Source: Bacteroidales bacterium
GTDB taxonomy: Bacteria; Bacteroidota; Bacteroidia; Bacteroidales; JAIOZK01
Direction: 5' to 3'
Length of the DNA stretch: 64,000 bases
NCBI GenBank assembly: GCA_021740625.1
Contig: JAIOZK010000012.1
Span: forward strand, 1 to 64,000
A program made the translations under genes and the position numbers. This document shows, piece after piece, positions 1 to 64,000 of the stretch. The notes beneath the pieces were generated by a model, which was not told the DNA's origin, ran no database searches, and worked only from the letters and a program-made list of their open reading frames with translations. Positions within the stretch are counted from its first letter, which is position 1; every line of letters starts with the position of its first letter.

Positions 1-221
1 CCGACAAAATTTATTTCCGTATTTTTATCCATGTTGTGATAGTTTTTTGCTAAAACAATATTACAACATGGAGGGGAATCCTTAGCAGGTAGTACCCTCT
101 TTATTTTTTTATTGAATTAATTTAGTCGGACAGTAGTGAATAAAAATAATGAAATCATCCAATGCAATCTATAATCAGTGTTAAAAAGGGATTAGGCTTT
201 CAATGAATTAGATATAAAAAC

Positions 222-251
222 CTGTCAGGCAAATCCCGGACAGTTTTTTTT
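222..251 (+). terminator. possible terminator hairpin
   Basis: CTGTC (222-226) can pair with GACAG (239-243), followed by a run of T. Bases 1-221 upstream hold no gene I can support; a GAGGG/CCCTC pair (71-75 and 95-99) followed by T-rich sequence may be a second hairpin. Either could end a gene lying left of the window. The stem is short, so this is tentative. Confidence 0.35.
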
Positions 252-253
252 TA

Positions 254-261
254 TATCTTTA
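254..261 (+). promoter_or_regulatory. -7 promoter box directly before lipoprotein gene
   Basis: TATCTTTA matches the Bacteroidota -7 consensus TAnnTTTG except for the last base. The ATG of the next gene lies only five bases further on, so transcription would begin at or next to the start codon (leaderless or almost so). No clear TTG-type -33 box was found at the usual distance. Confidence 0.4.
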
Positions 262-266
262 TCCGT

Positions 267-1217
267 ATGAGAGCAAAAATATACTTTTTCACCATGGCCT
301 TGATGGTCACTGGTTTTTATGCCTGCAAAACGAGCAGTACTCCGGGCAGTGCATCAAGAATTCCCCCGGATGTTAACAAAGCATCCGAACAGGCACTGTT
401 CAATACCTATTCAAATGCCGACCGGATCTTATCCTATACCCTGAATCGTCATGTATATCTTCCGGGCGTTAAGGATATCGACCATCTTGAAAACTACCAC
501 GGCATGCAGTTCCTGAATGATCAGGACGAAGCCCGCATCAATATCGATGGCAGCATTATTGAGAAAAAGGAATATCAGGAATTCAATATCCTGCCGGAGT
601 TTGGTGAAGACCTGGACCGTTGGCTTGCCTATTTGCCCAATCCTTTGTTCCCGAGTACTTTTCAGGGGAAAGAAATGGCGCGGTTGAGGCCATTGTTCCG
701 ACAGGGAGGCAATACACACCAGCCCAGGAATTATTCCATCCTGACGATCGATAAAAACTGGATCATCGAAAACATCCCCCAGCAGGAGATCATTGTTTTG
801 CCCGACAGGCTGAGCATACTCACGGATCCGGAAAAGGGAACCATCTATCAATATATCTTTGAATTCAAAACGGGCTCCGAACCCATCAGCAAACATGTGA
901 TCAGTTTTGAGGATTACACCGACAGCCAGGACATCAATTATCCACAAACGATTACCCGGACTACCTATTTAAAAAATCTGACCAGAGAAGAGGAAGAAGA
1001 ATTGCAAGAACAAATCGTTCAAAACCTCTCCCTGATGGAAACTTATGAGGAGAATAAATCCAAATGCCAGGAATTCGAAAACAAGGATCAACGGAAATTT
1101 TGCAGGAATAAATGGGAGCGCTCAATAGAAGCCCTGGAGATCATCAATGAAATGATGATCGACCGTGTAAATACCCTTGTTTATGAAATCAAGATGGAGG
1201 ATGTTCGCTTGCAATGA
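267..1217 (+). CDS. hypothetical lipoprotein
   Basis: A 316-residue protein of unknown function. It begins with a short hydrophobic signal peptide ending in a lipobox-like GFYAC, so Cys20 is the probable lipidation site. The mature part is polar, with a Glu-rich, probably helical segment near residues 235-300 that contains two Cys. I recognise no domain. The start is supported by the signal peptide and by a -7 promoter box just upstream. It converges with the aldehyde dehydrogenase gene, whose stop codon begins at the next base, leaving no spacer for a dedicated terminator. Most likely an envelope lipoprotein restricted to Bacteroidota; function cannot be assigned. Confidence 0.8.
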   Translation: MRAKIYFFTMALMVTGFYACKTSSTPGSASRIPPDVNKASEQALFNTYSNADRILSYTLNRHVYLPGVKDIDHLENYHGMQFLNDQDEARINIDGSIIEKKEYQEFNILPEFGEDLDRWLAYLPNPLFPSTFQGKEMARLRPLFRQGGNTHQPRNYSILTIDKNWIIENIPQQEIIVLPDRLSILTDPEKGTIYQYIFEFKTGSEPISKHVISFEDYTDSQDINYPQTITRTTYLKNLTREEEEELQEQIVQNLSLMETYEENKSKCQEFENKDQRKFCRNKWERSIEALEIINEMMIDRVNTLVYEIKMEDVRLQ

Positions 1218-2837
1218 TCAGAAAATAAAATCCGTTGATAAGAAATTAGATTTATCTTCCTTCAATATCTTTGTAATGATCTGCTTGTTGCGGTCGTTTG
1301 CCTTGGCCGCCGCCAGGCTCCTGATTGAAAACACACGCAAAGCATCCGAAACCGAAAGCGTTCCTTCTGCCGAATCCTTCCTGCCGGTAAAGGGAAAAGT
1401 ATCCGGTCCGCGCTGGCACTGCGAATTGATATTGACCCTGCACAACTGATTCACCAGGGGATCTATCAATGCAGCGATCTTCTCCGCATCTTCCCCGAAA
1501 ATACTCACCTGCTGACCATATTTCGAGTGAATGATATAATCCAGGGGTTCTTCCAGCTTTTCAAATGCAACTACCGGAATCACTGGACCGAACTGCTCTT
1601 CGTGATAGATTCTCATCTTTCTGTGTACGGGATATAGCAAAGCAGGATTCATGATGGTCTTTTGTGCACTGCCTCCGTTTTCATTGATCAGCGTGGCACC
1701 ATTTTCAAGGGCATCATCAATATATTGCTGCATCATGGCCGTTTTGTTATCTTCCGGAAGGGGCGTAATATTTACATCCTCTTCCCAGGGCATCCCCACC
1801 TTCATTTGATCGAGTTTCTTTTTGAACAGCTCCAGGTAATCATCGATGATATCTTGATGAACAAAAAGGATCTTAAGTGCTGTACACCTTTGTCCGTTAT
1901 AGGAAAGCGCACCCAGCACCGATTCTTCCACGGCCAGCTCCAGGTCTGCATCCGAAAGTACGATTGCAGGGTTTTTGGCTTCCAGTCCCAGGACCGAACG
2001 CAGCCGGTGCGGATCGGGATGTTGTTTTTTCAAAATATCGGCCACTTTGGAACTGCCGATAAAAGCCAGCACATTGATCCTGCCGGATGTCATCAGCGGC
2101 CCCACCACCTCTTTGCCATCACCATAAACGGTATTGACCACAGCTCGGGGAAAAGCCTCTTTGAATGCTTCCAGCAAGGGTTGATGCAACAACACACCAT
2201 ATTTTGGAGGTTTAAAAATCACAGTGTTCCCCATGATCAAAGCCGGGATGAGGGTGGTAAATGTTTCATTGAGGGGATAATTGAATGGCCCCATGCACAA
2301 TACCACGCCCAGGGGTGCACGCCTGATCTGACCAATGACGCCTTCCCGGATCTCGAAGCGGCTTGATTTTCGGTCCAGGTCCTTCAGAGCATCGATTGTA
2401 TCCTGGATGTAAACGACTGTCCTGTCAAACTCCTTCCGGGAATCTTTCAGGGATTTTCCGATTTCCCACATCAGGAGTTTTACGACCTCCTCGCGTTTTT
2501 CTTTCATCAAAAAGGTAAATTTTTCGACATGCCTGATCCTTTCCTGCACCGACATCAAAGGCCAGTCTCCCATACCGTTATTGTATGCGGTGGAAGCAGC
2601 CTCCAGGGCCTCTTCCGATACCTTAGCTGTCAACAGGGGATATGAACCCAGGAAAAGCTTTTCCAATTGATCCCCTTTCCTGATGCAAACCGGCGAATAT
2701 ACATCCTGGGTTTTGCCTTCCCATTTATGCAGTTCACCATCCAACAGGTATTCATTTTGAAGCAGGGGTACATCTGGTAAATGTTCCTTTGGGATTTCGT
2801 TTTTTTCCGGGTAAATATTTTCAACAATTCGTTCCAT
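1218..2837 (-). CDS. gapN: NADP-dependent non-phosphorylating glyceraldehyde-3-phosphate dehydrogenase (GapN-like)
   Basis: An aldehyde dehydrogenase superfamily enzyme of 539 residues. It has the FNYP nucleotide-binding motif (185-188), the general base Glu286 in GLEAKNPA and the catalytic Cys318 in NGQRCTA. The C-terminal motif QRGPDTFPFTGRKDS (from 476) is the signature of plant and streptococcal GapN, which oxidises glyceraldehyde 3-phosphate directly to 3-phosphoglycerate and makes NADPH without ATP. Residues after about 510 form a charged tail beyond the usual end of the family. It is the third gene of an amn-holA-gapN set (11-nt gap after holA). Substrate is inferred from family motifs; another aldehyde is possible. 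Confidence 0.85.
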   Translation of the reverse strand: MERIVENIYPEKNEIPKEHLPDVPLLQNEYLLDGELHKWEGKTQDVYSPVCIRKGDQLEKLFLGSYPLLTAKVSEEALEAASTAYNNGMGDWPLMSVQERIRHVEKFTFLMKEKREEVVKLLMWEIGKSLKDSRKEFDRTVVYIQDTIDALKDLDRKSSRFEIREGVIGQIRRAPLGVVLCMGPFNYPLNETFTTLIPALIMGNTVIFKPPKYGVLLHQPLLEAFKEAFPRAVVNTVYGDGKEVVGPLMTSGRINVLAFIGSSKVADILKKQHPDPHRLRSVLGLEAKNPAIVLSDADLELAVEESVLGALSYNGQRCTALKILFVHQDIIDDYLELFKKKLDQMKVGMPWEEDVNITPLPEDNKTAMMQQYIDDALENGATLINENGGSAQKTIMNPALLYPVHRKMRIYHEEQFGPVIPVVAFEKLEEPLDYIIHSKYGQQVSIFGEDAEKIAALIDPLVNQLCRVNINSQCQRGPDTFPFTGRKDSAEGTLSVSDALRVFSIRSLAAAKANDRNKQIITKILKEDKSNFLSTDFIF

Positions 2838-2848
2838 ATTATTACATT

Positions 2849-3847
2849 TTAATGCATTATCTTAAAAACCAGTTCTTTCATCAACTGACCATCGTCGGTT
2901 GAGACACTGCCGACACCCTTTGATTTCATATCATATTCGCGCAGCAAGCTGATTACCCGCATCAGGTTTTTCATTGTATATCGCCGGGCAGCAAGCTGAT
3001 AATCCGCAACAAAAAACGGATTGACCGACAAAATGGAGGCAACATTGTTCCTGTTTTTGTCCTTGATTTGATGGTACATCATAACTTTTGAGAAATAGCC
3101 ATATAAGATGGCCACAACTTTCACCAGCGGATTGTCTTTCTGGTTGGCTGCAAAATAGTTGATGATCTTGTTGGCTTTGACAACATCTTTTGAGCCCAGG
3201 GCTTTTTGTAATTCAAAAACGTTATAATCCTTACTGATCCCGATGTTCTCCTCAATGTGCACATCTTTGATCTCTGTGCCCCTGGGAACGTTGATGGTCA
3301 GCTTACTGATCTCATTGGAAATCTTGCTGAGGCTGGTGCCCAGAAACTCAGTCATCATGGCGGCTGCTTTGGGTGTGATGCTGTATCCTTTGGATTTCAA
3401 ATTGTTCATGATCCAGTCAGGCACCTTGTTATCATAGATCCTGGGGGATTCATAAAGAACCCCCTTCTTCTGTACATTTTTGGCCAGTAATTTCCGTTTA
3501 TCAATCTTTTTATACTTATAACAAAGTACCAACACAGTAGATTCGAGGGGCTTTTCAGCATACCCGGCCAGGTCTTCAATATCCTTGAGGTCCTGGGCTT
3601 CTTTTATAATGACCACCTGGTAATTGGCCATCATCGGATAACGTTTTGCATAACTCACAATGGTCGGTGCATCCACATCTCTTCCGTATAAAATATTCTG
3701 ATTGAACTCTTTTTCCGTTTCGCTCAGTATATTATTTTCGATCTCGTCGGAGATCCTGTCAACAAAATAACTCTCCTCTCCGCTCAGCAGGTAAACGGGA
3801 TAATATATCTTGTTTTCAATGTCGTTCAGTATTTGTTCATACTTCAT
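2849..3847 (-). CDS. holA: DNA polymerase III subunit delta
   Basis: A 332-residue HolA protein. Delta opens the sliding clamp within the clamp-loader complex during replication. The N-terminus (YPVYLLSGEESYFVDR) matches the family's opening segment, in which the protein reads PVYLLxGEE before the delta fold; the helical C-terminal collar domain follows (YQLAARRYTMKNLMRVISLLREYD). Length is typical. It lies 8 nt after amn and 11 nt before gapN on the same strand, so the three are probably cotranscribed. Identification rests on the N-terminal motif and overall layout. Confidence 0.9.
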   Translation of the reverse strand: MKYEQILNDIENKIYYPVYLLSGEESYFVDRISDEIENNILSETEKEFNQNILYGRDVDAPTIVSYAKRYPMMANYQVVIIKEAQDLKDIEDLAGYAEKPLESTVLVLCYKYKKIDKRKLLAKNVQKKGVLYESPRIYDNKVPDWIMNNLKSKGYSITPKAAAMMTEFLGTSLSKISNEISKLTINVPRGTEIKDVHIEENIGISKDYNVFELQKALGSKDVVKANKIINYFAANQKDNPLVKVVAILYGYFSKVMMYHQIKDKNRNNVASILSVNPFFVADYQLAARRYTMKNLMRVISLLREYDMKSKGVGSVSTDDGQLMKELVFKIMH

Positions 3848-3855
3848 GGCAGATC

Positions 3856-4638
3856 CTATTTTTGATAGTCAAAATAAAGGTGTTTCACGGTTTCCCCTTT
3901 GTTGATGATTTGTTTCAGTGAATCGATGCCGATGCGAAGATGCTCGTCAACATAGCTCCTGCTCACATCCTTATCACTTACAATGGTTTTCACGCCTGTG
4001 CTGATCATGGGTTGATCGGTCACCAGCAGCAAGGCCCCTGTTGGAATCTCATTGGCAAAGCCGACAACGAAAATTGTGGCAGTTTCCAGATCAATGGCCA
4101 TGGCCCTGGTTTTGCGTAAATACTTCTTAAATTTGCTATCATACTCCCACACCCTCCTATTGGTGGTAAACACAGTACCTGTCCAGTAATCCAGCCCATG
4201 ATCCCGAATGGTGGTCGAAATGGCTTTCTGCATATTGAAGGCAGGCAAAGCCGGAACTTCAATTGGAAAGTAATCATTTGAAGTTCCTTCTCCCCGGATC
4301 GCAGCAATGGGCAGGATCAGATCACCCACTTTGTTTTTCTTCTTCAATCCCCCGCATTTCCCCAGAAACAGGCATGCTTTGGGAGCTATGGCACCCAGCA
4401 GGTCCATGATGGTAGCTGCATTGGCGCTGCCCATCCCAAATTTGATCATGGTAATGTTATCCGCCGTAGCACTGGGCATGGGCTTCTTTTCACCCTGTAT
4501 CTTTACATGATTGATCTGAGAGAATTTCTCCAGGTAATCACCAAAATTGGTGAGCAGAATATATTCCCCGAATTCTTTTAGTTCGGTTCCGGTGTAACGC
4601 GGGAGCCAGTTCTCTATGATTTCCTGTTTGGTTTTCAT
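3856..4638 (-). CDS. amn: AMP nucleosidase
   Basis: A 260-residue enzyme of the short AMP nucleosidase type found in Bacteroidota, in the nucleoside phosphorylase fold. It would hydrolyse AMP to adenine and ribose 5-phosphate, controlling the adenylate pool. Visible family features are the glycine-rich FLGKCGGLKKKNKVGDLILP segment near 93-112 and AIDLETATIFVVGFANEIP near 182-200, where the conserved Glu sits. It is the first gene of the amn-holA-gapN set. A TAATTTTG -7 box on the minus strand at 4652-4659 lies just upstream. The adenine produced could be deaminated by the adenine deaminase encoded at 7.7-9.3 kb. Confidence 0.88.
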   Translation of the reverse strand: MKTKQEIIENWLPRYTGTELKEFGEYILLTNFGDYLEKFSQINHVKIQGEKKPMPSATADNITMIKFGMGSANAATIMDLLGAIAPKACLFLGKCGGLKKKNKVGDLILPIAAIRGEGTSNDYFPIEVPALPAFNMQKAISTTIRDHGLDYWTGTVFTTNRRVWEYDSKFKKYLRKTRAMAIDLETATIFVVGFANEIPTGALLLVTDQPMISTGVKTIVSDKDVSRSYVDEHLRIGIDSLKQIINKGETVKHLYFDYQK

Positions 4639-4651
4639 TGCTCTGTTTTTA

Positions 4652-4659
4652 CAAAATTA
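4652..4659 (-). promoter_or_regulatory. -7 promoter box of the amn operon
   Basis: On the minus strand this reads TAATTTTG, a perfect TAnnTTTG match, 13 bases before the amn start codon. A TTG lies 13 nt upstream of it (4673-4675), a shorter spacer than usual, so the -33 element is uncertain. Confidence 0.45.
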
Positions 4660-4745
4660 AGGATTTCCTGTTCAAGTTTGAGAAGATGCATCATTTCCCG
4701 CTCGTCGAATTCCAAAATTTCCTACATTCGCAACAGACATCAATT

Positions 4746-5375
4746 ATGTACTTGATCCGCATACCGAATATGGTCAGGAAGTTATTTCCGCATTGCCTCA
4801 TCTGGGAAATCCCCAACGATGAAAATAAAGTATTCCTGACCTTTGATGACGGACCCAACCCGGAAGTTACACCGGAAGTTTTGAAAATCCTAGATGATTA
4901 TAAAATTAAAGCAACATTTTTTTGCGTGGGCGACAATGTTGTAAAGCATCCTGAAACATACCGGACAATACTGGAAAAAGGACATACAACAGGAAATCAC
5001 AGTTTTCATCATCTCAACGGATGGAAAACAAAAAATAAAGAATACCTGAACAATGTAGCCAGATGCCGTGAACAGGTTGATTCATCACTATTCAGGCCGC
5101 CTTATGGCAGGATCAGGAATTCGCAGGTCAGACAACTCCGGGATCAATACCGGATCATTATGTGGTCGGTGCTGGCAGGAGACTTTGACAAGCGTTTCAG
5201 CAAAGATGATTGTGTAAAAAATGTTTTAAAACATACTGCAACGGGAAGCATCATCGTTTTTCATGACAGCTTAAAAACGAAAAACAAAGTATTGTATGCC
5301 TTGCCAAAAGTGATTGAAAATATCCTGAAACGGAAATTGTATTTTGATGTAATTTCGCAGAAGATCCATGATTGA
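4746..5375 (+). CDS. polysaccharide deacetylase family protein
   Basis: A NodB-homology carbohydrate esterase of 209 residues. Motif 1 is TFDDGPNP (metal-binding Asp-Asp), motif 2 is HTTGNHSFHH (HSxxH type) and motif 3 is RPPYGR. Such enzymes remove N-acetyl groups from chitin-like chains or peptidoglycan. An open frame continues upstream to 4638, but that would overlap the divergent amn start and adds residues outside the family; the ATG at 4746 gives the usual N-terminus. No signal peptide is obvious. Its stop overlaps the start of the following lipoprotein gene by 8 nt, indicating translational coupling. Confidence 0.87.
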   Translation: MYLIRIPNMVRKLFPHCLIWEIPNDENKVFLTFDDGPNPEVTPEVLKILDDYKIKATFFCVGDNVVKHPETYRTILEKGHTTGNHSFHHLNGWKTKNKEYLNNVARCREQVDSSLFRPPYGRIRNSQVRQLRDQYRIIMWSVLAGDFDKRFSKDDCVKNVLKHTATGSIIVFHDSLKTKNKVLYALPKVIENILKRKLYFDVISQKIHD

Positions 5376-7191
5376 TAAAAAACAAATCCGCACAAAAAGT
5401 CTTTTCCTGCTGCTGACAGGCATCATTTCCCTGATCCTGCTGCAATGCGCTAATCCGCTGATGCCATCGGGCGGGCCCAGGGATGAAGAACCCCCTCAGA
5501 TCATGGAAGAAGATCCCCCGCTTTATGCAACCGGTTTCAAAAAAGACAAAATCGAGCTGACCTTCAACGAATTTGTTGAATTAAAGGATGCCAGGAACCA
5601 GATTCTCTTTTCTCCACCCCTGGCCGAAAAACCCGAATACCGCCTGCACGGCAAAACACTGGTCATCAAATTCCAGGATACCCTGGCGCCGAATACAACC
5701 TATAACATCTTTTTTGGTGATGCCATTGTTGACCTGACTGAGAACAATCCCCTGCGAGACTACCGTTATGTATTTTCTACAGGCGATCATATCGATTCCC
5801 TTTCTGTGAAAGGAAATGTCCTGAGCGCTTTCGATCTATTGCCGCAGGAAAATCTTTTCGTGATGTTGTATATGGATAACAACGACACATTGCCTTTTGA
5901 TTCGCTGCCATATTTTGTCAGACCATACTATCTTTCAAAAACAGATCAAAACGGAAACTTTTCTATCGAGAATCTGCAGGACAAAAGATACAAGATATTT
6001 GCACTCAGCGATGTCAACAACAACCTGCTGTATGACCTGCCCAACGAAAGCATTGCTTTTATCGACAGTCTCATCATTCCTGAATTCATTGAGACACCCT
6101 TGCTTGACAGTCTTTTGCCCGACAGCCTGCTTCCTGATACCCTGTTGAATGATTCTTTAAACAAAGAAAGTTTACAGCCAGACAGCTTGATACAAAAAAC
6201 TGAAAACGCTGATTCTCTTTTAACCGATACGCTGCTCGCAAAAATCTTTTACCAGATGTACTTGTTTGATGAGATCGACTCCACGCAAAAGTTACTGGAT
6301 GCAGATGTTAGAGACTCCACGCTGATCACCTTTATTTATGCTTTTCCACCGGAGGATCCCAGGATAAAGATCCTGAATCACAAATTGGATTCGATCAACT
6401 GGAAAATCGAGGAATACAGCAAAAACAGGGATACCATAAAATACTGGATCCTGAAAAAGGAATTCGACACCCTGATGGTTGAAATCTCAGATGACACTCT
6501 GGTGCTGGATACAACAAGGCTGGTTTTCAAAGAAGAGAAAAAGAAAGGTCGTGATAAAGACAAGGATCAGGAAAAAGCTGAAATAAAATACAAGACCAAT
6601 ATCAGGGTCAGTAGTTTGGATTTGCATGTGCCGCTACGTTTTACTTTCAGTTATCCATTGCTTGCATATGATTTTAACAACTGGATGCTTGTTGAAGCGG
6701 AAGACAGCATGGCCGTGAAACCCAGCTTTGCGGATTCAGCCCGGCGAAAATTGGAAATCGAACGTCAATGGCCTGAAGAAACCGAATACAAACTCATTGC
6801 CCCCGACTCGGTGCTTTTCGATCTGATCGGTGCCAGCCATGATTCGATCCGGATTTCTTTCAAAACAAAGTCGCTGGCCGATTACGGAATTATCACACTA
6901 AATTTTACACCTTCAGAATTTTGCCCCCGTTATGTTTTACAGTTGATGAGTGAAGACGAATCAAAGATTTTTGATGAAAGGATCGTAAGTCAGTCCGAGA
7001 CGATTCGATATGATTACCTGAAACCCGGGAAATACAAGATCAAAGCCATTTTCGACCGGAACAAAAACGGAAAATGGGATACGGGTGATTATATGCTGAA
7101 ATTACAGCCCGAGAGCGTCTATTATTTCAACAAAATAATCGATCTCCGGGCCAACTGGGAAATAGAAGAAGAATGGGACCTGAATCAATAA
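5368..7191 (+). CDS. Ig-like domain lipoprotein (Big_5/SbsA type)
   Basis: A 607-residue lipoprotein: hydrophobic N-terminus with lipobox LLQC (Cys27), then an SbsA/Big_5-type Ig-like domain at about 40-140 (DKIELTFNEFVELKDA followed by FKDTLAPNTTY-like text and the YVFSTGD end). Residues 245-290 are a low-complexity run of DSLLP/DTLL units, probably a flexible linker. A later segment (FDRNKNGKWDTGDY, about 573-586) resembles a Ca-binding loop of surface beta-sandwich repeats. It is likely an outer-membrane-anchored protein conserved in Bacteroidota with no assigned function. The start overlaps the deacetylase gene by 8 nt, so both are probably expressed together. Confidence 0.8.
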   Translation: MIDKKQIRTKSLFLLLTGIISLILLQCANPLMPSGGPRDEEPPQIMEEDPPLYATGFKKDKIELTFNEFVELKDARNQILFSPPLAEKPEYRLHGKTLVIKFQDTLAPNTTYNIFFGDAIVDLTENNPLRDYRYVFSTGDHIDSLSVKGNVLSAFDLLPQENLFVMLYMDNNDTLPFDSLPYFVRPYYLSKTDQNGNFSIENLQDKRYKIFALSDVNNNLLYDLPNESIAFIDSLIIPEFIETPLLDSLLPDSLLPDTLLNDSLNKESLQPDSLIQKTENADSLLTDTLLAKIFYQMYLFDEIDSTQKLLDADVRDSTLITFIYAFPPEDPRIKILNHKLDSINWKIEEYSKNRDTIKYWILKKEFDTLMVEISDDTLVLDTTRLVFKEEKKKGRDKDKDQEKAEIKYKTNIRVSSLDLHVPLRFTFSYPLLAYDFNNWMLVEAEDSMAVKPSFADSARRKLEIERQWPEETEYKLIAPDSVLFDLIGASHDSIRISFKTKSLADYGIITLNFTPSEFCPRYVLQLMSEDESKIFDERIVSQSETIRYDYLKPGKYKIKAIFDRNKNGKWDTGDYMLKLQPESVYYFNKIIDLRANWEIEEEWDLNQ

Positions 7192-7197
7192 CTGATA

Positions 7198-7497
7198 TTA
7201 TTCCTCATTGCAACGGTTGATACAATCGATGATCTCCGTTAGCGTTTTACTTTTCAATGAGTAAAAGATCTTTTTGCCTTCCCTTTTGGAAATCAATACG
7301 CCCTTATTTTTTAGAATATTCAAATGATGCGAAGCAGATGCCTGTTCGATTTTGAGCTTTTTGTAAATCTGCGTAACGCTCATTTTTTCATTTGTATTCA
7401 GCAGATCAATAACGGCGATTCTCATCGGATGTGCCATAGCCCTGAGCTTGCTGGCAGCCATTTCTAGTTTTGCAATATCTAACTGTACCTTTGCCAT
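7198..7497 (-). CDS. ArsR-family transcriptional regulator
   Basis: A 99-residue winged helix-turn-helix protein. The HTH is at about 40-75 (MSVTQIYKKLKIEQASASHHLNILKNKG), followed by the beta-wing ISKREGKKIFYSL, both standard for ArsR/SmtB repressors. No ELCxC metal-binding motif is present in the recognition helix region and the only Cys residues are near the C-terminus (CINRC), so metal sensing of the classical type is doubtful. A promoter (7514-7544) and a perfect palindrome (7566-7581) lie upstream and suggest autoregulation. The neighbours, adenine deaminase upstream and a convergent lipoprotein, do not reveal the target. Confidence 0.88.
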   Translation of the reverse strand: MAKVQLDIAKLEMAASKLRAMAHPMRIAVIDLLNTNEKMSVTQIYKKLKIEQASASHHLNILKNKGVLISKREGKKIFYSLKSKTLTEIIDCINRCNEE

Positions 7498-7513
7498 GAC
7501 TTAATTTTTTTTG

Positions 7514-7544
7514 CGAAAATAATAAAAATTATATCAAATCAAAA
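7514..7544 (-). promoter_or_regulatory. promoter of the ArsR gene
   Basis: On the minus strand TTTTG (7544-7540) is followed after 18 nt by TATTTTCG (7521-7514), close to the Bacteroidota -33/-7 pair with one mismatch in the -7 box. Transcription would start about 10 nt before the ATG. Confidence 0.45.
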
Positions 7545-7565
7545 TAAATATGTAAATATATATAA

Positions 7566-7581
7566 TTCTGACATATCAGAA
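7566..7581. promoter_or_regulatory. palindromic operator candidate upstream of the ArsR gene
   Basis: TTCTGA (7566-7571) and TCAGAA (7576-7581) form a perfect 6-bp inverted repeat with a 4-bp spacer, about 22 bp upstream of the -33 box. ArsR-family dimers bind such palindromes, so it may be an operator, though its distance from the promoter core is greater than for simple promoter blocking. Confidence 0.35.
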
Positions 7582-7694
7582 AAGCTAATATTTAATGAAT
7601 TGCTTTAAGGTTTAACTTCTGGCTCAGCAACAGCGGGATTTCCGCTCCGCTCCAACCAGACCCAAATATAACAAAAGTTAAAGGCTTGACAGGA

Positions 7695-9329
7695 TTAATT
7701 TCCGAACAAAGAAGTAAATTCGAACTTTTTCCCATCGAACAGACCCTTATCGCTCAGCTTCAAATTGGGAATCACCAGCAGAGCCATAAACGACAAGGTC
7801 ATATAAGGAGCATTCAATTTTGATCCGAGTTCTTTGGCTTTTCTATCCAGATCGTCATATTTTCTGGCAACCTCAAATCCGTCTTTATTCGACATCAATC
7901 CAGCCACGGGAAGCGGAAGCACAAAATGTTTTCCATCATCCGACAATGAAACACCACCTTTCACATCGACCAGCACATTGATAGCTTCCGCGATTTCTTT
8001 GTCGGTAACACCTACGGCAACAATGTTGTGGCTGTCGTGTGCCACAGTGGATGCTATGGCACCACGTTTCAATCCGAAATTCTTCACAAAAGCCACGGCA
8101 GGCTTTGCTTTTTCATACCGATTCTGCACGACGATTTTGAGGATATCCTTTTCAGTATCACTGACAAGGTTGTCATTTTCCACCTTTGGTTTCAGGTCTT
8201 CTTCATTGGTGATCAATTCACCATCGAGGGCTTCCATAACCCTGATGGTATTGCTTTGGGGTGGAACCTTAAGATCAGCAGGAGAAATGATCTCAGCAGC
8301 AAATTTATTGGGAGTAAGTTCCTCAACAGATTGAATCCTTGTTTTTCCGTTTTCAGCAATCTTTTCTCCATTGATCCAGGTTTGTTGTATTACAAAATCT
8401 TTCAGATTGTCTACGATGATGAAATCGGCAGGATCATTTTCGCGCAGCATCCCAACTTCCAGATTGTAGTGTTGAATGGGATTCAGGACCGCGGCCCTCA
8501 GCACATCGAACATATCGAAACCCATTTTGATGGCCCTTTTCACAAGCTGGTTAATATGGCCTTCCACCAGGTCGTTGGGATGTTTGTCATCGCTACAGAA
8601 CATCATGCTTTCCGGGTATTCTTTCAACAGGCCGATCAGTGCATTGAAGTTTTTGGCTGCACTGCCTTCGCGGATGAGGATCTTCATCCCTGCCCTGATC
8701 TTATCCAGGGCTTCCTCTTTTGAAAAGCATTCATGATCGGTCGTTATGCCAGCATTGGCATATTTCCTGGCATCATCGCCTTTTACGCCTGGTGCATGGC
8801 CGTCAATAGGTTTACCATATTTTTTGGCCAAATCCAGCTTCTCCTGAACCAGCTTATCACCAAAAAGAACACCGGGCCAGTTCATCATTTCCGACAAATA
8901 ATTGATCTCATCCTTTTGTAATAGGTGGTCCAGTTCATCCACACCCAGTTCTGCACCGGCGGTTTCAAAAGGAGTCGCCGGGACACAGGATGAAGCACCG
9001 AAGTAAAATTTCATGGGCACTTTCCTTCCGTTTTCGATCATATAATTGATGCCGTCAATCCCAAGCACATTGGCAATCTCGTGGGGATCGCTCACCGTAG
9101 CAACCGTTCCGTGAACACTTGCCAGGCGGGCAAACTCAGAAGGGATCAGCATGGAGCTTTCGATATGTATATGGGCATCGATCAAACCTGGCAGTATGTA
9201 TTGATCATTGTTGTTCTTTTCCCTGCTAACCTGACTGATCTTACCGTCTTTGATCAGCAGACTGCCTTCAAAAATTTCCCTGTTGACAATGTCGACAATC
9301 TTTCCTGATACAGTATGTGAATCTTTCAT
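7695..9329 (-). CDS. ade: adenine deaminase
   Basis: A 544-residue amidohydrolase that would convert adenine to hypoxanthine and ammonia. The metal-binding motif GLIDAHIHIESSM is near residue 50; the GHAPGV and TTDHE motifs supply further metal-site histidines; the C-terminal half carries the SHNIVAVGVTD segment typical of the Ade family. Length is slightly below the 570-590 usual for the enzyme. With AMP nucleosidase encoded about 3 kb away it would complete a route from AMP to hypoxanthine. A minus-strand TAAATTTG -7 box is found at 9355-9362, 26 bases before the start. Gene stands alone; arsR downstream has its own promoter. Confidence 0.92.
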   Translation of the reverse strand: MKDSHTVSGKIVDIVNREIFEGSLLIKDGKISQVSREKNNNDQYILPGLIDAHIHIESSMLIPSEFARLASVHGTVATVSDPHEIANVLGIDGINYMIENGRKVPMKFYFGASSCVPATPFETAGAELGVDELDHLLQKDEINYLSEMMNWPGVLFGDKLVQEKLDLAKKYGKPIDGHAPGVKGDDARKYANAGITTDHECFSKEEALDKIRAGMKILIREGSAAKNFNALIGLLKEYPESMMFCSDDKHPNDLVEGHINQLVKRAIKMGFDMFDVLRAAVLNPIQHYNLEVGMLRENDPADFIIVDNLKDFVIQQTWINGEKIAENGKTRIQSVEELTPNKFAAEIISPADLKVPPQSNTIRVMEALDGELITNEEDLKPKVENDNLVSDTEKDILKIVVQNRYEKAKPAVAFVKNFGLKRGAIASTVAHDSHNIVAVGVTDKEIAEAINVLVDVKGGVSLSDDGKHFVLPLPVAGLMSNKDGFEVARKYDDLDRKAKELGSKLNAPYMTLSFMALLVIPNLKLSDKGLFDGKKFEFTSLFGN

Positions 9330-9418
9330 TTTGATTTTTTTTAATTGAATAAACCAAATTTAATAAATATCAGGAAGAAAGTAAATGTCAAAAAGAAGCT
9401 TTGTTGCAGAAAAAAGAA

Positions 9419-10387
9419 TCAACGATTGTTTTTATATACCGGTATCACTTCTACATTCATGCCTTTGAGTTTTTCTTTTGCTTTTTCAAAATTCTGGGTA
9501 AATCCAAGCAAAAAGCCTCCTCCGCCCGATCCACATAGTTTCAGGTAATAATCTTTGGTTTCCAGACCTTTTTTCCAGATCTCTTTGAATGTATCCGGGA
9601 TCATTGGGCTCAGGTGTTTGTAGAAAAATCCTGAAAGGGATTCGAGATTATTGAAAAACTCAGCCGTATCACCTTTGATGAGTGATTTGATACAGGCTTC
9701 GGTTGTTGGGATCAGGTCTTCCCGGATCATTTTGTAATAGCTTTTTTGTTCACATTTTTCCATGAACAGTTTCACCAGGGGCCCTGTTTTCCCGGGATTG
9801 CCTGTATTGATCAGGAAGATGGCACCATTCTTATCATGTTTGTTCCTGGGAATGCCCACGGTATGAATATCTGATTTCCCTTTTATGAGCAAAGGATAAC
9901 GCATGTAACAATTCAACGGATCAAGCCCGGAACTGACCCCGTGAAAATAAGACTCAAGCTGTGCGAACAGTTCTTTCAGGCGGAAAAACTCCTTGTTCTT
10001 CAAATGCCTGTCGTTGGGGATTTTGTCTATGGCATAGCGGTCGTAAATGGCAGCTACCAGTGCTCCGGAACTTCCAAGACCAAAACCCTGGGGTATTGTG
10101 GATTCGAAATACATGCCATTGTTCAGATCCCTTCTGAAAGTTTCAAGGTCAAAATCAACCTTGAGTTCACCTTGTTTGTATAAATTGCTGATATGCTGGT
10201 AGAATTCTTTCAGCATTTCGTTTGACTGGTTGGCAAAGTCGAGATCGGTATATTTATCATCATTGATAAAACTCAGTTCTCCCTTAAAATGAGCATAGGG
10301 GATGGAAAGGCCCATAGAATCACAGATAACGCTATATTCGCCAAAAAGCAAAATTTTCGAATAAAATATTTCAGCTTTAGGTTTCAT
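9419..10387 (-). CDS. mvk: mevalonate kinase
   Basis: A 322-residue GHMP kinase and last gene of the mevalonate operon. Motif 1 is KILLFGEYSV near residue 11, the ATP-binding motif 2 is PQGFGLGSSGAL (about 99-110), and motif 3 is LCGSGGGGFLLGF near the C-terminus. It should phosphorylate mevalonate at C5. It begins 1 nt after the decarboxylase stop codon. Assignment to mevalonate kinase rather than phosphomevalonate kinase rests on the GEYSVI start and on operon context; substrate specificity is inferred. Confidence 0.83.
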   Translation of the reverse strand: MKPKAEIFYSKILLFGEYSVICDSMGLSIPYAHFKGELSFINDDKYTDLDFANQSNEMLKEFYQHISNLYKQGELKVDFDLETFRRDLNNGMYFESTIPQGFGLGSSGALVAAIYDRYAIDKIPNDRHLKNKEFFRLKELFAQLESYFHGVSSGLDPLNCYMRYPLLIKGKSDIHTVGIPRNKHDKNGAIFLINTGNPGKTGPLVKLFMEKCEQKSYYKMIREDLIPTTEACIKSLIKGDTAEFFNNLESLSGFFYKHLSPMIPDTFKEIWKKGLETKDYYLKLCGSGGGGFLLGFTQNFEKAKEKLKGMNVEVIPVYKNNR

Positions 10388-10388
10388 T

Positions 10389-11474
10389 TTATTTCAATTT
10401 TTCGGGGCCTTTACCCATTCCGTCATCGATCCATTGTTTCGCGTCGCAATATACTAATAATTCACTTTGTATAAAATCCTTCACCCTACTTTCAAAATCT
10501 TCAGGATAAACGACATGAATGTTTGGGCCTGCATCGATCGTAAAACAAACCGGAACAGCATATTGTTTACGGAAGCTCCTGATTTTTTCCATGATTATCA
10601 GTGATTCAGGTTTCAGAAGTATATAAGATGGATTTGATGTCATCATCATGGCATGCAGGCTCATGGCTTCGTTTTCGGTAATATCAATGAATTTTCCCCG
10701 ATCACCATTTTTGAGCGCATGAACCAGCTCACCCAGGTTTTTCTGGGCCTGCCGGAACCGGGTCTGTGCAAATGTATGTCCTTGCATCAATGCATGTCCG
10801 GCAGTGCTTTTCACATCTTTTTCACTTCGGCTCACGATCAGTATGGAATCTTTCTGGCTTACAAAATCTCTGTGTATATAATCCTGATTAAGCTGAACAG
10901 CATATTGATCTGAAGAATAAGCAATGGCCTCGTGTTTTCCCCAAACGGTAAAACCCGGATAAACCGAACGGGATGCGCTGCCCGATCCCAGCCGCGCCAG
11001 TTCGGAAGCCTCCCTGTAAAAGTTTTCATCATAAACTTCCTTTCCTGTAAGGATAGTGTCAATATCTTTCAATGCAAGGGCCAACGCCCCAAATGCAGAA
11101 GCCGAGGATGCGATTCCACTGGAGTGCGGGAAACTGTTCCGGCTGGAGATTCGCAAATGCATCCCATTCAAAACAGGTATCCTGTCTTTGATCGATTGAA
11201 TATAATTGAAGATTCGCCTGGCAAATGCCTCATTCTTTTTGCCTTCAAAGAGAAAATCAACTGAGATCCCTGCAGTTTTATCCTTTTTTTCATAATCAAT
11301 GCTCGTGATGGTATGTGCAGCAGTCAAGGAAAAGCTCAGGGATGCATTGGATGGCAATTGTTTACCCTGCTTGCCCCAATACTTTACCAGGGCAATGTTT
11401 GAAGGACATTTCCATTGCAGATTCCCTTTTTCAATTTGATTTTTTTGAAGCATAGCTTTATGATATTGGGTCAA
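10389..11474 (-). CDS. mvaD: diphosphomevalonate decarboxylase
   Basis: A 361-residue GHMP-superfamily enzyme that decarboxylates mevalonate 5-diphosphate to isopentenyl diphosphate. Family motifs are intact: KYWGKQGKQLPSNASLSFSL near the N-terminus, PHSSGIASSASAFGAL for ATP binding, RLGSGSASRSVYPGF in the middle, and FTIDAGPNIHV, whose Asp is the catalytic residue in known decarboxylases. Its start overlaps the preceding GHMP kinase gene by 4 nt (ATGA), a sign of translational coupling. With intact Asp and Lys positions it looks like a true decarboxylase rather than one of the mevalonate 3-kinase homologues. Confidence 0.9.
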   Translation of the reverse strand: MTQYHKAMLQKNQIEKGNLQWKCPSNIALVKYWGKQGKQLPSNASLSFSLTAAHTITSIDYEKKDKTAGISVDFLFEGKKNEAFARRIFNYIQSIKDRIPVLNGMHLRISSRNSFPHSSGIASSASAFGALALALKDIDTILTGKEVYDENFYREASELARLGSGSASRSVYPGFTVWGKHEAIAYSSDQYAVQLNQDYIHRDFVSQKDSILIVSRSEKDVKSTAGHALMQGHTFAQTRFRQAQKNLGELVHALKNGDRGKFIDITENEAMSLHAMMMTSNPSYILLKPESLIIMEKIRSFRKQYAVPVCFTIDAGPNIHVVYPEDFESRVKDFIQSELLVYCDAKQWIDDGMGKGPEKLK

Positions 11475-12397
11475 GCAGTTTTGAAAATCTCTTCAAACCC
11501 GAAAACGACATCCAGTGATTTTTGCTGCAAGTATTCCAGTAGCTGTTCTTTTGTTCCTTCAAAGCTAAACATCAGAAAGTCCCCTCCCCAGGCTCCCAGC
11601 GATTTCACTTCTCCTGGAAAGTCAGGAAATTTCAATTCCTTCACAGGTTTTTGCTCAATAAGTCTTGCTATCAAATCCTCATGTTCCCTGATCAGATGGT
11701 TGAAATCCCCGAGCGAACCGCTCCGGATCATTTTGTCCGTTATTGCATTTACCTGATGCACCATACTTCCAATCTGCTTTTTTTTCTTTTTCAGGAAATC
11801 AGCAATACTGACAGCGCTGTCCTTTTTCTCACCCGAGTAAACAAAAAACAAATTTTCGGTGAAAGGCGGATGAAAATCCACTTCCCTGATCTCCGGTTTC
11901 TGATCACTTACCGAATAAACCAGAGCTTTGTCAGCGCGGGCACAGGCAATATCATAGCCCGATCCCTCCGATACTTTAAAATGAAGTTTGAAAGGATCAA
12001 CCTCCGCCCAGTATGCTATATTTGAAATCAGTGAAGAGCTGCTCCCCAGCCCCCAGCGAATATCGAAGTCAAGCTTCGCATGTGCCTGGTATTTTTTTTC
12101 ATAATCGAGAAATCCGGGATTCAGGCCAGCAGTTGTAATCAGAAGTTCTGAAAGTTTGTTGGCAAGGGCAATTTGATTAGAACTTAATACCTGAAGATCG
12201 GGTAGTGAGAACTCCGCCTCCACCCAGAATTTATCGCGGATGTAGGATCGCCAATGCAAGCCAGGCTCTTCAGCATCAAACTTTTCTACTCTGAGGGATT
12301 GTCCGAATTTGCAAGGCATAGCCAGGGAATGAGCACCTTGGAGAACAAGGTATTCGCCACTGAGCATGAGCTTGCCGCTGGAATAAAATTCAGACAA
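11471..12397 (-). CDS. GYDIA-family GHMP kinase, probable phosphomevalonate kinase role
   Basis: A 308-residue GHMP kinase carrying the sequence GYDIA at 147-151 that names a Bacteroidota-specific family. GKLMLSGEYLVLQGA (8-22) is motif 1, WGLGSSSSL (115-123) the ATP-binding loop, and GAWGGDFLMFSF near the C-terminus motif 3. It sits between HMG-CoA reductase (11-nt gap) and the decarboxylase (4-nt overlap). The operon otherwise lacks a phosphomevalonate kinase, so this is the natural candidate; the alternative is a different mevalonate-derived substrate. The function is inferred from position only. Confidence 0.8.
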   Translation of the reverse strand: MSEFYSSGKLMLSGEYLVLQGAHSLAMPCKFGQSLRVEKFDAEEPGLHWRSYIRDKFWVEAEFSLPDLQVLSSNQIALANKLSELLITTAGLNPGFLDYEKKYQAHAKLDFDIRWGLGSSSSLISNIAYWAEVDPFKLHFKVSEGSGYDIACARADKALVYSVSDQKPEIREVDFHPPFTENLFFVYSGEKKDSAVSIADFLKKKKKQIGSMVHQVNAITDKMIRSGSLGDFNHLIREHEDLIARLIEQKPVKELKFPDFPGEVKSLGAWGGDFLMFSFEGTKEQLLEYLQQKSLDVVFGFEEIFKTA

Positions 12398-12408
12398 TAT
12401 ATTTCGCT

Positions 12409-13758
12409 TTAGTTTCTGAAGTTCGCCAGAAATTCGGCCACGCGGGCAAAAGAAACCTTTCGGTCACTGAAATACTCTACTGCTTTTTCTTTTTCCTGTT
12501 CGGTGGCTTCGAAATGGTTCAGGATGTTCAGGAGGTGCATTTTCATGTGCCCATGCTGTATGCCTTTTGTTATCAGCGATTTCAACGCACCAAAATTGTT
12601 GGCCAGTCCCACAGTTGCCGCAATCAGCATCAGCTCTTTTGCGTCGGGATTGCCCAGCATTTCGAGCGAGAGTTTTGCCATGGGATGCAAAGTTGTCAGT
12701 CCGCCGACAGTTCCCAGTGCCATGGGGATGGTCAGGGAATAACGGAACTTACCATTTTCAATGCTGATATCCGTGAGGCTGGTATATTTCCCATTCCTGG
12801 AAGCGTAGGTATGCCCGCAGGCTTCTACTGCCCGGAAATCATTTCCGGTAGCCAGCACAATGGCATCAATACCATTGAAGATTCCTTTGTTGTGCGTGGT
12901 TGCGCGATGCACATCCACCTGGGCGATCCTGGCGGCTTTTTCAAATTTCCAGGCAAACTGCTCAGGTGTGAGGTTTTCATCACAATTGGTAAGCTCTTCA
13001 ATATCACATTCCACCCAGGTTTTCACCAGGCATTCGGGTGTGTAATTCGACAGTATGGACATGATCACCTGGACTTCCTTTTCCTCCGAAGTAAATCCTT
13101 CCTCTTTCAGCAGGAAATCTTTAAGGATCTCTGCAAACTCTTCCAGGCAGGAGTTGATAAAATTGGCTCCCATGGAATCAACGGTTTCGAAGGTTGCTTT
13201 GAGCTGATAATAATTCTCGATCTCGTTGCTCATATCCACCAGTTCAATATCTTTGATCCCGCCACCCCGGCTGACCATGTTCACCGTGATGTGATCGGTT
13301 TCCCTGATTAGGCGTTCTTTCAGCTTTGGCATTGCTGAATGAAGTTTATCGACATCGCCTTTCCAGATAAAATGCACCTGCCCAACCTTGGTGGTGGAAA
13401 TGATCTCAGCATGAAATCCACCTTTATCCGACCAGAATTTTGCACTGCTGCTGGCGGCTGCCACCACAGAACTTTCTTCGATCACCATGGGCACCGTATA
13501 GGTTTTTCCATTGATGATCATGTTCGGAGCCACTCCGAAAGGAAAATAAAAGTTCGACAGTGTATTTTCACTGAACTCATCCAGTCGTTGCTGAATTTTC
13601 GGATCATCATGCCAGAAACTTTCCAGTATTTCCTCTACTTTGGCAGGATCAGCAAACTGATCCGCCACCTTTTCAATCTTTTCTTCCTTGCTGAGTTTTG
13701 AAAATCCCTTGATGACTCCGTTCTTATTTCGTGTGTCTGCCGCTGATTTAGAGATCAT
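12409..13758 (-). CDS. mvaA: hydroxymethylglutaryl-CoA reductase, class II
   Basis: A class II HMG-CoA reductase of 449 residues, first gene of the mevalonate operon. Catalytic residues can be matched to the family: Glu64 in SENTLS, Lys291 in HNKGIFNG, Asp307 in TGNDFRA and His404 in GHMKMH; the substrate loop VDSMGAN is also present. The enzyme reduces HMG-CoA to mevalonate (in this orientation biosynthetic). The open frame extends 17 codons upstream to 13809, but a TATCTTTG -7 box lies inside that extension (13799-13806), so the internal ATG at 13758 is preferred. HMG-CoA synthase is not in the window. Confidence 0.9.
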   Translation of the reverse strand: MISKSAADTRNKNGVIKGFSKLSKEEKIEKVADQFADPAKVEEILESFWHDDPKIQQRLDEFSENTLSNFYFPFGVAPNMIINGKTYTVPMVIEESSVVAAASSSAKFWSDKGGFHAEIISTTKVGQVHFIWKGDVDKLHSAMPKLKERLIRETDHITVNMVSRGGGIKDIELVDMSNEIENYYQLKATFETVDSMGANFINSCLEEFAEILKDFLLKEEGFTSEEKEVQVIMSILSNYTPECLVKTWVECDIEELTNCDENLTPEQFAWKFEKAARIAQVDVHRATTHNKGIFNGIDAIVLATGNDFRAVEACGHTYASRNGKYTSLTDISIENGKFRYSLTIPMALGTVGGLTTLHPMAKLSLEMLGNPDAKELMLIAATVGLANNFGALKSLITKGIQHGHMKMHLLNILNHFEATEQEKEKAVEYFSDRKVSFARVAEFLANFRN

Positions 13759-13798
13759 TGTTGGTGCAGATTCGTTCCCGTTCTTGTTTTTGTCGCTG

Positions 13799-13806
13799 CA
13801 AAGATA
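13799..13806 (-). promoter_or_regulatory. -7 promoter box of the mevalonate operon
   Basis: Minus strand reads TATCTTTG, a perfect TAnnTTTG match. It lies within the longest open frame of the HMG-CoA reductase gene and therefore argues for translation from the ATG at 13758 with a leader of about 35 nt. No clear TTG-type -33 box at the usual spacing. Confidence 0.5.
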
Positions 13807-13919
13807 CATTTTCTTGATCGTTAAATAAAAATTTATAATAATTAATTAGGCACTTGATTACCTGAACAGAATAATAGATTAAATGTTCAAACTGACATCT
13901 TTACTTAAAAATAAAATCA

Positions 13920-14369
13920 TCATAATTCACTGAAAGCAGGCACTTCCTGCAAATACCTGTAAACATTCTTTTCATAATCGATGCGGCAGCAATAATGTTT
14001 CATACCATTGGTCGTGATGAGGTATTTAACTTTCATGATGCTGTTGTAACGGATCAACTGATCGAAGGTATCCTGGGAAATTTTTACTGCGGGCGCTTTG
14101 CATTCAACGGCCAGAACCGGCTTCATATCATTTTTGAAAACAACAATATCCGGACGCCTTTTTTGCCGGTCGATGATGATTTCCTTTTCAATGGCCATCA
14201 GGCTCTGGGGGTAGTTTTTTTCCTGCAGAAGATATGCTATGAAATTCTGCCGCACCCATTCTTCCGGCGTGAGGCGGATGTACTTTTTTCTGATGATATC
14301 CAAGATCTCCTCTTTTCCGTCTTTTTCTCGGATCATGAGGTCAAATTCAGGCAAATTGAGTTTTTGCAT
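13920..14369 (-). CDS. HsdR_N-like PD-(D/E)XK nuclease-domain protein
   Basis: A 149-residue protein resembling the isolated N-terminal nuclease domain of type I restriction HsdR subunits. The catalytic core is visible as RRPDIVVFKNDMKPVLAVECKAP near 73-95 (Asp, then Glu-Cys-Lys). It has no helicase part, and no HsdM, HsdS or methyltransferase gene lies nearby, so it is not a restriction system by itself. Such stand-alone proteins are common in Bacteroidota and annotated only by this domain. It starts 24 nt after rfbB on the same strand. A DNA repair or processing role is possible but unproven. Confidence 0.78.
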   Translation of the reverse strand: MQKLNLPEFDLMIREKDGKEEILDIIRKKYIRLTPEEWVRQNFIAYLLQEKNYPQSLMAIEKEIIIDRQKRRPDIVVFKNDMKPVLAVECKAPAVKISQDTFDQLIRYNSIMKVKYLITTNGMKHYCCRIDYEKNVYRYLQEVPAFSEL

Positions 14370-14393
14370 GGAAATACGCCTGCCAGAGGTCTT

Positions 14394-15449
14394 TTATCTT
14401 TTTTCGTATTGTTCCTCGTAATACTTCAAATAATCACCCGAGGTGACATTTTTCAGCCAATCTTCATTTTCCAGGTACCAGTCGATGGTTCTTTCCAGTC
14501 CTTCCTCAAACTGCAGGGAAGGCATCCAGCCCAGTTCTTTTTGCAGCTTGGAAGAATCGATGGCATAACGAAGGTCATGCCCGGCACGGTCTTTCACGAA
14601 GGTGATCAGCTTTTCTGAAGAACCTTCTTCCCTGCCGAGTTTTTTATTCATGATTTTGCAAAGCAAACGGATCAGGTCGATGTTGGTCCATTCGTTATTG
14701 CCACCAATGTTGTAGGTTTCTGCATTTCTTCCCTCGTGATAGATCAGATCGATGGCCGCAGCATGGTCTTCCACCCAGAGCCAGTCGCGCACATTCTCTC
14801 CTTTTCCGTATACCGGAAGGGCCTTGTTGTTTTTGATATTATGAATAAAAAGGGGCAGGAGTTTTTCCGGGAACTGATAAGGACCGTAATTGTTCGAGCA
14901 ATTGGAGATCACATAGGGCAAACCGAATGTATGCCCGTATGCCCGTACCAGGTGATCGGAACTTGCTTTGGATGCCGAATAAGGGCTTTTGGGATCATAA
15001 GGGGTGCTTTCCGTAAAATAACCCGTTTCACCCAGGGAACCGTAAACCTCATCCGTGGAGACATGGTAAAACCTTTTGCCTTCTGCATTGTCTTTCCAGA
15101 TCAGCTTTGCGGCATTCAAAAGATTGGTGGTACCAACAATATTGGTATAGATGAATTCATTGGGGTTGGCAATGGAGCGGTCAACATGGGATTCGGCCGC
15201 CAGGTGGATCACGCCATCGAATTGGTACTTTTTAAAAAGCTCGATGATAAAATCCCCGTCAACGATATCCCCTTTTACAAATTCGAAATTGGGTTTGTCT
15301 TCCAGATCTTTCAGGTTCTCAAGATTCCCTGCATAGGTAAGCTTATCCAGGTTGACGATCCGGTATTCCGGATATTTGTTGACAAACAGGCGAACAAGAT
15401 GGGAACCGATAAAACCGGCGCCTCCGGTAATGCAAATGCTTTTCTTCAT
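14394..15449 (-). CDS. rfbB: dTDP-glucose 4,6-dehydratase
   Basis: A 351-residue extended SDR enzyme. The NAD-binding GGAGFIGSHLV motif starts at residue 9, the catalytic Tyr-Lys pair is in YSASKASSD near 157-165, and STDEVYG and the C-terminal GHDLRYAID segment are hallmarks of RfbB/RmlB. It converts dTDP-glucose to dTDP-4-keto-6-deoxyglucose for rhamnose and related surface sugars. rfbA, rfbC and rfbD are not in the window. A minus-strand TACTTTTG -7 box is at 15474-15481. The HsdR_N gene follows after 24 nt. Confidence 0.93.
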   Translation of the reverse strand: MKKSICITGGAGFIGSHLVRLFVNKYPEYRIVNLDKLTYAGNLENLKDLEDKPNFEFVKGDIVDGDFIIELFKKYQFDGVIHLAAESHVDRSIANPNEFIYTNIVGTTNLLNAAKLIWKDNAEGKRFYHVSTDEVYGSLGETGYFTESTPYDPKSPYSASKASSDHLVRAYGHTFGLPYVISNCSNNYGPYQFPEKLLPLFIHNIKNNKALPVYGKGENVRDWLWVEDHAAAIDLIYHEGRNAETYNIGGNNEWTNIDLIRLLCKIMNKKLGREEGSSEKLITFVKDRAGHDLRYAIDSSKLQKELGWMPSLQFEEGLERTIDWYLENEDWLKNVTSGDYLKYYEEQYEKR

Positions 15450-15515
15450 AAATATATACGTAAATGTTTATTGCAAAAGTAGCATATATAAATTAAGTTT
15501 TGCTTTTGGCTTGAT

Positions 15516-15564
15516 TTGAAAATTGAAAATTGAAAATCGGCCATCGACAATCGAAAATCAATTC
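15516..15564. repeat. heptanucleotide tandem array, 7 degenerate units
   Basis: Seven consecutive 7-nt units fit the degenerate consensus TYGAAAA on the plus strand: the first three are identical (TTGAAAA) and the next four drift (TCGACAA, TCGAAAA and so on), keeping T first. The array lies in the 125-nt gap between rfbB and the T9SS protein gene, ending 10 nt from the latter's stop codon. Confidence 0.6.
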
Positions 15565-15574
15565 ATAACCTTCC

Positions 15575-17152
15575 TTAATTCACAACAAACTTCCCCTTAT
15601 CCAAAACCTTTCCCCCGCTTCTTAATTCAATCAAATATATCCCGCTTTTCCAATGGCTTATATCTATTTCGGTTTGGTTTGTTGAAAGATACAGGCTTTT
15701 CACCTTGCGGCCGTAAATATCATAAATGATCAACTCTCCCGCTTCCTGCAAACCATAATGTACTTTGCTTACTTCAAAGTTTCCTGTTTGCTGTTTGCTT
15801 ACTGTGTATTCTGGTAATTCTACCTTTATTTTATTACTTGCCGGGTTGGGGTATATTTTCAGGTGGCTTCCTTCCGCGGTGGTGAAGGGTTCTTCCATAT
15901 CCACCCATATTCCACAATCAATGGTAAGGGTATCCGAAACAATGCTGTCCGGGCAAAGTGTATCGTAGTTCAATTGTACATTGTAAAGGGTATCATCCTG
16001 CAAATCCTGGTTGAGTTTGTAGAGGTATATATCCCAGTTGGGTCCATTTGGTGCAAATCCGCAAAGCACCAGGATTTTATTGTCATAAGTGATTACAGTA
16101 TTGCGGGGTGATTGCAGGTCATCAAACAAGGTACGTTGTTTAATTATATTTCCTGTAGTGTCTGTTAAAAACAATTCGCAATGGCCTTGAAATGGAGCTA
16201 TTGTATCTTCCCAGCTACTGCCTGTAACCAATAACGTATCATTAAGAATACTTAAGGTTTGTCCTGAGGTGTGAATCCCATTTGTATTAATTCTGTAATA
16301 ACCTATCTTATCACATTGATTATTAAGTTTAAATAGTGTGTTATTAAAAGCACGTGTGTAAGCCTTAGAACCCGATGAATAGAAATAATTGATCTGGTGA
16401 ACAGTACTCATTACAATACTATTTTCAGGAGTAGAGTCATTCCAAATTATATCTTTAATTTCATTACCATCTTTACCTACTTTAATCCATAGTGCATTAT
16501 GAGAACTTGTTGGTGAATAATAACATGCACCTGTTATCAGGTACGAACTATCATTGGGTAACAATGTAAGATCAAATCCCTCCTCATTATAAATTCCCGG
16601 ATCAAGTTGGGCATATAAATGAGACCATAGTACCTCACCAGCTTGATCAAGCTTAAACAAAAATATTCTTTCATAAGGATCAGTGCTGTGGTACATGCTT
16701 AGTGTAATGTAACAGGAATCCGGTGTTTGGATTACCCTAACGCCCCGGTTAAAAGATTCCGAATGTAATACTCTGCACCATTCTATATTTGCACAGGCAT
16801 CCAGCTTCATAACGATAGGGTCTTCGTCAATATCATATTTACTACAACGAAATGTCATGATAAAGCCCCCGTCAAAGGTCTGATTGATGTCATTTATGTA
16901 ATAACGGTATGCACCTTCTCCTATCTTCTTTTCCCAGAGAACTTCTCCATTAATATCCGTTTTAATTAACCAAATATACCGATGGTAGTTACTTATATCA
17001 ATATTTGCAGCTATTAGCATTCCATGGTCGTATGTTTCTACGACTTTTCTAGGATTCGCATTAATATTATCGCCATAAATATGAGGCCATGATTGCGCTA
17101 AACAAGAAAAAGATATTAATACCGGAGTTATTATTGATAGAAATCTTCTCAT
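15575..17152 (-). CDS. secreted protein with T9SS type A sorting domain
   Basis: A 525-residue protein with an N-terminal signal peptide (ends near CLAQS) and a C-terminal type A T9SS sorting domain: LKIYPNPASNK near 432, IYDIYGRKVKSLYL and the final SGIYLIELRSGGKVL. Between them are repeated beta-rich blocks such as KTDINGEVLWEKKIG and KLDQAGEVLWSHLY, which look like blades of a beta-propeller. No enzymatic motif is seen. The sorting domain carries an extra segment of about 20 residues containing two VSK copies, encoded by a heptamer-like stretch (15759-15800). It starts 7 nt after the C1 peptidase gene, so they form an operon; both would be exported by the T9SS genes in the window. Confidence 0.82.
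   Translation of the reverse strand: MRRFLSIITPVLISFSCLAQSWPHIYGDNINANPRKVVETYDHGMLIAANIDISNYHRYIWLIKTDINGEVLWEKKIGEGAYRYYINDINQTFDGGFIMTFRCSKYDIDEDPIVMKLDACANIEWCRVLHSESFNRGVRVIQTPDSCYITLSMYHSTDPYERIFLFKLDQAGEVLWSHLYAQLDPGIYNEEGFDLTLLPNDSSYLITGACYYSPTSSHNALWIKVGKDGNEIKDIIWNDSTPENSIVMSTVHQINYFYSSGSKAYTRAFNNTLFKLNNQCDKIGYYRINTNGIHTSGQTLSILNDTLLVTGSSWEDTIAPFQGHCELFLTDTTGNIIKQRTLFDDLQSPRNTVITYDNKILVLCGFAPNGPNWDIYLYKLNQDLQDDTLYNVQLNYDTLCPDSIVSDTLTIDCGIWVDMEEPFTTAEGSHLKIYPNPASNKIKVELPEYTVSKQQTGNFEVSKVHYGLQEAGELIIYDIYGRKVKSLYLSTNQTEIDISHWKSGIYLIELRSGGKVLDKGKFVVN
15759..15800. repeat. heptamer-like repeat inside a T9SS sorting domain
   Basis: About six 7-nt units in phase, the middle ones close to TTTGCTG, fall in the coding region of the secreted protein's C-terminal domain. 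A 10-bp direct repeat TTTGCTTACT occurs at 15764-15773 and 15794-15803 and encodes the two VSK copies. The stretch corresponds to a segment that looks inserted between the conserved beta-strands of the sorting domain. Confidence 0.4.
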
Positions 17153-17159
17153 ACTGTAG

Positions 17160-20100
17160 TTATTTTAAGACAACTAACTTTTTACTATGACTCATTTCTC
17201 CAAATGAAAGCCTGATGACATATAAACCGGAAGGCCAATTGGCTATATCTAAAACAAATTGATCCTTATCTCTTTTTAACTCTATGGATTTTACTTTTTG
17301 GCCTGTCATATTATGAATTTCAGATACCCCGGTTCCTTTAATTGAATGATTTTCGTAATCAACCGTTACCATGTCCTTTGCAGGATTGGGTATTAATTTG
17401 AAATTCAATTTTTCCTGTTTGCTACCAATTGGAGAAGGAATTTTTTTAACGGATTTTCTATTCAGGTTTGCCGGGAAATAATATCGTTCTTTTCTATTCA
17501 GTTTTCCTGCTGCCTGCAAAAGATTTCCGGCATAATTGCTTATGCCAGGTAATTTCTTAAAGTATATCTGCATAAGATCAAGGGCTGTAAGACTGTCAAA
17601 AGAAATATCTGCTTTTTTGTTAGACTTTTGACCTATCAAAACCTCTATTAGTTTATCATAATAATTAAGAACTGTATCTTGCATAGGGGAAAGATTAAAT
17701 GTATTCGCTATGTTATCAATAATGTTTCTTGCTTCTGTGCTGTCGTTTTGTTGCAATGACAAATAAGCCAGTTCTATTTTGCGGTTGAAAGTTTGTTCAT
17801 TTTCAAGAAGAACTTTAACACTATCAGTTGGATTTGTTATTGTTGTATCGGTTAAATATAATCTTGTAATGTTGTTGAGCAGTTTGTCCTTTTTATTCTC
17901 CCTGGTCCTTTTTCCCGATAACAATAAATCCAGGGCATCCAGGCTATATTTTGCATTTTTGATCTCCTGTTTCATATAACCCGGCATGGGATTGTTCCGC
18001 TTATCAATTTTATCGACAAGCTTTTCTTTCTTAGATGAATGCGGATTGGCAAGCATAATATCTCTTATGTAAGGATTTGGCAGAACATTTTCCTTTTCGA
18101 TAGAAGCGGCAACAACCGTATCAGACAAATAAGGAGAGTAATCCATTAACTGTTGACGCAACGCATTCCCTTGTGAAGGATTGCTGTTTTGAATTTCATT
18201 TAGCAAGCTTGGGGTACTGCCGCCATCAACACTTGATTCAATGTCCGTTTCGAGCGTTTCGATTTGGTTTTGTTCCGATACCATCGTACTTTTCAAACTT
18301 TCAATACCCCCCTGATCAAACGATGAAGGACATGAGATGGATTTTATATAATTCTCATTCATATAATGAAAAATAATCAGTTCCGTGGAATCATTCACAT
18401 TAATCGGATATATCCGAGGTGGTGTTTGCCAGTTATAGTTATGATGTAGATAATTAAAGTATTCAGTGGTATCGTTCAAATAATTGTAATATTTTATTTT
18501 CACCGTATCGGGATCATCTTCAAACACAGTAAAAGTATTCCCGGCCGGCCCTGTTGTCGTTGTATCCGAAACAGAACCCTGGTATTCGGCAATCCCCTGC
18601 TCAAGGCGTAAATTACGTATGGATGTGTCGGGTACAACAAAAATATCGTTCAAGTTGTACCTGTAATCATTGCATCTTATGCAAAGGCCTGTTGTATCGC
18701 CCCGGTTCACACCTTCCACGATGGTTGCATAATAATTATTGTTGAAATAATTGTTGTAGATCTCGTTGTTGGCCGAGCCGGAGTTTTTGATGTAAAGACC
18801 GATGTAGTTATATGAATCAAACCCGGGAAGAATTCCAAACTTTGACGAAAAAGTGTTTTCCTCTACAAAGTATCCTGTACAAGCATCCAAATAAAGGCCG
18901 CAAATTGTATCATTTTCTTCAATAAGTCTTGGTGAAATATCCAATGAATTAAAGGTGAACGAAGGATTTGATAATCCGGAGAAATATGCTCCACAAATAT
19001 TGTTTGAGAATTCAGCACTGTCAATTTTTATTAAACGGGATGTATTCCACTCCAGAGCATAAATTCCGTAATTAAGGTTTTTAAATGAGCTGGTTATTTT
19101 GCATGAATCAGGGCAGGGATATGCCTGGCTCCAGCAATAATTATCTACAAAAAAAGAACTGCCAGTAGAATATATACCATATCCCCTGTACCTGTCTGCC
19201 TCTGCATTCAGGCTGTCGGGATGCGTGCCCTTAAATGTACAGCCCAAAATGTCAATATCCTTTACCTCATTCAGAACCAAATGCTTGTCGGGAGGATAGT
19301 AATAGCAATCATTGTTGTTGGTCTCGAAAACACAATTGTAAAAATGACTTGCATTGCTCAGCTCCTGTTTGGGATTATAAGGATGAATATTATGATATGG
19401 CTGGAATTCCACATCAATGGTATTGTTTAGAAATTTTGAATTTTTTGCTATGATAATACCACCTGCCCGTAAATAAGGGTACATCTCCTGCGGATCAATA
19501 TCCCTGCAACCTGCCGTTAGGCCTATCTCCGCAAATTCAATTAACGAATTGCTGTCAATCTTAATGATTCCCTGTATTCCGGGAAAATATTGTGTGGTAT
19601 CATAATGTCCCCAAACTTCAATTCCTTTCCATAACTCATGACAGGCTTTGGTTAATTTCCCTCCATAAATATTGAGCTTCCCGCCCTGCTTTACTATAAT
19701 TCCGCTATGTTCAACAAACTTTACTTCTGACCGGATTGTCAGGCTATAACCCGAATCCACATAAATTGTATTTTGAACGATCATGGCAGAATCCCAGGTG
19801 GTATCGGATGTGATATGAATTGCCTGGGTATTGTATTGGTAATTGCATGTTTCGTTATAACAACTATCGTAAGGGCCAAAGAAAGGATCGTTATCATTTG
19901 AGTCTCTTTGATCAGGGCAGGTAGGGCAGGTATCCGGTTTTGGGCCTATTCCCCACCAGTAATAGCCGTCATTGTCTTTGTCATAACAATTTATTGTTAT
20001 CCCTGAGGTATCATGTAAACTTACTGGTGTTGAAATCCCCGTAATACGTGACATTTGATTGTTTGGAAGTTTTATTTTCCAAAAACCCCACAAGTGTTCA

Positions 20101-21335
20101 TTTGCATTTGAAGGGCCATAACTGTCTTTAAATATCCAGACCGTGGTACTATCACTGAAATCGTCTTGCCATCCTGATAAAACCATAACATGATTGCCTT
20201 TGACGATAGAAGACAACGGCCCTAAATTGATTATAGACTTTTTTATACTATCATTTAAGACACTCGTATTGCCCAGGATTTTAACTCTAACAGTATCATT
20301 AATACTTAAACGGTAGTGTTGTGAAGAGCAGGTATCTTCGCAATTGGAAGGATCTGCATTCTGATATGGGAAACAATATTCCGGAATAATACCATTATCA
20401 AAAATAAAAGAATAAGTATTGGCGGGATGCCCAAATCCACCACAATCTCCTCCTGGAAAATTATTACACGAAATAACATGTTCTTCGGAAAGATCAAGAT
20501 CAAGCATCTCATTAAAATATAGATTTGCCGCAGCTTCAATTGCTCCAACCGGACCAAAAACCCAGCAATAATTGCAAGAATCCTGATCTTTTACAGAAGT
20601 ATGCCAACCGGTATTTAAGGTGTCACCATCGTAATACAATGATAAACTATCATTGGCATTGTGCCTGCTTCTCCAATCAAAAACAGGTGTTAAATTACCC
20701 GTGATTTTTTCATAGTTTCTATATCCAATAAATTCGAAAACTCCGCCCTTGTAAAAGTCAAAACCAAGTAAATTATATCTTTCGCCATACAAAGTTTTCT
20801 TAGAACTGTAATACATATCAACCAACGGACCATCACCGGCTGTCCAATCCATTCCAAATTCATCAATCCTCAAATTCAAGGTATCAATCTTTTTCCCATC
20901 CATTGCTCTTTTTGCAGTGTACCGGTCACTTTCAGCATTATTACATGCTTCTTCAAGCATATAAATACTTTCAAGCGTAAAGGAAGCATTGATAATTTCA
21001 ATTCTTATTGAATATGGATCGAGCTTTTCGAGGCAATAAGTTTCGTCATAAACATTTTCAAAGGAGAAACTTTTTTGGCTTACAATTAAAGGGTAAGCTT
21101 CCCAGATCATGTATTCATCATACAAGTCATCCGTGAAAATAGCCCTTACCAGGCTTGTATCACTATTGAGTGTAACACTGCCTGATATTCTCAGTCCGTT
21201 AATCGTGTCATTCTGATTAAAAGGAAAAATCTCAGCATCTGAGGTAAAAGTACTGTCGATGGTTATTGTTTGCGATTTAATACATAAGGTCAGGCCTAAC
21301 AAAATACTTGCTGCAAGGAAAATACTTTTTTTCAT
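17160..21335 (-). CDS. papain-like (C1) peptidase with beta-helix region and T9SS sorting domain
   Basis: A 1391-residue secreted protein. A signal peptide (1-21) is followed by an N-terminal beta-rich region, then a C1A peptidase domain at about 215-425 with Gln251 and Cys257 in VKDQDSCNYCW and His382 in GNHVMVLSGW. The third catalytic position, normally Asn in KNSWG, reads Asp404 in FKDSYG. A Cys-rich DNDGYYWWG segment resembling metal-binding MopE-type repeats follows near 455-490, then a right-handed beta-helix-like region with repeated short strands and Asn-rich turns, and a type A T9SS sorting domain (LNFKLIPNPAKD to the C-terminus). Probably a cell-surface peptidase or inactive adhesin; it is more AT-rich than the core genes around it. 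Confidence 0.82.
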   Translation of the reverse strand: MKKSIFLAASILLGLTLCIKSQTITIDSTFTSDAEIFPFNQNDTINGLRISGSVTLNSDTSLVRAIFTDDLYDEYMIWEAYPLIVSQKSFSFENVYDETYCLEKLDPYSIRIEIINASFTLESIYMLEEACNNAESDRYTAKRAMDGKKIDTLNLRIDEFGMDWTAGDGPLVDMYYSSKKTLYGERYNLLGFDFYKGGVFEFIGYRNYEKITGNLTPVFDWRSRHNANDSLSLYYDGDTLNTGWHTSVKDQDSCNYCWVFGPVGAIEAAANLYFNEMLDLDLSEEHVISCNNFPGGDCGGFGHPANTYSFIFDNGIIPEYCFPYQNADPSNCEDTCSSQHYRLSINDTVRVKILGNTSVLNDSIKKSIINLGPLSSIVKGNHVMVLSGWQDDFSDSTTVWIFKDSYGPSNANEHLWGFWKIKLPNNQMSRITGISTPVSLHDTSGITINCYDKDNDGYYWWGIGPKPDTCPTCPDQRDSNDNDPFFGPYDSCYNETCNYQYNTQAIHITSDTTWDSAMIVQNTIYVDSGYSLTIRSEVKFVEHSGIIVKQGGKLNIYGGKLTKACHELWKGIEVWGHYDTTQYFPGIQGIIKIDSNSLIEFAEIGLTAGCRDIDPQEMYPYLRAGGIIIAKNSKFLNNTIDVEFQPYHNIHPYNPKQELSNASHFYNCVFETNNNDCYYYPPDKHLVLNEVKDIDILGCTFKGTHPDSLNAEADRYRGYGIYSTGSSFFVDNYCWSQAYPCPDSCKITSSFKNLNYGIYALEWNTSRLIKIDSAEFSNNICGAYFSGLSNPSFTFNSLDISPRLIEENDTICGLYLDACTGYFVEENTFSSKFGILPGFDSYNYIGLYIKNSGSANNEIYNNYFNNNYYATIVEGVNRGDTTGLCIRCNDYRYNLNDIFVVPDTSIRNLRLEQGIAEYQGSVSDTTTTGPAGNTFTVFEDDPDTVKIKYYNYLNDTTEYFNYLHHNYNWQTPPRIYPINVNDSTELIIFHYMNENYIKSISCPSSFDQGGIESLKSTMVSEQNQIETLETDIESSVDGGSTPSLLNEIQNSNPSQGNALRQQLMDYSPYLSDTVVAASIEKENVLPNPYIRDIMLANPHSSKKEKLVDKIDKRNNPMPGYMKQEIKNAKYSLDALDLLLSGKRTRENKKDKLLNNITRLYLTDTTITNPTDSVKVLLENEQTFNRKIELAYLSLQQNDSTEARNIIDNIANTFNLSPMQDTVLNYYDKLIEVLIGQKSNKKADISFDSLTALDLMQIYFKKLPGISNYAGNLLQAAGKLNRKERYYFPANLNRKSVKKIPSPIGSKQEKLNFKLIPNPAKDMVTVDYENHSIKGTGVSEIHNMTGQKVKSIELKRDKDQFVLDIANWPSGLYVIRLSFGEMSHSKKLVVLK

Positions 21336-21495
21336 TTTAATTTGGCTTAGGTTGATACTTTTAATGACTTAAATAGCGATCAATTTCTTTCCTGCTGCAA
21401 TCCTTTCCGGCCATATATAAGTTTTGTAAAGTTATGGTATTTGGATATGTATGTCAATATGCTTGTTTGTTTTAAATTTTCGCCAGGTATTTGTC

Positions 21496-21530
21496 ATTCG
21501 AATAATGAATTATGAATGACGAAATTGAAA
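21496..21530. repeat. heptanucleotide tandem array, 5 units
   Basis: Five consecutive 7-nt units, most ending in GAA (ATTCGAA, TAATGAA, TTATGAA, TGACGAA, then a diverged unit). The array stops exactly where the stop codon of the adjacent minus-strand gene begins (21531). The rest of the gap, 21336-21495, shows nothing else I can name. Confidence 0.5.
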
Positions 21531-22307
21531 TCATGATGTGAACTCTATGCGGATGATCTTATCCAGATACAATCCCAGCAAACTGCTGGCATTTCCTTTA
21601 TTGATCGCTATTTCGAGATGCCCGTGTGTGCCGAACAGGGCCACGATCTCTCCTTCAGGCACATCGGAGTAAGATGTATGGATGCCCGTCAGGATTTCGC
21701 CCCTGAGATGTATTTCGAATTTCCGGTTCTTCCCGAAGGCTTTGAATTTCTCCTCTGTAATGTTGGTGATCACGTTCTGGTAATTATCGATATAAATGAC
21801 CATACCCTTTAAAACATTCCCCTCGGTGACCGGATTAAAACTGATCCTTTCCACAAGTTTTTCTCTTATATTGCCCAGGGACTCCGGTTCGCTTCCATTG
21901 ATCAATTCCACGGCCACTTTTATAAAACGGTCATAGGTAGAAAAGGTGAAATAATTCGAATCCTGTACAATGTCCAGTTCAATGATCCTGCTGGGGTTTT
22001 TATCGAAGATCAGGGAAAAAGTGCCGTTATCGGTACCGATAAAATAATGTCCGTCGACTTCGATGATGCAATGTGGGTATTTATCCGATTCTTCGGTATT
22101 CACTGCAAGTATATGTACTGAACCTTTCGGGAAATTATGCCAGGCATTTTTTAGCACGAAAGCCGCTTGCATGCTGTTGAATGGTTCGATCTGATGAGAA
22201 ATATCGATAAGCTGTGTTTCCGGCAGCAGTTTTAACAATTTACCTTTCACTGCACCCAGATAATGATCTTTGAGGCCCCAGTCGCTGATAAGGGTTATTA
22301 CAGACAT
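21531..22307 (-). CDS. S-adenosyl-L-methionine hydroxide adenosyltransferase family protein (DUF62)
   Basis: A 258-residue protein of the SAM hydroxide adenosyltransferase family, which splits SAM to adenosine and methionine using water-derived hydroxide; relatives are fluorinase and chlorinase. Family features are ISDWGLKDHYLGAVKG at the N-terminus, DISHQIEPFNSMQAAFVL, and FIGTDNGTFSLIF, and the C-terminal domain with the NVITNI segment. I see no long loop of the fluorinase type, so plain SAM hydrolysis is most likely. It is divergent from phoH. The physiological role of the family is unclear. Confidence 0.88.
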   Translation of the reverse strand: MSVITLISDWGLKDHYLGAVKGKLLKLLPETQLIDISHQIEPFNSMQAAFVLKNAWHNFPKGSVHILAVNTEESDKYPHCIIEVDGHYFIGTDNGTFSLIFDKNPSRIIELDIVQDSNYFTFSTYDRFIKVAVELINGSEPESLGNIREKLVERISFNPVTEGNVLKGMVIYIDNYQNVITNITEEKFKAFGKNRKFEIHLRGEILTGIHTSYSDVPEGEIVALFGTHGHLEIAINKGNASSLLGLYLDKIIRIEFTS

Positions 22308-22347
22308 ACACAGGTAATTATCATATCATTCAAAGAAATAAATATCT

Positions 22348-22355
22348 TAACTTTG
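22348..22355 (+). promoter_or_regulatory. -7 promoter box of the phoH gene
   Basis: TAACTTTG matches TAnnTTTG perfectly, with the phoH ATG 75 nt downstream. The leader contains an A/T-rich stretch that can be read as three 7-nt units (22360-22380). No clear -33 TTG. Confidence 0.4.
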
Positions 22356-22430
22356 CAAGTTCAAAATTAAAAATTAAATATACGCAAGCTGTTTATTTTG
22401 TGAAAATAAAAGATAAACAGCTACTTAAAC

Positions 22431-23375
22431 ATGAGCGAAAAAACAATTAACATAGAAGAATTCAATCCGGTTGAGATCCTGGGCGTGAACGATGTGAACC
22501 TTAACCTCATCAAGGAAAAATTTCCCAAACTCCGCATCATCGCCAGGGGCAATGAGATCAAAGCCATAGGCGAAGAGAAAGAAGTAAACCAGTTTCACAA
22601 GAAAATGTCACTGCTTCTGCTGATGTATGAAAAGTTCGGGCGCATCACCGAGAATGATATACAGCAGTTGCTTTCCACTTCCGACCAGGAAGAGATAATC
22701 AGCAGCGAAAGCGCAGGAGATGTGCTTGTGCATGGCAGGAATGGATTGCTGGTAAAAGCACGTACCAGAAACCAGCGGAAAATGGTGGATTACAGTCATC
22801 AGAATGACCTGCTGTTGGCCATTGGCCCTGCCGGTACCGGGAAGACATACACTGCCGTAGCCCTGGCCGTTCAGGCGCTGAAGAACAAAGAGGTAAAGCG
22901 GATCATATTGACCCGTCCGGCTGTAGAAGCAGGAGAAAGCCTGGGTTTCCTGCCCGGTGACCTCAAGGAGAAACTCGACCCTTACCTGCAACCTTTGTAC
23001 GACGCACTTCGCGATATGCTCCCAACCCAGAAACTGCTGACCTACCTGGAAGATGGCACCATTGAGATCGCACCACTTGCCTTCATGCGCGGGCGCACCC
23101 TCGACAATGCATTTGCCATCCTGGATGAAGCCCAGAATTGTACCCCCAGCCAGTTGAAAATGTTCCTGACCCGGATGGGACGAAATTCAAAGTTCATCGT
23201 CACAGGTGATATTACCCAGATCGACCTGCCACCCAGGCAAAAGTCAGGACTGGTGCATGCCACCGAAATCCTGGAAAACATTAAGGGCATCAGGATTGTT
23301 TATCTCGATGAAAATGATATTATCAGGCATAAGCTGGTTACCAAGATCATCAATGCCTATTCGAACAAAAGTTAA
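22431..23375 (+). CDS. phoH: PhoH family protein
   Basis: A 314-residue ATP-binding protein of the PhoH/YbeZ group. The N-terminal third is a KH-like region, Walker A is GPAGTGKT at 132-139, and Walker B is FAILDEAQN followed by the FLTRMGRNSKFIVTGD and TQIDLP sensor segments. PhoH proteins are thought to be RNA helicases or NTPases working with ribosome maturation factors such as YbeY. Here the usual partner ybeY is not adjacent; purC follows after 28 nt on the same strand. A -7 box lies at 22348-22355. Confidence 0.93.
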   Translation: MSEKTINIEEFNPVEILGVNDVNLNLIKEKFPKLRIIARGNEIKAIGEEKEVNQFHKKMSLLLLMYEKFGRITENDIQQLLSTSDQEEIISSESAGDVLVHGRNGLLVKARTRNQRKMVDYSHQNDLLLAIGPAGTGKTYTAVALAVQALKNKEVKRIILTRPAVEAGESLGFLPGDLKEKLDPYLQPLYDALRDMLPTQKLLTYLEDGTIEIAPLAFMRGRTLDNAFAILDEAQNCTPSQLKMFLTRMGRNSKFIVTGDITQIDLPPRQKSGLVHATEILENIKGIRIVYLDENDIIRHKLVTKIINAYSNKS

Positions 23376-23403
23376 ATCAAATTGAAATAAAACCGAAGCA
23401 AAT

Positions 23404-24345
23404 ATGAAGAACGCAATTGTTGAAAGCAATTTTAATTTACCCGGACAGGAAAGTGTTTACAAAGGAAAAGTCCGCGATGTATATAATCTGGAAAATGACA
23501 TCATGGTGATGCTCGCAACGGATCGCATCTCAGCATTTGATGTGGTTTTGCCCAAAGGCATCCCTTACAAAGGCCAGGTGCTGAACCAGATCGCGGCCAA
23601 ATTCCTGGATGCTACCAAAGATATCGTACCCAATTGGAAAATGGCAACCCCCGATCCCATGGTTACCATTGGCAGGAAGTGCGAGCCTTTCAAAGTGGAA
23701 ATGGTAATCCGCGCTTACCTGACCGGTCATGCCTGGCGTGAATACAAAAGCGGCAAAAGGCAATTGTGTGGTATTCCATTGCCCGAAGGCATGATCGAGA
23801 ACCAGAAATTCGTCAAACCCATCATCACCCCGACTACCAAGGCCGAAGTGGGTCATGATGAAGACATCTCCCGCGAAGAGATCATCCAGCAGGGACTGGT
23901 GGATGAAGAAGAATACAGGAAACTGGAGGAATACACCTACGCACTCTTTGAAAGAGGCACGCAGATGGCCGATGAAAAAGGCCTGATCCTGGTCGATACC
24001 AAGTACGAATTTGGAAAATACGATGGTAAGATCTATCTGATCGACGAGATCCACACTCCAGATTCGAGCCGTTATTTCTACAAAGAGGGATTTGAAGAAA
24101 GGCTACAGCAAGGAGAAAAACAGAAACAGCTCTCCAAGGAATTTGTCCGCCAGTGGCTGATCGATAAGGGCTACCAGGGAAAAGAAGGCCAGGAAATGCC
24201 CGACATGCCCGACAGTTTTGTCAACTCTGTTACTGACAGGTACATCGAGCTTTACGAAAAGATCACCGGAGAGAAATTCAAAAAATCAGATGTGAGTGAT
24301 GTGGTAAGCAGGGTGGAGAAAAACATTCTGGAGTATTTGAAATAA
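23404..24345 (+). CDS. purC: phosphoribosylaminoimidazole-succinocarboxamide synthase
   Basis: SAICAR synthase of 313 residues, the longer form of the family. It joins CAIR and aspartate with ATP in step eight of IMP synthesis. Diagnostic segments are [11 protein letters not shown] near the N-terminus, [33 protein letters not shown] and LVDTKYEFG with [14 protein letters not shown]. All expected ATP and substrate motifs are visible. It follows phoH closely and ends before a bidirectional terminator shared with the convergent TPR gene. Confidence 0.95.
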
Positions 24346-24365
24346 TGTAATCACGAAACATCTCC

Positions 24366-24400
24366 AAACCCCCTTGATGTCGGAATCAATGGGGTTTTTT
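24366..24400. terminator. bidirectional terminator between purC and TPR gene
   Basis: AACCCC (24367-24372) and TTGA (24374-24377) pair with TCAA (24386-24389) and GGGGTT (24391-24396) around an 8-nt loop, with T residues after the plus-strand stem and A residues before it. It serves convergent purC and the TPR gene, whose stop codon is at 24399. Confidence 0.75.
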
Positions 24401-26849
24401 ATTTGAAACAATCTGCAAGCACCTGCCCTGCTTCAGCCGGATAAACCTGCTCCTCGATCAGTGATTCCAGATTTAGTATGGCATTTTCGGGAATTTCCAT
24501 ATTTCTTTTATGGCAGTAATCAACAGCTTTTGCATATTTTTTTCTTGCTCCGCTAATATCGCCTTTCCGGAGCATGGCAAGAGGTATATTAAAAAGTGCA
24601 TCTGATAGTTTATCATCCAGTGCAATGGCTTTTTCGGAATACTGTATACTATTTTCATAATCTCCCATTAAATAATACAGCCATCCGATCCTCTCATAAG
24701 AAGAAGAATAGCTGGAATCGATCATCACCGCGATCTTCAGGAAGAGCATTGCAGAATCGTATTTTTGAAGATTTTCATAGCACAACCCCATGCAATAGGG
24801 TGTGTATTTGTAGAAACGATTTTTGTTCAGCGCCATCTTATAATGGATGAGTGCTTTTCCGAAATCATGCTGTATGCGATTACAATCGCCTAATCTTTTT
24901 AGAATATATGCGTAAGATTTATCAATCTCATGGGCAGCTTCAAAATCCAGCCGTGCTTCATCATATTTTTCCATGCTGTAATAAAGATCGCCACGATCGA
25001 TTAAAAAATCTCTGAAATTCGGCCTGATTTCCAGAGCCTTATTGTAATATTTCAGTGCACTGTCAAGCCGAAAGCTGTCGAAATATATATCTCCCAGGTT
25101 GTTGTAGGCATAAGGAAAACGATCATAAATCTCAATGGCTTTTTTAAAATCTTCAATTGCCTGAAGTGTATCACCGAGGGTGTGGTACAAAGTACCCCTG
25201 TTATTATATACGGTAGAGGAAGTGGTATCCATTTGAAGGCTCAAACTGTAGTAATACAGAGCACTGTCGTATTTACCCATATCCTTGTAACAATTCCCAA
25301 TATTATTGATCACCCATACCAGGCCAGGGTCAAGTGCCAGCGATTTTTTATAATCACGGATCGCATCATGTTCCCTGTAGATGGATTTATACAGATAAGC
25401 CCTCCTTGAATAAGCCTCCCTGTATGCAGGAGCCAATTCAATGGCCTTATTTAAATAGTCAATGGCAGTCAGGGTCTCTTTCCATTCTTCTGCAATTCTT
25501 GCCAGGTAAAAATGGGCATAGGCATAATCGGGTTTGATCTTCAGGATTTCGGTAAACTCTTGCCTGGCGCGCATATAGTCAGCACTTTTAAAATAAATGT
25601 AAGCTGCCAATATCCTGGCATTGATAAGGCTTGAATCTGTCTGAAACAATTCCTCCGCATTTTCCAGTACTATTTTGTCTTTCTTGCCAATGTAATAGAA
25701 GTAATTTGCAAACAAAAGCAGGCGTTTTGCGAATATTGAACCGGGATGATCTTCAGCATATTCTTCAACCAGGTTTAACAGTGTACGATATTGATTCCTT
25801 GAACTGTATTTGATGAAATCATATCCCAGCTTCACTTCAGTATTTTCCAGTCCTTCTTTTTTCTGCAGCATTCTGAGTATTTCAAGAAATTCCAGTTCAA
25901 AATATCCTGACAGTCCACTTACATCTTCTGTTTCCTGGCTCAGATCATAAGCAAGCAGAATATTGTCAATACCGGCCTGGTAGCGTCCCTGGAAAATATC
26001 CAGTCCCGCGATGCTGGTCAGTACAGAAGTATTGCTTGAATCAATTGAATAAGATTTTGTCATACTCTCATAAGCCTTTTCCAGCTTGATATCCCTCAGG
26101 TAGGCTAGTCCCATCATATAATAGGCATTGTAAGCTTCCGGATTTACTTCAATAGCTTTTTTAAAAAACCTCCTGGCCGCATAGGTTTTATTGTCTTTCA
26201 ACCTGATATAGCCCATGAGGGTGTATGCGATATCAAATCCCGGATTTATTTCGACAGCATCTTTCAGGTAACGGATGGCTTTTGCTTCCCGGCCTTTTCC
26301 GTCCCAGAGCATACCCAGGTTATAACATGCCTGTGTAGAGGAAGGATCCATCTCATGCGCCCTTGTCAGGTATTCCAGGGCTGTTTCCTTATCCCCCCTG
26401 ATCATCATGAGGGATCCTAATTCCGTCCAGGCTTCCGCATAAAGCGGATCGATATGGATGGCTTCCCTGAAGTAATATTCAGCACTATCCCGCTGATACA
26501 TCATCACTTTACAAAGACCAATATAGAAATAAGGGGCGGCAATCCTCGGATAAGTATTAGAAACTGTATTTGTCAGGCTCTTGTCAGGATCCCGGGTCAG
26601 TTTGCGAAAATCCCGTATAGCCGAATCATACAATCCGATTTGTAAATTGCTGATGCCTCTTCTCAGAAAACCTTCCAGATCATATTCATTTATATGTGAG
26701 GTATTGAGATAATAATTCAGCTTTGATTTGCTGAAAAGATCTTCTTTTTTGGAAGCACCCGATCGCAGTTCATGAAATAGGTTTTGCGAAAACAGATTGC
26801 AGGAAGCAGAGATCAACAGCATCAATGTTATCAAAATTGTGCTCTTCAT
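24399..26849 (-). CDS. tetratricopeptide repeat protein, paralogue A
   Basis: An 816-residue exported TPR protein: signal peptide (MKSTILITLMLLISASCNLFSQ; also a possible lipobox), then TPR units through to the C-terminus, e.g. AEAWTELGSLMMIRGDKETA and STVYNNRGTLYHTLGDTLQA. It shares architecture and the terminal region (AILNLESLIEEQ) with the next TPR gene, showing duplication. The start at 26849 gives the signal peptide; an ATG seven codons upstream adds only polar residues. No catalytic domain or T9SS sorting domain is seen. The role is probably protein scaffolding in the periplasm or outer membrane. Confidence 0.82.
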   Translation of the reverse strand: MKSTILITLMLLISASCNLFSQNLFHELRSGASKKEDLFSKSKLNYYLNTSHINEYDLEGFLRRGISNLQIGLYDSAIRDFRKLTRDPDKSLTNTVSNTYPRIAAPYFYIGLCKVMMYQRDSAEYYFREAIHIDPLYAEAWTELGSLMMIRGDKETALEYLTRAHEMDPSSTQACYNLGMLWDGKGREAKAIRYLKDAVEINPGFDIAYTLMGYIRLKDNKTYAARRFFKKAIEVNPEAYNAYYMMGLAYLRDIKLEKAYESMTKSYSIDSSNTSVLTSIAGLDIFQGRYQAGIDNILLAYDLSQETEDVSGLSGYFELEFLEILRMLQKKEGLENTEVKLGYDFIKYSSRNQYRTLLNLVEEYAEDHPGSIFAKRLLLFANYFYYIGKKDKIVLENAEELFQTDSSLINARILAAYIYFKSADYMRARQEFTEILKIKPDYAYAHFYLARIAEEWKETLTAIDYLNKAIELAPAYREAYSRRAYLYKSIYREHDAIRDYKKSLALDPGLVWVINNIGNCYKDMGKYDSALYYYSLSLQMDTTSSTVYNNRGTLYHTLGDTLQAIEDFKKAIEIYDRFPYAYNNLGDIYFDSFRLDSALKYYNKALEIRPNFRDFLIDRGDLYYSMEKYDEARLDFEAAHEIDKSYAYILKRLGDCNRIQHDFGKALIHYKMALNKNRFYKYTPYCMGLCYENLQKYDSAMLFLKIAVMIDSSYSSSYERIGWLYYLMGDYENSIQYSEKAIALDDKLSDALFNIPLAMLRKGDISGARKKYAKAVDYCHKRNMEIPENAILNLESLIEEQVYPAEAGQVLADCFK

Positions 26850-26921
26850 GTGGATTTGATTTGGATTCAATACCCATTCAGGAAATTGAATTTATTACTA
26901 CTGGAAGCTAAGTTAATGTTT

Positions 26922-29384
26922 TTAATTAAAAAACTCAGCAATTATACCGGATGCTTCATCTTTCATGATATCTTTTTCAATCAGGTATTCCAGGTCCATA
27001 ACAGCAATTTCCGGTATTTCCCTTTTCATTCTTTTAAATTGAGCAACAGCCTCTTCATATAATTTCCTGGCTTCTTCAATCCTGTTTAAACGCAATTTAG
27101 CAAGCGGATTATAGAAATAAGCATAAACAGACATCTTCGGATTGAGTTCTATGGCCTTCTCAGAATACTGTATACTTTTCTTAAAATCATCGGAAAGATA
27201 ACTTATCATAGCAAGCAATTCATATTTCCAATAGTTAGCGGTATCCTTCAGCATGGATAGTTGTATAAAACGAATAGCAGAATCAACTTTGCCGCAATAA
27301 TTATAGCACGATGCGATTTTCAGAGGCAATCCTTTATCCTGTATACTTATACAGGCTGCTCTTTTATACCAGTACATTGCTTTGACAAAATCATTCGTTT
27401 TCATGTAGCAATCACCAAGGCGAATCTGGGGGTAGTTATAATTACGATCCAATTGCTGGGCTGCTTCAAAAACCATAATTGCGGTGTCATATTTACCAAG
27501 ATTCATGTAGGTATCACCCAGTTTTGAAAAACAATATTTGTTTGATGGGGCATTATTCAGTGCTCCTAAAAAGGATTCTGCAGCTTTTTCGTAACTTCCC
27601 TTTTCATAGTATATCTCACCCTGTATTTCGAGAGCAACTGTATATTTGGGCATCCAGTCAAAAACTTTTTTCAGGCAAATACGGGCACTATCAATATCTC
27701 CAATCGCCCGGTAATATTCAGCTTTGTGACAATAGTTATCAAAATTGTATGTAAATGCATTTAATTCATCATGAAGCTTGAGATAATGAAATGCACTGTC
27801 ATAAATACCAAGATTTGTATAACAATTTCCAATACGGGTAGCCAGCCATGTATTATCCGGGTTCAAGAAATAGGATTTGAAATAATCTTTTAATGCTGAA
27901 CGGTATTTTTTCTGCTTATCTTTTGCCACACCCCTGTAGGCCAGAGACATGTCATGTTCAGGATAATAGCGAAGCGCTGAATCAAAGCTTAAAATGGCTT
28001 GATCAGGCTTTTCCAATTCCAGATAGTTCCGACCTTTCATATAATATGCATAGGTATATTCCGGCCATATGCAGGTTAGTTTATTCAAAGTCATCAAAGA
28101 ACTTTCGGATTCTCCCTTTTCAAATTCAACCCTGCCTTTAAAGATCTGCAAGGTATACAGGGCTTCATTTTGTTTTATTGCGTTTTGCAGAAGCTTTTCA
28201 AAATATTCAAATCCTGTATCACCATATTCCTTGTAACGTAAAAGCAGTTTTATTCTTCTCGCAAATGTTGAATTGGGATGATCTTCCAAAAAACTTTTTA
28301 CCGTATGCCACCCATCCTCAATATCCTTAAAACCATAAAGACTTGGCAGGACTTCATATGCCAAATCTCTTTCTCCATCTGTAACCCTGTTTTCATATAA
28401 AAGCATGATCAATTCTTCAAATTCCAGCTCATCGTAATCATTGATCACCCTGAAATTATCTTCATTATTTATGATATCATAAGACAAAGCCGTTTTTTCT
28501 ATACCCTGCTCATATCTTTTCATTATGATATCGAGAGTCCCAAGCAATCTAAGGAGACGGTAATTACTGGTATCTGTGTGGTATGCAAGTGTAAAATTTT
28601 CATAAGCACTATTTAAACTCAATTCCCCGATTCGGCATAAACCTTTTAATACATAAGCTTGTGTTGAACCGGGATTTACATCAATTGCCTTGTTACAAAA
28701 CCGGATGGCTCCGTATATGTTTCTATCCAACAATTTCATGAGCGCTATCTGAACATAAGGCATCTCAAAGCCGGGTTCTAATTTTGCTGCCTTTTTCAAA
28801 TATCTCAATGCTCTTGTATGTCGGCCATTATGATAACTTAACAATCCATAGTAGTAATGTGCATTACCAGAATTGGGATTTAAATCCATTGCTTTTTCCA
28901 GATAATAGTCTGCCTTACCGTGATCACCTTCCGTCATCATCAAAACACCCATTTCAATATAGGCATCTGTAAATAAATAATCTGCTCTTATGGCCCTCTT
29001 AAAATAATGCCTGGCACTGTCTGTTTGCCCTCTTGACTTTTTACACAAACCCAGATAAAAACAAGCTTCAGGGAATTCCGCATATTGATTGGATCGTGTA
29101 TTGGTGATTTTTCCCTCTTCTTTGCTATTTATCAAAAGTTTATGAAAACAAAGTTCCGCCGAATCATATAAACCATGTTGAAGATTCGATATTCCTCGCT
29201 TTAAAATAAGATTATATTCGAATTCACTGGATCCTGATGCATTCAGATAATAATTAATTCTGTTTTTTTCAGAAAGTTGGTAGTTCCGCGAATATTTCTT
29301 TCTTAATTGATCTAAAAAGTTTTGCCCGCTTAAAGGCAAACTGATAAAGGAAAATAAAATTAATACACCGAGGCAGTTTTTCAT
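26922..29384 (-). CDS. tetratricopeptide repeat protein, paralogue B
   Basis: An 820-residue exported TPR protein. The open frame runs upstream to 29603, overlapping the divergent aminotransferase gene, but the ATG at 29384 begins a normal signal peptide (MKNCLGVLILFSFISLPLSGQ), so it is preferred. The mature part consists of many TPR units, and the beginning (NFLDQLRKKYSRNYQLSEKNRINYYLNAS) and end (AVMDLEYLIEKDIM) align with those of paralogue A. The two genes are 72 nt apart in the same direction, a tandem duplication that has diverged widely. Function unknown; a protein-interaction scaffold in the envelope is likely. Confidence 0.82.
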   Translation of the reverse strand: MKNCLGVLILFSFISLPLSGQNFLDQLRKKYSRNYQLSEKNRINYYLNASGSSEFEYNLILKRGISNLQHGLYDSAELCFHKLLINSKEEGKITNTRSNQYAEFPEACFYLGLCKKSRGQTDSARHYFKRAIRADYLFTDAYIEMGVLMMTEGDHGKADYYLEKAMDLNPNSGNAHYYYGLLSYHNGRHTRALRYLKKAAKLEPGFEMPYVQIALMKLLDRNIYGAIRFCNKAIDVNPGSTQAYVLKGLCRIGELSLNSAYENFTLAYHTDTSNYRLLRLLGTLDIIMKRYEQGIEKTALSYDIINNEDNFRVINDYDELEFEELIMLLYENRVTDGERDLAYEVLPSLYGFKDIEDGWHTVKSFLEDHPNSTFARRIKLLLRYKEYGDTGFEYFEKLLQNAIKQNEALYTLQIFKGRVEFEKGESESSLMTLNKLTCIWPEYTYAYYMKGRNYLELEKPDQAILSFDSALRYYPEHDMSLAYRGVAKDKQKKYRSALKDYFKSYFLNPDNTWLATRIGNCYTNLGIYDSAFHYLKLHDELNAFTYNFDNYCHKAEYYRAIGDIDSARICLKKVFDWMPKYTVALEIQGEIYYEKGSYEKAAESFLGALNNAPSNKYCFSKLGDTYMNLGKYDTAIMVFEAAQQLDRNYNYPQIRLGDCYMKTNDFVKAMYWYKRAACISIQDKGLPLKIASCYNYCGKVDSAIRFIQLSMLKDTANYWKYELLAMISYLSDDFKKSIQYSEKAIELNPKMSVYAYFYNPLAKLRLNRIEEARKLYEEAVAQFKRMKREIPEIAVMDLEYLIEKDIMKDEASGIIAEFFN

Positions 29385-29443
29385 GGGATCATAATTAATT
29401 AGATGTATTGCTGTAGATAATTTATTTGCTAAAATAATATTAA

Positions 29444-29451
29444 TAATTTTG
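29444..29451 (+). promoter_or_regulatory. -7 promoter box of the aminotransferase gene
   Basis: TAATTTTG matches TAnnTTTG, with TTTG at 29425-29428 as a possible -33 element (15-nt spacer, shorter than ideal). The ATG is about 55 nt downstream. Confidence 0.4.
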
Positions 29452-29505
29452 GAGGCATGTTTTTTAACTCCTGTAAAAAATTTAGAAAAGATATAAATTA
29501 AAAAG

Positions 29506-30723
29506 ATGATACCCTTTTCCCCTCCCCGGATCGACCAGAAGATCATTGATGAAGTTACAGATACACTCCGTTCTGGTTGGATCACAACCGGACCCAGGAC
29601 CAAGTTGTTTGAAAAAAAACTGACGGCCTATGGCGGTCAAAAGGCAACACTTTGCGTCAGTTCCGGTTCAGCCGGACTGGAGCTGATGTTGCGCTGGTTT
29701 GGCGTCGGTCCGGGTGACGAGGTGATCCTGCCTGCCTATACCTATGCTGCAACGGCCAACGTGATCATCCACTGTGGCGCAACTCCCGTATTCGTGGATG
29801 TGAACAAAGATGATATGAACATTTCTGTATCTTGCATCGCCGATGCCATCACCGAAAAGACAAAGGTGATCATGCCGGTTGATCTGGGTGGGTTTCCCTG
29901 CGACTACGATGAGATCAATGCACTTGTTAAAAGAGATGATATATGGGAAAAATTCAATCCGGGGAGCATGGAACAGGAAAAACTCGGCAGGATACTTATT
30001 TTATCGGATGCAGCACATTCGATCGGTGCGGTTTATAAAGGACGAAAGGCAGGAGCACTGACAGATATCACGGTTTATTCATTTCATGCAGTAAAAAATT
30101 TGACAACGGCCGAAGGGGGTGCGGTCTGCCTGAATCTACCCAAAGTATTCGACAATGAAGAAATATACCGGGAATTGAACATCAAATCCCTGCATGGACA
30201 GTCGAAAGATGCCCTTGCCAAATTCCAGGTGGGTAACTGGCGGTACGACATACAGGAGGCCGGATACAAATACAACATGACCGACATACAGGCGGCCATG
30301 GGACTTGTGGAACTGGAACGATACGATGATGATATGCTTCCCCGGCGGAAGGAAATATTTGATCAATATGCAAGGGGATTCGGGAAACACAACTGGTTCC
30401 AGTCTCCGGTGTACGAGACAGGAGAAAAGAAAAGCTCCTATCATGCATATTTTCTGAGAATCAGGAATATTGATGAGGAAACAAGGGATAAGATCATACA
30501 GAATATCTTTCAGAAGGAAGTATCGGTCAATGTGCATTATGTACCCCTGCCCATGATGAGTTTTTATAAGCAAATGGGATTTGATATTGAAAATTATCCT
30601 GTTTCCTATGACAACTACAGCCGTGAGATCAGTCTCCCGGTTTATTACGATCTGATTGATGACCAGGTTTCCAAAGTGATTGATTCGGTTATTTCCGCGG
30701 TAGAAAAAAATGCAGGATCATGA
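29506..30723 (+). CDS. DegT/DnrJ/EryC1/StrS family aminotransferase
   Basis: A 405-residue PLP-dependent sugar aminotransferase. It shows the PFSPPRID opening, SGSAGLEL phosphate-binding loop, and SFHAVKNLTTAEGG with the PLP-binding Lys. It would transfer an amino group to a keto-sugar nucleotide for glycan or lipopolysaccharide synthesis. Its stop codon overlaps the start of the sugar transferase gene by 4 nt, so the two form an operon that could make and load an amino-sugar onto a lipid carrier. The exact sugar cannot be told. Confidence 0.92.
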   Translation: MIPFSPPRIDQKIIDEVTDTLRSGWITTGPRTKLFEKKLTAYGGQKATLCVSSGSAGLELMLRWFGVGPGDEVILPAYTYAATANVIIHCGATPVFVDVNKDDMNISVSCIADAITEKTKVIMPVDLGGFPCDYDEINALVKRDDIWEKFNPGSMEQEKLGRILILSDAAHSIGAVYKGRKAGALTDITVYSFHAVKNLTTAEGGAVCLNLPKVFDNEEIYRELNIKSLHGQSKDALAKFQVGNWRYDIQEAGYKYNMTDIQAAMGLVELERYDDDMLPRRKEIFDQYARGFGKHNWFQSPVYETGEKKSSYHAYFLRIRNIDEETRDKIIQNIFQKEVSVNVHYVPLPMMSFYKQMGFDIENYPVSYDNYSREISLPVYYDLIDDQVSKVIDSVISAVEKNAGS

Positions 30724-31307
30724 AAAGGGCATTCGATTTTGTTTTATCCCTCTTAGGTCTGATCATCTTTTTCCCTGTCTTGCTGGTCATTTCCATCCTG
30801 ATCATTCTGGATTCAAAGGGTGGAGTATTTTTCGGTCAAAAACGCGTAGGTAAGGACGAAACCTTATTTAAACTAATCAAATTCAGAACGATGCACACCG
30901 GGTCAGATAAAAAGGGTCTGCTCACGGTAGGACACAAAGACAAGCGCATTACACACATGGGGTATTTCCTGAGGAAAAGCAAGCTGGATGAATTGCCACA
31001 ACTCCTGAACATACTAAAAGGAGACATGAGTTTTGTAGGTCCACGTCCCGAAGTCCCGAGATACGTTGAAATGTATAATGAAGATCAATTAAAGGTACTG
31101 CAGGTCAGGCCCGGTTTAACCGACTATGCCTCCCTCGAATACATCCATGAAAGCGAACTGCTGGCAAAATCTGAAAATCCTGAAAAGACCTATATTGAAG
31201 AGATCATGCCGGCAAAACTGAAACTGAATCAAAAATACATCCGGGAGAAAAGTTTCTTTACAGATCTAAAAATCATTGGAAAGACGATGCTGAAGATCAT
31301 AAAATAG
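30720..31307 (+). CDS. PglC-type polyprenyl-phosphate sugar-phosphate transferase
   Basis: A 195-residue monotopic phosphoglycosyl transferase. The N-terminus is a membrane re-entrant helix (about 5-28), followed by KFRTMHTGSD and the catalytic KLDELPQLLNILKGDMSFVGPRPE segment with the Asp-Glu pair. Members transfer a sugar phosphate to undecaprenyl phosphate, starting a glycan chain. At 195 residues it is the small PglC/PglB type. The 4-nt overlap with the aminotransferase suggests the donor is an amino-sugar such as a bacillosamine relative. No other glycosyltransferases lie nearby. Confidence 0.9.
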   Translation: MKRAFDFVLSLLGLIIFFPVLLVISILIILDSKGGVFFGQKRVGKDETLFKLIKFRTMHTGSDKKGLLTVGHKDKRITHMGYFLRKSKLDELPQLLNILKGDMSFVGPRPEVPRYVEMYNEDQLKVLQVRPGLTDYASLEYIHESELLAKSENPEKTYIEEIMPAKLKLNQKYIREKSFFTDLKIIGKTMLKIIK

Positions 31308-31383
31308 AATGTTCTGAAGCGATTATTTTTACTTCTAATTCATTCTAGGACAGCAAAGGCGGATTGTCAATTATTTTCCAATC

Positions 31384-31430
31384 AACCCCTCCCTAAATTC
31401 CTTCCCTGAAGGTGAGGGACTTGCGGGGTT
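31384..31430. repeat. imperfect intergenic stem-loop element
   Basis: AACCCC (31384-31389) can pair with GGGGTT (31425-31430), TCCCT (31390-31394) with AGGGA (31415-31419), and CCTTC (31400-31404) with GAAGG (31408-31412). A second C/G-rich stretch follows at about 31500-31530. Together they fill much of the 227-nt gap between convergent genes and could be a REP-like repeat or a bidirectional terminator. Confidence 0.45.
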
Positions 31431-31534
31431 GCCTGATTTCAATTGTGTTTTAAAAACAAGGATTTAAACAGTATTAGCCGTTATCAGGCATCCCATGGCT
31501 TCTCCACCTCCAGGGGGAGACGGGAGAGGGGGGT

Positions 31535-32410
31535 TTAAGATAGAATCTTCAAAATCATCTTCAACTCATCCGCCTTATCGGTATTCCCCGATTTCTGGTA
31601 AGAAAAGATCAGTTCGGTCACCATCCGTCTCATGATGCGGATATTATCACAGGGTTTGTAATACTTATCCTTTTTCTTAATGCCAAGTTGCTTGATGTAC
31701 AGGTCGATCTCATTCTGTGTAAAAACAGCCCCGTAATTAAAGGGATTGATATAAAACAAAACATCATCGTTGCTGACCGTTTCCCTTCCTTCGGTGATCT
31801 CATCAGAATATGCAAGGATAAAGTGTTTCGGAAGGTCAACTCCATAAATTGGTATTTTCAGGCTTTGCGCAATGATAATGTATAGCATACCCAGTGAGAT
31901 CGGATTCCCTTTTTTGGATTCGAGCAGGTTTTTCAGGTAAAAATTATCAGGTGCGTAGAAATTGCTTTTGTTGCCCGAAAACTTATGAATATCAAAAACG
32001 ATGTGATTGATCACCTTTATCTTTTCCAGCGCTGTCAGCTCATTATTCAGTTCGAGCCACACATCCTGAATTACCTGGGCCACCTGCCTGGAAAGTTTAT
32101 CCGTGTCAACATCGGGGTACTGATAACGGGTCATCAAAAGGAAACCATTCAACAGGTCTTCCGAATTGTTTTTTCGCCAGTTCTGCATTTGACTCAGAAT
32201 CCCTTCAAACTGAATTTCCCGGATCAGGTTTTCTATCCTTTCCTGTATGAGATTATCAAATGAATTCTCCCAGGCATGCTCCAGTCTGGGAATGGCCTCC
32301 GGGCCATAGGTATATATTTTTTCCCTGATCTGGCCATAGATATTTTCATCCGGATCATCCAGCAAACGGATCAGGGCATTGAGTTCCTTATCTTTCGTGT
32401 TTTTTGTCAT
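31535..32410 (-). CDS. SirB1/transglutaminase-like family protein
   Basis: A 291-residue protein of the SirB1-like group (transglutaminase-related fold, COG2912 type). The central segment ESKKGNPISLGMLYIIIAQSLKIPIYGVDLPKHFIL is diagnostic. The longest frame adds 10 codons upstream, but the ATG at 32410 fits the family. Catalytic residues of true transglutaminases are not obvious, so an enzymatic role is uncertain; the family is often linked to regulation or peptidase-like functions. It converges with the sugar transferase operon. Transcribed alone from the minus strand. Confidence 0.83.
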   Translation of the reverse strand: MTKNTKDKELNALIRLLDDPDENIYGQIREKIYTYGPEAIPRLEHAWENSFDNLIQERIENLIREIQFEGILSQMQNWRKNNSEDLLNGFLLMTRYQYPDVDTDKLSRQVAQVIQDVWLELNNELTALEKIKVINHIVFDIHKFSGNKSNFYAPDNFYLKNLLESKKGNPISLGMLYIIIAQSLKIPIYGVDLPKHFILAYSDEITEGRETVSNDDVLFYINPFNYGAVFTQNEIDLYIKQLGIKKKDKYYKPCDNIRIMRRMVTELIFSYQKSGNTDKADELKMILKILS

Positions 32411-32567
32411 CCTTGCTCCTCCATGATCAAAATAAAACAATTTTTAACGTTTATGCAAACCATTTTATGTTAAACAATCTTAACATTATGATGTTCGTAA
32501 AAATTCCGCTTCCCTCGTCTAAAATAGGTAATAGGTGTGTAAATTACGTTCCCAAAAACATTGTATT

Positions 32568-33302
32568 ATGATACATACGATCCTTTTGGCAGTACTTTTT
32601 GCTTCTATCAGCATAAATCCTGAAACACCCGACCTGAAAGAAAACCAGAAAAATTTCATCCTGGAGTTTACCCCGAAGATATTTGAGGCCAATCAAAGCA
32701 TTCACAAGCTCAGGGCAAAAGTGATGGAGATCAGATCAGGTTTTCTGAAAGATGCCAGCATTTCTGATCATGATGAAATCTACATTTCCAAACTATCTAA
32801 GGCATATGGCCTGAACAGCTTTAAGCTTGATGATGAAAAGGACCATGAACTACTGCTGAAAGAATTGAATGAATTGCTTGAGCGAATTGACATCATTCCT
32901 CCCAGGTTGATCATGGCCCAGGCCATCATCGAGTCGGGTTGGGGAAAATCATATTTTGCAAAAGAAGCCAATAATTATTTCGGAGTGCACTGTTACAGCA
33001 AAGGTTGCGGGATCCCACCCAAAGGCGCATCCGATGCCGGTTTTGAGGTCAAGAAATATCCCAACCTGGAGGATGGAATTGCGGATTATATGCAAATCCT
33101 GAATTCCTACTCTGCCTATGATCATTTCAGGAAAACACGTGCCAACATGCGGGAAAAATCAGAAACGCTCGATCCTGTTGTTCTGGCCGGATCGCTAACC
33201 CGTTACTCTCAAAAGGGGGACGCCTATGTAAAACTGATCCGGCAGATCATTCATGAATTTTTACCCGGAGATCTTGAAAAACTGGTGGATTCACTGCAGT
33301 AA
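32568..33302 (+). CDS. glucosaminidase domain protein (Bax-like)
   Basis: A 244-residue peptidoglycan hydrolase. A hydrophobic N-terminus (IHTILLAVLFASISI) looks like a signal peptide, followed by a GH73/Bax-type glucosaminidase domain: RLIMAQAIIESGWGKSYFAKEANNYFGVHC, where the Glu in AIIESGWG is the expected catalytic acid. Such enzymes cleave N-acetylglucosaminyl-muramic bonds. The upstream in-frame ATG at 32535 is rejected because it adds a polar segment before the signal peptide. It is convergent with the nucleoside phosphorylase. Confidence 0.87.
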   Translation: MIHTILLAVLFASISINPETPDLKENQKNFILEFTPKIFEANQSIHKLRAKVMEIRSGFLKDASISDHDEIYISKLSKAYGLNSFKLDDEKDHELLLKELNELLERIDIIPPRLIMAQAIIESGWGKSYFAKEANNYFGVHCYSKGCGIPPKGASDAGFEVKKYPNLEDGIADYMQILNSYSAYDHFRKTRANMREKSETLDPVVLAGSLTRYSQKGDAYVKLIRQIIHEFLPGDLEKLVDSLQ

Positions 33303-33314
33303 TCAACCAAAATT

Positions 33315-34187
33315 CTAAATCCTTTCCAGTACCAGGTCGATCAGTTCGTCGATGGGTTTTGCCGGGTTGCTGGTGTATATTTCTTTTGGCCTGTTTGCCA
33401 GAATGGAACATACCGTGACTGCCCGGTGTCCTAAGGCTTTTGCCAGGAAATAAAGGGCAGAGGTTTCCATCTCAAAATTAATGATCCTCAAAGGATCTTT
33501 TCTGAAGGATGCAATGCGATCTATCAAATCAGGGTAATGCAGTGGCAAACGGATGGCACGTCCCTGCGGGGCATAAAATCCTGGGGCTGTGGCTGTGATA
33601 CCCTGATACATGCCTTTACCGAGCTTTTCCCTCAGTTCAGCATTGCCTTCCACGATATAAGGTTTTGGCAGATCATCGGGCCAGTGGGAGTGCCTGACAA
33701 ATGAGGCTGTCAGTTCCCTGTCCATGAGATCCGGGTCGATTCCATAATAATAAAACAGTCCATCCATCCCCAATCCGTGGGTCGACAGCCCAAATGCATT
33801 GATGGGAATATCCGGCTGAATGCTTCCCGAGGTTCCCAGACGAACCAGCCTCAAGCTATTCAGATTTTCTTTTCTGACCCTTTTTTCAAAATCTACATTG
33901 ACAAGGGCATCCAGTTCGTTCAGCACAATGTCTATATTGTCCGGTCCAATGCCGGTCGAAATCACGCTGAGATGTTTTCCCTGGAAATAGCCGGTATGGG
34001 TGATCATCTCCCGGTTGGCCGTCTTGAATTCAATACTGTCAAAACGCCTGGATATGATATTAACCCTTCCGGGATCGCCAACCAGCAGTATGGTATCTGC
34101 AATCTGGCCCGGTTTCAAATTCAAATGATAAATACTTCCGTCGGGATTAATGATCAACTGTGATTCCTTCAGTTTTTCCATATGCAC
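33315..34187 (-). CDS. nucleoside phosphorylase (uridine phosphorylase-like)
   Basis: A 290-residue enzyme of the nucleoside phosphorylase superfamily I. Phosphate and nucleoside binding motifs are visible: TILLVGDPGRVNIISR, STGIGPDNIDIVLNELD, RLGTSGSIQPDIPIN and NFEMETSALYFLAKALGHRA. It probably phosphorolyses uridine (or a purine nucleoside). The start could also be the ATG two codons inside. The 79-nt gap to divergent cinA contains a 22-bp palindrome (34231-34252) and a minus-strand TAGGTTTG -7 box (34202-34209). This suggests the two genes share control. Confidence 0.88.
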   Translation of the reverse strand: MHMEKLKESQLIINPDGSIYHLNLKPGQIADTILLVGDPGRVNIISRRFDSIEFKTANREMITHTGYFQGKHLSVISTGIGPDNIDIVLNELDALVNVDFEKRVRKENLNSLRLVRLGTSGSIQPDIPINAFGLSTHGLGMDGLFYYYGIDPDLMDRELTASFVRHSHWPDDLPKPYIVEGNAELREKLGKGMYQGITATAPGFYAPQGRAIRLPLHYPDLIDRIASFRKDPLRIINFEMETSALYFLAKALGHRAVTVCSILANRPKEIYTSNPAKPIDELIDLVLERI

Positions 34188-34230
34188 CTTTGATTCTGCT
34201 TCAAACCTACATAATTTTTATGATGTCTAA

Positions 34231-34252
34231 ATGATTTTGTGCGCAAAATCAT
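34231..34252. promoter_or_regulatory. 22-bp palindrome, operator candidate
   Basis: ATGATTTTG (34231-34239) and CAAAATCAT (34244-34252) are perfect inverted copies with TGCG between them, inside the 97-nt gap between divergent nucleoside phosphorylase and cinA start codons. Size and symmetry fit a dimeric regulator site; alternatively it is a hairpin in either leader. Confidence 0.5.
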
Positions 34253-34271
34253 AGTCTCGCTGAATTATGAG

Positions 34272-34279
34272 TAATTTTG
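34272..34279 (+). promoter_or_regulatory. -7 promoter box of cinA
   Basis: TAATTTTG, a perfect TAnnTTTG match, five bases before the preferred cinA ATG at 34285. Transcription would start at or beside the start codon, arguing against the longer frame from 34267. Confidence 0.45.
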
Positions 34280-34284
34280 CATGC

Positions 34285-35520
34285 ATGAAAGCAGAGATCA
34301 TAACAATCGGCGATGAAATCCTGATCGGGCAGATCGTGAATACCAATGCTGCCTGGATGGGTGAGAAAATGAACAGCATTGGAGTGCATGTAGCACAAAT
34401 GACCACGATATCCGATACACGTGAAGATATTTTAAATGCTCTGAAATCAGCTACCGACAGGGCAGACATCATCCTGATCACCGGCGGCCTGGGTCCTACC
34501 AAAGATGACATTACCAAAGAAAGCCTTGCTGAGTTTTTCAATGCGAGGATGGTTTTCAATAAAAAGGCTTTTGAGGATATCAGGAAACTTTTCGATTCCC
34601 GTGGATTCAAAATGAATGATCTCAACAAGCAACAGGCTGAAGTCCCCGATAATTGCACACCCCTTCAGAACACTGCCGGAACTGCTCCCGGAATGTGGTT
34701 CGAAGAAAACCAGTGCATCTATGTTTCCATGCCCGGGGTTCCCTACGAAATGAAACCCATGATCACTGAACAGGTCATTCCTATGTTGCGGAAGAAACTG
34801 GGCACCGATACCATTTACCAGAAAACCGTTCTGACCCAAGGCATGGGTGAGTCATGGATTGCAGAGAAAATATCCGGATGGGAAGATCATCTTCCATCGA
34901 ATGTTAAACTTGCCTATCTGCCGCAGCCTGGCATTGTTCGCCTCAGAATCACTGCCACAGGCAATGATAAAAAGCAGCTTGAACAGCAGGTTGAGGAAGA
35001 AATAATCAAACTTAAAAAGATCATCCAGGATCTGATCTTCGGATATGATGATGATACTCTGGAAAGGATAGTCGGTGAATTGCTGAAAGAAAAAAATCAG
35101 AGCCTGTCCACTGCAGAAAGTTGCACGGGCGGTTACATTGCCCACTTGATTACCAGCATTGCCGGTAGTTCTGATTACTATACCGGATCTGTTGTTTCAT
35201 ATGCCAATCATATTAAAGAAAGGGAACTGGGGGTTAATAAAGAATATCTTGAAAAACACGGAGCAGTCAGTGAAACCATTGTAAGACAAATGGCAGAAGG
35301 TGTAAAGAAAAAATACAAAACAGATTATGCCATTGCCACCTCGGGCATTGCCGGTCCGGCGGGTGGGACAAAAGAAAAGCCCGTGGGTACGGTTTGGATT
35401 GGCATCGCAACACCAGAAAAAACGCTTGCCCAAAAATTCAAATTCGGAAATAGTCGTGAGCGGAACATCCGGCTGACAGCGGTCTATGCCCTGAATATGC
35501 TGCGTAAAGAAATCAAATAG
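34285..35520 (+). CDS. cinA: competence/damage-inducible protein A (CinA), nicotinamide-nucleotide amidase
   Basis: A 411-residue CinA-family protein. The N-terminal MoCF-like (COG1058) domain begins MKAEIITIGDEILIGQ and includes ITGGLGPTKDD; the C-terminal amidase domain (COG1546) begins near 270 and contains TAESCTGGYIAHLIT and ATSGIAGPAGG with the catalytic Ser-Lys type region. CinA proteins deamidate NMN and hydrolyse ADP-ribose, contributing to pyridine nucleotide recycling. The upstream ATG at 34267 is rejected since the family begins at MKAEI and a -7 box occupies 34272-34279. Confidence 0.93.
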   Translation: MKAEIITIGDEILIGQIVNTNAAWMGEKMNSIGVHVAQMTTISDTREDILNALKSATDRADIILITGGLGPTKDDITKESLAEFFNARMVFNKKAFEDIRKLFDSRGFKMNDLNKQQAEVPDNCTPLQNTAGTAPGMWFEENQCIYVSMPGVPYEMKPMITEQVIPMLRKKLGTDTIYQKTVLTQGMGESWIAEKISGWEDHLPSNVKLAYLPQPGIVRLRITATGNDKKQLEQQVEEEIIKLKKIIQDLIFGYDDDTLERIVGELLKEKNQSLSTAESCTGGYIAHLITSIAGSSDYYTGSVVSYANHIKERELGVNKEYLEKHGAVSETIVRQMAEGVKKKYKTDYAIATSGIAGPAGGTKEKPVGTVWIGIATPEKTLAQKFKFGNSRERNIRLTAVYALNMLRKEIK

Positions 35521-35746
35521 GCAGTTGCGTCCAAATATTTCATACTTTATTCTTAATCATTAACCTCCGCCAAATTTGAGGATATTTCTCGACTTTGCTT
35601 TTCGAAATGACAGGCGATTTGTATGATATACAGAGGTTATCCGGAAAGTACGATATTTCGTCAAAATTTTCTATTGGGATATTGCATATCTCACAAAAAA
35701 TTCCGTTCTTTGCACCCCGATTTTGGAAATTGTAAAAGATTGAACA

Positions 35747-35986
35747 ATGGCAAAGGTTTGCGAAATAACAGGAAAAAGAATGATAACGGGGCATAAGGTG
35801 TCTCACTCGAATGTTAAAAATAAAAGGTGGTTTTATCCCAACCTGCATAAGAAGAAGTTTTACATACCAGAAGAAGATAAATGGATCAACCTGACTGTTT
35901 CTTCAGACGGGATCAGAACCATCAACAAAAAAGGTATTTTGAATGCAATGAAAGTTGCACGTCAAAAAGGATACACCAAACAATAA
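35747..35986 (+). CDS. rpmB: 50S ribosomal protein L28
   Basis: A 79-residue L28 with the family beginning AKVCEITGKRMITGHKVSHSN. It binds 23S rRNA in the large subunit. Only one Cys is present, so it is the zinc-independent form. A strong terminator follows (36010-36040), so the gene is transcribed alone; rpmG (L33), which I expect next to rpmB in many Bacteroidota, is absent here. The 226-nt gap upstream from cinA holds no gene I can support. Confidence 0.96.
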   Translation: MAKVCEITGKRMITGHKVSHSNVKNKRWFYPNLHKKKFYIPEEDKWINLTVSSDGIRTINKKGILNAMKVARQKGYTKQ

Positions 35987-36009
35987 CATAAACACCCCTT
36001 AATATTGAA

Positions 36010-36040
36010 CTGCCTGTATTTGCTTACAGGCAGTTTTTTT
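36010..36040 (+). terminator. rho-independent terminator of rpmB
   Basis: CTGCCTGTA (36010-36018) pairs with TACAGGCAG (36025-36033), a perfect 9-bp stem with a 6-nt loop, followed by seven T. Confidence 0.9.
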
Positions 36041-36126
36041 ATGTCCATACCTCTGTTGAGGCAACATACGGAAAATAATCTTTGTTAACGTTCGTTAATT
36101 TCACTCGAAAACAAGGGAAACAAAAT

Positions 36127-36134
36127 TATCTTTG
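36127..36134 (+). promoter_or_regulatory. -7 promoter box
   Basis: TATCTTTG, a perfect TAnnTTTG match, 22 nt before the ATG at 36156; it overlaps the codons of the longer upstream frame starting at 36132, favouring the internal start. Confidence 0.5.
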
Positions 36135-36155
36135 CGCTCAAACAAAATCATTGCA

Positions 36156-36797
36156 ATGTTTAAACTGCGGAAACCTTTTTACCTGATCCTTTTCACAATC
36201 CTCAGCATTCCTGTTTTTGCGCAATCCGATGATGACCTGGTTCAGTTTTCCGGTGTAGTGGTTGCAGGCGATAGCATACAGCCCATACCTTTCACCAATA
36301 TTATCATTGCCAATACAAATCGTGGAACCGTAAGCGACTATTACGGATATTTTTCATTTGTGGCCAAGAAACTTGATACCATCGTTTTCTCTTCTATCGG
36401 ATTTAAAAAAGACACTTTCATGATCCCTGACACCATTACAGGCCAGTGGTATTCGCTTATACATGTAATGAAACGGGATACAGTGCTGCTGAAAGAAACG
36501 GTTATTTACCCATGGCCAACGGTAGAGCAATTTAAGGAAGCTTTCCTGAACCTTCAAATACCGGATGATGAAATTGAGATTGCACGCAAGAACCTGGATC
36601 CGGTAGAACTTGCCAGACGTGCCGAGGATATGCGCATGAGCAGCCGCATGAACTATCAGAATTTCATCAACCAGGAAACCAGCCGCTTGTATTATAACGG
36701 ACAAACACAACCCATATCCATATTGAATCCCTTTGCCTGGGCCAAATTCATCAAAGCATGGCGAGAAGGAAAATTCAAGCGGGATAAGAACAAATAA
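36156..36797 (+). CDS. carboxypeptidase-like regulatory domain protein
   Basis: A 213-residue secreted protein with a signal peptide ending in VFAQ (about residue 22) and one carboxypeptidase-regulatory-like (transthyretin-type) beta-sandwich domain: VQFSGVVVAGDSIQPIPFTNIIIANTNRGTVSDYYGYFSF. This type of domain is common on Bacteroidota outer-membrane proteins. A helical C-terminal region follows (RRAEDMRMSSRMNYQNFINQ). It ends 9 nt before the TonB-dependent receptor gene, so the two are an operon. A companion role for the receptor is possible; no motif shows a substrate. Confidence 0.82.
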   Translation: MFKLRKPFYLILFTILSIPVFAQSDDDLVQFSGVVVAGDSIQPIPFTNIIIANTNRGTVSDYYGYFSFVAKKLDTIVFSSIGFKKDTFMIPDTITGQWYSLIHVMKRDTVLLKETVIYPWPTVEQFKEAFLNLQIPDDEIEIARKNLDPVELARRAEDMRMSSRMNYQNFINQETSRLYYNGQTQPISILNPFAWAKFIKAWREGKFKRDKNK

Positions 36798-36806
36798 TTT
36801 GAGATC

Positions 36807-39335
36807 ATGCCGGGAACCAGAATCATTGCCACGATCTTGTTCATTTTTGCCACACTTGCGCTAGCAGCCCAGAAAAAGGCAGTTATCTTTGGAAAGGTTA
36901 GCGATCACAATGGCAAAGGGATTGAACTGGCCAACATATCCATCTCCGGTAAAACAGGGGGAACTTCTACCAATAAGAAGGGCGAATACGAATTGCGCAT
37001 CCCGGGAGGGGAGGAAGTCGTGGTACTTGTTTCTTTTATCGGTTATGAAAAGAAAAGCATCAGAATTACAGTGCCACCCGGCATCAGGCGTGAGTTGAAT
37101 ATCAAGTTAAAAACGATATCAACAGAGTTGCCCGGTTTTGAAGTCAAAGATGAAAGGGTACGGCAAACCAATTTTACACGCATTGATCCCAAGGAAGCAA
37201 AGGTGGTTCCCAGTATTTCGGGCGGTGTGGAAGACCTGATCAAAACCCTGCCGGGGGTCGCCTCCAGCAATGAATTAAGTTCTCAATATTCGGTGCGGGG
37301 AGGAAATTTCGATGAAAACCTGGTGTATGTCAATGGCATAGAAATCTACCGACCATTCCTCATCAGAAGCGGGCAGCAGGAAGGGCTCAGCTTTTTGAAC
37401 TCCGACCTGGTTTCTTCCATACAATTTTCAGCAGGCGGTTTTGATGCAAAATACGGTGACAAGATGTCATCGGTGCTGGACATTAAATACAAAAGACCGG
37501 TTGAATTTGCAGCTTCGGTATCGGCCAGTCTGCTCGGCGCCCAGGGCCATGTGGAAGGAATATCCGCCAGCAGGAAATTTACCTACCTGATGGGCATCCG
37601 TTATCAATCCAATCAATATATCCTGAGCGGTTTACAAACCGAGGGCGATTATAAGCCTAATTTTACCGACATACAAACATTGCTCAGCTACAAGCTGAAT
37701 AAAAACTGGAATCTATCCTTCCTCGGTAACTATGCACGAAATTCATACAAGCTGATACCCAGCAGCCGGACTACGAAATTCGGCACCATCAAAGAAGCAT
37801 ATCAACTGAAAATATATTTTGACGGACAGGAAGTGGATAATTTTGAAACATTTTTTGGAGCCTTAAGTGCCGAATACAATCCCATCCCAAACCTTCAATT
37901 GAGATTTACAGCTTCTGCATTCCAAACGATAGAAAGCGAAACCTTTGATATACAGGGGCAGTACTGGATCGGAAGACTGGAAACTGATTTCGGCCAGGAA
38001 CAATTCGGAGATGTGGTTGAAGCCCAGGGTGTGGGAACATACCTGGATCATGCCCGGAATTATTTGTATGCCACGGTGATGAACGCACAACACAGAGGTA
38101 CATACAATTTCAGGAACCAGATATTGCAATGGGGGGTGAAACTGCAACATGAGATCATTGATGATCAACTGAACGAATGGGAAATGGTTGATTCGGCAGG
38201 CTTTACAATACCCAGGCCCGGCGACTCGGTTGGCAGTCCGGATCCCCCGCATCCCGATCTCATCCTGAATGATGTGGTAAAAACGGATATTGATATCAGC
38301 TCAAACCGGTATACAGGATTTGTTCAAAACACCTGGGAATTTGCAGGCTACAAAGCAGATAAATCCTTCACCCTTGGAGGCCGTTTCAACTACTGGGACT
38401 TTAATGAACAATTTCTTTTCAGTCCGAGGGCCTCATTTTCGATCAAACCCAATTGGGGGCGTGATGTGTTGTTCAGGTTTGCTGCCGGCTATTATTATCA
38501 GCCGCCTTTTTATAAGGAATTGCGCGACCTGGAGGGAAACCTGAATTATGATATCAAAGCCCAAAAATCCATTCACTTCGTAGCAGGAGCTGATTATAAT
38601 TTCTTTGCCTGGTCGAGGCCATTCAAACTTACGAGCGAAGTTTATTACAAATACCTGGATGACCTGATCCCTTATGAGGTGGACAATGTGCGAATACGTT
38701 ATTATGCCGATAACAATGCTCACGGCTATGCTGCAGGCGTTGACCTCAAGATCAATGGTGAGTTTGTGAAAGGTGTTGAATCATGGGCCAGCCTTTCTGT
38801 CATGAAAACAGAGGAAGACATTGAAGATGATTTTTACTATGAATATTATAATGATGCTGGAGAACTGATCATTCCCGGATTTACCGAAAACAATGTGGTA
38901 GCCGACAGCACGCGTTTTGAGCCAGGATTCATTCCCCGTCCCACCGATCAGCGCATCACCTTCAGCATGTTCTTCCAGGATTATTTACCCAACAATCCCA
39001 CTTATAAAATGCATCTCAAACTGATCTATGGAAGCCGCCTGCCTTTCGGCCCACCCGATTCACCAAAGCATGAGCATACACTGCGCATCCCTCCTTATCG
39101 CCGTGTCGATATCGGCTTCTCAAAACAGATCATCGGAGAAAATACAAAACGACCTGCAAGGGGCTTTTTCAGCCATTTCGAATCGCTCTGGATTACGGCT
39201 GAAGTCTTTAACCTCCTCCAGATCAATAATACCGTGTCTTATATTTGGGTAAAAGATGTGAACAACCGTGAATATGCCGTACCGAATTATCTAACCCCAA
39301 GGCAACTGAATATCAGGATCGTAGCCAGTTTCTGA
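36807..39335 (+). CDS. TonB-dependent receptor with carboxypeptidase-like domain
   Basis: An 842-residue outer-membrane receptor. After a signal peptide (to about 21) comes a carboxypeptidase-like domain (VIFGKVSDHNGKGIELANISI), then a plug domain at about 125-235 (LPGFEVKDERV, SGGVEDLIKTLPGV, YSVRGGNFDENLVYVNGIEIYRP) and a 22-strand-type barrel to the end (final NIRIVASF with aromatic terminus). It would import a ligand using TonB energy. No SusD-like partner or TonB gene adjoins it, so it is not a polysaccharide locus; ligand unknown. It follows the 36156 gene by 9 nt. Confidence 0.9.
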   Translation: MPGTRIIATILFIFATLALAAQKKAVIFGKVSDHNGKGIELANISISGKTGGTSTNKKGEYELRIPGGEEVVVLVSFIGYEKKSIRITVPPGIRRELNIKLKTISTELPGFEVKDERVRQTNFTRIDPKEAKVVPSISGGVEDLIKTLPGVASSNELSSQYSVRGGNFDENLVYVNGIEIYRPFLIRSGQQEGLSFLNSDLVSSIQFSAGGFDAKYGDKMSSVLDIKYKRPVEFAASVSASLLGAQGHVEGISASRKFTYLMGIRYQSNQYILSGLQTEGDYKPNFTDIQTLLSYKLNKNWNLSFLGNYARNSYKLIPSSRTTKFGTIKEAYQLKIYFDGQEVDNFETFFGALSAEYNPIPNLQLRFTASAFQTIESETFDIQGQYWIGRLETDFGQEQFGDVVEAQGVGTYLDHARNYLYATVMNAQHRGTYNFRNQILQWGVKLQHEIIDDQLNEWEMVDSAGFTIPRPGDSVGSPDPPHPDLILNDVVKTDIDISSNRYTGFVQNTWEFAGYKADKSFTLGGRFNYWDFNEQFLFSPRASFSIKPNWGRDVLFRFAAGYYYQPPFYKELRDLEGNLNYDIKAQKSIHFVAGADYNFFAWSRPFKLTSEVYYKYLDDLIPYEVDNVRIRYYADNNAHGYAAGVDLKINGEFVKGVESWASLSVMKTEEDIEDDFYYEYYNDAGELIIPGFTENNVVADSTRFEPGFIPRPTDQRITFSMFFQDYLPNNPTYKMHLKLIYGSRLPFGPPDSPKHEHTLRIPPYRRVDIGFSKQIIGENTKRPARGFFSHFESLWITAEVFNLLQINNTVSYIWVKDVNNREYAVPNYLTPRQLNIRIVASF

Positions 39336-39646
39336 AATGAGAAATTTATTGATAATATTGGTATACTAATGAACCGATGACCTTGACTTCAGCATTCGAC
39401 ACTGGATATTTTTTATTCGAAATTCAAAGAATGTCGTTTATCGAATCATGAATGTCGAAGTGATTGTTAACTGTTTGACAAATGTCCTGTGACTAATTAC
39501 CAATATCCAACCGTCCTAATCATATTCAATCCTCTTGCACCTGATTTCCTGACACATTTTCATCAAACAATAATGGAATAAAAATTGTTATCTTTATGCA
39601 GTCTAAATTAAATTAGTTTCAATAAAATAAAAAAAAGATAGCAATT
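39336..39646. other. intergenic region without a gene
   Basis: A 311-nt A/T-rich gap before superoxide dismutase. It holds three imperfect 7-nt units (39443-39463, GAATCAT-type) and a TATCTTTA -7-like box at 39589-39596, 50 nt before the sod ATG. I see no ORF, RNA gene or terminator of quality. Confidence 0.5.
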
Positions 39647-40270
39647 ATGAATACAAAAGTAAAAAACGCAAAATTTGAAGACTTACCATATGCATACGAC
39701 GCACTTGAACCGCATATTGATGCCAGGACGATGGAAATCCATCATACCAAGCATCATAAAGCATATTATGACAAAATGATGGCAGCCATAGAAGGTACGG
39801 AAATGGCTGACCTTACAATGAATGATCTTTTTAAGAATATCAGCAAATTTCCCACAGGTGTCAGGAACAATGCCGGCGGTTATGTAAATCATAATTTGTT
39901 CTGGCGTATCATGACAGGAAAAAGCAGCGGGAAACCTTCCGGCAAGCTTGCCGAAGCCATCGACAAAAAATTCGGATCATTCGGGAAGTTTCAGGAAGAA
40001 TTTAACAATGCAGCAGCAACGCGTTTTGGAAGTGGCTGGGCCTGGCTTGTTGTCAATAACGGTGACCTGGAAATTTGTTCAACACCCAATCAGGACAATC
40101 CTTTGATGGATGCAAGCGAATGCAGCGGAATACCTATTCTTGGATTAGATGTCTGGGAACATGCATATTACCTCAAATACCAGAACAAAAGACCTGATTA
40201 CATCAAAGCATTCTGGAATGTGATCGATTGGGAAAATGTAGAAAATAATTTTAACGAGGCAACCAATTAG
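39647..40270 (+). CDS. sodB: superoxide dismutase (Fe/Mn)
   Basis: A 207-residue Fe/Mn superoxide dismutase. Metal ligands can be picked out: His in MEIHHTKHH, His in NHNLFW, and Asp and His in DVWEHAYY. The N-terminal [15 protein letters not shown] is typical. Detoxifies superoxide in the cytoplasm. Metal preference (Fe, Mn or cambialistic) cannot be decided. The gene is monocistronic, with a -7-like box upstream and a long 3' region with hairpins and a terminator downstream, facing the convergent ornithine aminotransferase gene. Confidence 0.95.
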
Positions 40271-40279
40271 TAACTGCCT

Positions 40280-40362
40280 TGTCTGAAAAGACACATATGC
40301 AAATACAATAATAAGCTGTTGTTTTCGTATGTGTATTACATGCCTATCTTAAAGCATAAGAT
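40280..40362 (+). other. structured 3' region of the superoxide dismutase gene
   Basis: TGTCT (40280-40284) pairs with AGACA (40289-40293) around a GAAA tetraloop; ATCTTA (40346-40351) pairs with TAAGAT (40357-40362). These precede the terminator and make the sod 3' untranslated region about 140 nt with at least three hairpins. Confidence 0.4.
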
Positions 40363-40380
40363 GGTCTGTTTAATGGTTAG

Positions 40381-40416
40381 AAAGCCGGCGACGCACACCC
40401 GCCGGCTTTTGTTTTT
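40381..40416 (+). terminator. terminator of superoxide dismutase gene
   Basis: AAAGCCGGCG (40381-40390) pairs perfectly with CGCCGGCTTT (40400-40409), a 10-bp G/C-rich stem with a 9-nt loop followed by a T-rich tract. The A-rich flank also permits use from the minus strand for the convergent rocD gene. Confidence 0.9.
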
Positions 40417-40427
40417 TGTACCTTGGA

Positions 40428-41657
40428 TTACCCAAATGATATAATTGATTTTTTAATGATCTCAATGGCTTCCATGAGCTGTTCTTTTGTGATAACCAAT
40501 GGAGGTGCAAAACGAATAATATGATCGTGTGTTGGCTTTGCCAGCAAGCCATTTTCAGCCATTTTAACACAAACATCCCAGGCTGTTTTACCACCCTTGG
40601 GTTTGATCACAACGGCATTGAGTAATCCCTTGCCGCGTACCACTTCGATCATGTCCGATTCAATCTTTTTGAGTTCATTTCTGAATATCTCACCCAGCTC
40701 TGTTGCTCTTTCGGCAAGATTTTCATCTTTGACAACCTTTAAGGCTTCCACAGCTACTTTTGCAGCCACAGGATTTCCGCCAAACGTGGAACCATGTTGT
40801 CCTGGTTTGATCACCAGCATGATATCATCATCAGCCAGTACTGCTGAAACAGGATACACACCACCAGAAAGTGCTTTACCCAAGATCAGGATATCGGGAC
40901 GTACATCTTCATGATCGCAGGCCAGTAGTTTCCCTGTGCGGGCAATACCGGTTTGTACCTCATCTGCAATAAAAAGCACATTTTTGGCTTTGCACAATTC
41001 ATATGCTTTTTTAATGTATCCCTCATCTGGCACAAAAACACCCGCTTCACCCTGGATGGGCTCAACCAGAAATCCTGCAACATTGGGATCTTCCAGTTCT
41101 TTCTCAAGTGCATCCACATCATTGTAAGGGATGGTCACAAAACCAGGTGTGTAAGGTCCATAGCCGCCACGTGCATCAGGATCGGTTGATACGGAAATAA
41201 TGGTAATGGTGCGGCCGTGGAAGTTGTTCTCGCATACAATGATCTTGGCCTCATTCTCAGGAATACCCTTTTTCTCATAAGCCCATTTGCGGCAAAGTTT
41301 CAACGCAGTCTCATCAGCCTCGGCCCCGGTATTCATTGGCAATACCTTATCATATCCGAAATATTCAGTCACGAATTTTTCATAAGGGCCCAGGGCATCA
41401 TTGAAAAATGCCCGGGAAGTCAGGGTGAGTTTCCTGGCTTGATCGGCAAGTGCTCCTACAATTCTCGGATGACAATGACCCTGGTTGATAGCTGAATAAG
41501 CTGAAAGAAAATCAAAATACTGCTTTCCTTCAACATCCCACATGTACACACCTTCTCCTTTCGACAAAACCACCGGTAATGGATGGTAATTGTGTGCACC
41601 ATATTTATCTTCCAACTGCATTGCCTTTTGTGAAGTCATTTTTTCTGTGTCAGACAT
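40428..41657 (-). CDS. rocD: ornithine aminotransferase
   Basis: A 409-residue class III PLP aminotransferase. It begins with the ornithine aminotransferase signature [30 protein letters not shown], has the HGRTI segment, the [12 protein letters not shown] segment and the PLP-binding Lys in [10 protein letters not shown]. It converts ornithine and 2-oxoglutarate to glutamate semialdehyde and glutamate, linking arginine and proline metabolism. Length is standard. A TATCTTTG -7 box lies upstream on the minus strand at 41696-41703. No neighbouring arginine or proline gene. Confidence 0.94.
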
Positions 41658-41695
41658 AATGTTTTAATTTTTTGATTATTAAACAATAAGCCTTA

Positions 41696-41703
41696 CAAAG
41701 ATA
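41696..41703 (-). promoter_or_regulatory. -7 promoter box of rocD
   Basis: Minus strand reads TATCTTTG, a perfect TAnnTTTG match, 38 nt before the ATG. No good -33 TTG at standard spacing. Confidence 0.45.
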
Positions 41704-41758
41704 GGGATTTTAAAACAAATAGTATTTTTACATGCAGAAGAATTACGCCCAAAACAAA

Positions 41759-42835
41759 TCAGAGAAGATGCCTGAAGGGTAATAACAGCCATTCGAAAAA
41801 CTTATTAATCCTGGGTCGCATGAGCCAGTTATCATAATTAAACTCTTCGCAGTTTTGAATGGTTTTAACAATATGGTCATTCAATTGCACGATGATTTTG
41901 GGTTCTCTCCCGATCAGGGTCAATTCATACATGTACCGAAAACTTCTGTAATCAAAGTTGGCTGAACCGATCGAAAAAACTTTTTTATCGATCATCAGTA
42001 CCTTGGCATGCAGGTTATGAGGAAGGAAATATAAAAACTTGATGCCACTCTTGCACAGTGGTCCCAGGTATTTATTCCGCAATATATCCACCAGTCCTAC
42101 ATCGGAATGTTTGGGGATGATGATCTTTACATCAACCCCTCTTTTGGCCGCATCACTCAATGCCTTTCTCAACAGAAATCCCGGTAAAAAATAAGGAGTT
42201 TCAATGTGTATCGTATCCCTGGCTTTTTTGATCAGTTGTATATAACGTTTACTGATCCGTTTGAGCGTAATGGATGGAACATCGCGCAGTATTTCAAAAT
42301 CTTCGTACTTAATGATGCGTGTAAACCTGACTTTATCAAATACATATTTATTGTAAATCCGGAAGTCCTGTTTAAATACCTGTTTAAAAGATTCCGCGAT
42401 ATTGCCTTCTATCCGCAATACCAGTTCGCGCCAATTAAGGTTATAATCAGTGAGATTGGATGATCCTATGTAAGTTAGGTTATTATCGATGATCATAATT
42501 TTCCGGTGATTGCGACGATGGCTTCTTGTAAAAAAATCAAAATTGAATTTGATCTTTTCGAAGAAACGCACCTCACCTCCTACCTGGATAAGGTGGTAAA
42601 AAAAATGCTCCGAAACGGAAGCAGATCCCCATGAATCCAGCAATATTTTCACTTGCACACCCTGCCTGGCCTTGTCGGTTAGAGCATCTCTGAATTTCAC
42701 ACCAATGGAATCATTGTGGATCCTGTAGGTTTCAATGCAAATGTTCTCCTGCGCATTCTCAATATCGTCCAGCATGGCTGTATAATACCGGAAAGGATCA
42801 TCAAATAGCTGGTATGGCTTTTTTATGCTTCGCAC
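41759..42835 (-). CDS. phospholipase D family protein, cardiolipin synthase-like
   Basis: A 358-residue protein with two HKD motifs: NHRKIMIID and HAKVLMID, each followed by the expected IGS(S/A)N segment. This is the bacterial cardiolipin synthase/phospholipase D pattern. It lacks the two N-terminal transmembrane helices of ClsA, so it is ClsB-like or a cytoplasmic-side phosphatidyltransferase. It would condense two phosphatidylglycerols or act on related lipids. A minus-strand TATTTTTG -7-like box is at 42885-42892. Stands alone, divergent from yicC. Confidence 0.88.
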   Translation of the reverse strand: MRSIKKPYQLFDDPFRYYTAMLDDIENAQENICIETYRIHNDSIGVKFRDALTDKARQGVQVKILLDSWGSASVSEHFFYHLIQVGGEVRFFEKIKFNFDFFTRSHRRNHRKIMIIDNNLTYIGSSNLTDYNLNWRELVLRIEGNIAESFKQVFKQDFRIYNKYVFDKVRFTRIIKYEDFEILRDVPSITLKRISKRYIQLIKKARDTIHIETPYFLPGFLLRKALSDAAKRGVDVKIIIPKHSDVGLVDILRNKYLGPLCKSGIKFLYFLPHNLHAKVLMIDKKVFSIGSANFDYRSFRYMYELTLIGREPKIIVQLNDHIVKTIQNCEEFNYDNWLMRPRINKFFEWLLLPFRHLL

Positions 42836-43041
42836 TGGGTTCGATCAGTTTTTCTTTCTCATTAAGAAGAGCAAAACAGTACATCAAAAATAACATCTAT
42901 CCGTTAAAGTCCGAATCAAAACAAAAAAAATTCATCACAAAATACGTATCTTTTTCTTTGCTGTGGATGAAAGCAGCACAACTTATTCATAAAAGCAATC
43001 CTGCTTCATTTTAGATTCTTTTTAAATAGCAGCAGGATTTG

Positions 43042-43049
43042 TATCTTTG
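43042..43049 (+). promoter_or_regulatory. -7 promoter box of the yicC-gmk operon
   Basis: TATCTTTG, a perfect TAnnTTTG match, 18 nt before the preferred yicC ATG at 43068. It supports that start over the one at 43047, which lies inside the box. Confidence 0.5.
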
Positions 43050-43067
43050 CTCACTAAAACACGAGGT

Positions 43068-43943
43068 ATGATAAAATCAATGACCGGCTATGGGAAAGCT
43101 GTTTTGGAGCTTCCTGCTAAAAAAATTACCATAGAGATTAAAACCCTGAACAGCAAGCAGATTGATATCAGCACACGCATCCCAAGCATATTTAAGGAGA
43201 AAGAGCTGGATATACGGTCGCTGATTTCAAGTCAACTGGAGCGGGGAAAGATTGATTTTAGTATTTACCTGGAAAATACGGGCGAAGAAACCATTTACGC
43301 AATCAATAAAAAGCTGGCTCGCTCCTATTATGAAGATTTGAAAGATCTTGCACAGGAGATCAATCAGCATACATTTTCAAGTTATCTACCGGTGGTATTG
43401 AAAATGCCCGAAGTACTAAAGCCTGAGATTGAAGAGCTGAAGGAGGAAGAGTGGAAACAGATCGAACGTACCATCGTGGATGCCCTGATACAGGTTGATG
43501 AATATCGCACAGAGGAAGGCAAAACCCTGGAGAAAGATTTTATCAAAAGAACCAACAACATCAGTGCTCATCTGGATGAGATCACCCCTTTCGAAAAGTC
43601 CAGGATCGACAATTACCGGCAGCGTATACACAAAAACCTGTCGGAATTCATGGAAGAAAGCCAGGTTGATAAAAACCGCTTCGAGCAGGAATTGATCTAT
43701 TACCTGGAGAAACTTGATGTTACAGAAGAAAAAGTGAGACTCAAAAACCACTGCGAGTATTTCCTGGAAACCCTGAACGAACCGGTTTCCTCGGGCAAGA
43801 AACTTTCATTTATCAGCCAGGAAATGGGCCGTGAGATCAACACGCTGGGATCCAAAGCCAATGATGCCGATATGCAACGCATTGTTGTTAAAATGAAGGA
43901 TGAACTGGAGAAGATAAAAGAACAACTTTATAATATTCTTTAA
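43068..43943 (+). CDS. yicC: YicC family endoribonuclease
   Basis: A 291-residue YicC-family protein beginning with the characteristic MIKSMTGYGKAVLEL and ending in the DUF1732 signature KLSFISQEMGREINTLGSKANDAD. E. coli YicC is an endoribonuclease implicated in sRNA turnover. The upstream ATG at 43047 is rejected because the family starts at MIKSMTG and a -7 box covers 43042-43049. Guanylate kinase follows 3 nt later, an arrangement conserved in many bacteria. Same operon likely includes the two genes downstream. Confidence 0.92.
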   Translation: MIKSMTGYGKAVLELPAKKITIEIKTLNSKQIDISTRIPSIFKEKELDIRSLISSQLERGKIDFSIYLENTGEETIYAINKKLARSYYEDLKDLAQEINQHTFSSYLPVVLKMPEVLKPEIEELKEEEWKQIERTIVDALIQVDEYRTEEGKTLEKDFIKRTNNISAHLDEITPFEKSRIDNYRQRIHKNLSEFMEESQVDKNRFEQELIYYLEKLDVTEEKVRLKNHCEYFLETLNEPVSSGKKLSFISQEMGREINTLGSKANDADMQRIVVKMKDELEKIKEQLYNIL

Positions 43944-43946
43944 TCA

Positions 43947-44510
43947 ATGCAGGGCAAACTCATCATTATTTCGGCCCCGTCGGGAGCGGGCAAAACCAGT
44001 ATCGTGAAAGAGCTTCTCTGCGCCGACCTGAACCTGGCCTTTTCGGTATCAGCCTGCTCAAGGGAAAAACGAGCCGGCGAGATAGAAGGAAAGGATTATT
44101 ACTTCCTGTCGGTTGAGGATTTCAAACAAAAAATAAAAAATCAGGAATTTGTCGAATGGGAAGAAGTATACAAAGATCATTTTTACGGAACCCTGAAAAC
44201 TGAAGTGGAAAAAATCAGGAAGGCCGGGAAAAATGTAATCTTCGATGTGGATGTTGTCGGCGGCCTGAACATCAAAAAACTTTACGGCAAAGAAGCCCTG
44301 GCCATCTTCATCAAACCTCCTTCTGAAGAGATACTCAAGGATCGTTTACAAAACAGAAATACAGAGTCAGACGAAAAACTGAACATGCGGATCGAAAAAG
44401 CCCGGCAGGAAATCAGCCAGGCCGGCAAATTCGACATCAGCATCATCAATGACGACCTGACCACTGCCATCGCGGAATGCAAAAAAGTAATAGAAAAATT
44501 CATTCATTGA
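43947..44510 (+). CDS. gmk: guanylate kinase
   Basis: A 187-residue P-loop nucleoside monophosphate kinase, catalysing GMP + ATP to GDP + ADP. Walker A is SAPSGAGKTS (about 9-18), the GMP-binding loop CSREKRAGEIEGKDYYF near 36-52 and the LID region RNTESDEKLNMRIEKA near 137-152 are all visible. Three nt after yicC, and 2 nt before the oxidoreductase gene. Essential for GTP synthesis; works downstream of the purine pathway represented elsewhere in the window by purC. Confidence 0.96.
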   Translation: MQGKLIIISAPSGAGKTSIVKELLCADLNLAFSVSACSREKRAGEIEGKDYYFLSVEDFKQKIKNQEFVEWEEVYKDHFYGTLKTEVEKIRKAGKNVIFDVDVVGGLNIKKLYGKEALAIFIKPPSEEILKDRLQNRNTESDEKLNMRIEKARQEISQAGKFDISIINDDLTTAIAECKKVIEKFIH

Positions 44511-44512
44511 TC

Positions 44513-45538
44513 ATGAAACATTTACCAGCAAAATACAAAGCCGTTGTATTACCCGAATATCATCCAAATGTGATCCGGGCCATGCTCGGACTGAAAATAA
44601 AAGAGAAAAACATACCCATTCTGAAAGAAAATGAAGTGCTGGTGAAAATCGAGGCTGCACCGATCAATCCTTCCGACATTGCATTCATGCAGGGAGGATA
44701 CAACATCAAAAAAACCACACCTTGTGTTCCGGGTTTTGAAGGCACTGGTGTAGTGGTGAAATCAGGTGGATCCAGATCCGCCAGAGCACTTGAGGGAAAA
44801 AAGGTAAGTTGTTTTACACAAAAGGATTCCGATGGCACCTGGGCCGAGTATTTCGTTACACATCCAGAAGATTGTATCTCCCTCAGCAATGATATGCCCA
44901 TTGAACAGGCAGCCTGTTTTGCGATCAACCCCTTAACTGCATATGGTTTGTTCGAAACGGCACGACTCAACAAAAGCACTGCCATCATTCAGAATGCTTC
45001 TGGTAGCCAGGTAGGCAACTACATCCGGGCACTTGCTGAAATGGCTGGTACCGAAGTCATCAATATCGTCAGAAAAAAAGAAACAGCCAACATGCTGAAG
45101 GAGGAAGGAGCAAAACATGTCCTTATTTCTTCGGAGGATGATTTCCAGGAAAAATTAAAAGATTTGAGCCACCTGTTGAAGGCGAAAACCGCTTTTGATG
45201 CAGTGGCAGGACAAATGACGGGCATTTTATACAATGCCATGCCGGCTGGAAGCAAAGTGCTTGTATACGGCGGATTGTCCGGTCAGCCCATTGGAAACAT
45301 CGCAGTGCTGGATGCCATTTTCCAGGACAAGCATCTGAGAGGGTTTAATTTGAATGCATGGAGAAAAGCAAAGACTCCGGAAACAATCCATGAGATCACC
45401 GGCGAGCTGCAGCAATATTTCATTGAACAAAAATTAGTTACGCATATTCAGGGATCTTTTCGTTTCGACGAAATCGTGGATGGCCTGAAAAAATACCTGG
45501 GCGGCATGTCGAAAGGGAAAATTTTGTTAACACCATAA
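44513..45538 (+). CDS. MDR-superfamily alcohol dehydrogenase/quinone oxidoreductase
   Basis: A 341-residue medium-chain dehydrogenase. The GroES-like N-terminal half includes INPSDIAFMQGGY and PGFEGTGVVV; the Rossmann half has ASGSQVGNYIRALAEMAG. No catalytic zinc ligand cluster is visible, so it fits the quinone-oxidoreductase/enoyl-reductase type. Substrate unknown. The frame begins at 44477 inside gmk, but the ATG at 44513, 2 nt after the gmk stop, matches the family N-terminus. Its stop overlaps the nadD start (TAATG). Confidence 0.87.
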   Translation: MKHLPAKYKAVVLPEYHPNVIRAMLGLKIKEKNIPILKENEVLVKIEAAPINPSDIAFMQGGYNIKKTTPCVPGFEGTGVVVKSGGSRSARALEGKKVSCFTQKDSDGTWAEYFVTHPEDCISLSNDMPIEQAACFAINPLTAYGLFETARLNKSTAIIQNASGSQVGNYIRALAEMAGTEVINIVRKKETANMLKEEGAKHVLISSEDDFQEKLKDLSHLLKAKTAFDAVAGQMTGILYNAMPAGSKVLVYGGLSGQPIGNIAVLDAIFQDKHLRGFNLNAWRKAKTPETIHEITGELQQYFIEQKLVTHIQGSFRFDEIVDGLKKYLGGMSKGKILLTP

Positions 45539-46125
45539 TGAGCAAGAAAAAAAGGAAGACCGGTTTGTTCTTCGGATCATTTAATCCCATACACATGGGG
45601 CATATGATGATTGCTAATTACATGATTGAACTGACAGACCTGCATGATATCTGGTTTGTGATCTCCCCGCACAATCCCCTGAAAAAGAAAAGTACATTGC
45701 TGGCCGACCACCACCGTTATTATATGGTGCAACTGGCTGTAGAAGACGATGCCCGCTTCAGGGCTTCCAACATAGAATTTGACTTGCCGCAACCTTCTTA
45801 CACCATCGACACCTTAACTTATTTAAATGAGAAATACCCCGATCATCAATTTGTCCTGATCGCAGGTTCCGACAATTTTCCTTCCTTTCACAAATGGAAA
45901 AATTATCAAATTCTACTCGATCTTTACGAGATATACGTTTATCCAAGACCGGGTGCTTCTCTTGGTGAATATGCCGGTCATCCCCACATAAAACTCATTA
46001 AAGCCCCCCTGATAGAGATCTCCTCAAGCTTCATCCGCAAAGCTGTAAAAGCCAAACTGGATATCAGGTATTTCCTCCCTGCAAAAGTTTATAAGCATAT
46101 TGTGGATATGCATTTTTATGATTGA
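45538..46125 (+). CDS. nadD: nicotinate-nucleotide adenylyltransferase
   Basis: A 195-residue nucleotidyltransferase that adenylates nicotinate mononucleotide to deamido-NAD. GLFFGSFNPIHMGH holds the HxGH-type motif and SSSFIRKA is the ISSTxIR equivalent. Start codon overlaps the preceding stop. It is the last gene of the yicC-gmk-oxidoreductase-nadD set. A weak hairpin follows, then a separate promoter for a possible small RNA. Confidence 0.93.
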   Translation: MSKKKRKTGLFFGSFNPIHMGHMMIANYMIELTDLHDIWFVISPHNPLKKKSTLLADHHRYYMVQLAVEDDARFRASNIEFDLPQPSYTIDTLTYLNEKYPDHQFVLIAGSDNFPSFHKWKNYQILLDLYEIYVYPRPGASLGEYAGHPHIKLIKAPLIEISSSFIRKAVKAKLDIRYFLPAKVYKHIVDMHFYD

Positions 46126-46232
46126 CCCTTCGGTGGGGTTTATCTTGAACGCAAAGCAGGGCTCACCCTTCAACCATAAATTTTATTGACAAAAATCAAC
46201 CTACATATGTTGATAAATTAATGCCAGGTTAA

Positions 46233-46263
46233 TTTTGTGTTAAGAAAATAATACCTATATTTG
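46233..46263 (+). promoter_or_regulatory. strong intergenic promoter
   Basis: TTTTG (46233-46237) and TATATTTG (46256-46263) separated by 18 nt: the best Bacteroidota -33/-7 pair found in the window. No gene start follows it, but a terminator does. Confidence 0.6.
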
Positions 46264-46268
46264 TAGCG

Positions 46269-46372
46269 GACATTATGGTTTGGTTTGGTTTGGTTTGTTA
46301 TTGATGTCCTATTACCTAATTTACTTATTCAACAAGAATGGAAGGCGCGGCTGAAAAGCCGGGCCTTTTCTC
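46269..46372 (+). ncRNA. candidate small RNA of about 100 nt
   Basis: Bounded by the promoter at 46233-46263 and an intrinsic terminator at 46342-46372. Near the 5' end are four GGTTT units (46277-46296), giving four GG runs spaced by TTT, which could form a two-tier G-quadruplex. A 36-codon frame from the ATG at 46338 runs past the terminator and is unlikely to be translated. I cannot name a known RNA family; comparison with the Rfam Bacteroidales-1, Bacteroides-2 and Flavo-1 models would be needed. Confidence 0.4.
46342..46372 (+). terminator. terminator of candidate small RNA
   Basis: AAGGC plus CGGCT (46342-46352) pairs with AGCCG plus GCCTT (46357-46367) with one mismatch, around a GAAA tetraloop, followed by a T-rich tract. 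Confidence 0.7.
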
Positions 46373-46447
46373 TTTTGTGCCAGAAGGTGTTTTTGATACA
46401 CATAAATTGGATGTATTACTACACGCTGAATTTCTAAAATTTCAATG

Positions 46448-46503
46448 ATCAAGGCACAAATAACAAATAATATCCAATAACCCAAATCCAAAATTCAAAA
46501 CCA
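46448..46503. repeat. degenerate heptamer array, left
   Basis: About eight 7-nt steps loosely following AAAATCC/AACAAAT on the plus strand, 50 nt left of the clearer array. The reverse complement resembles units of the right array, so the two may form an imperfect inverted repeat. Phase was judged by eye. Confidence 0.35.
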
Positions 46504-46555
46504 TGCCCAATACGAGCCATTTTGCTCATTGGATTTCAAGTAATTGGTGTTATTT

Positions 46556-46604
46556 GGAATCTGGGATCTGGAATCTGAAATCTGAAATCTGAAATCCGGA
46601 ATCT
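46556..46604. repeat. heptanucleotide tandem array, 7 units
   Basis: Seven contiguous 7-nt units, consensus GRAATCT (three GGAATCT, two GAAATCT, two single-base variants). It ends six bases before the stop codon of the convergent fabD gene (46610). Confidence 0.75.
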
Positions 46605-46609
46605 GAGCC

Positions 46610-47491
46610 CTAACCTGCGCTTCCGGTAATAATGTTCTTGTCCATCTTCTTGAACAAACCCTGCAGCACAGTTCCGGGTCCTACCTCAATCACTTCCTTG
46701 GCGCCGTTGGCGATCATGTTCTTCATGATCTGCGTCCAGCGTACCGGTGAGGTTAATTGTGCGATAAGGTTGGTCTTGATGATTTCCGGATCGGTAACGG
46801 ATTGTCCGGTTACATTCTGATATATAGGACAAACACCCTTGCCAAATTTTGTGGTTTTAATGGCATCGGCCAGCTCAACCCTGGCCGGCTCCATCAAAGG
46901 AGAATGAAAAGCTCCGCCAACTTTCAGGGGCAAAGCCCTCTTGGCTCCGGCTTCTTTCATTTTTTCACAGGCGATCCTTATGCCTTCATTCGAACCGGAT
47001 ATGACTAGCTGTCCTGGTGAATTATAATTGGCAGGGACCACCACCTCTTCTTTGATGGACTCCAATACTCTTTCAACTGCTTTATCATCCAGTCCGAGAA
47101 TAGCTGCCATGGTAGAGGGATTCATCTCACAAGCTTTTTGCATGGCCTGTGCACGTTTCGAGACCAGGCGCAATCCGTCTTCAAAGTTGAGGGTTTTATT
47201 GGCAACCAGTGCCGAGAACTCTCCCAGCGAATGCCCGGCAACCATATCGGGCTTGAAATCATTGCCCATGGTTCTGGAAAGGATGACCGAATGCAGAAAA
47301 ATTGCAGGCTGGGTTACTTTGGTTTGTTTGAGGTCTTCATCAGTCCCATCAAACATCAAGTCCGTGATCTTAAATTTCAAAATGGTATTGGCTTTCTGGA
47401 ATAGTTCTTTTGCCAAAGGAGAGGTTTCATACAGATCTTTTCCCATACCAACAAACTGTGCACCCTGACCGGGAAAAACATATGCTTTCAT
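46610..47491 (-). CDS. fabD: malonyl-CoA:ACP transacylase
   Basis: A 293-residue malonyltransferase that loads malonate onto acyl carrier protein for fatty-acid synthesis. VFPGQGAQFVGMG near the N-terminus, the nucleophile Ser88 in GHSLGEF, and the catalytic His195 in GGAFHSPLME are all in place. Length is typical. It stands alone; no other fab gene adjoins it. A heptanucleotide array abuts its 3' end. Confidence 0.95.
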   Translation of the reverse strand: MKAYVFPGQGAQFVGMGKDLYETSPLAKELFQKANTILKFKITDLMFDGTDEDLKQTKVTQPAIFLHSVILSRTMGNDFKPDMVAGHSLGEFSALVANKTLNFEDGLRLVSKRAQAMQKACEMNPSTMAAILGLDDKAVERVLESIKEEVVVPANYNSPGQLVISGSNEGIRIACEKMKEAGAKRALPLKVGGAFHSPLMEPARVELADAIKTTKFGKGVCPIYQNVTGQSVTDPEIIKTNLIAQLTSPVRWTQIMKNMIANGAKEVIEVGPGTVLQGLFKKMDKNIITGSAG

Positions 47492-47571
47492 AATAAATAA
47501 GTTTTTGTTTAACGATTACCCGTAGATTCTGTTAAGGAGATAAACTTGTTTCAATAATGCTTTTTTGATTT

Positions 47572-48306
47572 CTATCTTCTGTTGCCAAATAATCGGAGCA
47601 AAAATAAGAATAAATTTATAAAGTCGAGGTATAATCTCAACGCACCGATGATCACCAGCTTCCTTGTAGATTCATAATCATAGGCCTGACCGGAGCCTAC
47701 TTTTTTCAACATTTGCACATCGTATGCTGTAAGCCCAGTAAACACGAGCACTCCGATTATACTGATAATATAATCAAGTGTGGAACTGTTGAGAAAGAAA
47801 TTAACCACCATGGCAATGATGATCCCGAACAATCCCATCATCATCAATGATCCGAACCGTGTCAGGTCGGTTTTGGTTGTATAACCTACCACCGCCATCA
47901 AACCAAACATACCGGCGGTTATAAAAAATGTCTTGGTTAGACTGGCTGCCGTATAAACAAGAAATATTGAACTGAGGCTTAAACCAAGAATCAATGCAAA
48001 AACCAGAAAAAGAATGGTTAAAGTGCTGGCAGAAAGTTTATGAAATCCGGCCGACATCAACAATACGAATCCGATCGGAGAAAGAAAAACGATCCAGCCC
48101 AGCATCGTCGGAGCTCCCGTTTCGGGCCGGTAGATCATGCTCAGAATTTCTGTGCTTGTAGAAACCCAGTATGCCGTCAGTCCGGTAATGGCAAGCGCCA
48201 TAAACATCCATAAAAAAACATTGGCCATAAAAGTACTAACTACAGAGGCTTCCTGCTCTTTGGGCAGGTCCAGTTCAAAATCCTTATTGCGGGTTAATCT
48301 ATCCAT
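47572..48306 (-). CDS. Bax inhibitor-1/YccA family membrane protein
   Basis: A 244-residue integral membrane protein with seven probable transmembrane helices and the family segments VFTGLTAYDVQML near the C-terminus. Bacterial BI-1 proteins (YccA, BsYetJ) are pH-dependent Ca leak channels or protease regulators; the role here is unknown. A minus-strand TAATTTTG -7 box (48336-48343) lies in the gap after folE, so it can be transcribed separately from the pterin genes. Confidence 0.88.
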   Translation of the reverse strand: MDRLTRNKDFELDLPKEQEASVVSTFMANVFLWMFMALAITGLTAYWVSTSTEILSMIYRPETGAPTMLGWIVFLSPIGFVLLMSAGFHKLSASTLTILFLVFALILGLSLSSIFLVYTAASLTKTFFITAGMFGLMAVVGYTTKTDLTRFGSLMMMGLFGIIIAMVVNFFLNSSTLDYIISIIGVLVFTGLTAYDVQMLKKVGSGQAYDYESTRKLVIIGALRLYLDFINLFLFLLRLFGNRR

Positions 48307-48354
48307 TTAGAAAAATTTTTTAGGATAACGAAGCGCAAAATTAAATAGTATCTC

Positions 48355-49011
48355 TTAATGAAGTTTCGAACCTATCAGGTGTATGAATTCCGCACGGGTT
48401 TCTTCTTTTTCAAAAGCTCCTGTAAAATCCGAGGTAGTGGTGACAGAGTTCTGCTTTTGCACACCACGCATCACCATACAGAGGTGTTGTGCTTCAATGA
48501 CCACGGCCACACCCAGCGGTTTGAGAGTATCGTTGATTGCATTTTTGATCTGCATGGTTAAACGCTCCTGCACCTGCAAACGGCGGGAATAGGCTTCCAC
48601 CACCCTGGCGATCTTGCTGAGCCCGGTGATGTATTTGTTGGGAATATAAGCTACATGCGCCTTCCCGATAAAAGGTATCATATGGTGTTCACACATGGAG
48701 TAGATCTCTATATCTTTCACAATGACCATCTCACGATAATCTTCCCTGAATTTAGCCGATTCCAGGATTTTTACCGGGTCGATATCATAACCATGGGTGA
48801 GGAACTGCATAGCTTTGGCCACCCTTTCAGGGGTATCCAGCAAACCTTCCCTGTCAGTGTCTTCACCCAGCAAATCCAGGATTCCCCTGTAATGTCCGCT
48901 CAACTTTTTGATTTTTTGGGGATTGTGGCTCTCGATCCTTTGATAATCCAGTTCTCCATTATCGCTGGTATAATAAGAGCGCTCATAAATCTTGTTTTTT
49001 TCTTCGTTCAT
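48355..49011 (-). CDS. folE: GTP cyclohydrolase I
   Basis: A 218-residue type IA GTP cyclohydrolase, converting GTP to dihydroneopterin triphosphate. Zinc ligands Cys107 and His110 are in [10 protein letters not shown], with the second Cys in [11 protein letters not shown]. Feeds folate and, via QueD, 7-deazapurine synthesis. It begins 11 nt after queD, which uses its product, so the pair makes a functional operon. Confidence 0.95.
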
Positions 49012-49022
49012 GCTATTCTTAA

Positions 49023-49433
49023 TTAACCAAAATATTCAACATAATTATTTTCAGATTCGTATATTTTAACCGCATGTAGTTCAGCGCCCAGCTTTGCTAC
49101 AGCATTTTTTAATTCCTCAAAAATTGAAACTGTAAGGTTTTCGGTAGAGGCATATTTCCCCTGCATAAAATCCACCTCCAGGTTGATGTTTTTGTGATCG
49201 ATCTTGCGGATTACTTTTTCTTTGATGATGCTGCTCAGATCTTTCAGGTTCACCAGAAAACCGGTCTCTTTGCTGATCGTCCCTTTAACCGTTACAAACA
49301 ACTCATAATTATGACCATGCCAGTTAGGATTGGAACACTGACCAAAAACTTCCAGGTTTTTTTCATCCGAATAATCTTCCCTGAACAAGCGATGCGCTGC
49401 GTTGAATCTTTCCCTGCGGGTAATGTATATCAT
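49023..49433 (-). CDS. queD: 6-carboxytetrahydropterin synthase
   Basis: A 136-residue QueD/PTPS family protein. Zinc-binding His14 (FNAAHRL), His39 and His41 (WHGHNY) and the catalytic Cys33 (FGQCSNPN) are present. It converts dihydroneopterin triphosphate to 6-carboxytetrahydropterin in queuosine synthesis. folE follows by 11 nt. queC and queE are not in the window. Confidence 0.9.
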
Positions 49434-49496
49434 CTTATATGATTTTGACTTTCTAACAAATTTACGAATCTTTTGTTCGATGGCATGGACAACGTC

Positions 49497-50522
49497 TTAC
49501 TTCTTGATGCCAAAACGCATCCCGGCCCAGATACGCAACTGATTCATATCAACATGGAAATTTGTATTGCCAATAGGAAGGGGTGTTGTATTATAACCAA
49601 ATACGCCTCCCGCACCGGCAAAGAATCTTTTATTGCTAAAGCCAAGCGCACCTCGTCCCAGCCAGAGCAAGGCAAGTTCCTGATTCCTTATTTTGCCGGA
49701 ATTACTGGAATACTCAGATTTCTGTAAAAACATTCCTGGGATCAGGGACAGGTTCAGGTAAAAGTTCTTGAAAAACACGAAAGTATAAGAATAGCCTGCC
49801 GAAAAACCTGCATTGTGAAATTTACCTTGAATGATGTTTTCCTCAGGTAATACTTCCTCCGCAGGTGCAAAGACTCCGGGAACCAGGCCCGAATCAGCAT
49901 GCAATCTTGTATACATATAAGAGGGAACCAGTACAAGTGCCCCGCTGCTTTTCAATTGCTGCTCATTCTGAATATATACTGCGCGTATGGAATGCTTATC
50001 ACTGTTGAACAAATAATAAAACAATATGCTGAATGCTTCTATTTCCATGTCAGGGCGCTGATAATAAGCATCCCCGGGCTTCCATCCCGGAATAACCTGT
50101 CCCGAATTGGAAAGATAGAAACCATTATAATCCTGATATGATAACTCACATGCTATGGATTTTCCATAAGCATTGACACGCAAATCGATGATGCTGGATT
50201 TGCCTTTTTCCTGATTGTCTCTGGCGTAAAAAGGATTTCTGACAGCCAGTCCCAAACCGAACCATTTGTAAAATGCAGCCAGGCCCACTTTGGTGTGGAT
50301 ATTCGGCTTATAGTCTATATTGATATCTGTTCTGGAAGGATTTATGGTAAATCCAATACCTTCGTATAAAAGATAGGTCCTGGCCGTGATAAGATCCTTA
50401 TAATCCCTGACATACTCCGGATTGAGTTTACCTGGAGTTGCTTCGCCGGCGACTTGTCCAATTGCCAGCCGGAACAATAACAAGAACCAAATAGATAACG
50501 TACAGCAAATTATGTTGTTCAT
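49497..50522 (-). CDS. DUF4421 family outer membrane protein
   Basis: A 341-residue protein with a signal peptide (to about 22) and many alternating beta-strand segments (e.g. EIEAFSILFYYLFN, HNAGFSAGYSYTFVFF), ending in an aromatic-rich strand; it fits DUF4421, a Bacteroidota outer-membrane beta-barrel family of unknown function. The N-terminal YLLYEGIGFTINP segment fits this family. It shares one base with the end of the membrane protein gene upstream, so it is part of the sprE-to-DUF4421 operon. Confidence 0.8.
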   Translation of the reverse strand: MNNIICCTLSIWFLLLFRLAIGQVAGEATPGKLNPEYVRDYKDLITARTYLLYEGIGFTINPSRTDINIDYKPNIHTKVGLAAFYKWFGLGLAVRNPFYARDNQEKGKSSIIDLRVNAYGKSIACELSYQDYNGFYLSNSGQVIPGWKPGDAYYQRPDMEIEAFSILFYYLFNSDKHSIRAVYIQNEQQLKSSGALVLVPSYMYTRLHADSGLVPGVFAPAEEVLPEENIIQGKFHNAGFSAGYSYTFVFFKNFYLNLSLIPGMFLQKSEYSSNSGKIRNQELALLWLGRGALGFSNKRFFAGAGGVFGYNTTPLPIGNTNFHVDMNQLRIWAGMRFGIKK

Positions 50523-50944
50523 TATTCCGGATTTTCAGAATCGCTTTCCTGTTTACGGCCTTTCAGGTCTTTGAGAAAATATACAACCTCAAATACGGTA
50601 TAAACGAGATAAAAAACAAAGAAAGTGATAAAAAAAGGAATGGCTTTTTCGCGGTTCAGCAAGGCATAAATCACGATCACAAGGATGAGCAATAATAGTT
50701 TTAAAACCGTCAGGATCATATAATAATTGATGAATCTGGGGAAGGGCCCCCTGGATACCCGATGGACAATATAATAAATAAGGGCTGTTATAACATAGAA
50801 AAACGGATACAAAAAAGGAAGTGCTTTTGTGTAATAAATGCCCGGAACATAGTAAGCATATAACAAACCGATTACGCCCATACCCAGCGTCAGGTAAAGC
50901 AGCTTCAAAAGAAAGTTTTTCATATCCGCGTTTATTTTTTCCAT
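50522..50944 (-). CDS. small membrane protein, AtpI-like
   Basis: A 140-residue protein with four predicted transmembrane helices (about 10-30, 40-60, 73-93, 102-122) and a charged tail. Position after AtpZ and hydropathy resemble AtpI (ATP synthase subunit I), but there is no diagnostic motif. A start at 50923 is also possible and would avoid the 13-nt overlap with the upstream gene. The expected atpB is not downstream; DUF4421 follows instead. Confidence 0.65.
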   Translation of the reverse strand: MEKINADMKNFLLKLLYLTLGMGVIGLLYAYYVPGIYYTKALPFLYPFFYVITALIYYIVHRVSRGPFPRFINYYMILTVLKLLLLILVIVIYALLNREKAIPFFITFFVFYLVYTVFEVVYFLKDLKGRKQESDSENPE

Positions 50945-51162
50945 TTGATCAGATCACGGGTAACATAATATATGGCCAGGATAACTGAGAGTATGGATAA
51001 AATTACCGTGAAAACGGGAAAATCCCAGTCGACCCATTCGTCCAGCTTGATGCCTCCGAAAACGCCCAGCAGTATGATGACGATCATTTGAAAGGCAATA
51101 CTGGTATAACGGGCATAGTTCTCGAGCAGTTTTTTATTTGGGTCCTCCTTTTTCTTTTTCAT
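50932..51162 (-). CDS. atpZ: AtpZ/AtpI family protein
   Basis: A 76-residue protein with two transmembrane helices and the family pattern QMIVIILLGVFGGIKLDEW followed by a second helix (ILSILSVILAIYYV). AtpZ accompanies AtpI as an assembly factor or Mg/Ca channel for F-type ATP synthase. The ATG at 51162 is chosen for family length; the upstream frame reaches 51195. It overlaps bactofilin by 29 nt. No ATP synthase structural gene is in the window. Confidence 0.82.
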   Translation of the reverse strand: MKKKKEDPNKKLLENYARYTSIAFQMIVIILLGVFGGIKLDEWVDWDFPVFTVILSILSVILAIYYVTRDLIKWKK

Positions 51163-51535
51163 GCATTGCTTTTTTTGCTGGCGTATTTTTATCACCTGAA
51201 TTCATCTCACAGGAACCGGTGAATTTCGCACCCGGTTCGATGGAGAGTTTGCCTGTTTTCAGGTCTCCTGAAAAATCAGAAGTTGCCTTGAGCGAAAGCA
51301 ATTGTTCCACGTAGATTTGTGCTGAGACTTTTCCTGAAACATCAGCATTTTTGCACCTGATTTCACCCTCTACTTTGCCACTGTTACCAACTACAATCTT
51401 TCCTTTTGATTCGATCGAGCCAATGAGCATCCCGTCTATCCGGAAATCACCATCCGATTTAATATCTCCCTGGATGGTTGTTCCAATACCGATCAGATTC
51501 ACTGCTGTATTTTCTGTACCGTTAGATTTTGCCAT
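51134..51535 (-). CDS. bactofilin
   Basis: A 133-residue polymer-forming cytoskeletal protein. The core is a right-handed beta-helix with repeated short strands (SDGDFRIDGMLIGSIESKGK, VGNSGKVEGEIRCKNADV). Bactofilins polymerise without nucleotide and guide peptidoglycan hydrolases. An M23 peptidase is encoded 2.8 kb away, on the other side of sprE, which fits the frequent bactofilin-M23 pairing. Start chosen at 51535 (MAKSNGT) because upstream residues are not conserved. Confidence 0.9.
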   Translation of the reverse strand: MAKSNGTENTAVNLIGIGTTIQGDIKSDGDFRIDGMLIGSIESKGKIVVGNSGKVEGEIRCKNADVSGKVSAQIYVEQLLSLKATSDFSGDLKTGKLSIEPGAKFTGSCEMNSGDKNTPAKKAMHEKEKGGPK

Positions 51536-51560
51536 GGTTTTTGACTTCCTGAGTTTCAAT

Positions 51561-54164
51561 TTATTTGTTAATATAGTTTTTTTCGAAGAATTTCATATAT
51601 GGCACTACTTCCTTGTCCTTATAAAAGACAGGGTAGTTCCCGGCCGAAATTACAAATAAATCATAATTCTCCTGGTTTAAATTGGAAATAACATACTCAT
51701 CTTTTTTGATCAGATTGTAGTAATTCATGGCGTCACCTTTATTATTGAAATTTCCAACGGTTATGATTTGTTGTTTTGAGTTGAGGATGATGCTGTTCAC
51801 TTTGAGCTTCCGCAATCTGAAATATTTATTATTAAAATCGGATAAACGGATTTTCAGGGCCGGCACATTCACACTATCCATGTTCACAACAAAGGCAACG
51901 AATTGAGATTCATTGGGTGCATAATTATAGGGTGATTTTTCCTCCTCAGCTTTAGCGGATTCACCAGCAGCTTCAACTGTTGTGAGTTTCTGAAGCATGC
52001 TTTCGGCCATTGGTGTTACCTCACTTTTGGGATAAGTACTTACCAGGTATCTCAGTTCGGAAACCAGTGAATCCTGCACCTCTATTCTGCCAATCGAGAG
52101 TGCCCTTAAATAATGAAACTTGGGCATCAGTTCCGATTCGGAATACTCTTCTATGGCCCTGTTGCTGTAATTGATCACAAGAAAATGCTGATCTTTCAAA
52201 TGTGCATTGTAAGTTTTCAGGTAAAGGTTCTCCGCTTCATTTTCCTTTTCACTGAGCTCTTTGAAATAATTCGGATTGATGATTACCCTTGCAAAATCGC
52301 TATCCGGGAATTCTTCCAGAATAAGATTTTTATAATTCTCCATTTTGGCGGTATCGCCTTGTTCCTGATATATTTTATAGAGATCGTAATATGCCTTCGG
52401 TAAATATTCATTCTCAGGAAACCGGCTGATGAGCGTTTCATAGGCTTCTATGGCTTTGGGATAATTATCCAGACCTTCTTTGTAGGCTCTTCCAAGATTG
52501 AAATAGGCTTCCATCATTTTCTGGTCAGAAGCCAGGAATTCCTCATCGCTTATCGGGATATCTTTCAGATAGTAATCGGGTTCCCTCGGATTGCTTGAGA
52601 TTATTTTTGCCGAATCAGGCTGAAGGGTATCCGAAGATGCAAATTCTTCCTCTCCAAAAGAAAGCATCTGTTTGTTAGACAATCTCCAGAGGTCCTCCAG
52701 CTTCCTGTCGCCCCATCTTTGCTTAAACTCGTTGAAGCCCTGGCTTTTCAAAGCATTGTTGTAAAAATACCAGGATCCCGATCCTCCTGCTTGGGAAAAC
52801 TCATTACCCTGCGCCAGTGCATTCTGCTGCCGGAACAGTTCTTCTTCCATTTTTCTTTTTTCCGCTTCAATATAATCCTCGATAAGCCTGTCCACAATGG
52901 CAAGTCGCTCCTCTTCAGGCATTCGTCCGAGTTTTTGCAGGCTGTCCTGCAATTGAATGGTAGTAAGATTATCGACCAGGTCACTCAGGACAAGCGACTT
53001 GGCCTTAATATCCTTGTAATTTGGGAAATCCAGCGGAAGGGATTTCACTGCGGTATCGTAATAAGCTTCAGCCAATTCGTACTCGGGGATCTCAAAATAA
53101 ATATCAGCCAGTTTGAGAGAAGAGGTAGCTTTCTGGTAGTTGTTCGTCTGACTGGTAGCTACCGAGAGCCTGAGATAATGGATCCCAAGTGTATCATTTC
53201 CGTCTTTCAGGGCCACATCAGCCAGGGCAAAATAGATCTGATCCTGGTATTCCTTGTTCTTGATGTCTTTGAGCATCTTTTCCAGGGTTTTTACAATTTG
53301 CTCCTTGTTGCCTGATTCGGCTTCGTAGGACTGAGCCAGGTTGATCTTGGCCTGGAAAGCCATATCATAGGGAGGATTCCTTTTGATCACTTTGAGATAA
53401 AACTTCGTGGCCTCCGCCAGATTGTCCAGGCTTTGCTGTATCTGGGCCAGGATAAACATCAGGCGTGTTTTTGTATCCCGGTCGCTGTTCAGCTCTATGC
53501 CCCGATAAAGGTAAGGTATAGCATCGGCGTAGTTCTCCTGCAGGATAAATGAATTGGCGATGACCAATGGCAATTCTTTTACAACTTTAAACGGGAGCTG
53601 GGTTTTGTCCTCGATTTCGTACATGGACATCAGCAGGGGCTTTGACTTTTCAAATTCCTCCATCTGGTTGTAGGTTTTTGCCAGCCAGAGCATCCCAAAG
53701 TACCTGGCCTCGCTTTCAGGATATTCATTGATGACGTAATTAAATGTCCTTCGCGCACTGATGTATTCATGTTTGTAAAAATAGGCCTTCCCGATTAACA
53801 TGTAAGAATCATCGATCCAGCGCACATATTCCTTGCCCCCGAATTTCATGGAATGTTGCTGGATAACCATGGAAGCTTTTTCGATGGCCTTGTCCATGGC
53901 AGGATTGATGGATTGAGCCTCGTCTTTGGTACCATAGGAATAAACCGGAAGTATTTTGTTGAAATCAACCGTTAATTTCGATTCCAGCTCCATCACGCCC
54001 TGTTTAAAGCTTTCATCACCATTCCAGTAGGCATTGTAATGTGAAGTCAGGTTATGATAAACCCTGCGGGTAAATGTGTTCTTTTTTGTTGAACAGGAAA
54101 TGGAAATGAAAACTGACACCAGGAGGAGTATGCCGAAAATGCGGATTTTTTCTTTAAAATTCAC
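51561..54164 (-). CDS. sprE: type IX secretion TPR lipoprotein, SprE/PorW-like
   Basis: An 867-residue lipoprotein (lipobox SISC, Cys24) followed by a long TPR array. The region immediately after the Cys, STKKNTFTRRVYHNLTSHYNAYWNGDESF, matches the start of SprE and PorW in gliding and T9SS species. SprE/PorW interacts with the T9SS motor and is needed for secretion. The C-terminus has a domain after the TPRs (about 780-867) resembling SPOR-like or MHJ-type folds; not certain. It heads the operon with bactofilin, AtpZ, an AtpI-like protein and DUF4421. Confidence 0.87.
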   Translation of the reverse strand: MNFKEKIRIFGILLLVSVFISISCSTKKNTFTRRVYHNLTSHYNAYWNGDESFKQGVMELESKLTVDFNKILPVYSYGTKDEAQSINPAMDKAIEKASMVIQQHSMKFGGKEYVRWIDDSYMLIGKAYFYKHEYISARRTFNYVINEYPESEARYFGMLWLAKTYNQMEEFEKSKPLLMSMYEIEDKTQLPFKVVKELPLVIANSFILQENYADAIPYLYRGIELNSDRDTKTRLMFILAQIQQSLDNLAEATKFYLKVIKRNPPYDMAFQAKINLAQSYEAESGNKEQIVKTLEKMLKDIKNKEYQDQIYFALADVALKDGNDTLGIHYLRLSVATSQTNNYQKATSSLKLADIYFEIPEYELAEAYYDTAVKSLPLDFPNYKDIKAKSLVLSDLVDNLTTIQLQDSLQKLGRMPEEERLAIVDRLIEDYIEAEKRKMEEELFRQQNALAQGNEFSQAGGSGSWYFYNNALKSQGFNEFKQRWGDRKLEDLWRLSNKQMLSFGEEEFASSDTLQPDSAKIISSNPREPDYYLKDIPISDEEFLASDQKMMEAYFNLGRAYKEGLDNYPKAIEAYETLISRFPENEYLPKAYYDLYKIYQEQGDTAKMENYKNLILEEFPDSDFARVIINPNYFKELSEKENEAENLYLKTYNAHLKDQHFLVINYSNRAIEEYSESELMPKFHYLRALSIGRIEVQDSLVSELRYLVSTYPKSEVTPMAESMLQKLTTVEAAGESAKAEEEKSPYNYAPNESQFVAFVVNMDSVNVPALKIRLSDFNNKYFRLRKLKVNSIILNSKQQIITVGNFNNKGDAMNYYNLIKKDEYVISNLNQENYDLFVISAGNYPVFYKDKEVVPYMKFFEKNYINK

Positions 54165-54286
54165 CCAATCAATTGTTTTTATTCGGATATTAAACTAATT
54201 AAACGCAAAAATATTTTAAATTTTCGGAAATTCTAAATAAAAGATGACAAAGCTTAAATCATCTCTGTCAACAGCCCTCAATTTTA

Positions 54287-54294
54287 TATCTTTG
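54287..54294 (+). promoter_or_regulatory. -7 promoter box of the M23 peptidase gene
   Basis: TATCTTTG, a perfect TAnnTTTG match, 22 nt before the preferred ATG at 54316. It falls inside the longer frame starting at 54244 and supports the later start. Confidence 0.5.
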
Positions 54295-54315
54295 AAGCAG
54301 AATTTTACCTGTGTA

Positions 54316-55197
54316 ATGGCCAAGAGAAAAAAACACGAAAAACAGAGATGGTACCAGAAACTGAAAAGCAAGTATCGCCTGGTGATCTTCAATGATGAAA
54401 CCTATGAGGAAAGAATTTCTTTTCGCTTATCCCGTCTGAATGTTTTTGTATTTACCGGAACACTGAGTATTTTGTTGATCCTGCTTACCACTTTGATCAT
54501 CGCTTTCACACCCCTGCGTGAATTCATCCCGGGGTACATGGATCCTGAGCTGCCCAAACGCATTTATGCCCTGGAAATCAAAGCTGATTCCCTGAAAAGA
54601 GATGCGGAAAGAAAGAACCTTTACATAGAAACCATCAGGAACATTATCAATGGAGAGGATTATTATGACTCGGGTTATGTTCAGCCAGAACCCCAGGCAA
54701 ACTATGATACCATACAACTCAGAAATTCACAGAAAGATTCAGCCTTCAGGGCTGCCTACGACAGACAAAACCGATATAATCTATACATTTACGAGAACAA
54801 TAAAGACTATGACAACCTGAGCCCTTCAAATATCAGTTTTTACACCCCACTGAAAGGAACAATTACCAATACTTTTAACATTGCCGAAAAGCATTACGGG
54901 ATCGATATTGTTTCAGGCAAAGATGAAACCATAAAGTCCATTCTCGACGGAACCGTGATCATATCCGATTGGTCGATAGAAACCGGTTATGTGATCGGCA
55001 TACAACACAGAAATAATTTTGTTTCAATATACAAGCATAACTCAGCATTGCTGAAAAAAGTAGGAGCCAGTATACGGGCGGGAGAACCCATCGCCATTGT
55101 TGGAGAAACAGGAGAACTGAGCACGGGACCGCATCTGCATTTTGAGCTCTGGTACAAAGGTGCACCTGTAAATCCCGAAGATTATATAGCATTTTAA
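54316..55197 (+). CDS. M23 family metallopeptidase
   Basis: A 293-residue inner-membrane-anchored endopeptidase. A basic cytoplasmic N-terminus leads to one transmembrane helix (about 42-64), a coiled region, then a LytM domain at about 176-293 with His193 and Asp197 (HYGID) and His273, His275 (HLHFELW), the zinc ligands and catalytic base. It cuts peptidoglycan crosslinks. The catalytic residues are intact. dxr follows after 9 nt. Bactofilin is encoded nearby, suggesting it could direct this enzyme to shape or septal sites. Confidence 0.92.
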   Translation: MAKRKKHEKQRWYQKLKSKYRLVIFNDETYEERISFRLSRLNVFVFTGTLSILLILLTTLIIAFTPLREFIPGYMDPELPKRIYALEIKADSLKRDAERKNLYIETIRNIINGEDYYDSGYVQPEPQANYDTIQLRNSQKDSAFRAAYDRQNRYNLYIYENNKDYDNLSPSNISFYTPLKGTITNTFNIAEKHYGIDIVSGKDETIKSILDGTVIISDWSIETGYVIGIQHRNNFVSIYKHNSALLKKVGASIRAGEPIAIVGETGELSTGPHLHFELWYKGAPVNPEDYIAF

Positions 55198-55206
55198 TTT
55201 CTACGT

Positions 55207-56364
55207 ATGAAAAAACACATTGCCATATTGGGTTCAACAGGTTCAATTGGTACACAGGCACTTGAAGTAATCGAACAAAATAGTACACTGTTCGAGATCG
55301 AAGTCCTGACCGCCCAGAACAATGCCAGCTTGTTGATAAAACAGGCAATTCAACATAAACCAAATGCAGTAGTAATTTCAAACAAAAATCTGTACCGGGA
55401 TGTGAAGTCAGCTTTGTCGCCTTATAATATAAAGGTATATGGTGGAGCAGAATCACTCAAACAGATCGTAGCCATGGATCCTATTGACATCGTTCTGGTG
55501 GCATTGGTAGGATTTGCAGGTGTAGAGCCCACCCTGCAGGCTATCAGGTCAGGAAAAAGGATTGCCCTGGCCAACAAGGAAACCCTTGTGGCCGCAGGAG
55601 GGATCGTTCAACAAATGGCGCTGGATAACAGGGCAGAGATCATTCCCGTCGATTCTGAACATTCTGCCATATTTCAATGCCTGTCTGGTGAAGAACACAA
55701 TGCAGTAGAAAAGATCATTTTAACTGCAAGCGGAGGGCCTTTCCGGGGAAAGGACAGAAAGTATTTACAGCAGGTTGGCCGGAAAGAAGCCTTGGATCAT
55801 CCCAACTGGGAAATGGGGTGTAAAATCACGATCGACTCCGCAACCTTAATGAACAAAGGTCTTGAAGTCATCGAAGCGAAATGGCTTTTCAATCTCAACC
55901 CCAGGCAAATCGAAGTGATCATCCACCCCCAATCCATCATACATTCCCTGGTACAATTTGAAGACGGATCAATGAAAGCCCAGATGGGAATGCCCGATAT
56001 GCGCTTACCCATTCAATATGCACTTTCCTACCCTGACAGGATATACTCCTCTTTCAAGCGCTTTTCTTTTGCAGATTATCCTCAATTGACGTTTGAAGCA
56101 CCCGATTTAAAAAATTTTCGTAATCTTGCACTCGCTTTTGAAGTTTTGCAGGCTGGAGGCAATCAGGCCTGTATCCTGAATGCCGCGAACGAAATAGCTG
56201 TTTCGGCTTTTCTTAAAAACCGCTTGGGTTTCCTGGATATTTCGGAAGTTGTTGAAAAATGCCTCAGCCATATATCGTTTGTCGAAAATCCAACGTTAGA
56301 GGATTTAATTTTGACTGATAGAGAAAGCAGAAGCAAAGCACAGGAGTTTATTAAAAACATTTAG
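55207..56364 (+). CDS. dxr: 1-deoxy-D-xylulose 5-phosphate reductoisomerase
   Basis: A 385-residue Dxr, the committed step of the non-mevalonate isoprenoid pathway. NADPH motif GSTGSIG (9-15) and metal/substrate residues Asp149, Glu151 (VDSEHSAIFQ) and Glu220, Glu223 (MNKGLEVIEAKW) are intact, so it appears functional. It sits between the M23 peptidase gene (9 nt) and rseP (8 nt), its usual neighbour. Its presence alongside the mevalonate operon at 9.4-13.8 kb is unexpected. Confidence 0.96.
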   Translation: MKKHIAILGSTGSIGTQALEVIEQNSTLFEIEVLTAQNNASLLIKQAIQHKPNAVVISNKNLYRDVKSALSPYNIKVYGGAESLKQIVAMDPIDIVLVALVGFAGVEPTLQAIRSGKRIALANKETLVAAGGIVQQMALDNRAEIIPVDSEHSAIFQCLSGEEHNAVEKIILTASGGPFRGKDRKYLQQVGRKEALDHPNWEMGCKITIDSATLMNKGLEVIEAKWLFNLNPRQIEVIIHPQSIIHSLVQFEDGSMKAQMGMPDMRLPIQYALSYPDRIYSSFKRFSFADYPQLTFEAPDLKNFRNLALAFEVLQAGGNQACILNAANEIAVSAFLKNRLGFLDISEVVEKCLSHISFVENPTLEDLILTDRESRSKAQEFIKNI

Positions 56365-56372
56365 ACTTTTAT

Positions 56373-57698
56373 ATGGAGATACTGATCAAAGTACTGCAAT
56401 TGTTATTAAGCCTTTCCATCCTGGTAGTATTTCACGAGATGGGGCATTTCGTTGCAGCCAAAATATTCAAAACCAGGGTGGAGAAATTTTACCTTTTCTT
56501 TAACCCGTGGTTTTCGATTTTCAAATTTAAAAAAGGGGATACAGAATACGGCATGGGCTGGTTGCCACTCGGAGGTTATGTCAAGATTTCAGGCATGATC
56601 GACGAATCCATGGATAAGGAACAAATGAAAAAACCGCCCGAGCCGCATGAATTCAGGTCAAAGCCCGCATGGCAAAGGTTGATCATCATGCTGGGTGGTG
56701 TGATCGTAAATGTCATTCTGGCCATGGTAATCTATGTGTTTATGCTTTCCATCTGGGGAGAGCAATACCTGCCAACCTCAGAAGCCAACAAATACGGGAT
56801 CACCGTTGATTCACTCGCATATGAAATGGGACTCAGGAATGGAGATAAAATCATCTCGATCGATGGTAAAGAGGTAGAGGATTTCAGCAAGGTGCCCGTT
56901 ACACTCATCTTGGATGAAGCCAAAAGCATTCAGGTGATCAGGAATGAAAAGAATGTTAATATTGAAATTCCCAAGGGTTCTCTTGGTAAATTGGTGAAGA
57001 AAAAAACACCGGATTTTATTTCCGTCGGATTTCCTTTCGAGGTAAGCAAATTCACCAAGGATTCTCCTGCAGAAAAGGCAGGCATACAGCTTGACGATAA
57101 GATCATTGGCATCAATGGCAAACAAATCATGTATTTTTCCGAATTTGTCCGGGAAATACCTCAATACAAAGGACAGGAAGCTACCATCACAGTCGTCAGG
57201 AAAATGGATACACTGGATATCCCGGTACAGATCTCAGAACAGGGAACCATAGGTGCTTACCGCAAAGACATCAAGGAATACTTCACCTTCAAAGAAAAAA
57301 ATTACAACTTTTTGCAGGCTATCCCTGCCGGAGTATTAAAAGCATACAAAGGGATTGGTGATTACCTGAAACAGCTCAAGCTGCTGTTTTCCCCGGAAGT
57401 AAAAGCATATGAGTCGGTGGGCGGGTTTATTACCATCGGCAGTATTTTCCCTGCTACCTGGGACTGGCAACAATTCTGGCGTCTCACAGCATTTCTCAGC
57501 ATCATGCTGGCCATCCTGAATGTTTTGCCCATACCCGCCCTTGACGGAGGTCATGTTATGTTTCTTCTATATGAGATCATTGCCGGCAGAAAGCCCAGCG
57601 ATAAATTCATGGAATATGCCCAGGTGGCTGGCATGGTGATATTGTTTGCCCTGCTGATATGGGCCAACGGAAATGATGTGATCCGTCTTTTTAAATAA
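56373..57698 (+). CDS. rseP: RIP metalloprotease RseP
   Basis: A 441-residue site-2 protease. Zinc-binding HExxH is at 21-25 (VVFHEMGHF), the second motif LDGGH is in PIPALDGGHVMF near the C-terminus, and two PDZ-type domains are in the middle (GLRNGDKIISIDGKEV and GIQLDDKIIGINGKQI). It cleaves membrane-embedded regulatory proteins such as anti-sigma factors. It follows dxr by 8 nt, a widely conserved order. Confidence 0.95.
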   Translation: MEILIKVLQLLLSLSILVVFHEMGHFVAAKIFKTRVEKFYLFFNPWFSIFKFKKGDTEYGMGWLPLGGYVKISGMIDESMDKEQMKKPPEPHEFRSKPAWQRLIIMLGGVIVNVILAMVIYVFMLSIWGEQYLPTSEANKYGITVDSLAYEMGLRNGDKIISIDGKEVEDFSKVPVTLILDEAKSIQVIRNEKNVNIEIPKGSLGKLVKKKTPDFISVGFPFEVSKFTKDSPAEKAGIQLDDKIIGINGKQIMYFSEFVREIPQYKGQEATITVVRKMDTLDIPVQISEQGTIGAYRKDIKEYFTFKEKNYNFLQAIPAGVLKAYKGIGDYLKQLKLLFSPEVKAYESVGGFITIGSIFPATWDWQQFWRLTAFLSIMLAILNVLPIPALDGGHVMFLLYEIIAGRKPSDKFMEYAQVAGMVILFALLIWANGNDVIRLFK

Positions 57699-57742
57699 CA
57701 AGAAACAGTTATGTCTTTAGCAATCCGGAATTGAACCTAAGG

Positions 57743-58645
57743 TTACAGGCTTTCCTCTATAACTTTTTCTTTCAATGATTTAAAACCAGATCCCAGGATC
57801 TCATTGGCATTGATCACAGTAAGAAAAGCTTTCGGATCGATCTGGTGCACATATTCGCGCAGCATTGACAATTCCCTGCGGTTCACAACAGTGAAAATGA
57901 TGGTTTTTTCAGCCTGGTTGAACATACCTTCACCTTTCAGAAATGTACCGCCCCGACGAAGGTCGTTGATGATCTTATCCCTGATCTCATTGTGTTTCTC
58001 AGAAATAATAAAAAGCGTTTTATCATAACTGATCCCCTGCAATACAATATCAATTACGCGGCCTGTAACAAATATCACAATCAATGAATACAATGGTATT
58101 TTCCAGTCCCTGAAAGCGATCAACCCCACAAGGACAATGGCAGAATCCACAATGATCATCAAATGTCCAAGGGGAATCTTTGTGTATTTGTTGATCATCA
58201 TGGCAACAATATCAGTACCCCCGGATGTTGCTTTAGCTTTGAATATCAAACCAAGTCCAAGCCCGATGAACACACCTCCGAAAATAGAAGACAGTAGTGC
58301 ATCACCTTTTACCAGCGGTTCTGCACCATACAACCAGGTAAGCGTATCCACAAAAATAGCGGTTAGGAAAAATCCGAGAACTGTCTTAACGCCAAACCTG
58401 GGTCCCAGCACCCTGATACCAATAATGGTCAGAGGAATGTCGAATGCGAGCGCAATTAGTCCCACAGGTGTGCCCAACAACCAGTGAAGAACGATGGAAA
58501 TCCCGTAAACACCTCCCGGAACAATTTTATAAGGTGTTACAAACAACACAAAACCTGATGCCAGGATAAAAGAACCGGCGATGATCATACTGTAGTTTAT
58601 AAACCATCTCTTGCTGAATGGTTTATCCTTCTGAATAAAAGCCAT
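57743..58645 (-). CDS. YitT family membrane protein
   Basis: A 300-residue protein: about five transmembrane helices in the N-terminal part (from ASGFVLFVTPYKIVPGGVYGISIVL) and a C-terminal DUF2179 cytoplasmic domain (FTVVNRRELSMLREYVHQIDPKAF). Function unknown, widespread in bacteria. The ATG at 58645 is chosen over 58675 since it starts just before the first helix. A minus-strand TACTTTTG -7-like box is at 58673-58680, upstream. Converges with rseP. Confidence 0.88.
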   Translation of the reverse strand: MAFIQKDKPFSKRWFINYSMIIAGSFILASGFVLFVTPYKIVPGGVYGISIVLHWLLGTPVGLIALAFDIPLTIIGIRVLGPRFGVKTVLGFFLTAIFVDTLTWLYGAEPLVKGDALLSSIFGGVFIGLGLGLIFKAKATSGGTDIVAMMINKYTKIPLGHLMIIVDSAIVLVGLIAFRDWKIPLYSLIVIFVTGRVIDIVLQGISYDKTLFIISEKHNEIRDKIINDLRRGGTFLKGEGMFNQAEKTIIFTVVNRRELSMLREYVHQIDPKAFLTVINANEILGSGFKSLKEKVIEESL

Positions 58646-58832
58646 AACATTGGATTTTTTTAAAAATGGCTGCAAAAGTAAATCCTTTTGAAATATCTGC
58701 CATGAGAATATTGTTAAATATTTATTGTAAATACGGGCAACTTTTGCAGGAATTTAACTGTCATACAAGACAATTAATCATTGAACAGCATCGTTTGTCA
58801 CAAGAGGAATTTACCCGGGTAAGCATGTAATG

Positions 58833-58871
58833 GCTTAATTTCGGGTCATTTTGATGAAAACGAAATTAAGC
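58833..58871. promoter_or_regulatory. large inverted repeat upstream of porP
   Basis: GCTTAATTTCG (58833-58843) and CGAAATTAAGC (58861-58871) are perfect 11-bp inverted copies, with a nested TCAT/ATGA pair in the 17-nt loop (58846-58849 and 58854-58857). It lies 87 nt before the porP ATG. It may be an operator, a pair of half sites about 28 bp apart, or an RNA hairpin in the leader. Confidence 0.55.
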
Positions 58872-58958
58872 AACTAATAAAACAAATACAGGCTTTTGGT
58901 TAAAGAAAAAATATTTAACTTAGCCCACCTTTTAAAATCAGGAACACTAAGCTTATTC

Positions 58959-59909
58959 ATGATTCACAGGAGCATAATAGTATTTCTTTGCCTGTTGCTT
59001 TGCAGTAGTCTGGTATACGGTCAGCAAGACCGTCATTTTACGCAATACATGTTCGCTAAAACATCTGTCAACCCCGGGGCGGCAGGAAGTACCGGCGGCA
59101 TTTGTCTCAATGGTATTGTGAGGCAAATGTGGACGGGTTTTCAGAATGCCGATGGCACCAATGTTGCCCCCGAAAGCTTTTTACTGACTGCAGATGCCCC
59201 CTTTAAATTTGTACACGGAGCATTCAGTCTGACGATCCTGCAGGAAAAACTGGCTTTCTGGAAAGATATCAGTGTTAACCTGGGCTATACTTATATAGGC
59301 AGTATCGGACGTGGTGATTTTGGGGCCGGATTCCAGATTGAATTTGAAAACAGATCGATCGACTTTTCACAACTGAACTTCGTTGATGAAGACGATCCCA
59401 TTAAAAGCGAGGAAGAAGATTCGGATATGTTGTTCGATTTTGCCCTGGGATTTTATTATGAAGTGCCGGATACCTATTATATAGGTGTATCCACTTTCGA
59501 TATTTTGGAGTCCAGTGGTAAAAACCTCAGAGAAGAAAGCGATTTCTCCTTTAATACGGACAGATCGATTTACCTGCTGGGCGGATACAATTATGTTTTG
59601 CCAAGCAACCCCTCTTATGAGATCAAACCTTCGGCCATGGTACACTTAACTCCCGGTGCAATGCAATTGGATGTAAGTGGTATCGTTGAATACCAGAACA
59701 AGTTTTGGGGTGGTATCAATTTCAGACCGCAGGAATCCATAGGACTGATTGCAGGGGTCATGTTTAAGAAATTCATGATCGGCTATTCTTATGACGTAAA
59801 TATCAGCGGATTAAAGATAGGTGGATCACATGAAATAAGACTGGGTTATTGCTTTAAACTTGAATTTGATCGTGCGATTAAAATATACAGAAACACCAGA
59901 TTTCTCTGA
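58959..59909 (+). CDS. porP: PorP/SprF family type IX secretion membrane protein
   Basis: A 316-residue outer-membrane protein with a signal peptide (to VYGQ) and the opening QQDRHFTQYMFAKTSVNPGAAGS that identifies the PorP/SprF family. It forms a beta-barrel; many copies exist in Bacteroidota, often partnering with specific large surface proteins (SprF with SprB). Its position directly before gldK makes it the machine-associated type. An upstream TTG start at 58896 is rejected because the signal peptide begins at the ATG. A large inverted repeat lies upstream. Confidence 0.9.
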   Translation: MIHRSIIVFLCLLLCSSLVYGQQDRHFTQYMFAKTSVNPGAAGSTGGICLNGIVRQMWTGFQNADGTNVAPESFLLTADAPFKFVHGAFSLTILQEKLAFWKDISVNLGYTYIGSIGRGDFGAGFQIEFENRSIDFSQLNFVDEDDPIKSEEEDSDMLFDFALGFYYEVPDTYYIGVSTFDILESSGKNLREESDFSFNTDRSIYLLGGYNYVLPSNPSYEIKPSAMVHLTPGAMQLDVSGIVEYQNKFWGGINFRPQESIGLIAGVMFKKFMIGYSYDVNISGLKIGGSHEIRLGYCFKLEFDRAIKIYRNTRFL

Positions 59910-59911
59910 TG

Positions 59912-59944
59912 TTTGTAATTAATACAGATATTTTTTTAATTTTG
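59912..59944 (+). promoter_or_regulatory. promoter of the gldK operon
   Basis: TTTG (59912-59915) and TAATTTTG (59937-59944) with a 21-nt spacer fit the Bacteroidota -33/-7 pattern. A transcription start near 59951 would give gldK about 50 nt of leader. It shows that gldKLM can be transcribed apart from porP. Confidence 0.55.
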
Positions 59945-60001
59945 GCGCGATAATAAAAAAAACCATAGCTCGTTAGAAAGACAATAAAATTGAACGGTAT
60001 T

Positions 60002-61372
60002 ATGAAAAAACTGATTTTCTATTTTGCTGCTTTACTGATACTTGCAAGCTGTAACAACTCCGGGAACGGCGAGCTTGTCGGTGTAAACCGTAAAGCAAAA
60101 CCATTCTATCAACCCGATCCTTACGGAATGGTTTTTATTCCACAAGGCAGTTATACCATGGGTGTTGGTGACGAAGATATCACTTATGGTTATGCACATA
60201 AACCAAAAACGATCTCCGTTTCAGCTTTCTTCATGGACGAAACTGAAATAACAAACAACGAATACCGTCAGTTTGTTTACTGGGTTCGCGATTCAATTGC
60301 CCGGACCTTGTTGGGAGAAGTGAGACCTGAAGAATTTTTGATCGAAGAAAACGAGGAAACTGGTGAAATATATGATCCCCCCTACCTGAACTGGGAGGAA
60401 GATATTGAATGGCAAAGCGAAGATCCCGATATGCGGGATGTTCTGGAGCAAATGTATTTGCCGGAACACGAGCGTTATTTCCGCAGGAAGGAAATCGATA
60501 CCAGAAAACTTAATTACGAGTATTACTGGGTCGATCTGAAAGCAGCAGCCAAGAAAGACTTCTCGGAAGAAGCTGACTACAGGAATGCCAGTCTTGCCAA
60601 CCGCCCCCAGGGTCTCAGGGACCGTTCAGTTTACGTACGCAAAGAAGTTATCAATGTTTATCCCGACACCCTGGCCTGGATTCATGACTATACATACTCC
60701 TTCAATGATCCCTTAACGGAAAAATATTTCTGGCACCCCGCCTACGACCACTATCCGGTTGTCGGTGTTAACTGGCCTCAGGCCCGTGCATTCTGTGTTT
60801 GGAGAACCGAATTACTCAACAACTATCTGAAAGCTGCAAAAGGTGAACCCGGGCTGGCAGAATTCAGGCTGCCTACAGAAGCAGAATGGGAATGGGCAGC
60901 CAGAGGAGGCTATGCTTTGAGTCCTTTCCCCTGGGGTGGACCTTACACCAGGAATGAAAAAGGTTGCTTCCTGGCAAACTTTAAACCCATGCGCGGTAAT
61001 TATATCGCCGATGGTGGTTTACGTACCGTTATTGTAGCACATTATCCACCAAATGACTGGGGATTATACGACATGGCAGGAAACGTTTCAGAATGGACTG
61101 TGAGTGCATTTGATCCGGTATCTTACGATGTAACCTGGGACATGAATCCCAACTATACATACAATGCGAAAGAATCAGATCCTCCGGCCATGAAAAGGAA
61201 AGTCATCAGGGGAGGATCTTGGAAAGACATCAATTATTACCTTCAGGTAACTACACGTGCTTACGAGTACCAGGATACATCAAAATCCTATATCGGATTC
61301 CGTTGCATCCAACCCTACCTCGGAAGAAATAAAAATGACAATCCTTCACGCGCATCACGAATTTATAACTAA
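60002..61372 (+). CDS. gldK: gliding motility lipoprotein GldK (PorK)
   Basis: A 456-residue lipoprotein (lipobox LASC, Cys17) with a formylglycine-generating enzyme (FGE/SUMF1)-type fold: GMVFIPQGSYTMG near the N-terminus, VNWPQARAFCVWR, FRLPTEAEWEWAARGG and the final FIGFRC-type segment. GldK with GldN forms the periplasmic/outer-membrane ring of the T9SS. The residues used by active FGE are not evident, consistent with a structural role. The ATG at 60002 replaces an earlier TTG. gldL follows after 43 nt. Confidence 0.95.
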   Translation: MKKLIFYFAALLILASCNNSGNGELVGVNRKAKPFYQPDPYGMVFIPQGSYTMGVGDEDITYGYAHKPKTISVSAFFMDETEITNNEYRQFVYWVRDSIARTLLGEVRPEEFLIEENEETGEIYDPPYLNWEEDIEWQSEDPDMRDVLEQMYLPEHERYFRRKEIDTRKLNYEYYWVDLKAAAKKDFSEEADYRNASLANRPQGLRDRSVYVRKEVINVYPDTLAWIHDYTYSFNDPLTEKYFWHPAYDHYPVVGVNWPQARAFCVWRTELLNNYLKAAKGEPGLAEFRLPTEAEWEWAARGGYALSPFPWGGPYTRNEKGCFLANFKPMRGNYIADGGLRTVIVAHYPPNDWGLYDMAGNVSEWTVSAFDPVSYDVTWDMNPNYTYNAKESDPPAMKRKVIRGGSWKDINYYLQVTTRAYEYQDTSKSYIGFRCIQPYLGRNKNDNPSRASRIYN

Positions 61373-61415
61373 AGAAACAAATAAGCATTATTAAATCATT
61401 TAAGAACAGAATACT

Positions 61416-62444
61416 ATGGGATTAAAAAACGCAGTCAGAAGCAGAGGTTTCAGAAACTTCATGGCCAAATTATATGGCTGGGGTGCTTCAGTGGTAATTT
61501 TAGGTGCTCTTTTTAAAATCAATCACTATCAGGGGGCCGATATCATGTTGATTATTGGACTTGGCACCGAGTCGATAATTTTCTTCTTTTCAGCTTTCGA
61601 ACCACCTTACGTTGAACCAGACTGGAGCCTGGTATATCCTGAGCTGGCAGGCCTGTATCATGGTGACAAGGATGCCCAAAAGATTACAGCCAAACCTACA
61701 CAGCAAATCGATCAAATGATGAGAGAAGCTGACATAGATCAGCGGGTGATTGACCGCTTTGGAGAAGGATTGAGGATGTTTGGAGAAAATGCAGCCAGCA
61801 TGGCAAATATTTCAAATGCATCCCTGGTGACCAATGAATATGCAGATAACGTTAAAAAAGCCTCTGAATCAATCACCGAGCTGAGTGACAATTACAAGAA
61901 AACATCCCAGGCACTTAACGCAGATGCTGAAGCTTCCAATGAATACGTGAACAACATCAAATCCGCATCAAACAGTGCGGCAGGTTTAAGCGACGCTTAC
62001 ATGCAAGCCTCAGAGATCATCAAGAGTGATATGGATGCAACCAAAGAATTTGCGCACACAATCAAAAGTGCAACCGAATCTGCCGGTTCGCTTAACGAAA
62101 ATTATGCAAAATCTGCAGAATTGATCGCCAAGTCGGTGGAAGCACTTGATTTCTCAGCCCTGGAAGGAAAGTCATACAACGAACAACTCAAAAAGATTTC
62201 AGATAATCTGGCTGCCCTTAATGCTGTTTATGAATTACAATTGCAAAATACAAATCAACAGGTTGAGTCTGCATCCAAACTTCAGGAAGCCATGAACAGT
62301 TTCCTCGAAAACATGAATGAATCATCCGACAAAACAGCACAGTATCAGAATCAGCTTGATTTATTAACCGAGAGAGTTGCTTCATTGAACAAAGTATATG
62401 GCAATATGCTTTCTGCAATGAGCACCAATCCCAATCAGGGTTAA
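61416..62444 (+). CDS. gldL: gliding motility protein GldL, with 35-residue repeats
   Basis: A 342-residue inner-membrane T9SS motor protein. Two transmembrane helices (about 20-37 and 41-61) contain the conserved membrane Glu52 in GLGTESIIFFF, which is thought to channel proton flow. The rest is cytoplasmic and helical. Residues 141-245 are exactly three 35-residue tandem units (starts EYADNVKKAS, EYVNNIKSAS, EFAHTIKSAT), five heptads each, pointing to coiled-coil extension. It is longer than the 215-residue F. johnsoniae GldL. Followed by gldM after 50 nt. Confidence 0.95.
   Translation: MGLKNAVRSRGFRNFMAKLYGWGASVVILGALFKINHYQGADIMLIIGLGTESIIFFFSAFEPPYVEPDWSLVYPELAGLYHGDKDAQKITAKPTQQIDQMMREADIDQRVIDRFGEGLRMFGENAASMANISNASLVTNEYADNVKKASESITELSDNYKKTSQALNADAEASNEYVNNIKSASNSAAGLSDAYMQASEIIKSDMDATKEFAHTIKSATESAGSLNENYAKSAELIAKSVEALDFSALEGKSYNEQLKKISDNLAALNAVYELQLQNTNQQVESASKLQEAMNSFLENMNESSDKTAQYQNQLDLLTERVASLNKVYGNMLSAMSTNPNQG
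61836..62150 (+). repeat. three tandem 105-bp units in gldL
   Basis: Codes for residues 141-175, 176-210 and 211-245 of GldL. Unit length is exactly 35 codons; key aligned residues are Glu1-Tyr/Phe2 and the KxAxES(x)7-NY pattern. DNA similarity has drifted, so it is an older protein-level duplication. Confidence 0.7.
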
Positions 62445-62494
62445 TCAAATCAGTTTAACATCATTATTAATTGAATACTAAACAGAATTAACAT

Positions 62495-64000
62495 ATGGCT
62501 GGATACAAAGAAACCCCGCGGCAAAAGATGATTGCCATGATGTACCTGGTACTGACTGCACTTTTGGCGCTGAATGTTTCAAAAGAGATGCTGGATGCTT
62601 TTGTGGTTGTGAATCAAAGTGTTGAAAAAACCAAGGAGAACTTTTCATCCAAAATTGATCAGATCATGGTGGATTTCAAGTTCCAGTATGATCTGCAACC
62701 CGATAAAGTTAAAAAGTATTACGATAGCGCTAAATATGTGCAAAACTTATCCAACAGTCTTACAAGCTACCTCGATAGTTTGAAATATGCTTTGATCGAT
62801 TATACGGACAGAAAAATAGAAGGCATGGAAGAGGCAAGAAATACGCCTCTCGGAGAAGTTGAGTCAAAAGATGATTTTTCTCAACCTACAAACTTCTTTT
62901 TTGTAAGTGATGCTTCCATCACGCACAACAAACCTTCAGGGATTTTGAAACGAAGGATCAATGAGTATCGTGATAAGATGCTTAAAGTTATTGGAGAACC
63001 CGATAGCAGCAAAAGACTTGGACTGAGAACCGAAGGTCCGTATTACGATGCCGACGGGCAAAAGCAATCCTGGGAGCAACATAATTTTTATTATACGATT
63101 CTGGCGGCTGACGTTACCATCCTCAACAAATTACATGCGGAGGTCAGAAATGCCGAGTTTGATGTCCTGAATAAACTCTATAAAAGAATCGATGCAACCG
63201 ATTTTAAATTTAATAAGATCGATGCCAAGATCATTCCCGATCGCTCATACGTTCTGCAAGGTGAAAAGTACAAGGCAGAAGTTTTTGCAGCCGCTTACGA
63301 CACTATACAGGATCCTGAAGTTTATGTCATGCAGGGGATCACAAAATGGAACGACAGCTATCTTTCAAAGGCACAACGCCTGTCTGGCGAAAGTGGAATG
63401 GTTGATATTTCATTCAATGCCAACAGGGTTGGAACGCATAGTTATGCAGGTGTGATCAAGGTAAAAAATCCACTCGGAAAAGAAATATCATATCCCTTCA
63501 GTGGCGATTATATTGTCGCACCTCCTTCCCTGACAGTTGCTGCTACCAAAATGAATGTGTTTTACATTGGTGTTGACAACCCGGTTTCAATAACAGCCCC
63601 GGGTATGGCTGATGAATCGATCAGGCCAACCATTACGGAAGGTTGTGAACTGGTTCCCGTGGAAGCGGATGACCATAATTATGTTGTCAGAGCCACAAAG
63701 GGTGTGACCAATGCTACGGTTGGTGCAACTGCACTTTATGAAGGGAATACAATGAATCTGGGTTCACGCGATTTTCGTGTAAAACGAGTTCCCGACCCCG
63801 TTGCTGAAATTGCCGGAAGAAAAGAGGGAGTCATCGAAAAGAATACATTGCTGGCTGCAGGGGCTATCATTCCGGCAATGAAAGATTTTGAGTTTGAATT
63901 GTATTTCACGGTCAGGTCCTTTACCATGGGTACCATTCTCAATGGTGATTGGATACCCAAAAGGGCTCAGGGCAACAGATTTACTGCCGAAATGCAGCAG
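62495..64000 (+). CDS. gldM: gliding motility protein GldM, truncated by window end
   Basis: Partial gene, 502 codons seen. It opens with MAGYKETPRQKMIAMMYLVL, the start of GldM/PorM, with one transmembrane helix (about 13-30) that joins GldL, then the large periplasmic domains. TKMNVFYIGVDNPVSI near residue 351 is the conserved start of a later domain. GldM transmits motor movement from GldL to GldK/GldN across the periplasm. Family length is about 510-520, so only the final residues are missing. gldN should lie immediately beyond the window. Confidence 0.94.
   Translation, partial: MAGYKETPRQKMIAMMYLVLTALLALNVSKEMLDAFVVVNQSVEKTKENFSSKIDQIMVDFKFQYDLQPDKVKKYYDSAKYVQNLSNSLTSYLDSLKYALIDYTDRKIEGMEEARNTPLGEVESKDDFSQPTNFFFVSDASITHNKPSGILKRRINEYRDKMLKVIGEPDSSKRLGLRTEGPYYDADGQKQSWEQHNFYYTILAADVTILNKLHAEVRNAEFDVLNKLYKRIDATDFKFNKIDAKIIPDRSYVLQGEKYKAEVFAAAYDTIQDPEVYVMQGITKWNDSYLSKAQRLSGESGMVDISFNANRVGTHSYAGVIKVKNPLGKEISYPFSGDYIVAPPSLTVAATKMNVFYIGVDNPVSITAPGMADESIRPTITEGCELVPVEADDHNYVVRATKGVTNATVGATALYEGNTMNLGSRDFRVKRVPDPVAEIAGRKEGVIEKNTLLAAGAIIPAMKDFEFELYFTVRSFTMGTILNGDWIPKRAQGNRFTAEMQQ

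Follow-up and report, generated by a model that had tools for sequence, protein, structure and literature searches.

The gap between nadD and fabD in this Bacteroidota genome of 4.0 Mb probably holds a stand-alone, fast-evolving intergenic small RNA gene of ~100 nt, to judge from the sequence of the locus in the window (the whole 64 kb stretch of DNA analysed, contig C11) and from its counterpart in a sister species. An earlier sequence-only reading had proposed a possible small RNA at this place, and that proposal is supported by an orphan promoter, a terminator and conservation in the sister, while the quadruplex it attached to the RNA finds no support. It had also described convergent neighbours with no gene between promoter and terminator, and rightly so: nadD ends at 46125 on the plus strand and fabD at 46610 on the minus strand, the gap contains no convincing gene, and no same-strand gene lies 3' of the terminator stem at 46340-46369. 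The features are the following.

45538-46125, plus strand: nadD (TIGR00482)
46230-46237, plus strand: TAATTTTG, a second, overlapping -7-like box from the TAnnTTTG scan
46233-46237, plus strand: TTTTG, -33 promoter box read from the sequence, part of the sole exact TTTG-N17-20-TAnnTTTG in the window
46256-46263, plus strand: TATATTTG, -7 box of Bacteroidota sigma-A (consensus TAnnTTTG), 18 nt after TTTTG; the sister has TACATTTG at the equivalent place
46268-46369, plus strand: predicted small RNA, ~100 nt, placed by the promoter and terminator positions; homologous unit in the sister at G001:C73:4827-4929, minus strand
46268-46275, plus strand: 5' arm of hairpin 1, GGACATTA, from the fold; the sister keeps a hairpin with altered letters, GGTATCA/TGATGCC
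46277-46296, plus strand: four GGTTT units, loop of hairpin 1, read from the sequence; absent from the sister
46293-46309, plus strand: conserved part of hairpin 1 (end of the loop plus 3' arm), GTTTGTTATTGATGTCC; sister GTTTGTTGTTGATG-CC
46322-46332, plus strand: conserved linker TACTTATTCAA, candidate seed; 11/11 identical in the sister
46340-46377, plus strand: intrinsic terminator GGAAGGC-G-CGGCT GAAA AGCCG-G-GCCTTTT, then CTCTTTTG; sister GGAAGGCGCGGTC GTAAAT GGCCGGGCCTTTTTTT
46610-47491, minus strand: fabD (TIGR00128), gene end at 46610
G000:C42:20426-20635, minus strand, elsewhere in the host genome: RRM-1 protein, 95-aa open frame (locus L212)

The element TTTTG-N18-TATATTTG at 46233-46263 matches the Bacteroidota sigma-A promoter exactly, the -7 consensus TAnnTTTG having been published for Flavobacterium (PMC9723704). 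Its earlier description as the best promoter in the window is borne out in the sense that no other exact match to TTTG-N17-20-TAnnTTTG occurs in the 64 kb; with an average of 2.05 such matches in shuffles, the match taken by itself is weak and within chance, and it gains its significance from context. TAnnTTTG occurs 68 times in the window, 19 of these copies falling within 4.8 kb of intergenic DNA. When genes were called mechanically, as the longest non-overlapping open reading frames of at least 90 aa, all 17 intergenic copies elsewhere in the window were found to face a same-strand gene, usually 13-110 nt before its start, and for this reason the box can be regarded as a reliable promoter mark in the host. 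The only two of the 19 that have no same-strand gene are the overlapping pair at the nadD-fabD locus. Since TAnnTTTG marks promoters here and no gene lies downstream, TATATTTG is an orphan promoter, and the locus thus possesses one hallmark of a small RNA gene, a promoter of its own with no coding gene to serve; a further hallmark, an intrinsic terminator within a few hundred nucleotides of the promoter, is likewise present.

In the proposed mechanism, sigma-A would transcribe rightward from TTTTG-N18-TATATTTG, starting near 46268-46271 (a position good to within a few bases, ~5-8 nt past the -7 box); termination at 46340-46369 would give an RNA of ~100 nt. That the unit is transcribed, where exactly its RNA begins and ends, and everything said below about its function, we infer. 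From its 5' end, the predicted RNA would consist of a hairpin whose loop is rich in G/U, a linker region left largely unpaired and the terminator hairpin. Hairpin 1 is built from GGACAUUA and UGAUGUCC, and the GG runs sit in its loop, a point absent from the earlier reading; the loop is large, C-free and G/U-rich, and is followed by an A/U-rich linker (UACUUAUUCAA). The strong terminator with a GAAA tetraloop that had been described was recovered at 46340-46377 as stem, GAAA, stem and U-tract, the stem at 46340-46369 comprising 12 pairs (7 + 5) with one mismatch. Compared with shuffled sequences, the whole transcript folds more stably, with z -2.4 in the host and z -3.6 in the sister. Hairpin 1 alone has no extra stability in the host (p 0.36), the value for the sister being p 0.058, and the two sequences available in all are too few for a rigorous test of covariation in it. 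The mean unpaired probability of the linker TACTTATTCAA is 0.55 in the host window and 0.71 in the sister.

The sister species is a 'Bacteroidales bacterium' known from MAG Tobar14m-G11 (G001, contig JAIPBS010000043.1); the GTDB family of the host consists of one genus, from which two genomes were compared, and nadD is 74% identical between host and sister. The region 3' of nadD in the sister presents, in the same order, the TACATTTG box, a 5' hairpin (GGTATCA/TGATGCC), the GTTTGTTRTTGATG arm (in full GTTTGTTGTTGATG), the TACTTATTCAA linker and a terminator (GGAAGGCGCGG...CCGGGCCTTTTTTT). When the two intergenic regions were aligned locally the score was 55, whereas none of 1000 dinucleotide shuffles exceeded 40; the homologous block begins in the loop of hairpin 1 and extends as far as the U-tract. 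The terminator is the best-conserved part of the unit; when only the sequence upstream of it was aligned, 4 of 1000 shuffles reached the observed score, and 19 of 1000 did so upstream of the linker. On this one sister-species comparison, conservation therefore goes beyond neutral drift. Of the elements that the sequence-only reading had expected to be kept in relatives, the -7 box and the terminator are retained in this one same-genus genome, the GG runs are not, and the -33 box shows no clear conservation; the linker and the hairpin arm, which had not been named, are retained in addition. On the far side of the unit the sister carries a histidine kinase gene (His_kinase PF06580) in the same direction, with a TTACTTTG box of its own after the terminator. 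Because the far-side gene is thus a convergent fabD here and a same-direction kinase with its own box in the sister, the unit belongs to neither of them.

The constant neighbour is nadD, and this raises the possibility, unlikely in our judgement yet deserving of weight, that the unit is simply the 3' end of the nadD operon, either a conserved terminator and 3' UTR with no independent transcript or the source of a 3'-UTR-derived RNA. In host and sister alike the unit comes after nadD, and its strong terminator, best conserved as it is, could owe that conservation to serving nadD. Against this speak the retention of the orphan -7 box, boxes of this kind being promoters in this genome, and the distance of the terminator from the nadD stop codon (215 nt). 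Furthermore, the conserved loop and linker fall outside any role in termination, and nothing alike was found after nadD in other families of the order. Far less probable is a very short open reading frame acting as a leader-peptide attenuator or micropeptide. Nine codons do run across the repeat from the ATG at 46275 to the TGA at 46304 (ATG GTT TGG TTT GGT TTG GTT TGT TAT TGA, MVWFGLVCY), and in the sister an ATG (MFVCC, five codons) stands in frame with an aligned stop, the last codons being alignable as GTT TGT TRT TGA; frames of nine and five codons, however, arise easily by chance. As a leader or attenuator the frame was rejected in view of the convergent fabD, which leaves no same-direction gene in the host to attenuate, and of the promoter box that the next gene of the sister has of its own after the terminator. 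The change of the gene beyond the unit between the two species likewise shows that the unit is not the leader of a far-side gene.

The four GGTTT units noted earlier at the start of the transcript are present at 46277-46296, with GG runs starting at 46277, 46282, 46287 and 46292, and the exact (GGTTT)4 occurs once in the 4.0 Mb genome. This singularity and the regular three-base spacers are what recommend the idea that the four GG runs form a two-tier RNA G-quadruplex through which the transcript works, an idea that we consider scarcely credible. In the sister, TAAATGTTTGTTTGTTGTTG replaces the TATGGTTTGGTTTGGTTTGGTTTGTTATTG of the host, so that no GG runs remain there. The two-tier spacing, regarded earlier as unusual, is common: the window contains 123 such motifs, as compared with 72-102 in shuffles. 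With quadruplexes enabled, ViennaRNA retains the hairpin and finds no stable fold for the isolated repeat; the quadruplex thus fails on both counts, conservation of its G runs and predicted stability over the competing structure. The most plausible interpretation makes the repeats a lineage-specific microsatellite within the hairpin loop, the outcome of copy-number expansion of a G/T pentamer under little sequence constraint, and they are probably incidental to the small RNA; they would represent a slippage-prone expansion in the loop, for which quadruplex formation is unnecessary. It is a long shot that slippage of GGTTT in the C-free G/U loop would let repeat number tune loop pairing between strains, making the unit a member of a genus-restricted, phase-variable family of regulatory RNAs.

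As an independent small RNA the transcript might act in trans, its linker, its loop or both pairing with mRNAs, perhaps together with an RRM-1 protein, as has been reported for Bacteroides small RNAs; trans-pairing is suggested here by the layout and by this analogy, and the 11-nt linker TACTTATTCAA is the best candidate for the seed. Exact 10-nt complements of the linker number 16-19 per genome, about as many as for the reversed control word, and among the loci read, the unit's own locus aside, no orthologous gene carries such an exact complement in both genomes. Exact complements of the loop near start codons likewise yielded no target common to both genomes. The loop word CATCAAYAACA occurs commonly; the one locus pair that shares it was set aside, as it looks like conserved coding sequence instead of a leader. 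RRM-1 proteins are encoded in both genomes, one in the host and two in the sister; as a protein of this family has been reported to be a global RNA binder in Bacteroides, they are candidate small RNA-binding proteins by analogy.

The Rfam search that had been proposed as a check gave no match in the window at gathering score (Rfam 15, including GibS and BTnc231, RF04180), the best sub-threshold match being far below the cut-off. The survey of relatives gave a mixed answer, with the unit found in one same-genus genome and nowhere else in ~790 genomes of the class. DNA similarity revealed no homologues beyond the genus, and a covariance model of linker and terminator none in 393 genomes of the order and 395 of the class, nor in 17 chosen genomes in which every candidate was scored; as two sequences, and those two parts only, went into this model, a more diverged relative could escape it. 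The weak matches of the model that were inspected proved to be ordinary gene terminators without the linker. In the order's remaining loci and in 80 genome-collection loci, the region 3' of nadD contained nothing alike, the only addition being the sister's own record, and two extra matches (L018 and L019) to a seed-plus-terminator pattern were attributed to a chance repeat or coding sequence. Within the host genome the unit is single-copy and has no paralogues, a second match of the model (G000:C13) being the terminator of an unrelated ORF, and the plasmid and viral collections gave no match.

By analogy, the layout matches that of intergenic Bacteroidota small RNAs that pair with mRNAs, such as GibS, FopS and Rfp18. 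GibS (RF04182; Ryan et al. 2020, PMC7366714) is an intergenic Bacteroidales small RNA, 100-150 nt long, that has a promoter of its own and ends in a Rho-independent terminator; it is largely single-stranded save for weak hairpins and conserved within one genus. There is no homology to it, however: the sister unit reaches 20.8 bits where the gathering score is 115, and GibS does not appear at all among the matches listed for the host unit; GibS has a non-canonical PM2 promoter and an unpaired 5' seed (PMC7366714), whereas the present unit has a TAnnTTTG promoter and a 5' hairpin. FopS, studied with the RRM-1 protein RbpB, offers a parallel in that Bacteroidales small RNAs are reported to pair near start codons (PMC11697453) and in the occurrence of RRM-1 proteins in both genomes here, but it is a multicopy family partly related to GibS (PMC11697453), while the present unit is single-copy with no relation detected. 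Rfp18 from Flavobacterium psychrophilum, compared by description only, is an independent, genus-conserved small RNA from a Bacteroidota genome whose promoters are of the TAnnTTTG type; in contrast to the present unit it is reported to have strong secondary structure, with its pairing region in the third stem-loop (PMC9723704).

The locus adds one probable small RNA gene for a little-studied, uncultured lineage of Bacteroidales and is otherwise ordinary, genus-restricted small RNAs of such a layout being already known from Bacteroides and Flavobacterium. It also suggests a usable rule for Bacteroidota without RNA-seq, whereby a small RNA candidate is indicated when a TAnnTTTG box in intergenic DNA has a terminator after it but no gene downstream; a scan for orphan box plus terminator could list more such candidates genome-wide. 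Elsewhere in the same gap, just past the fabD stop codon, an imperfect 7/14-nt tandem array of ~3.7 copies (TGGAATCTGAAATC) occupies 46552-46606 and adjoins a weak inverted repeat (46472-46487 / 46519-46534); the array looks like a degenerate intergenic repeat.
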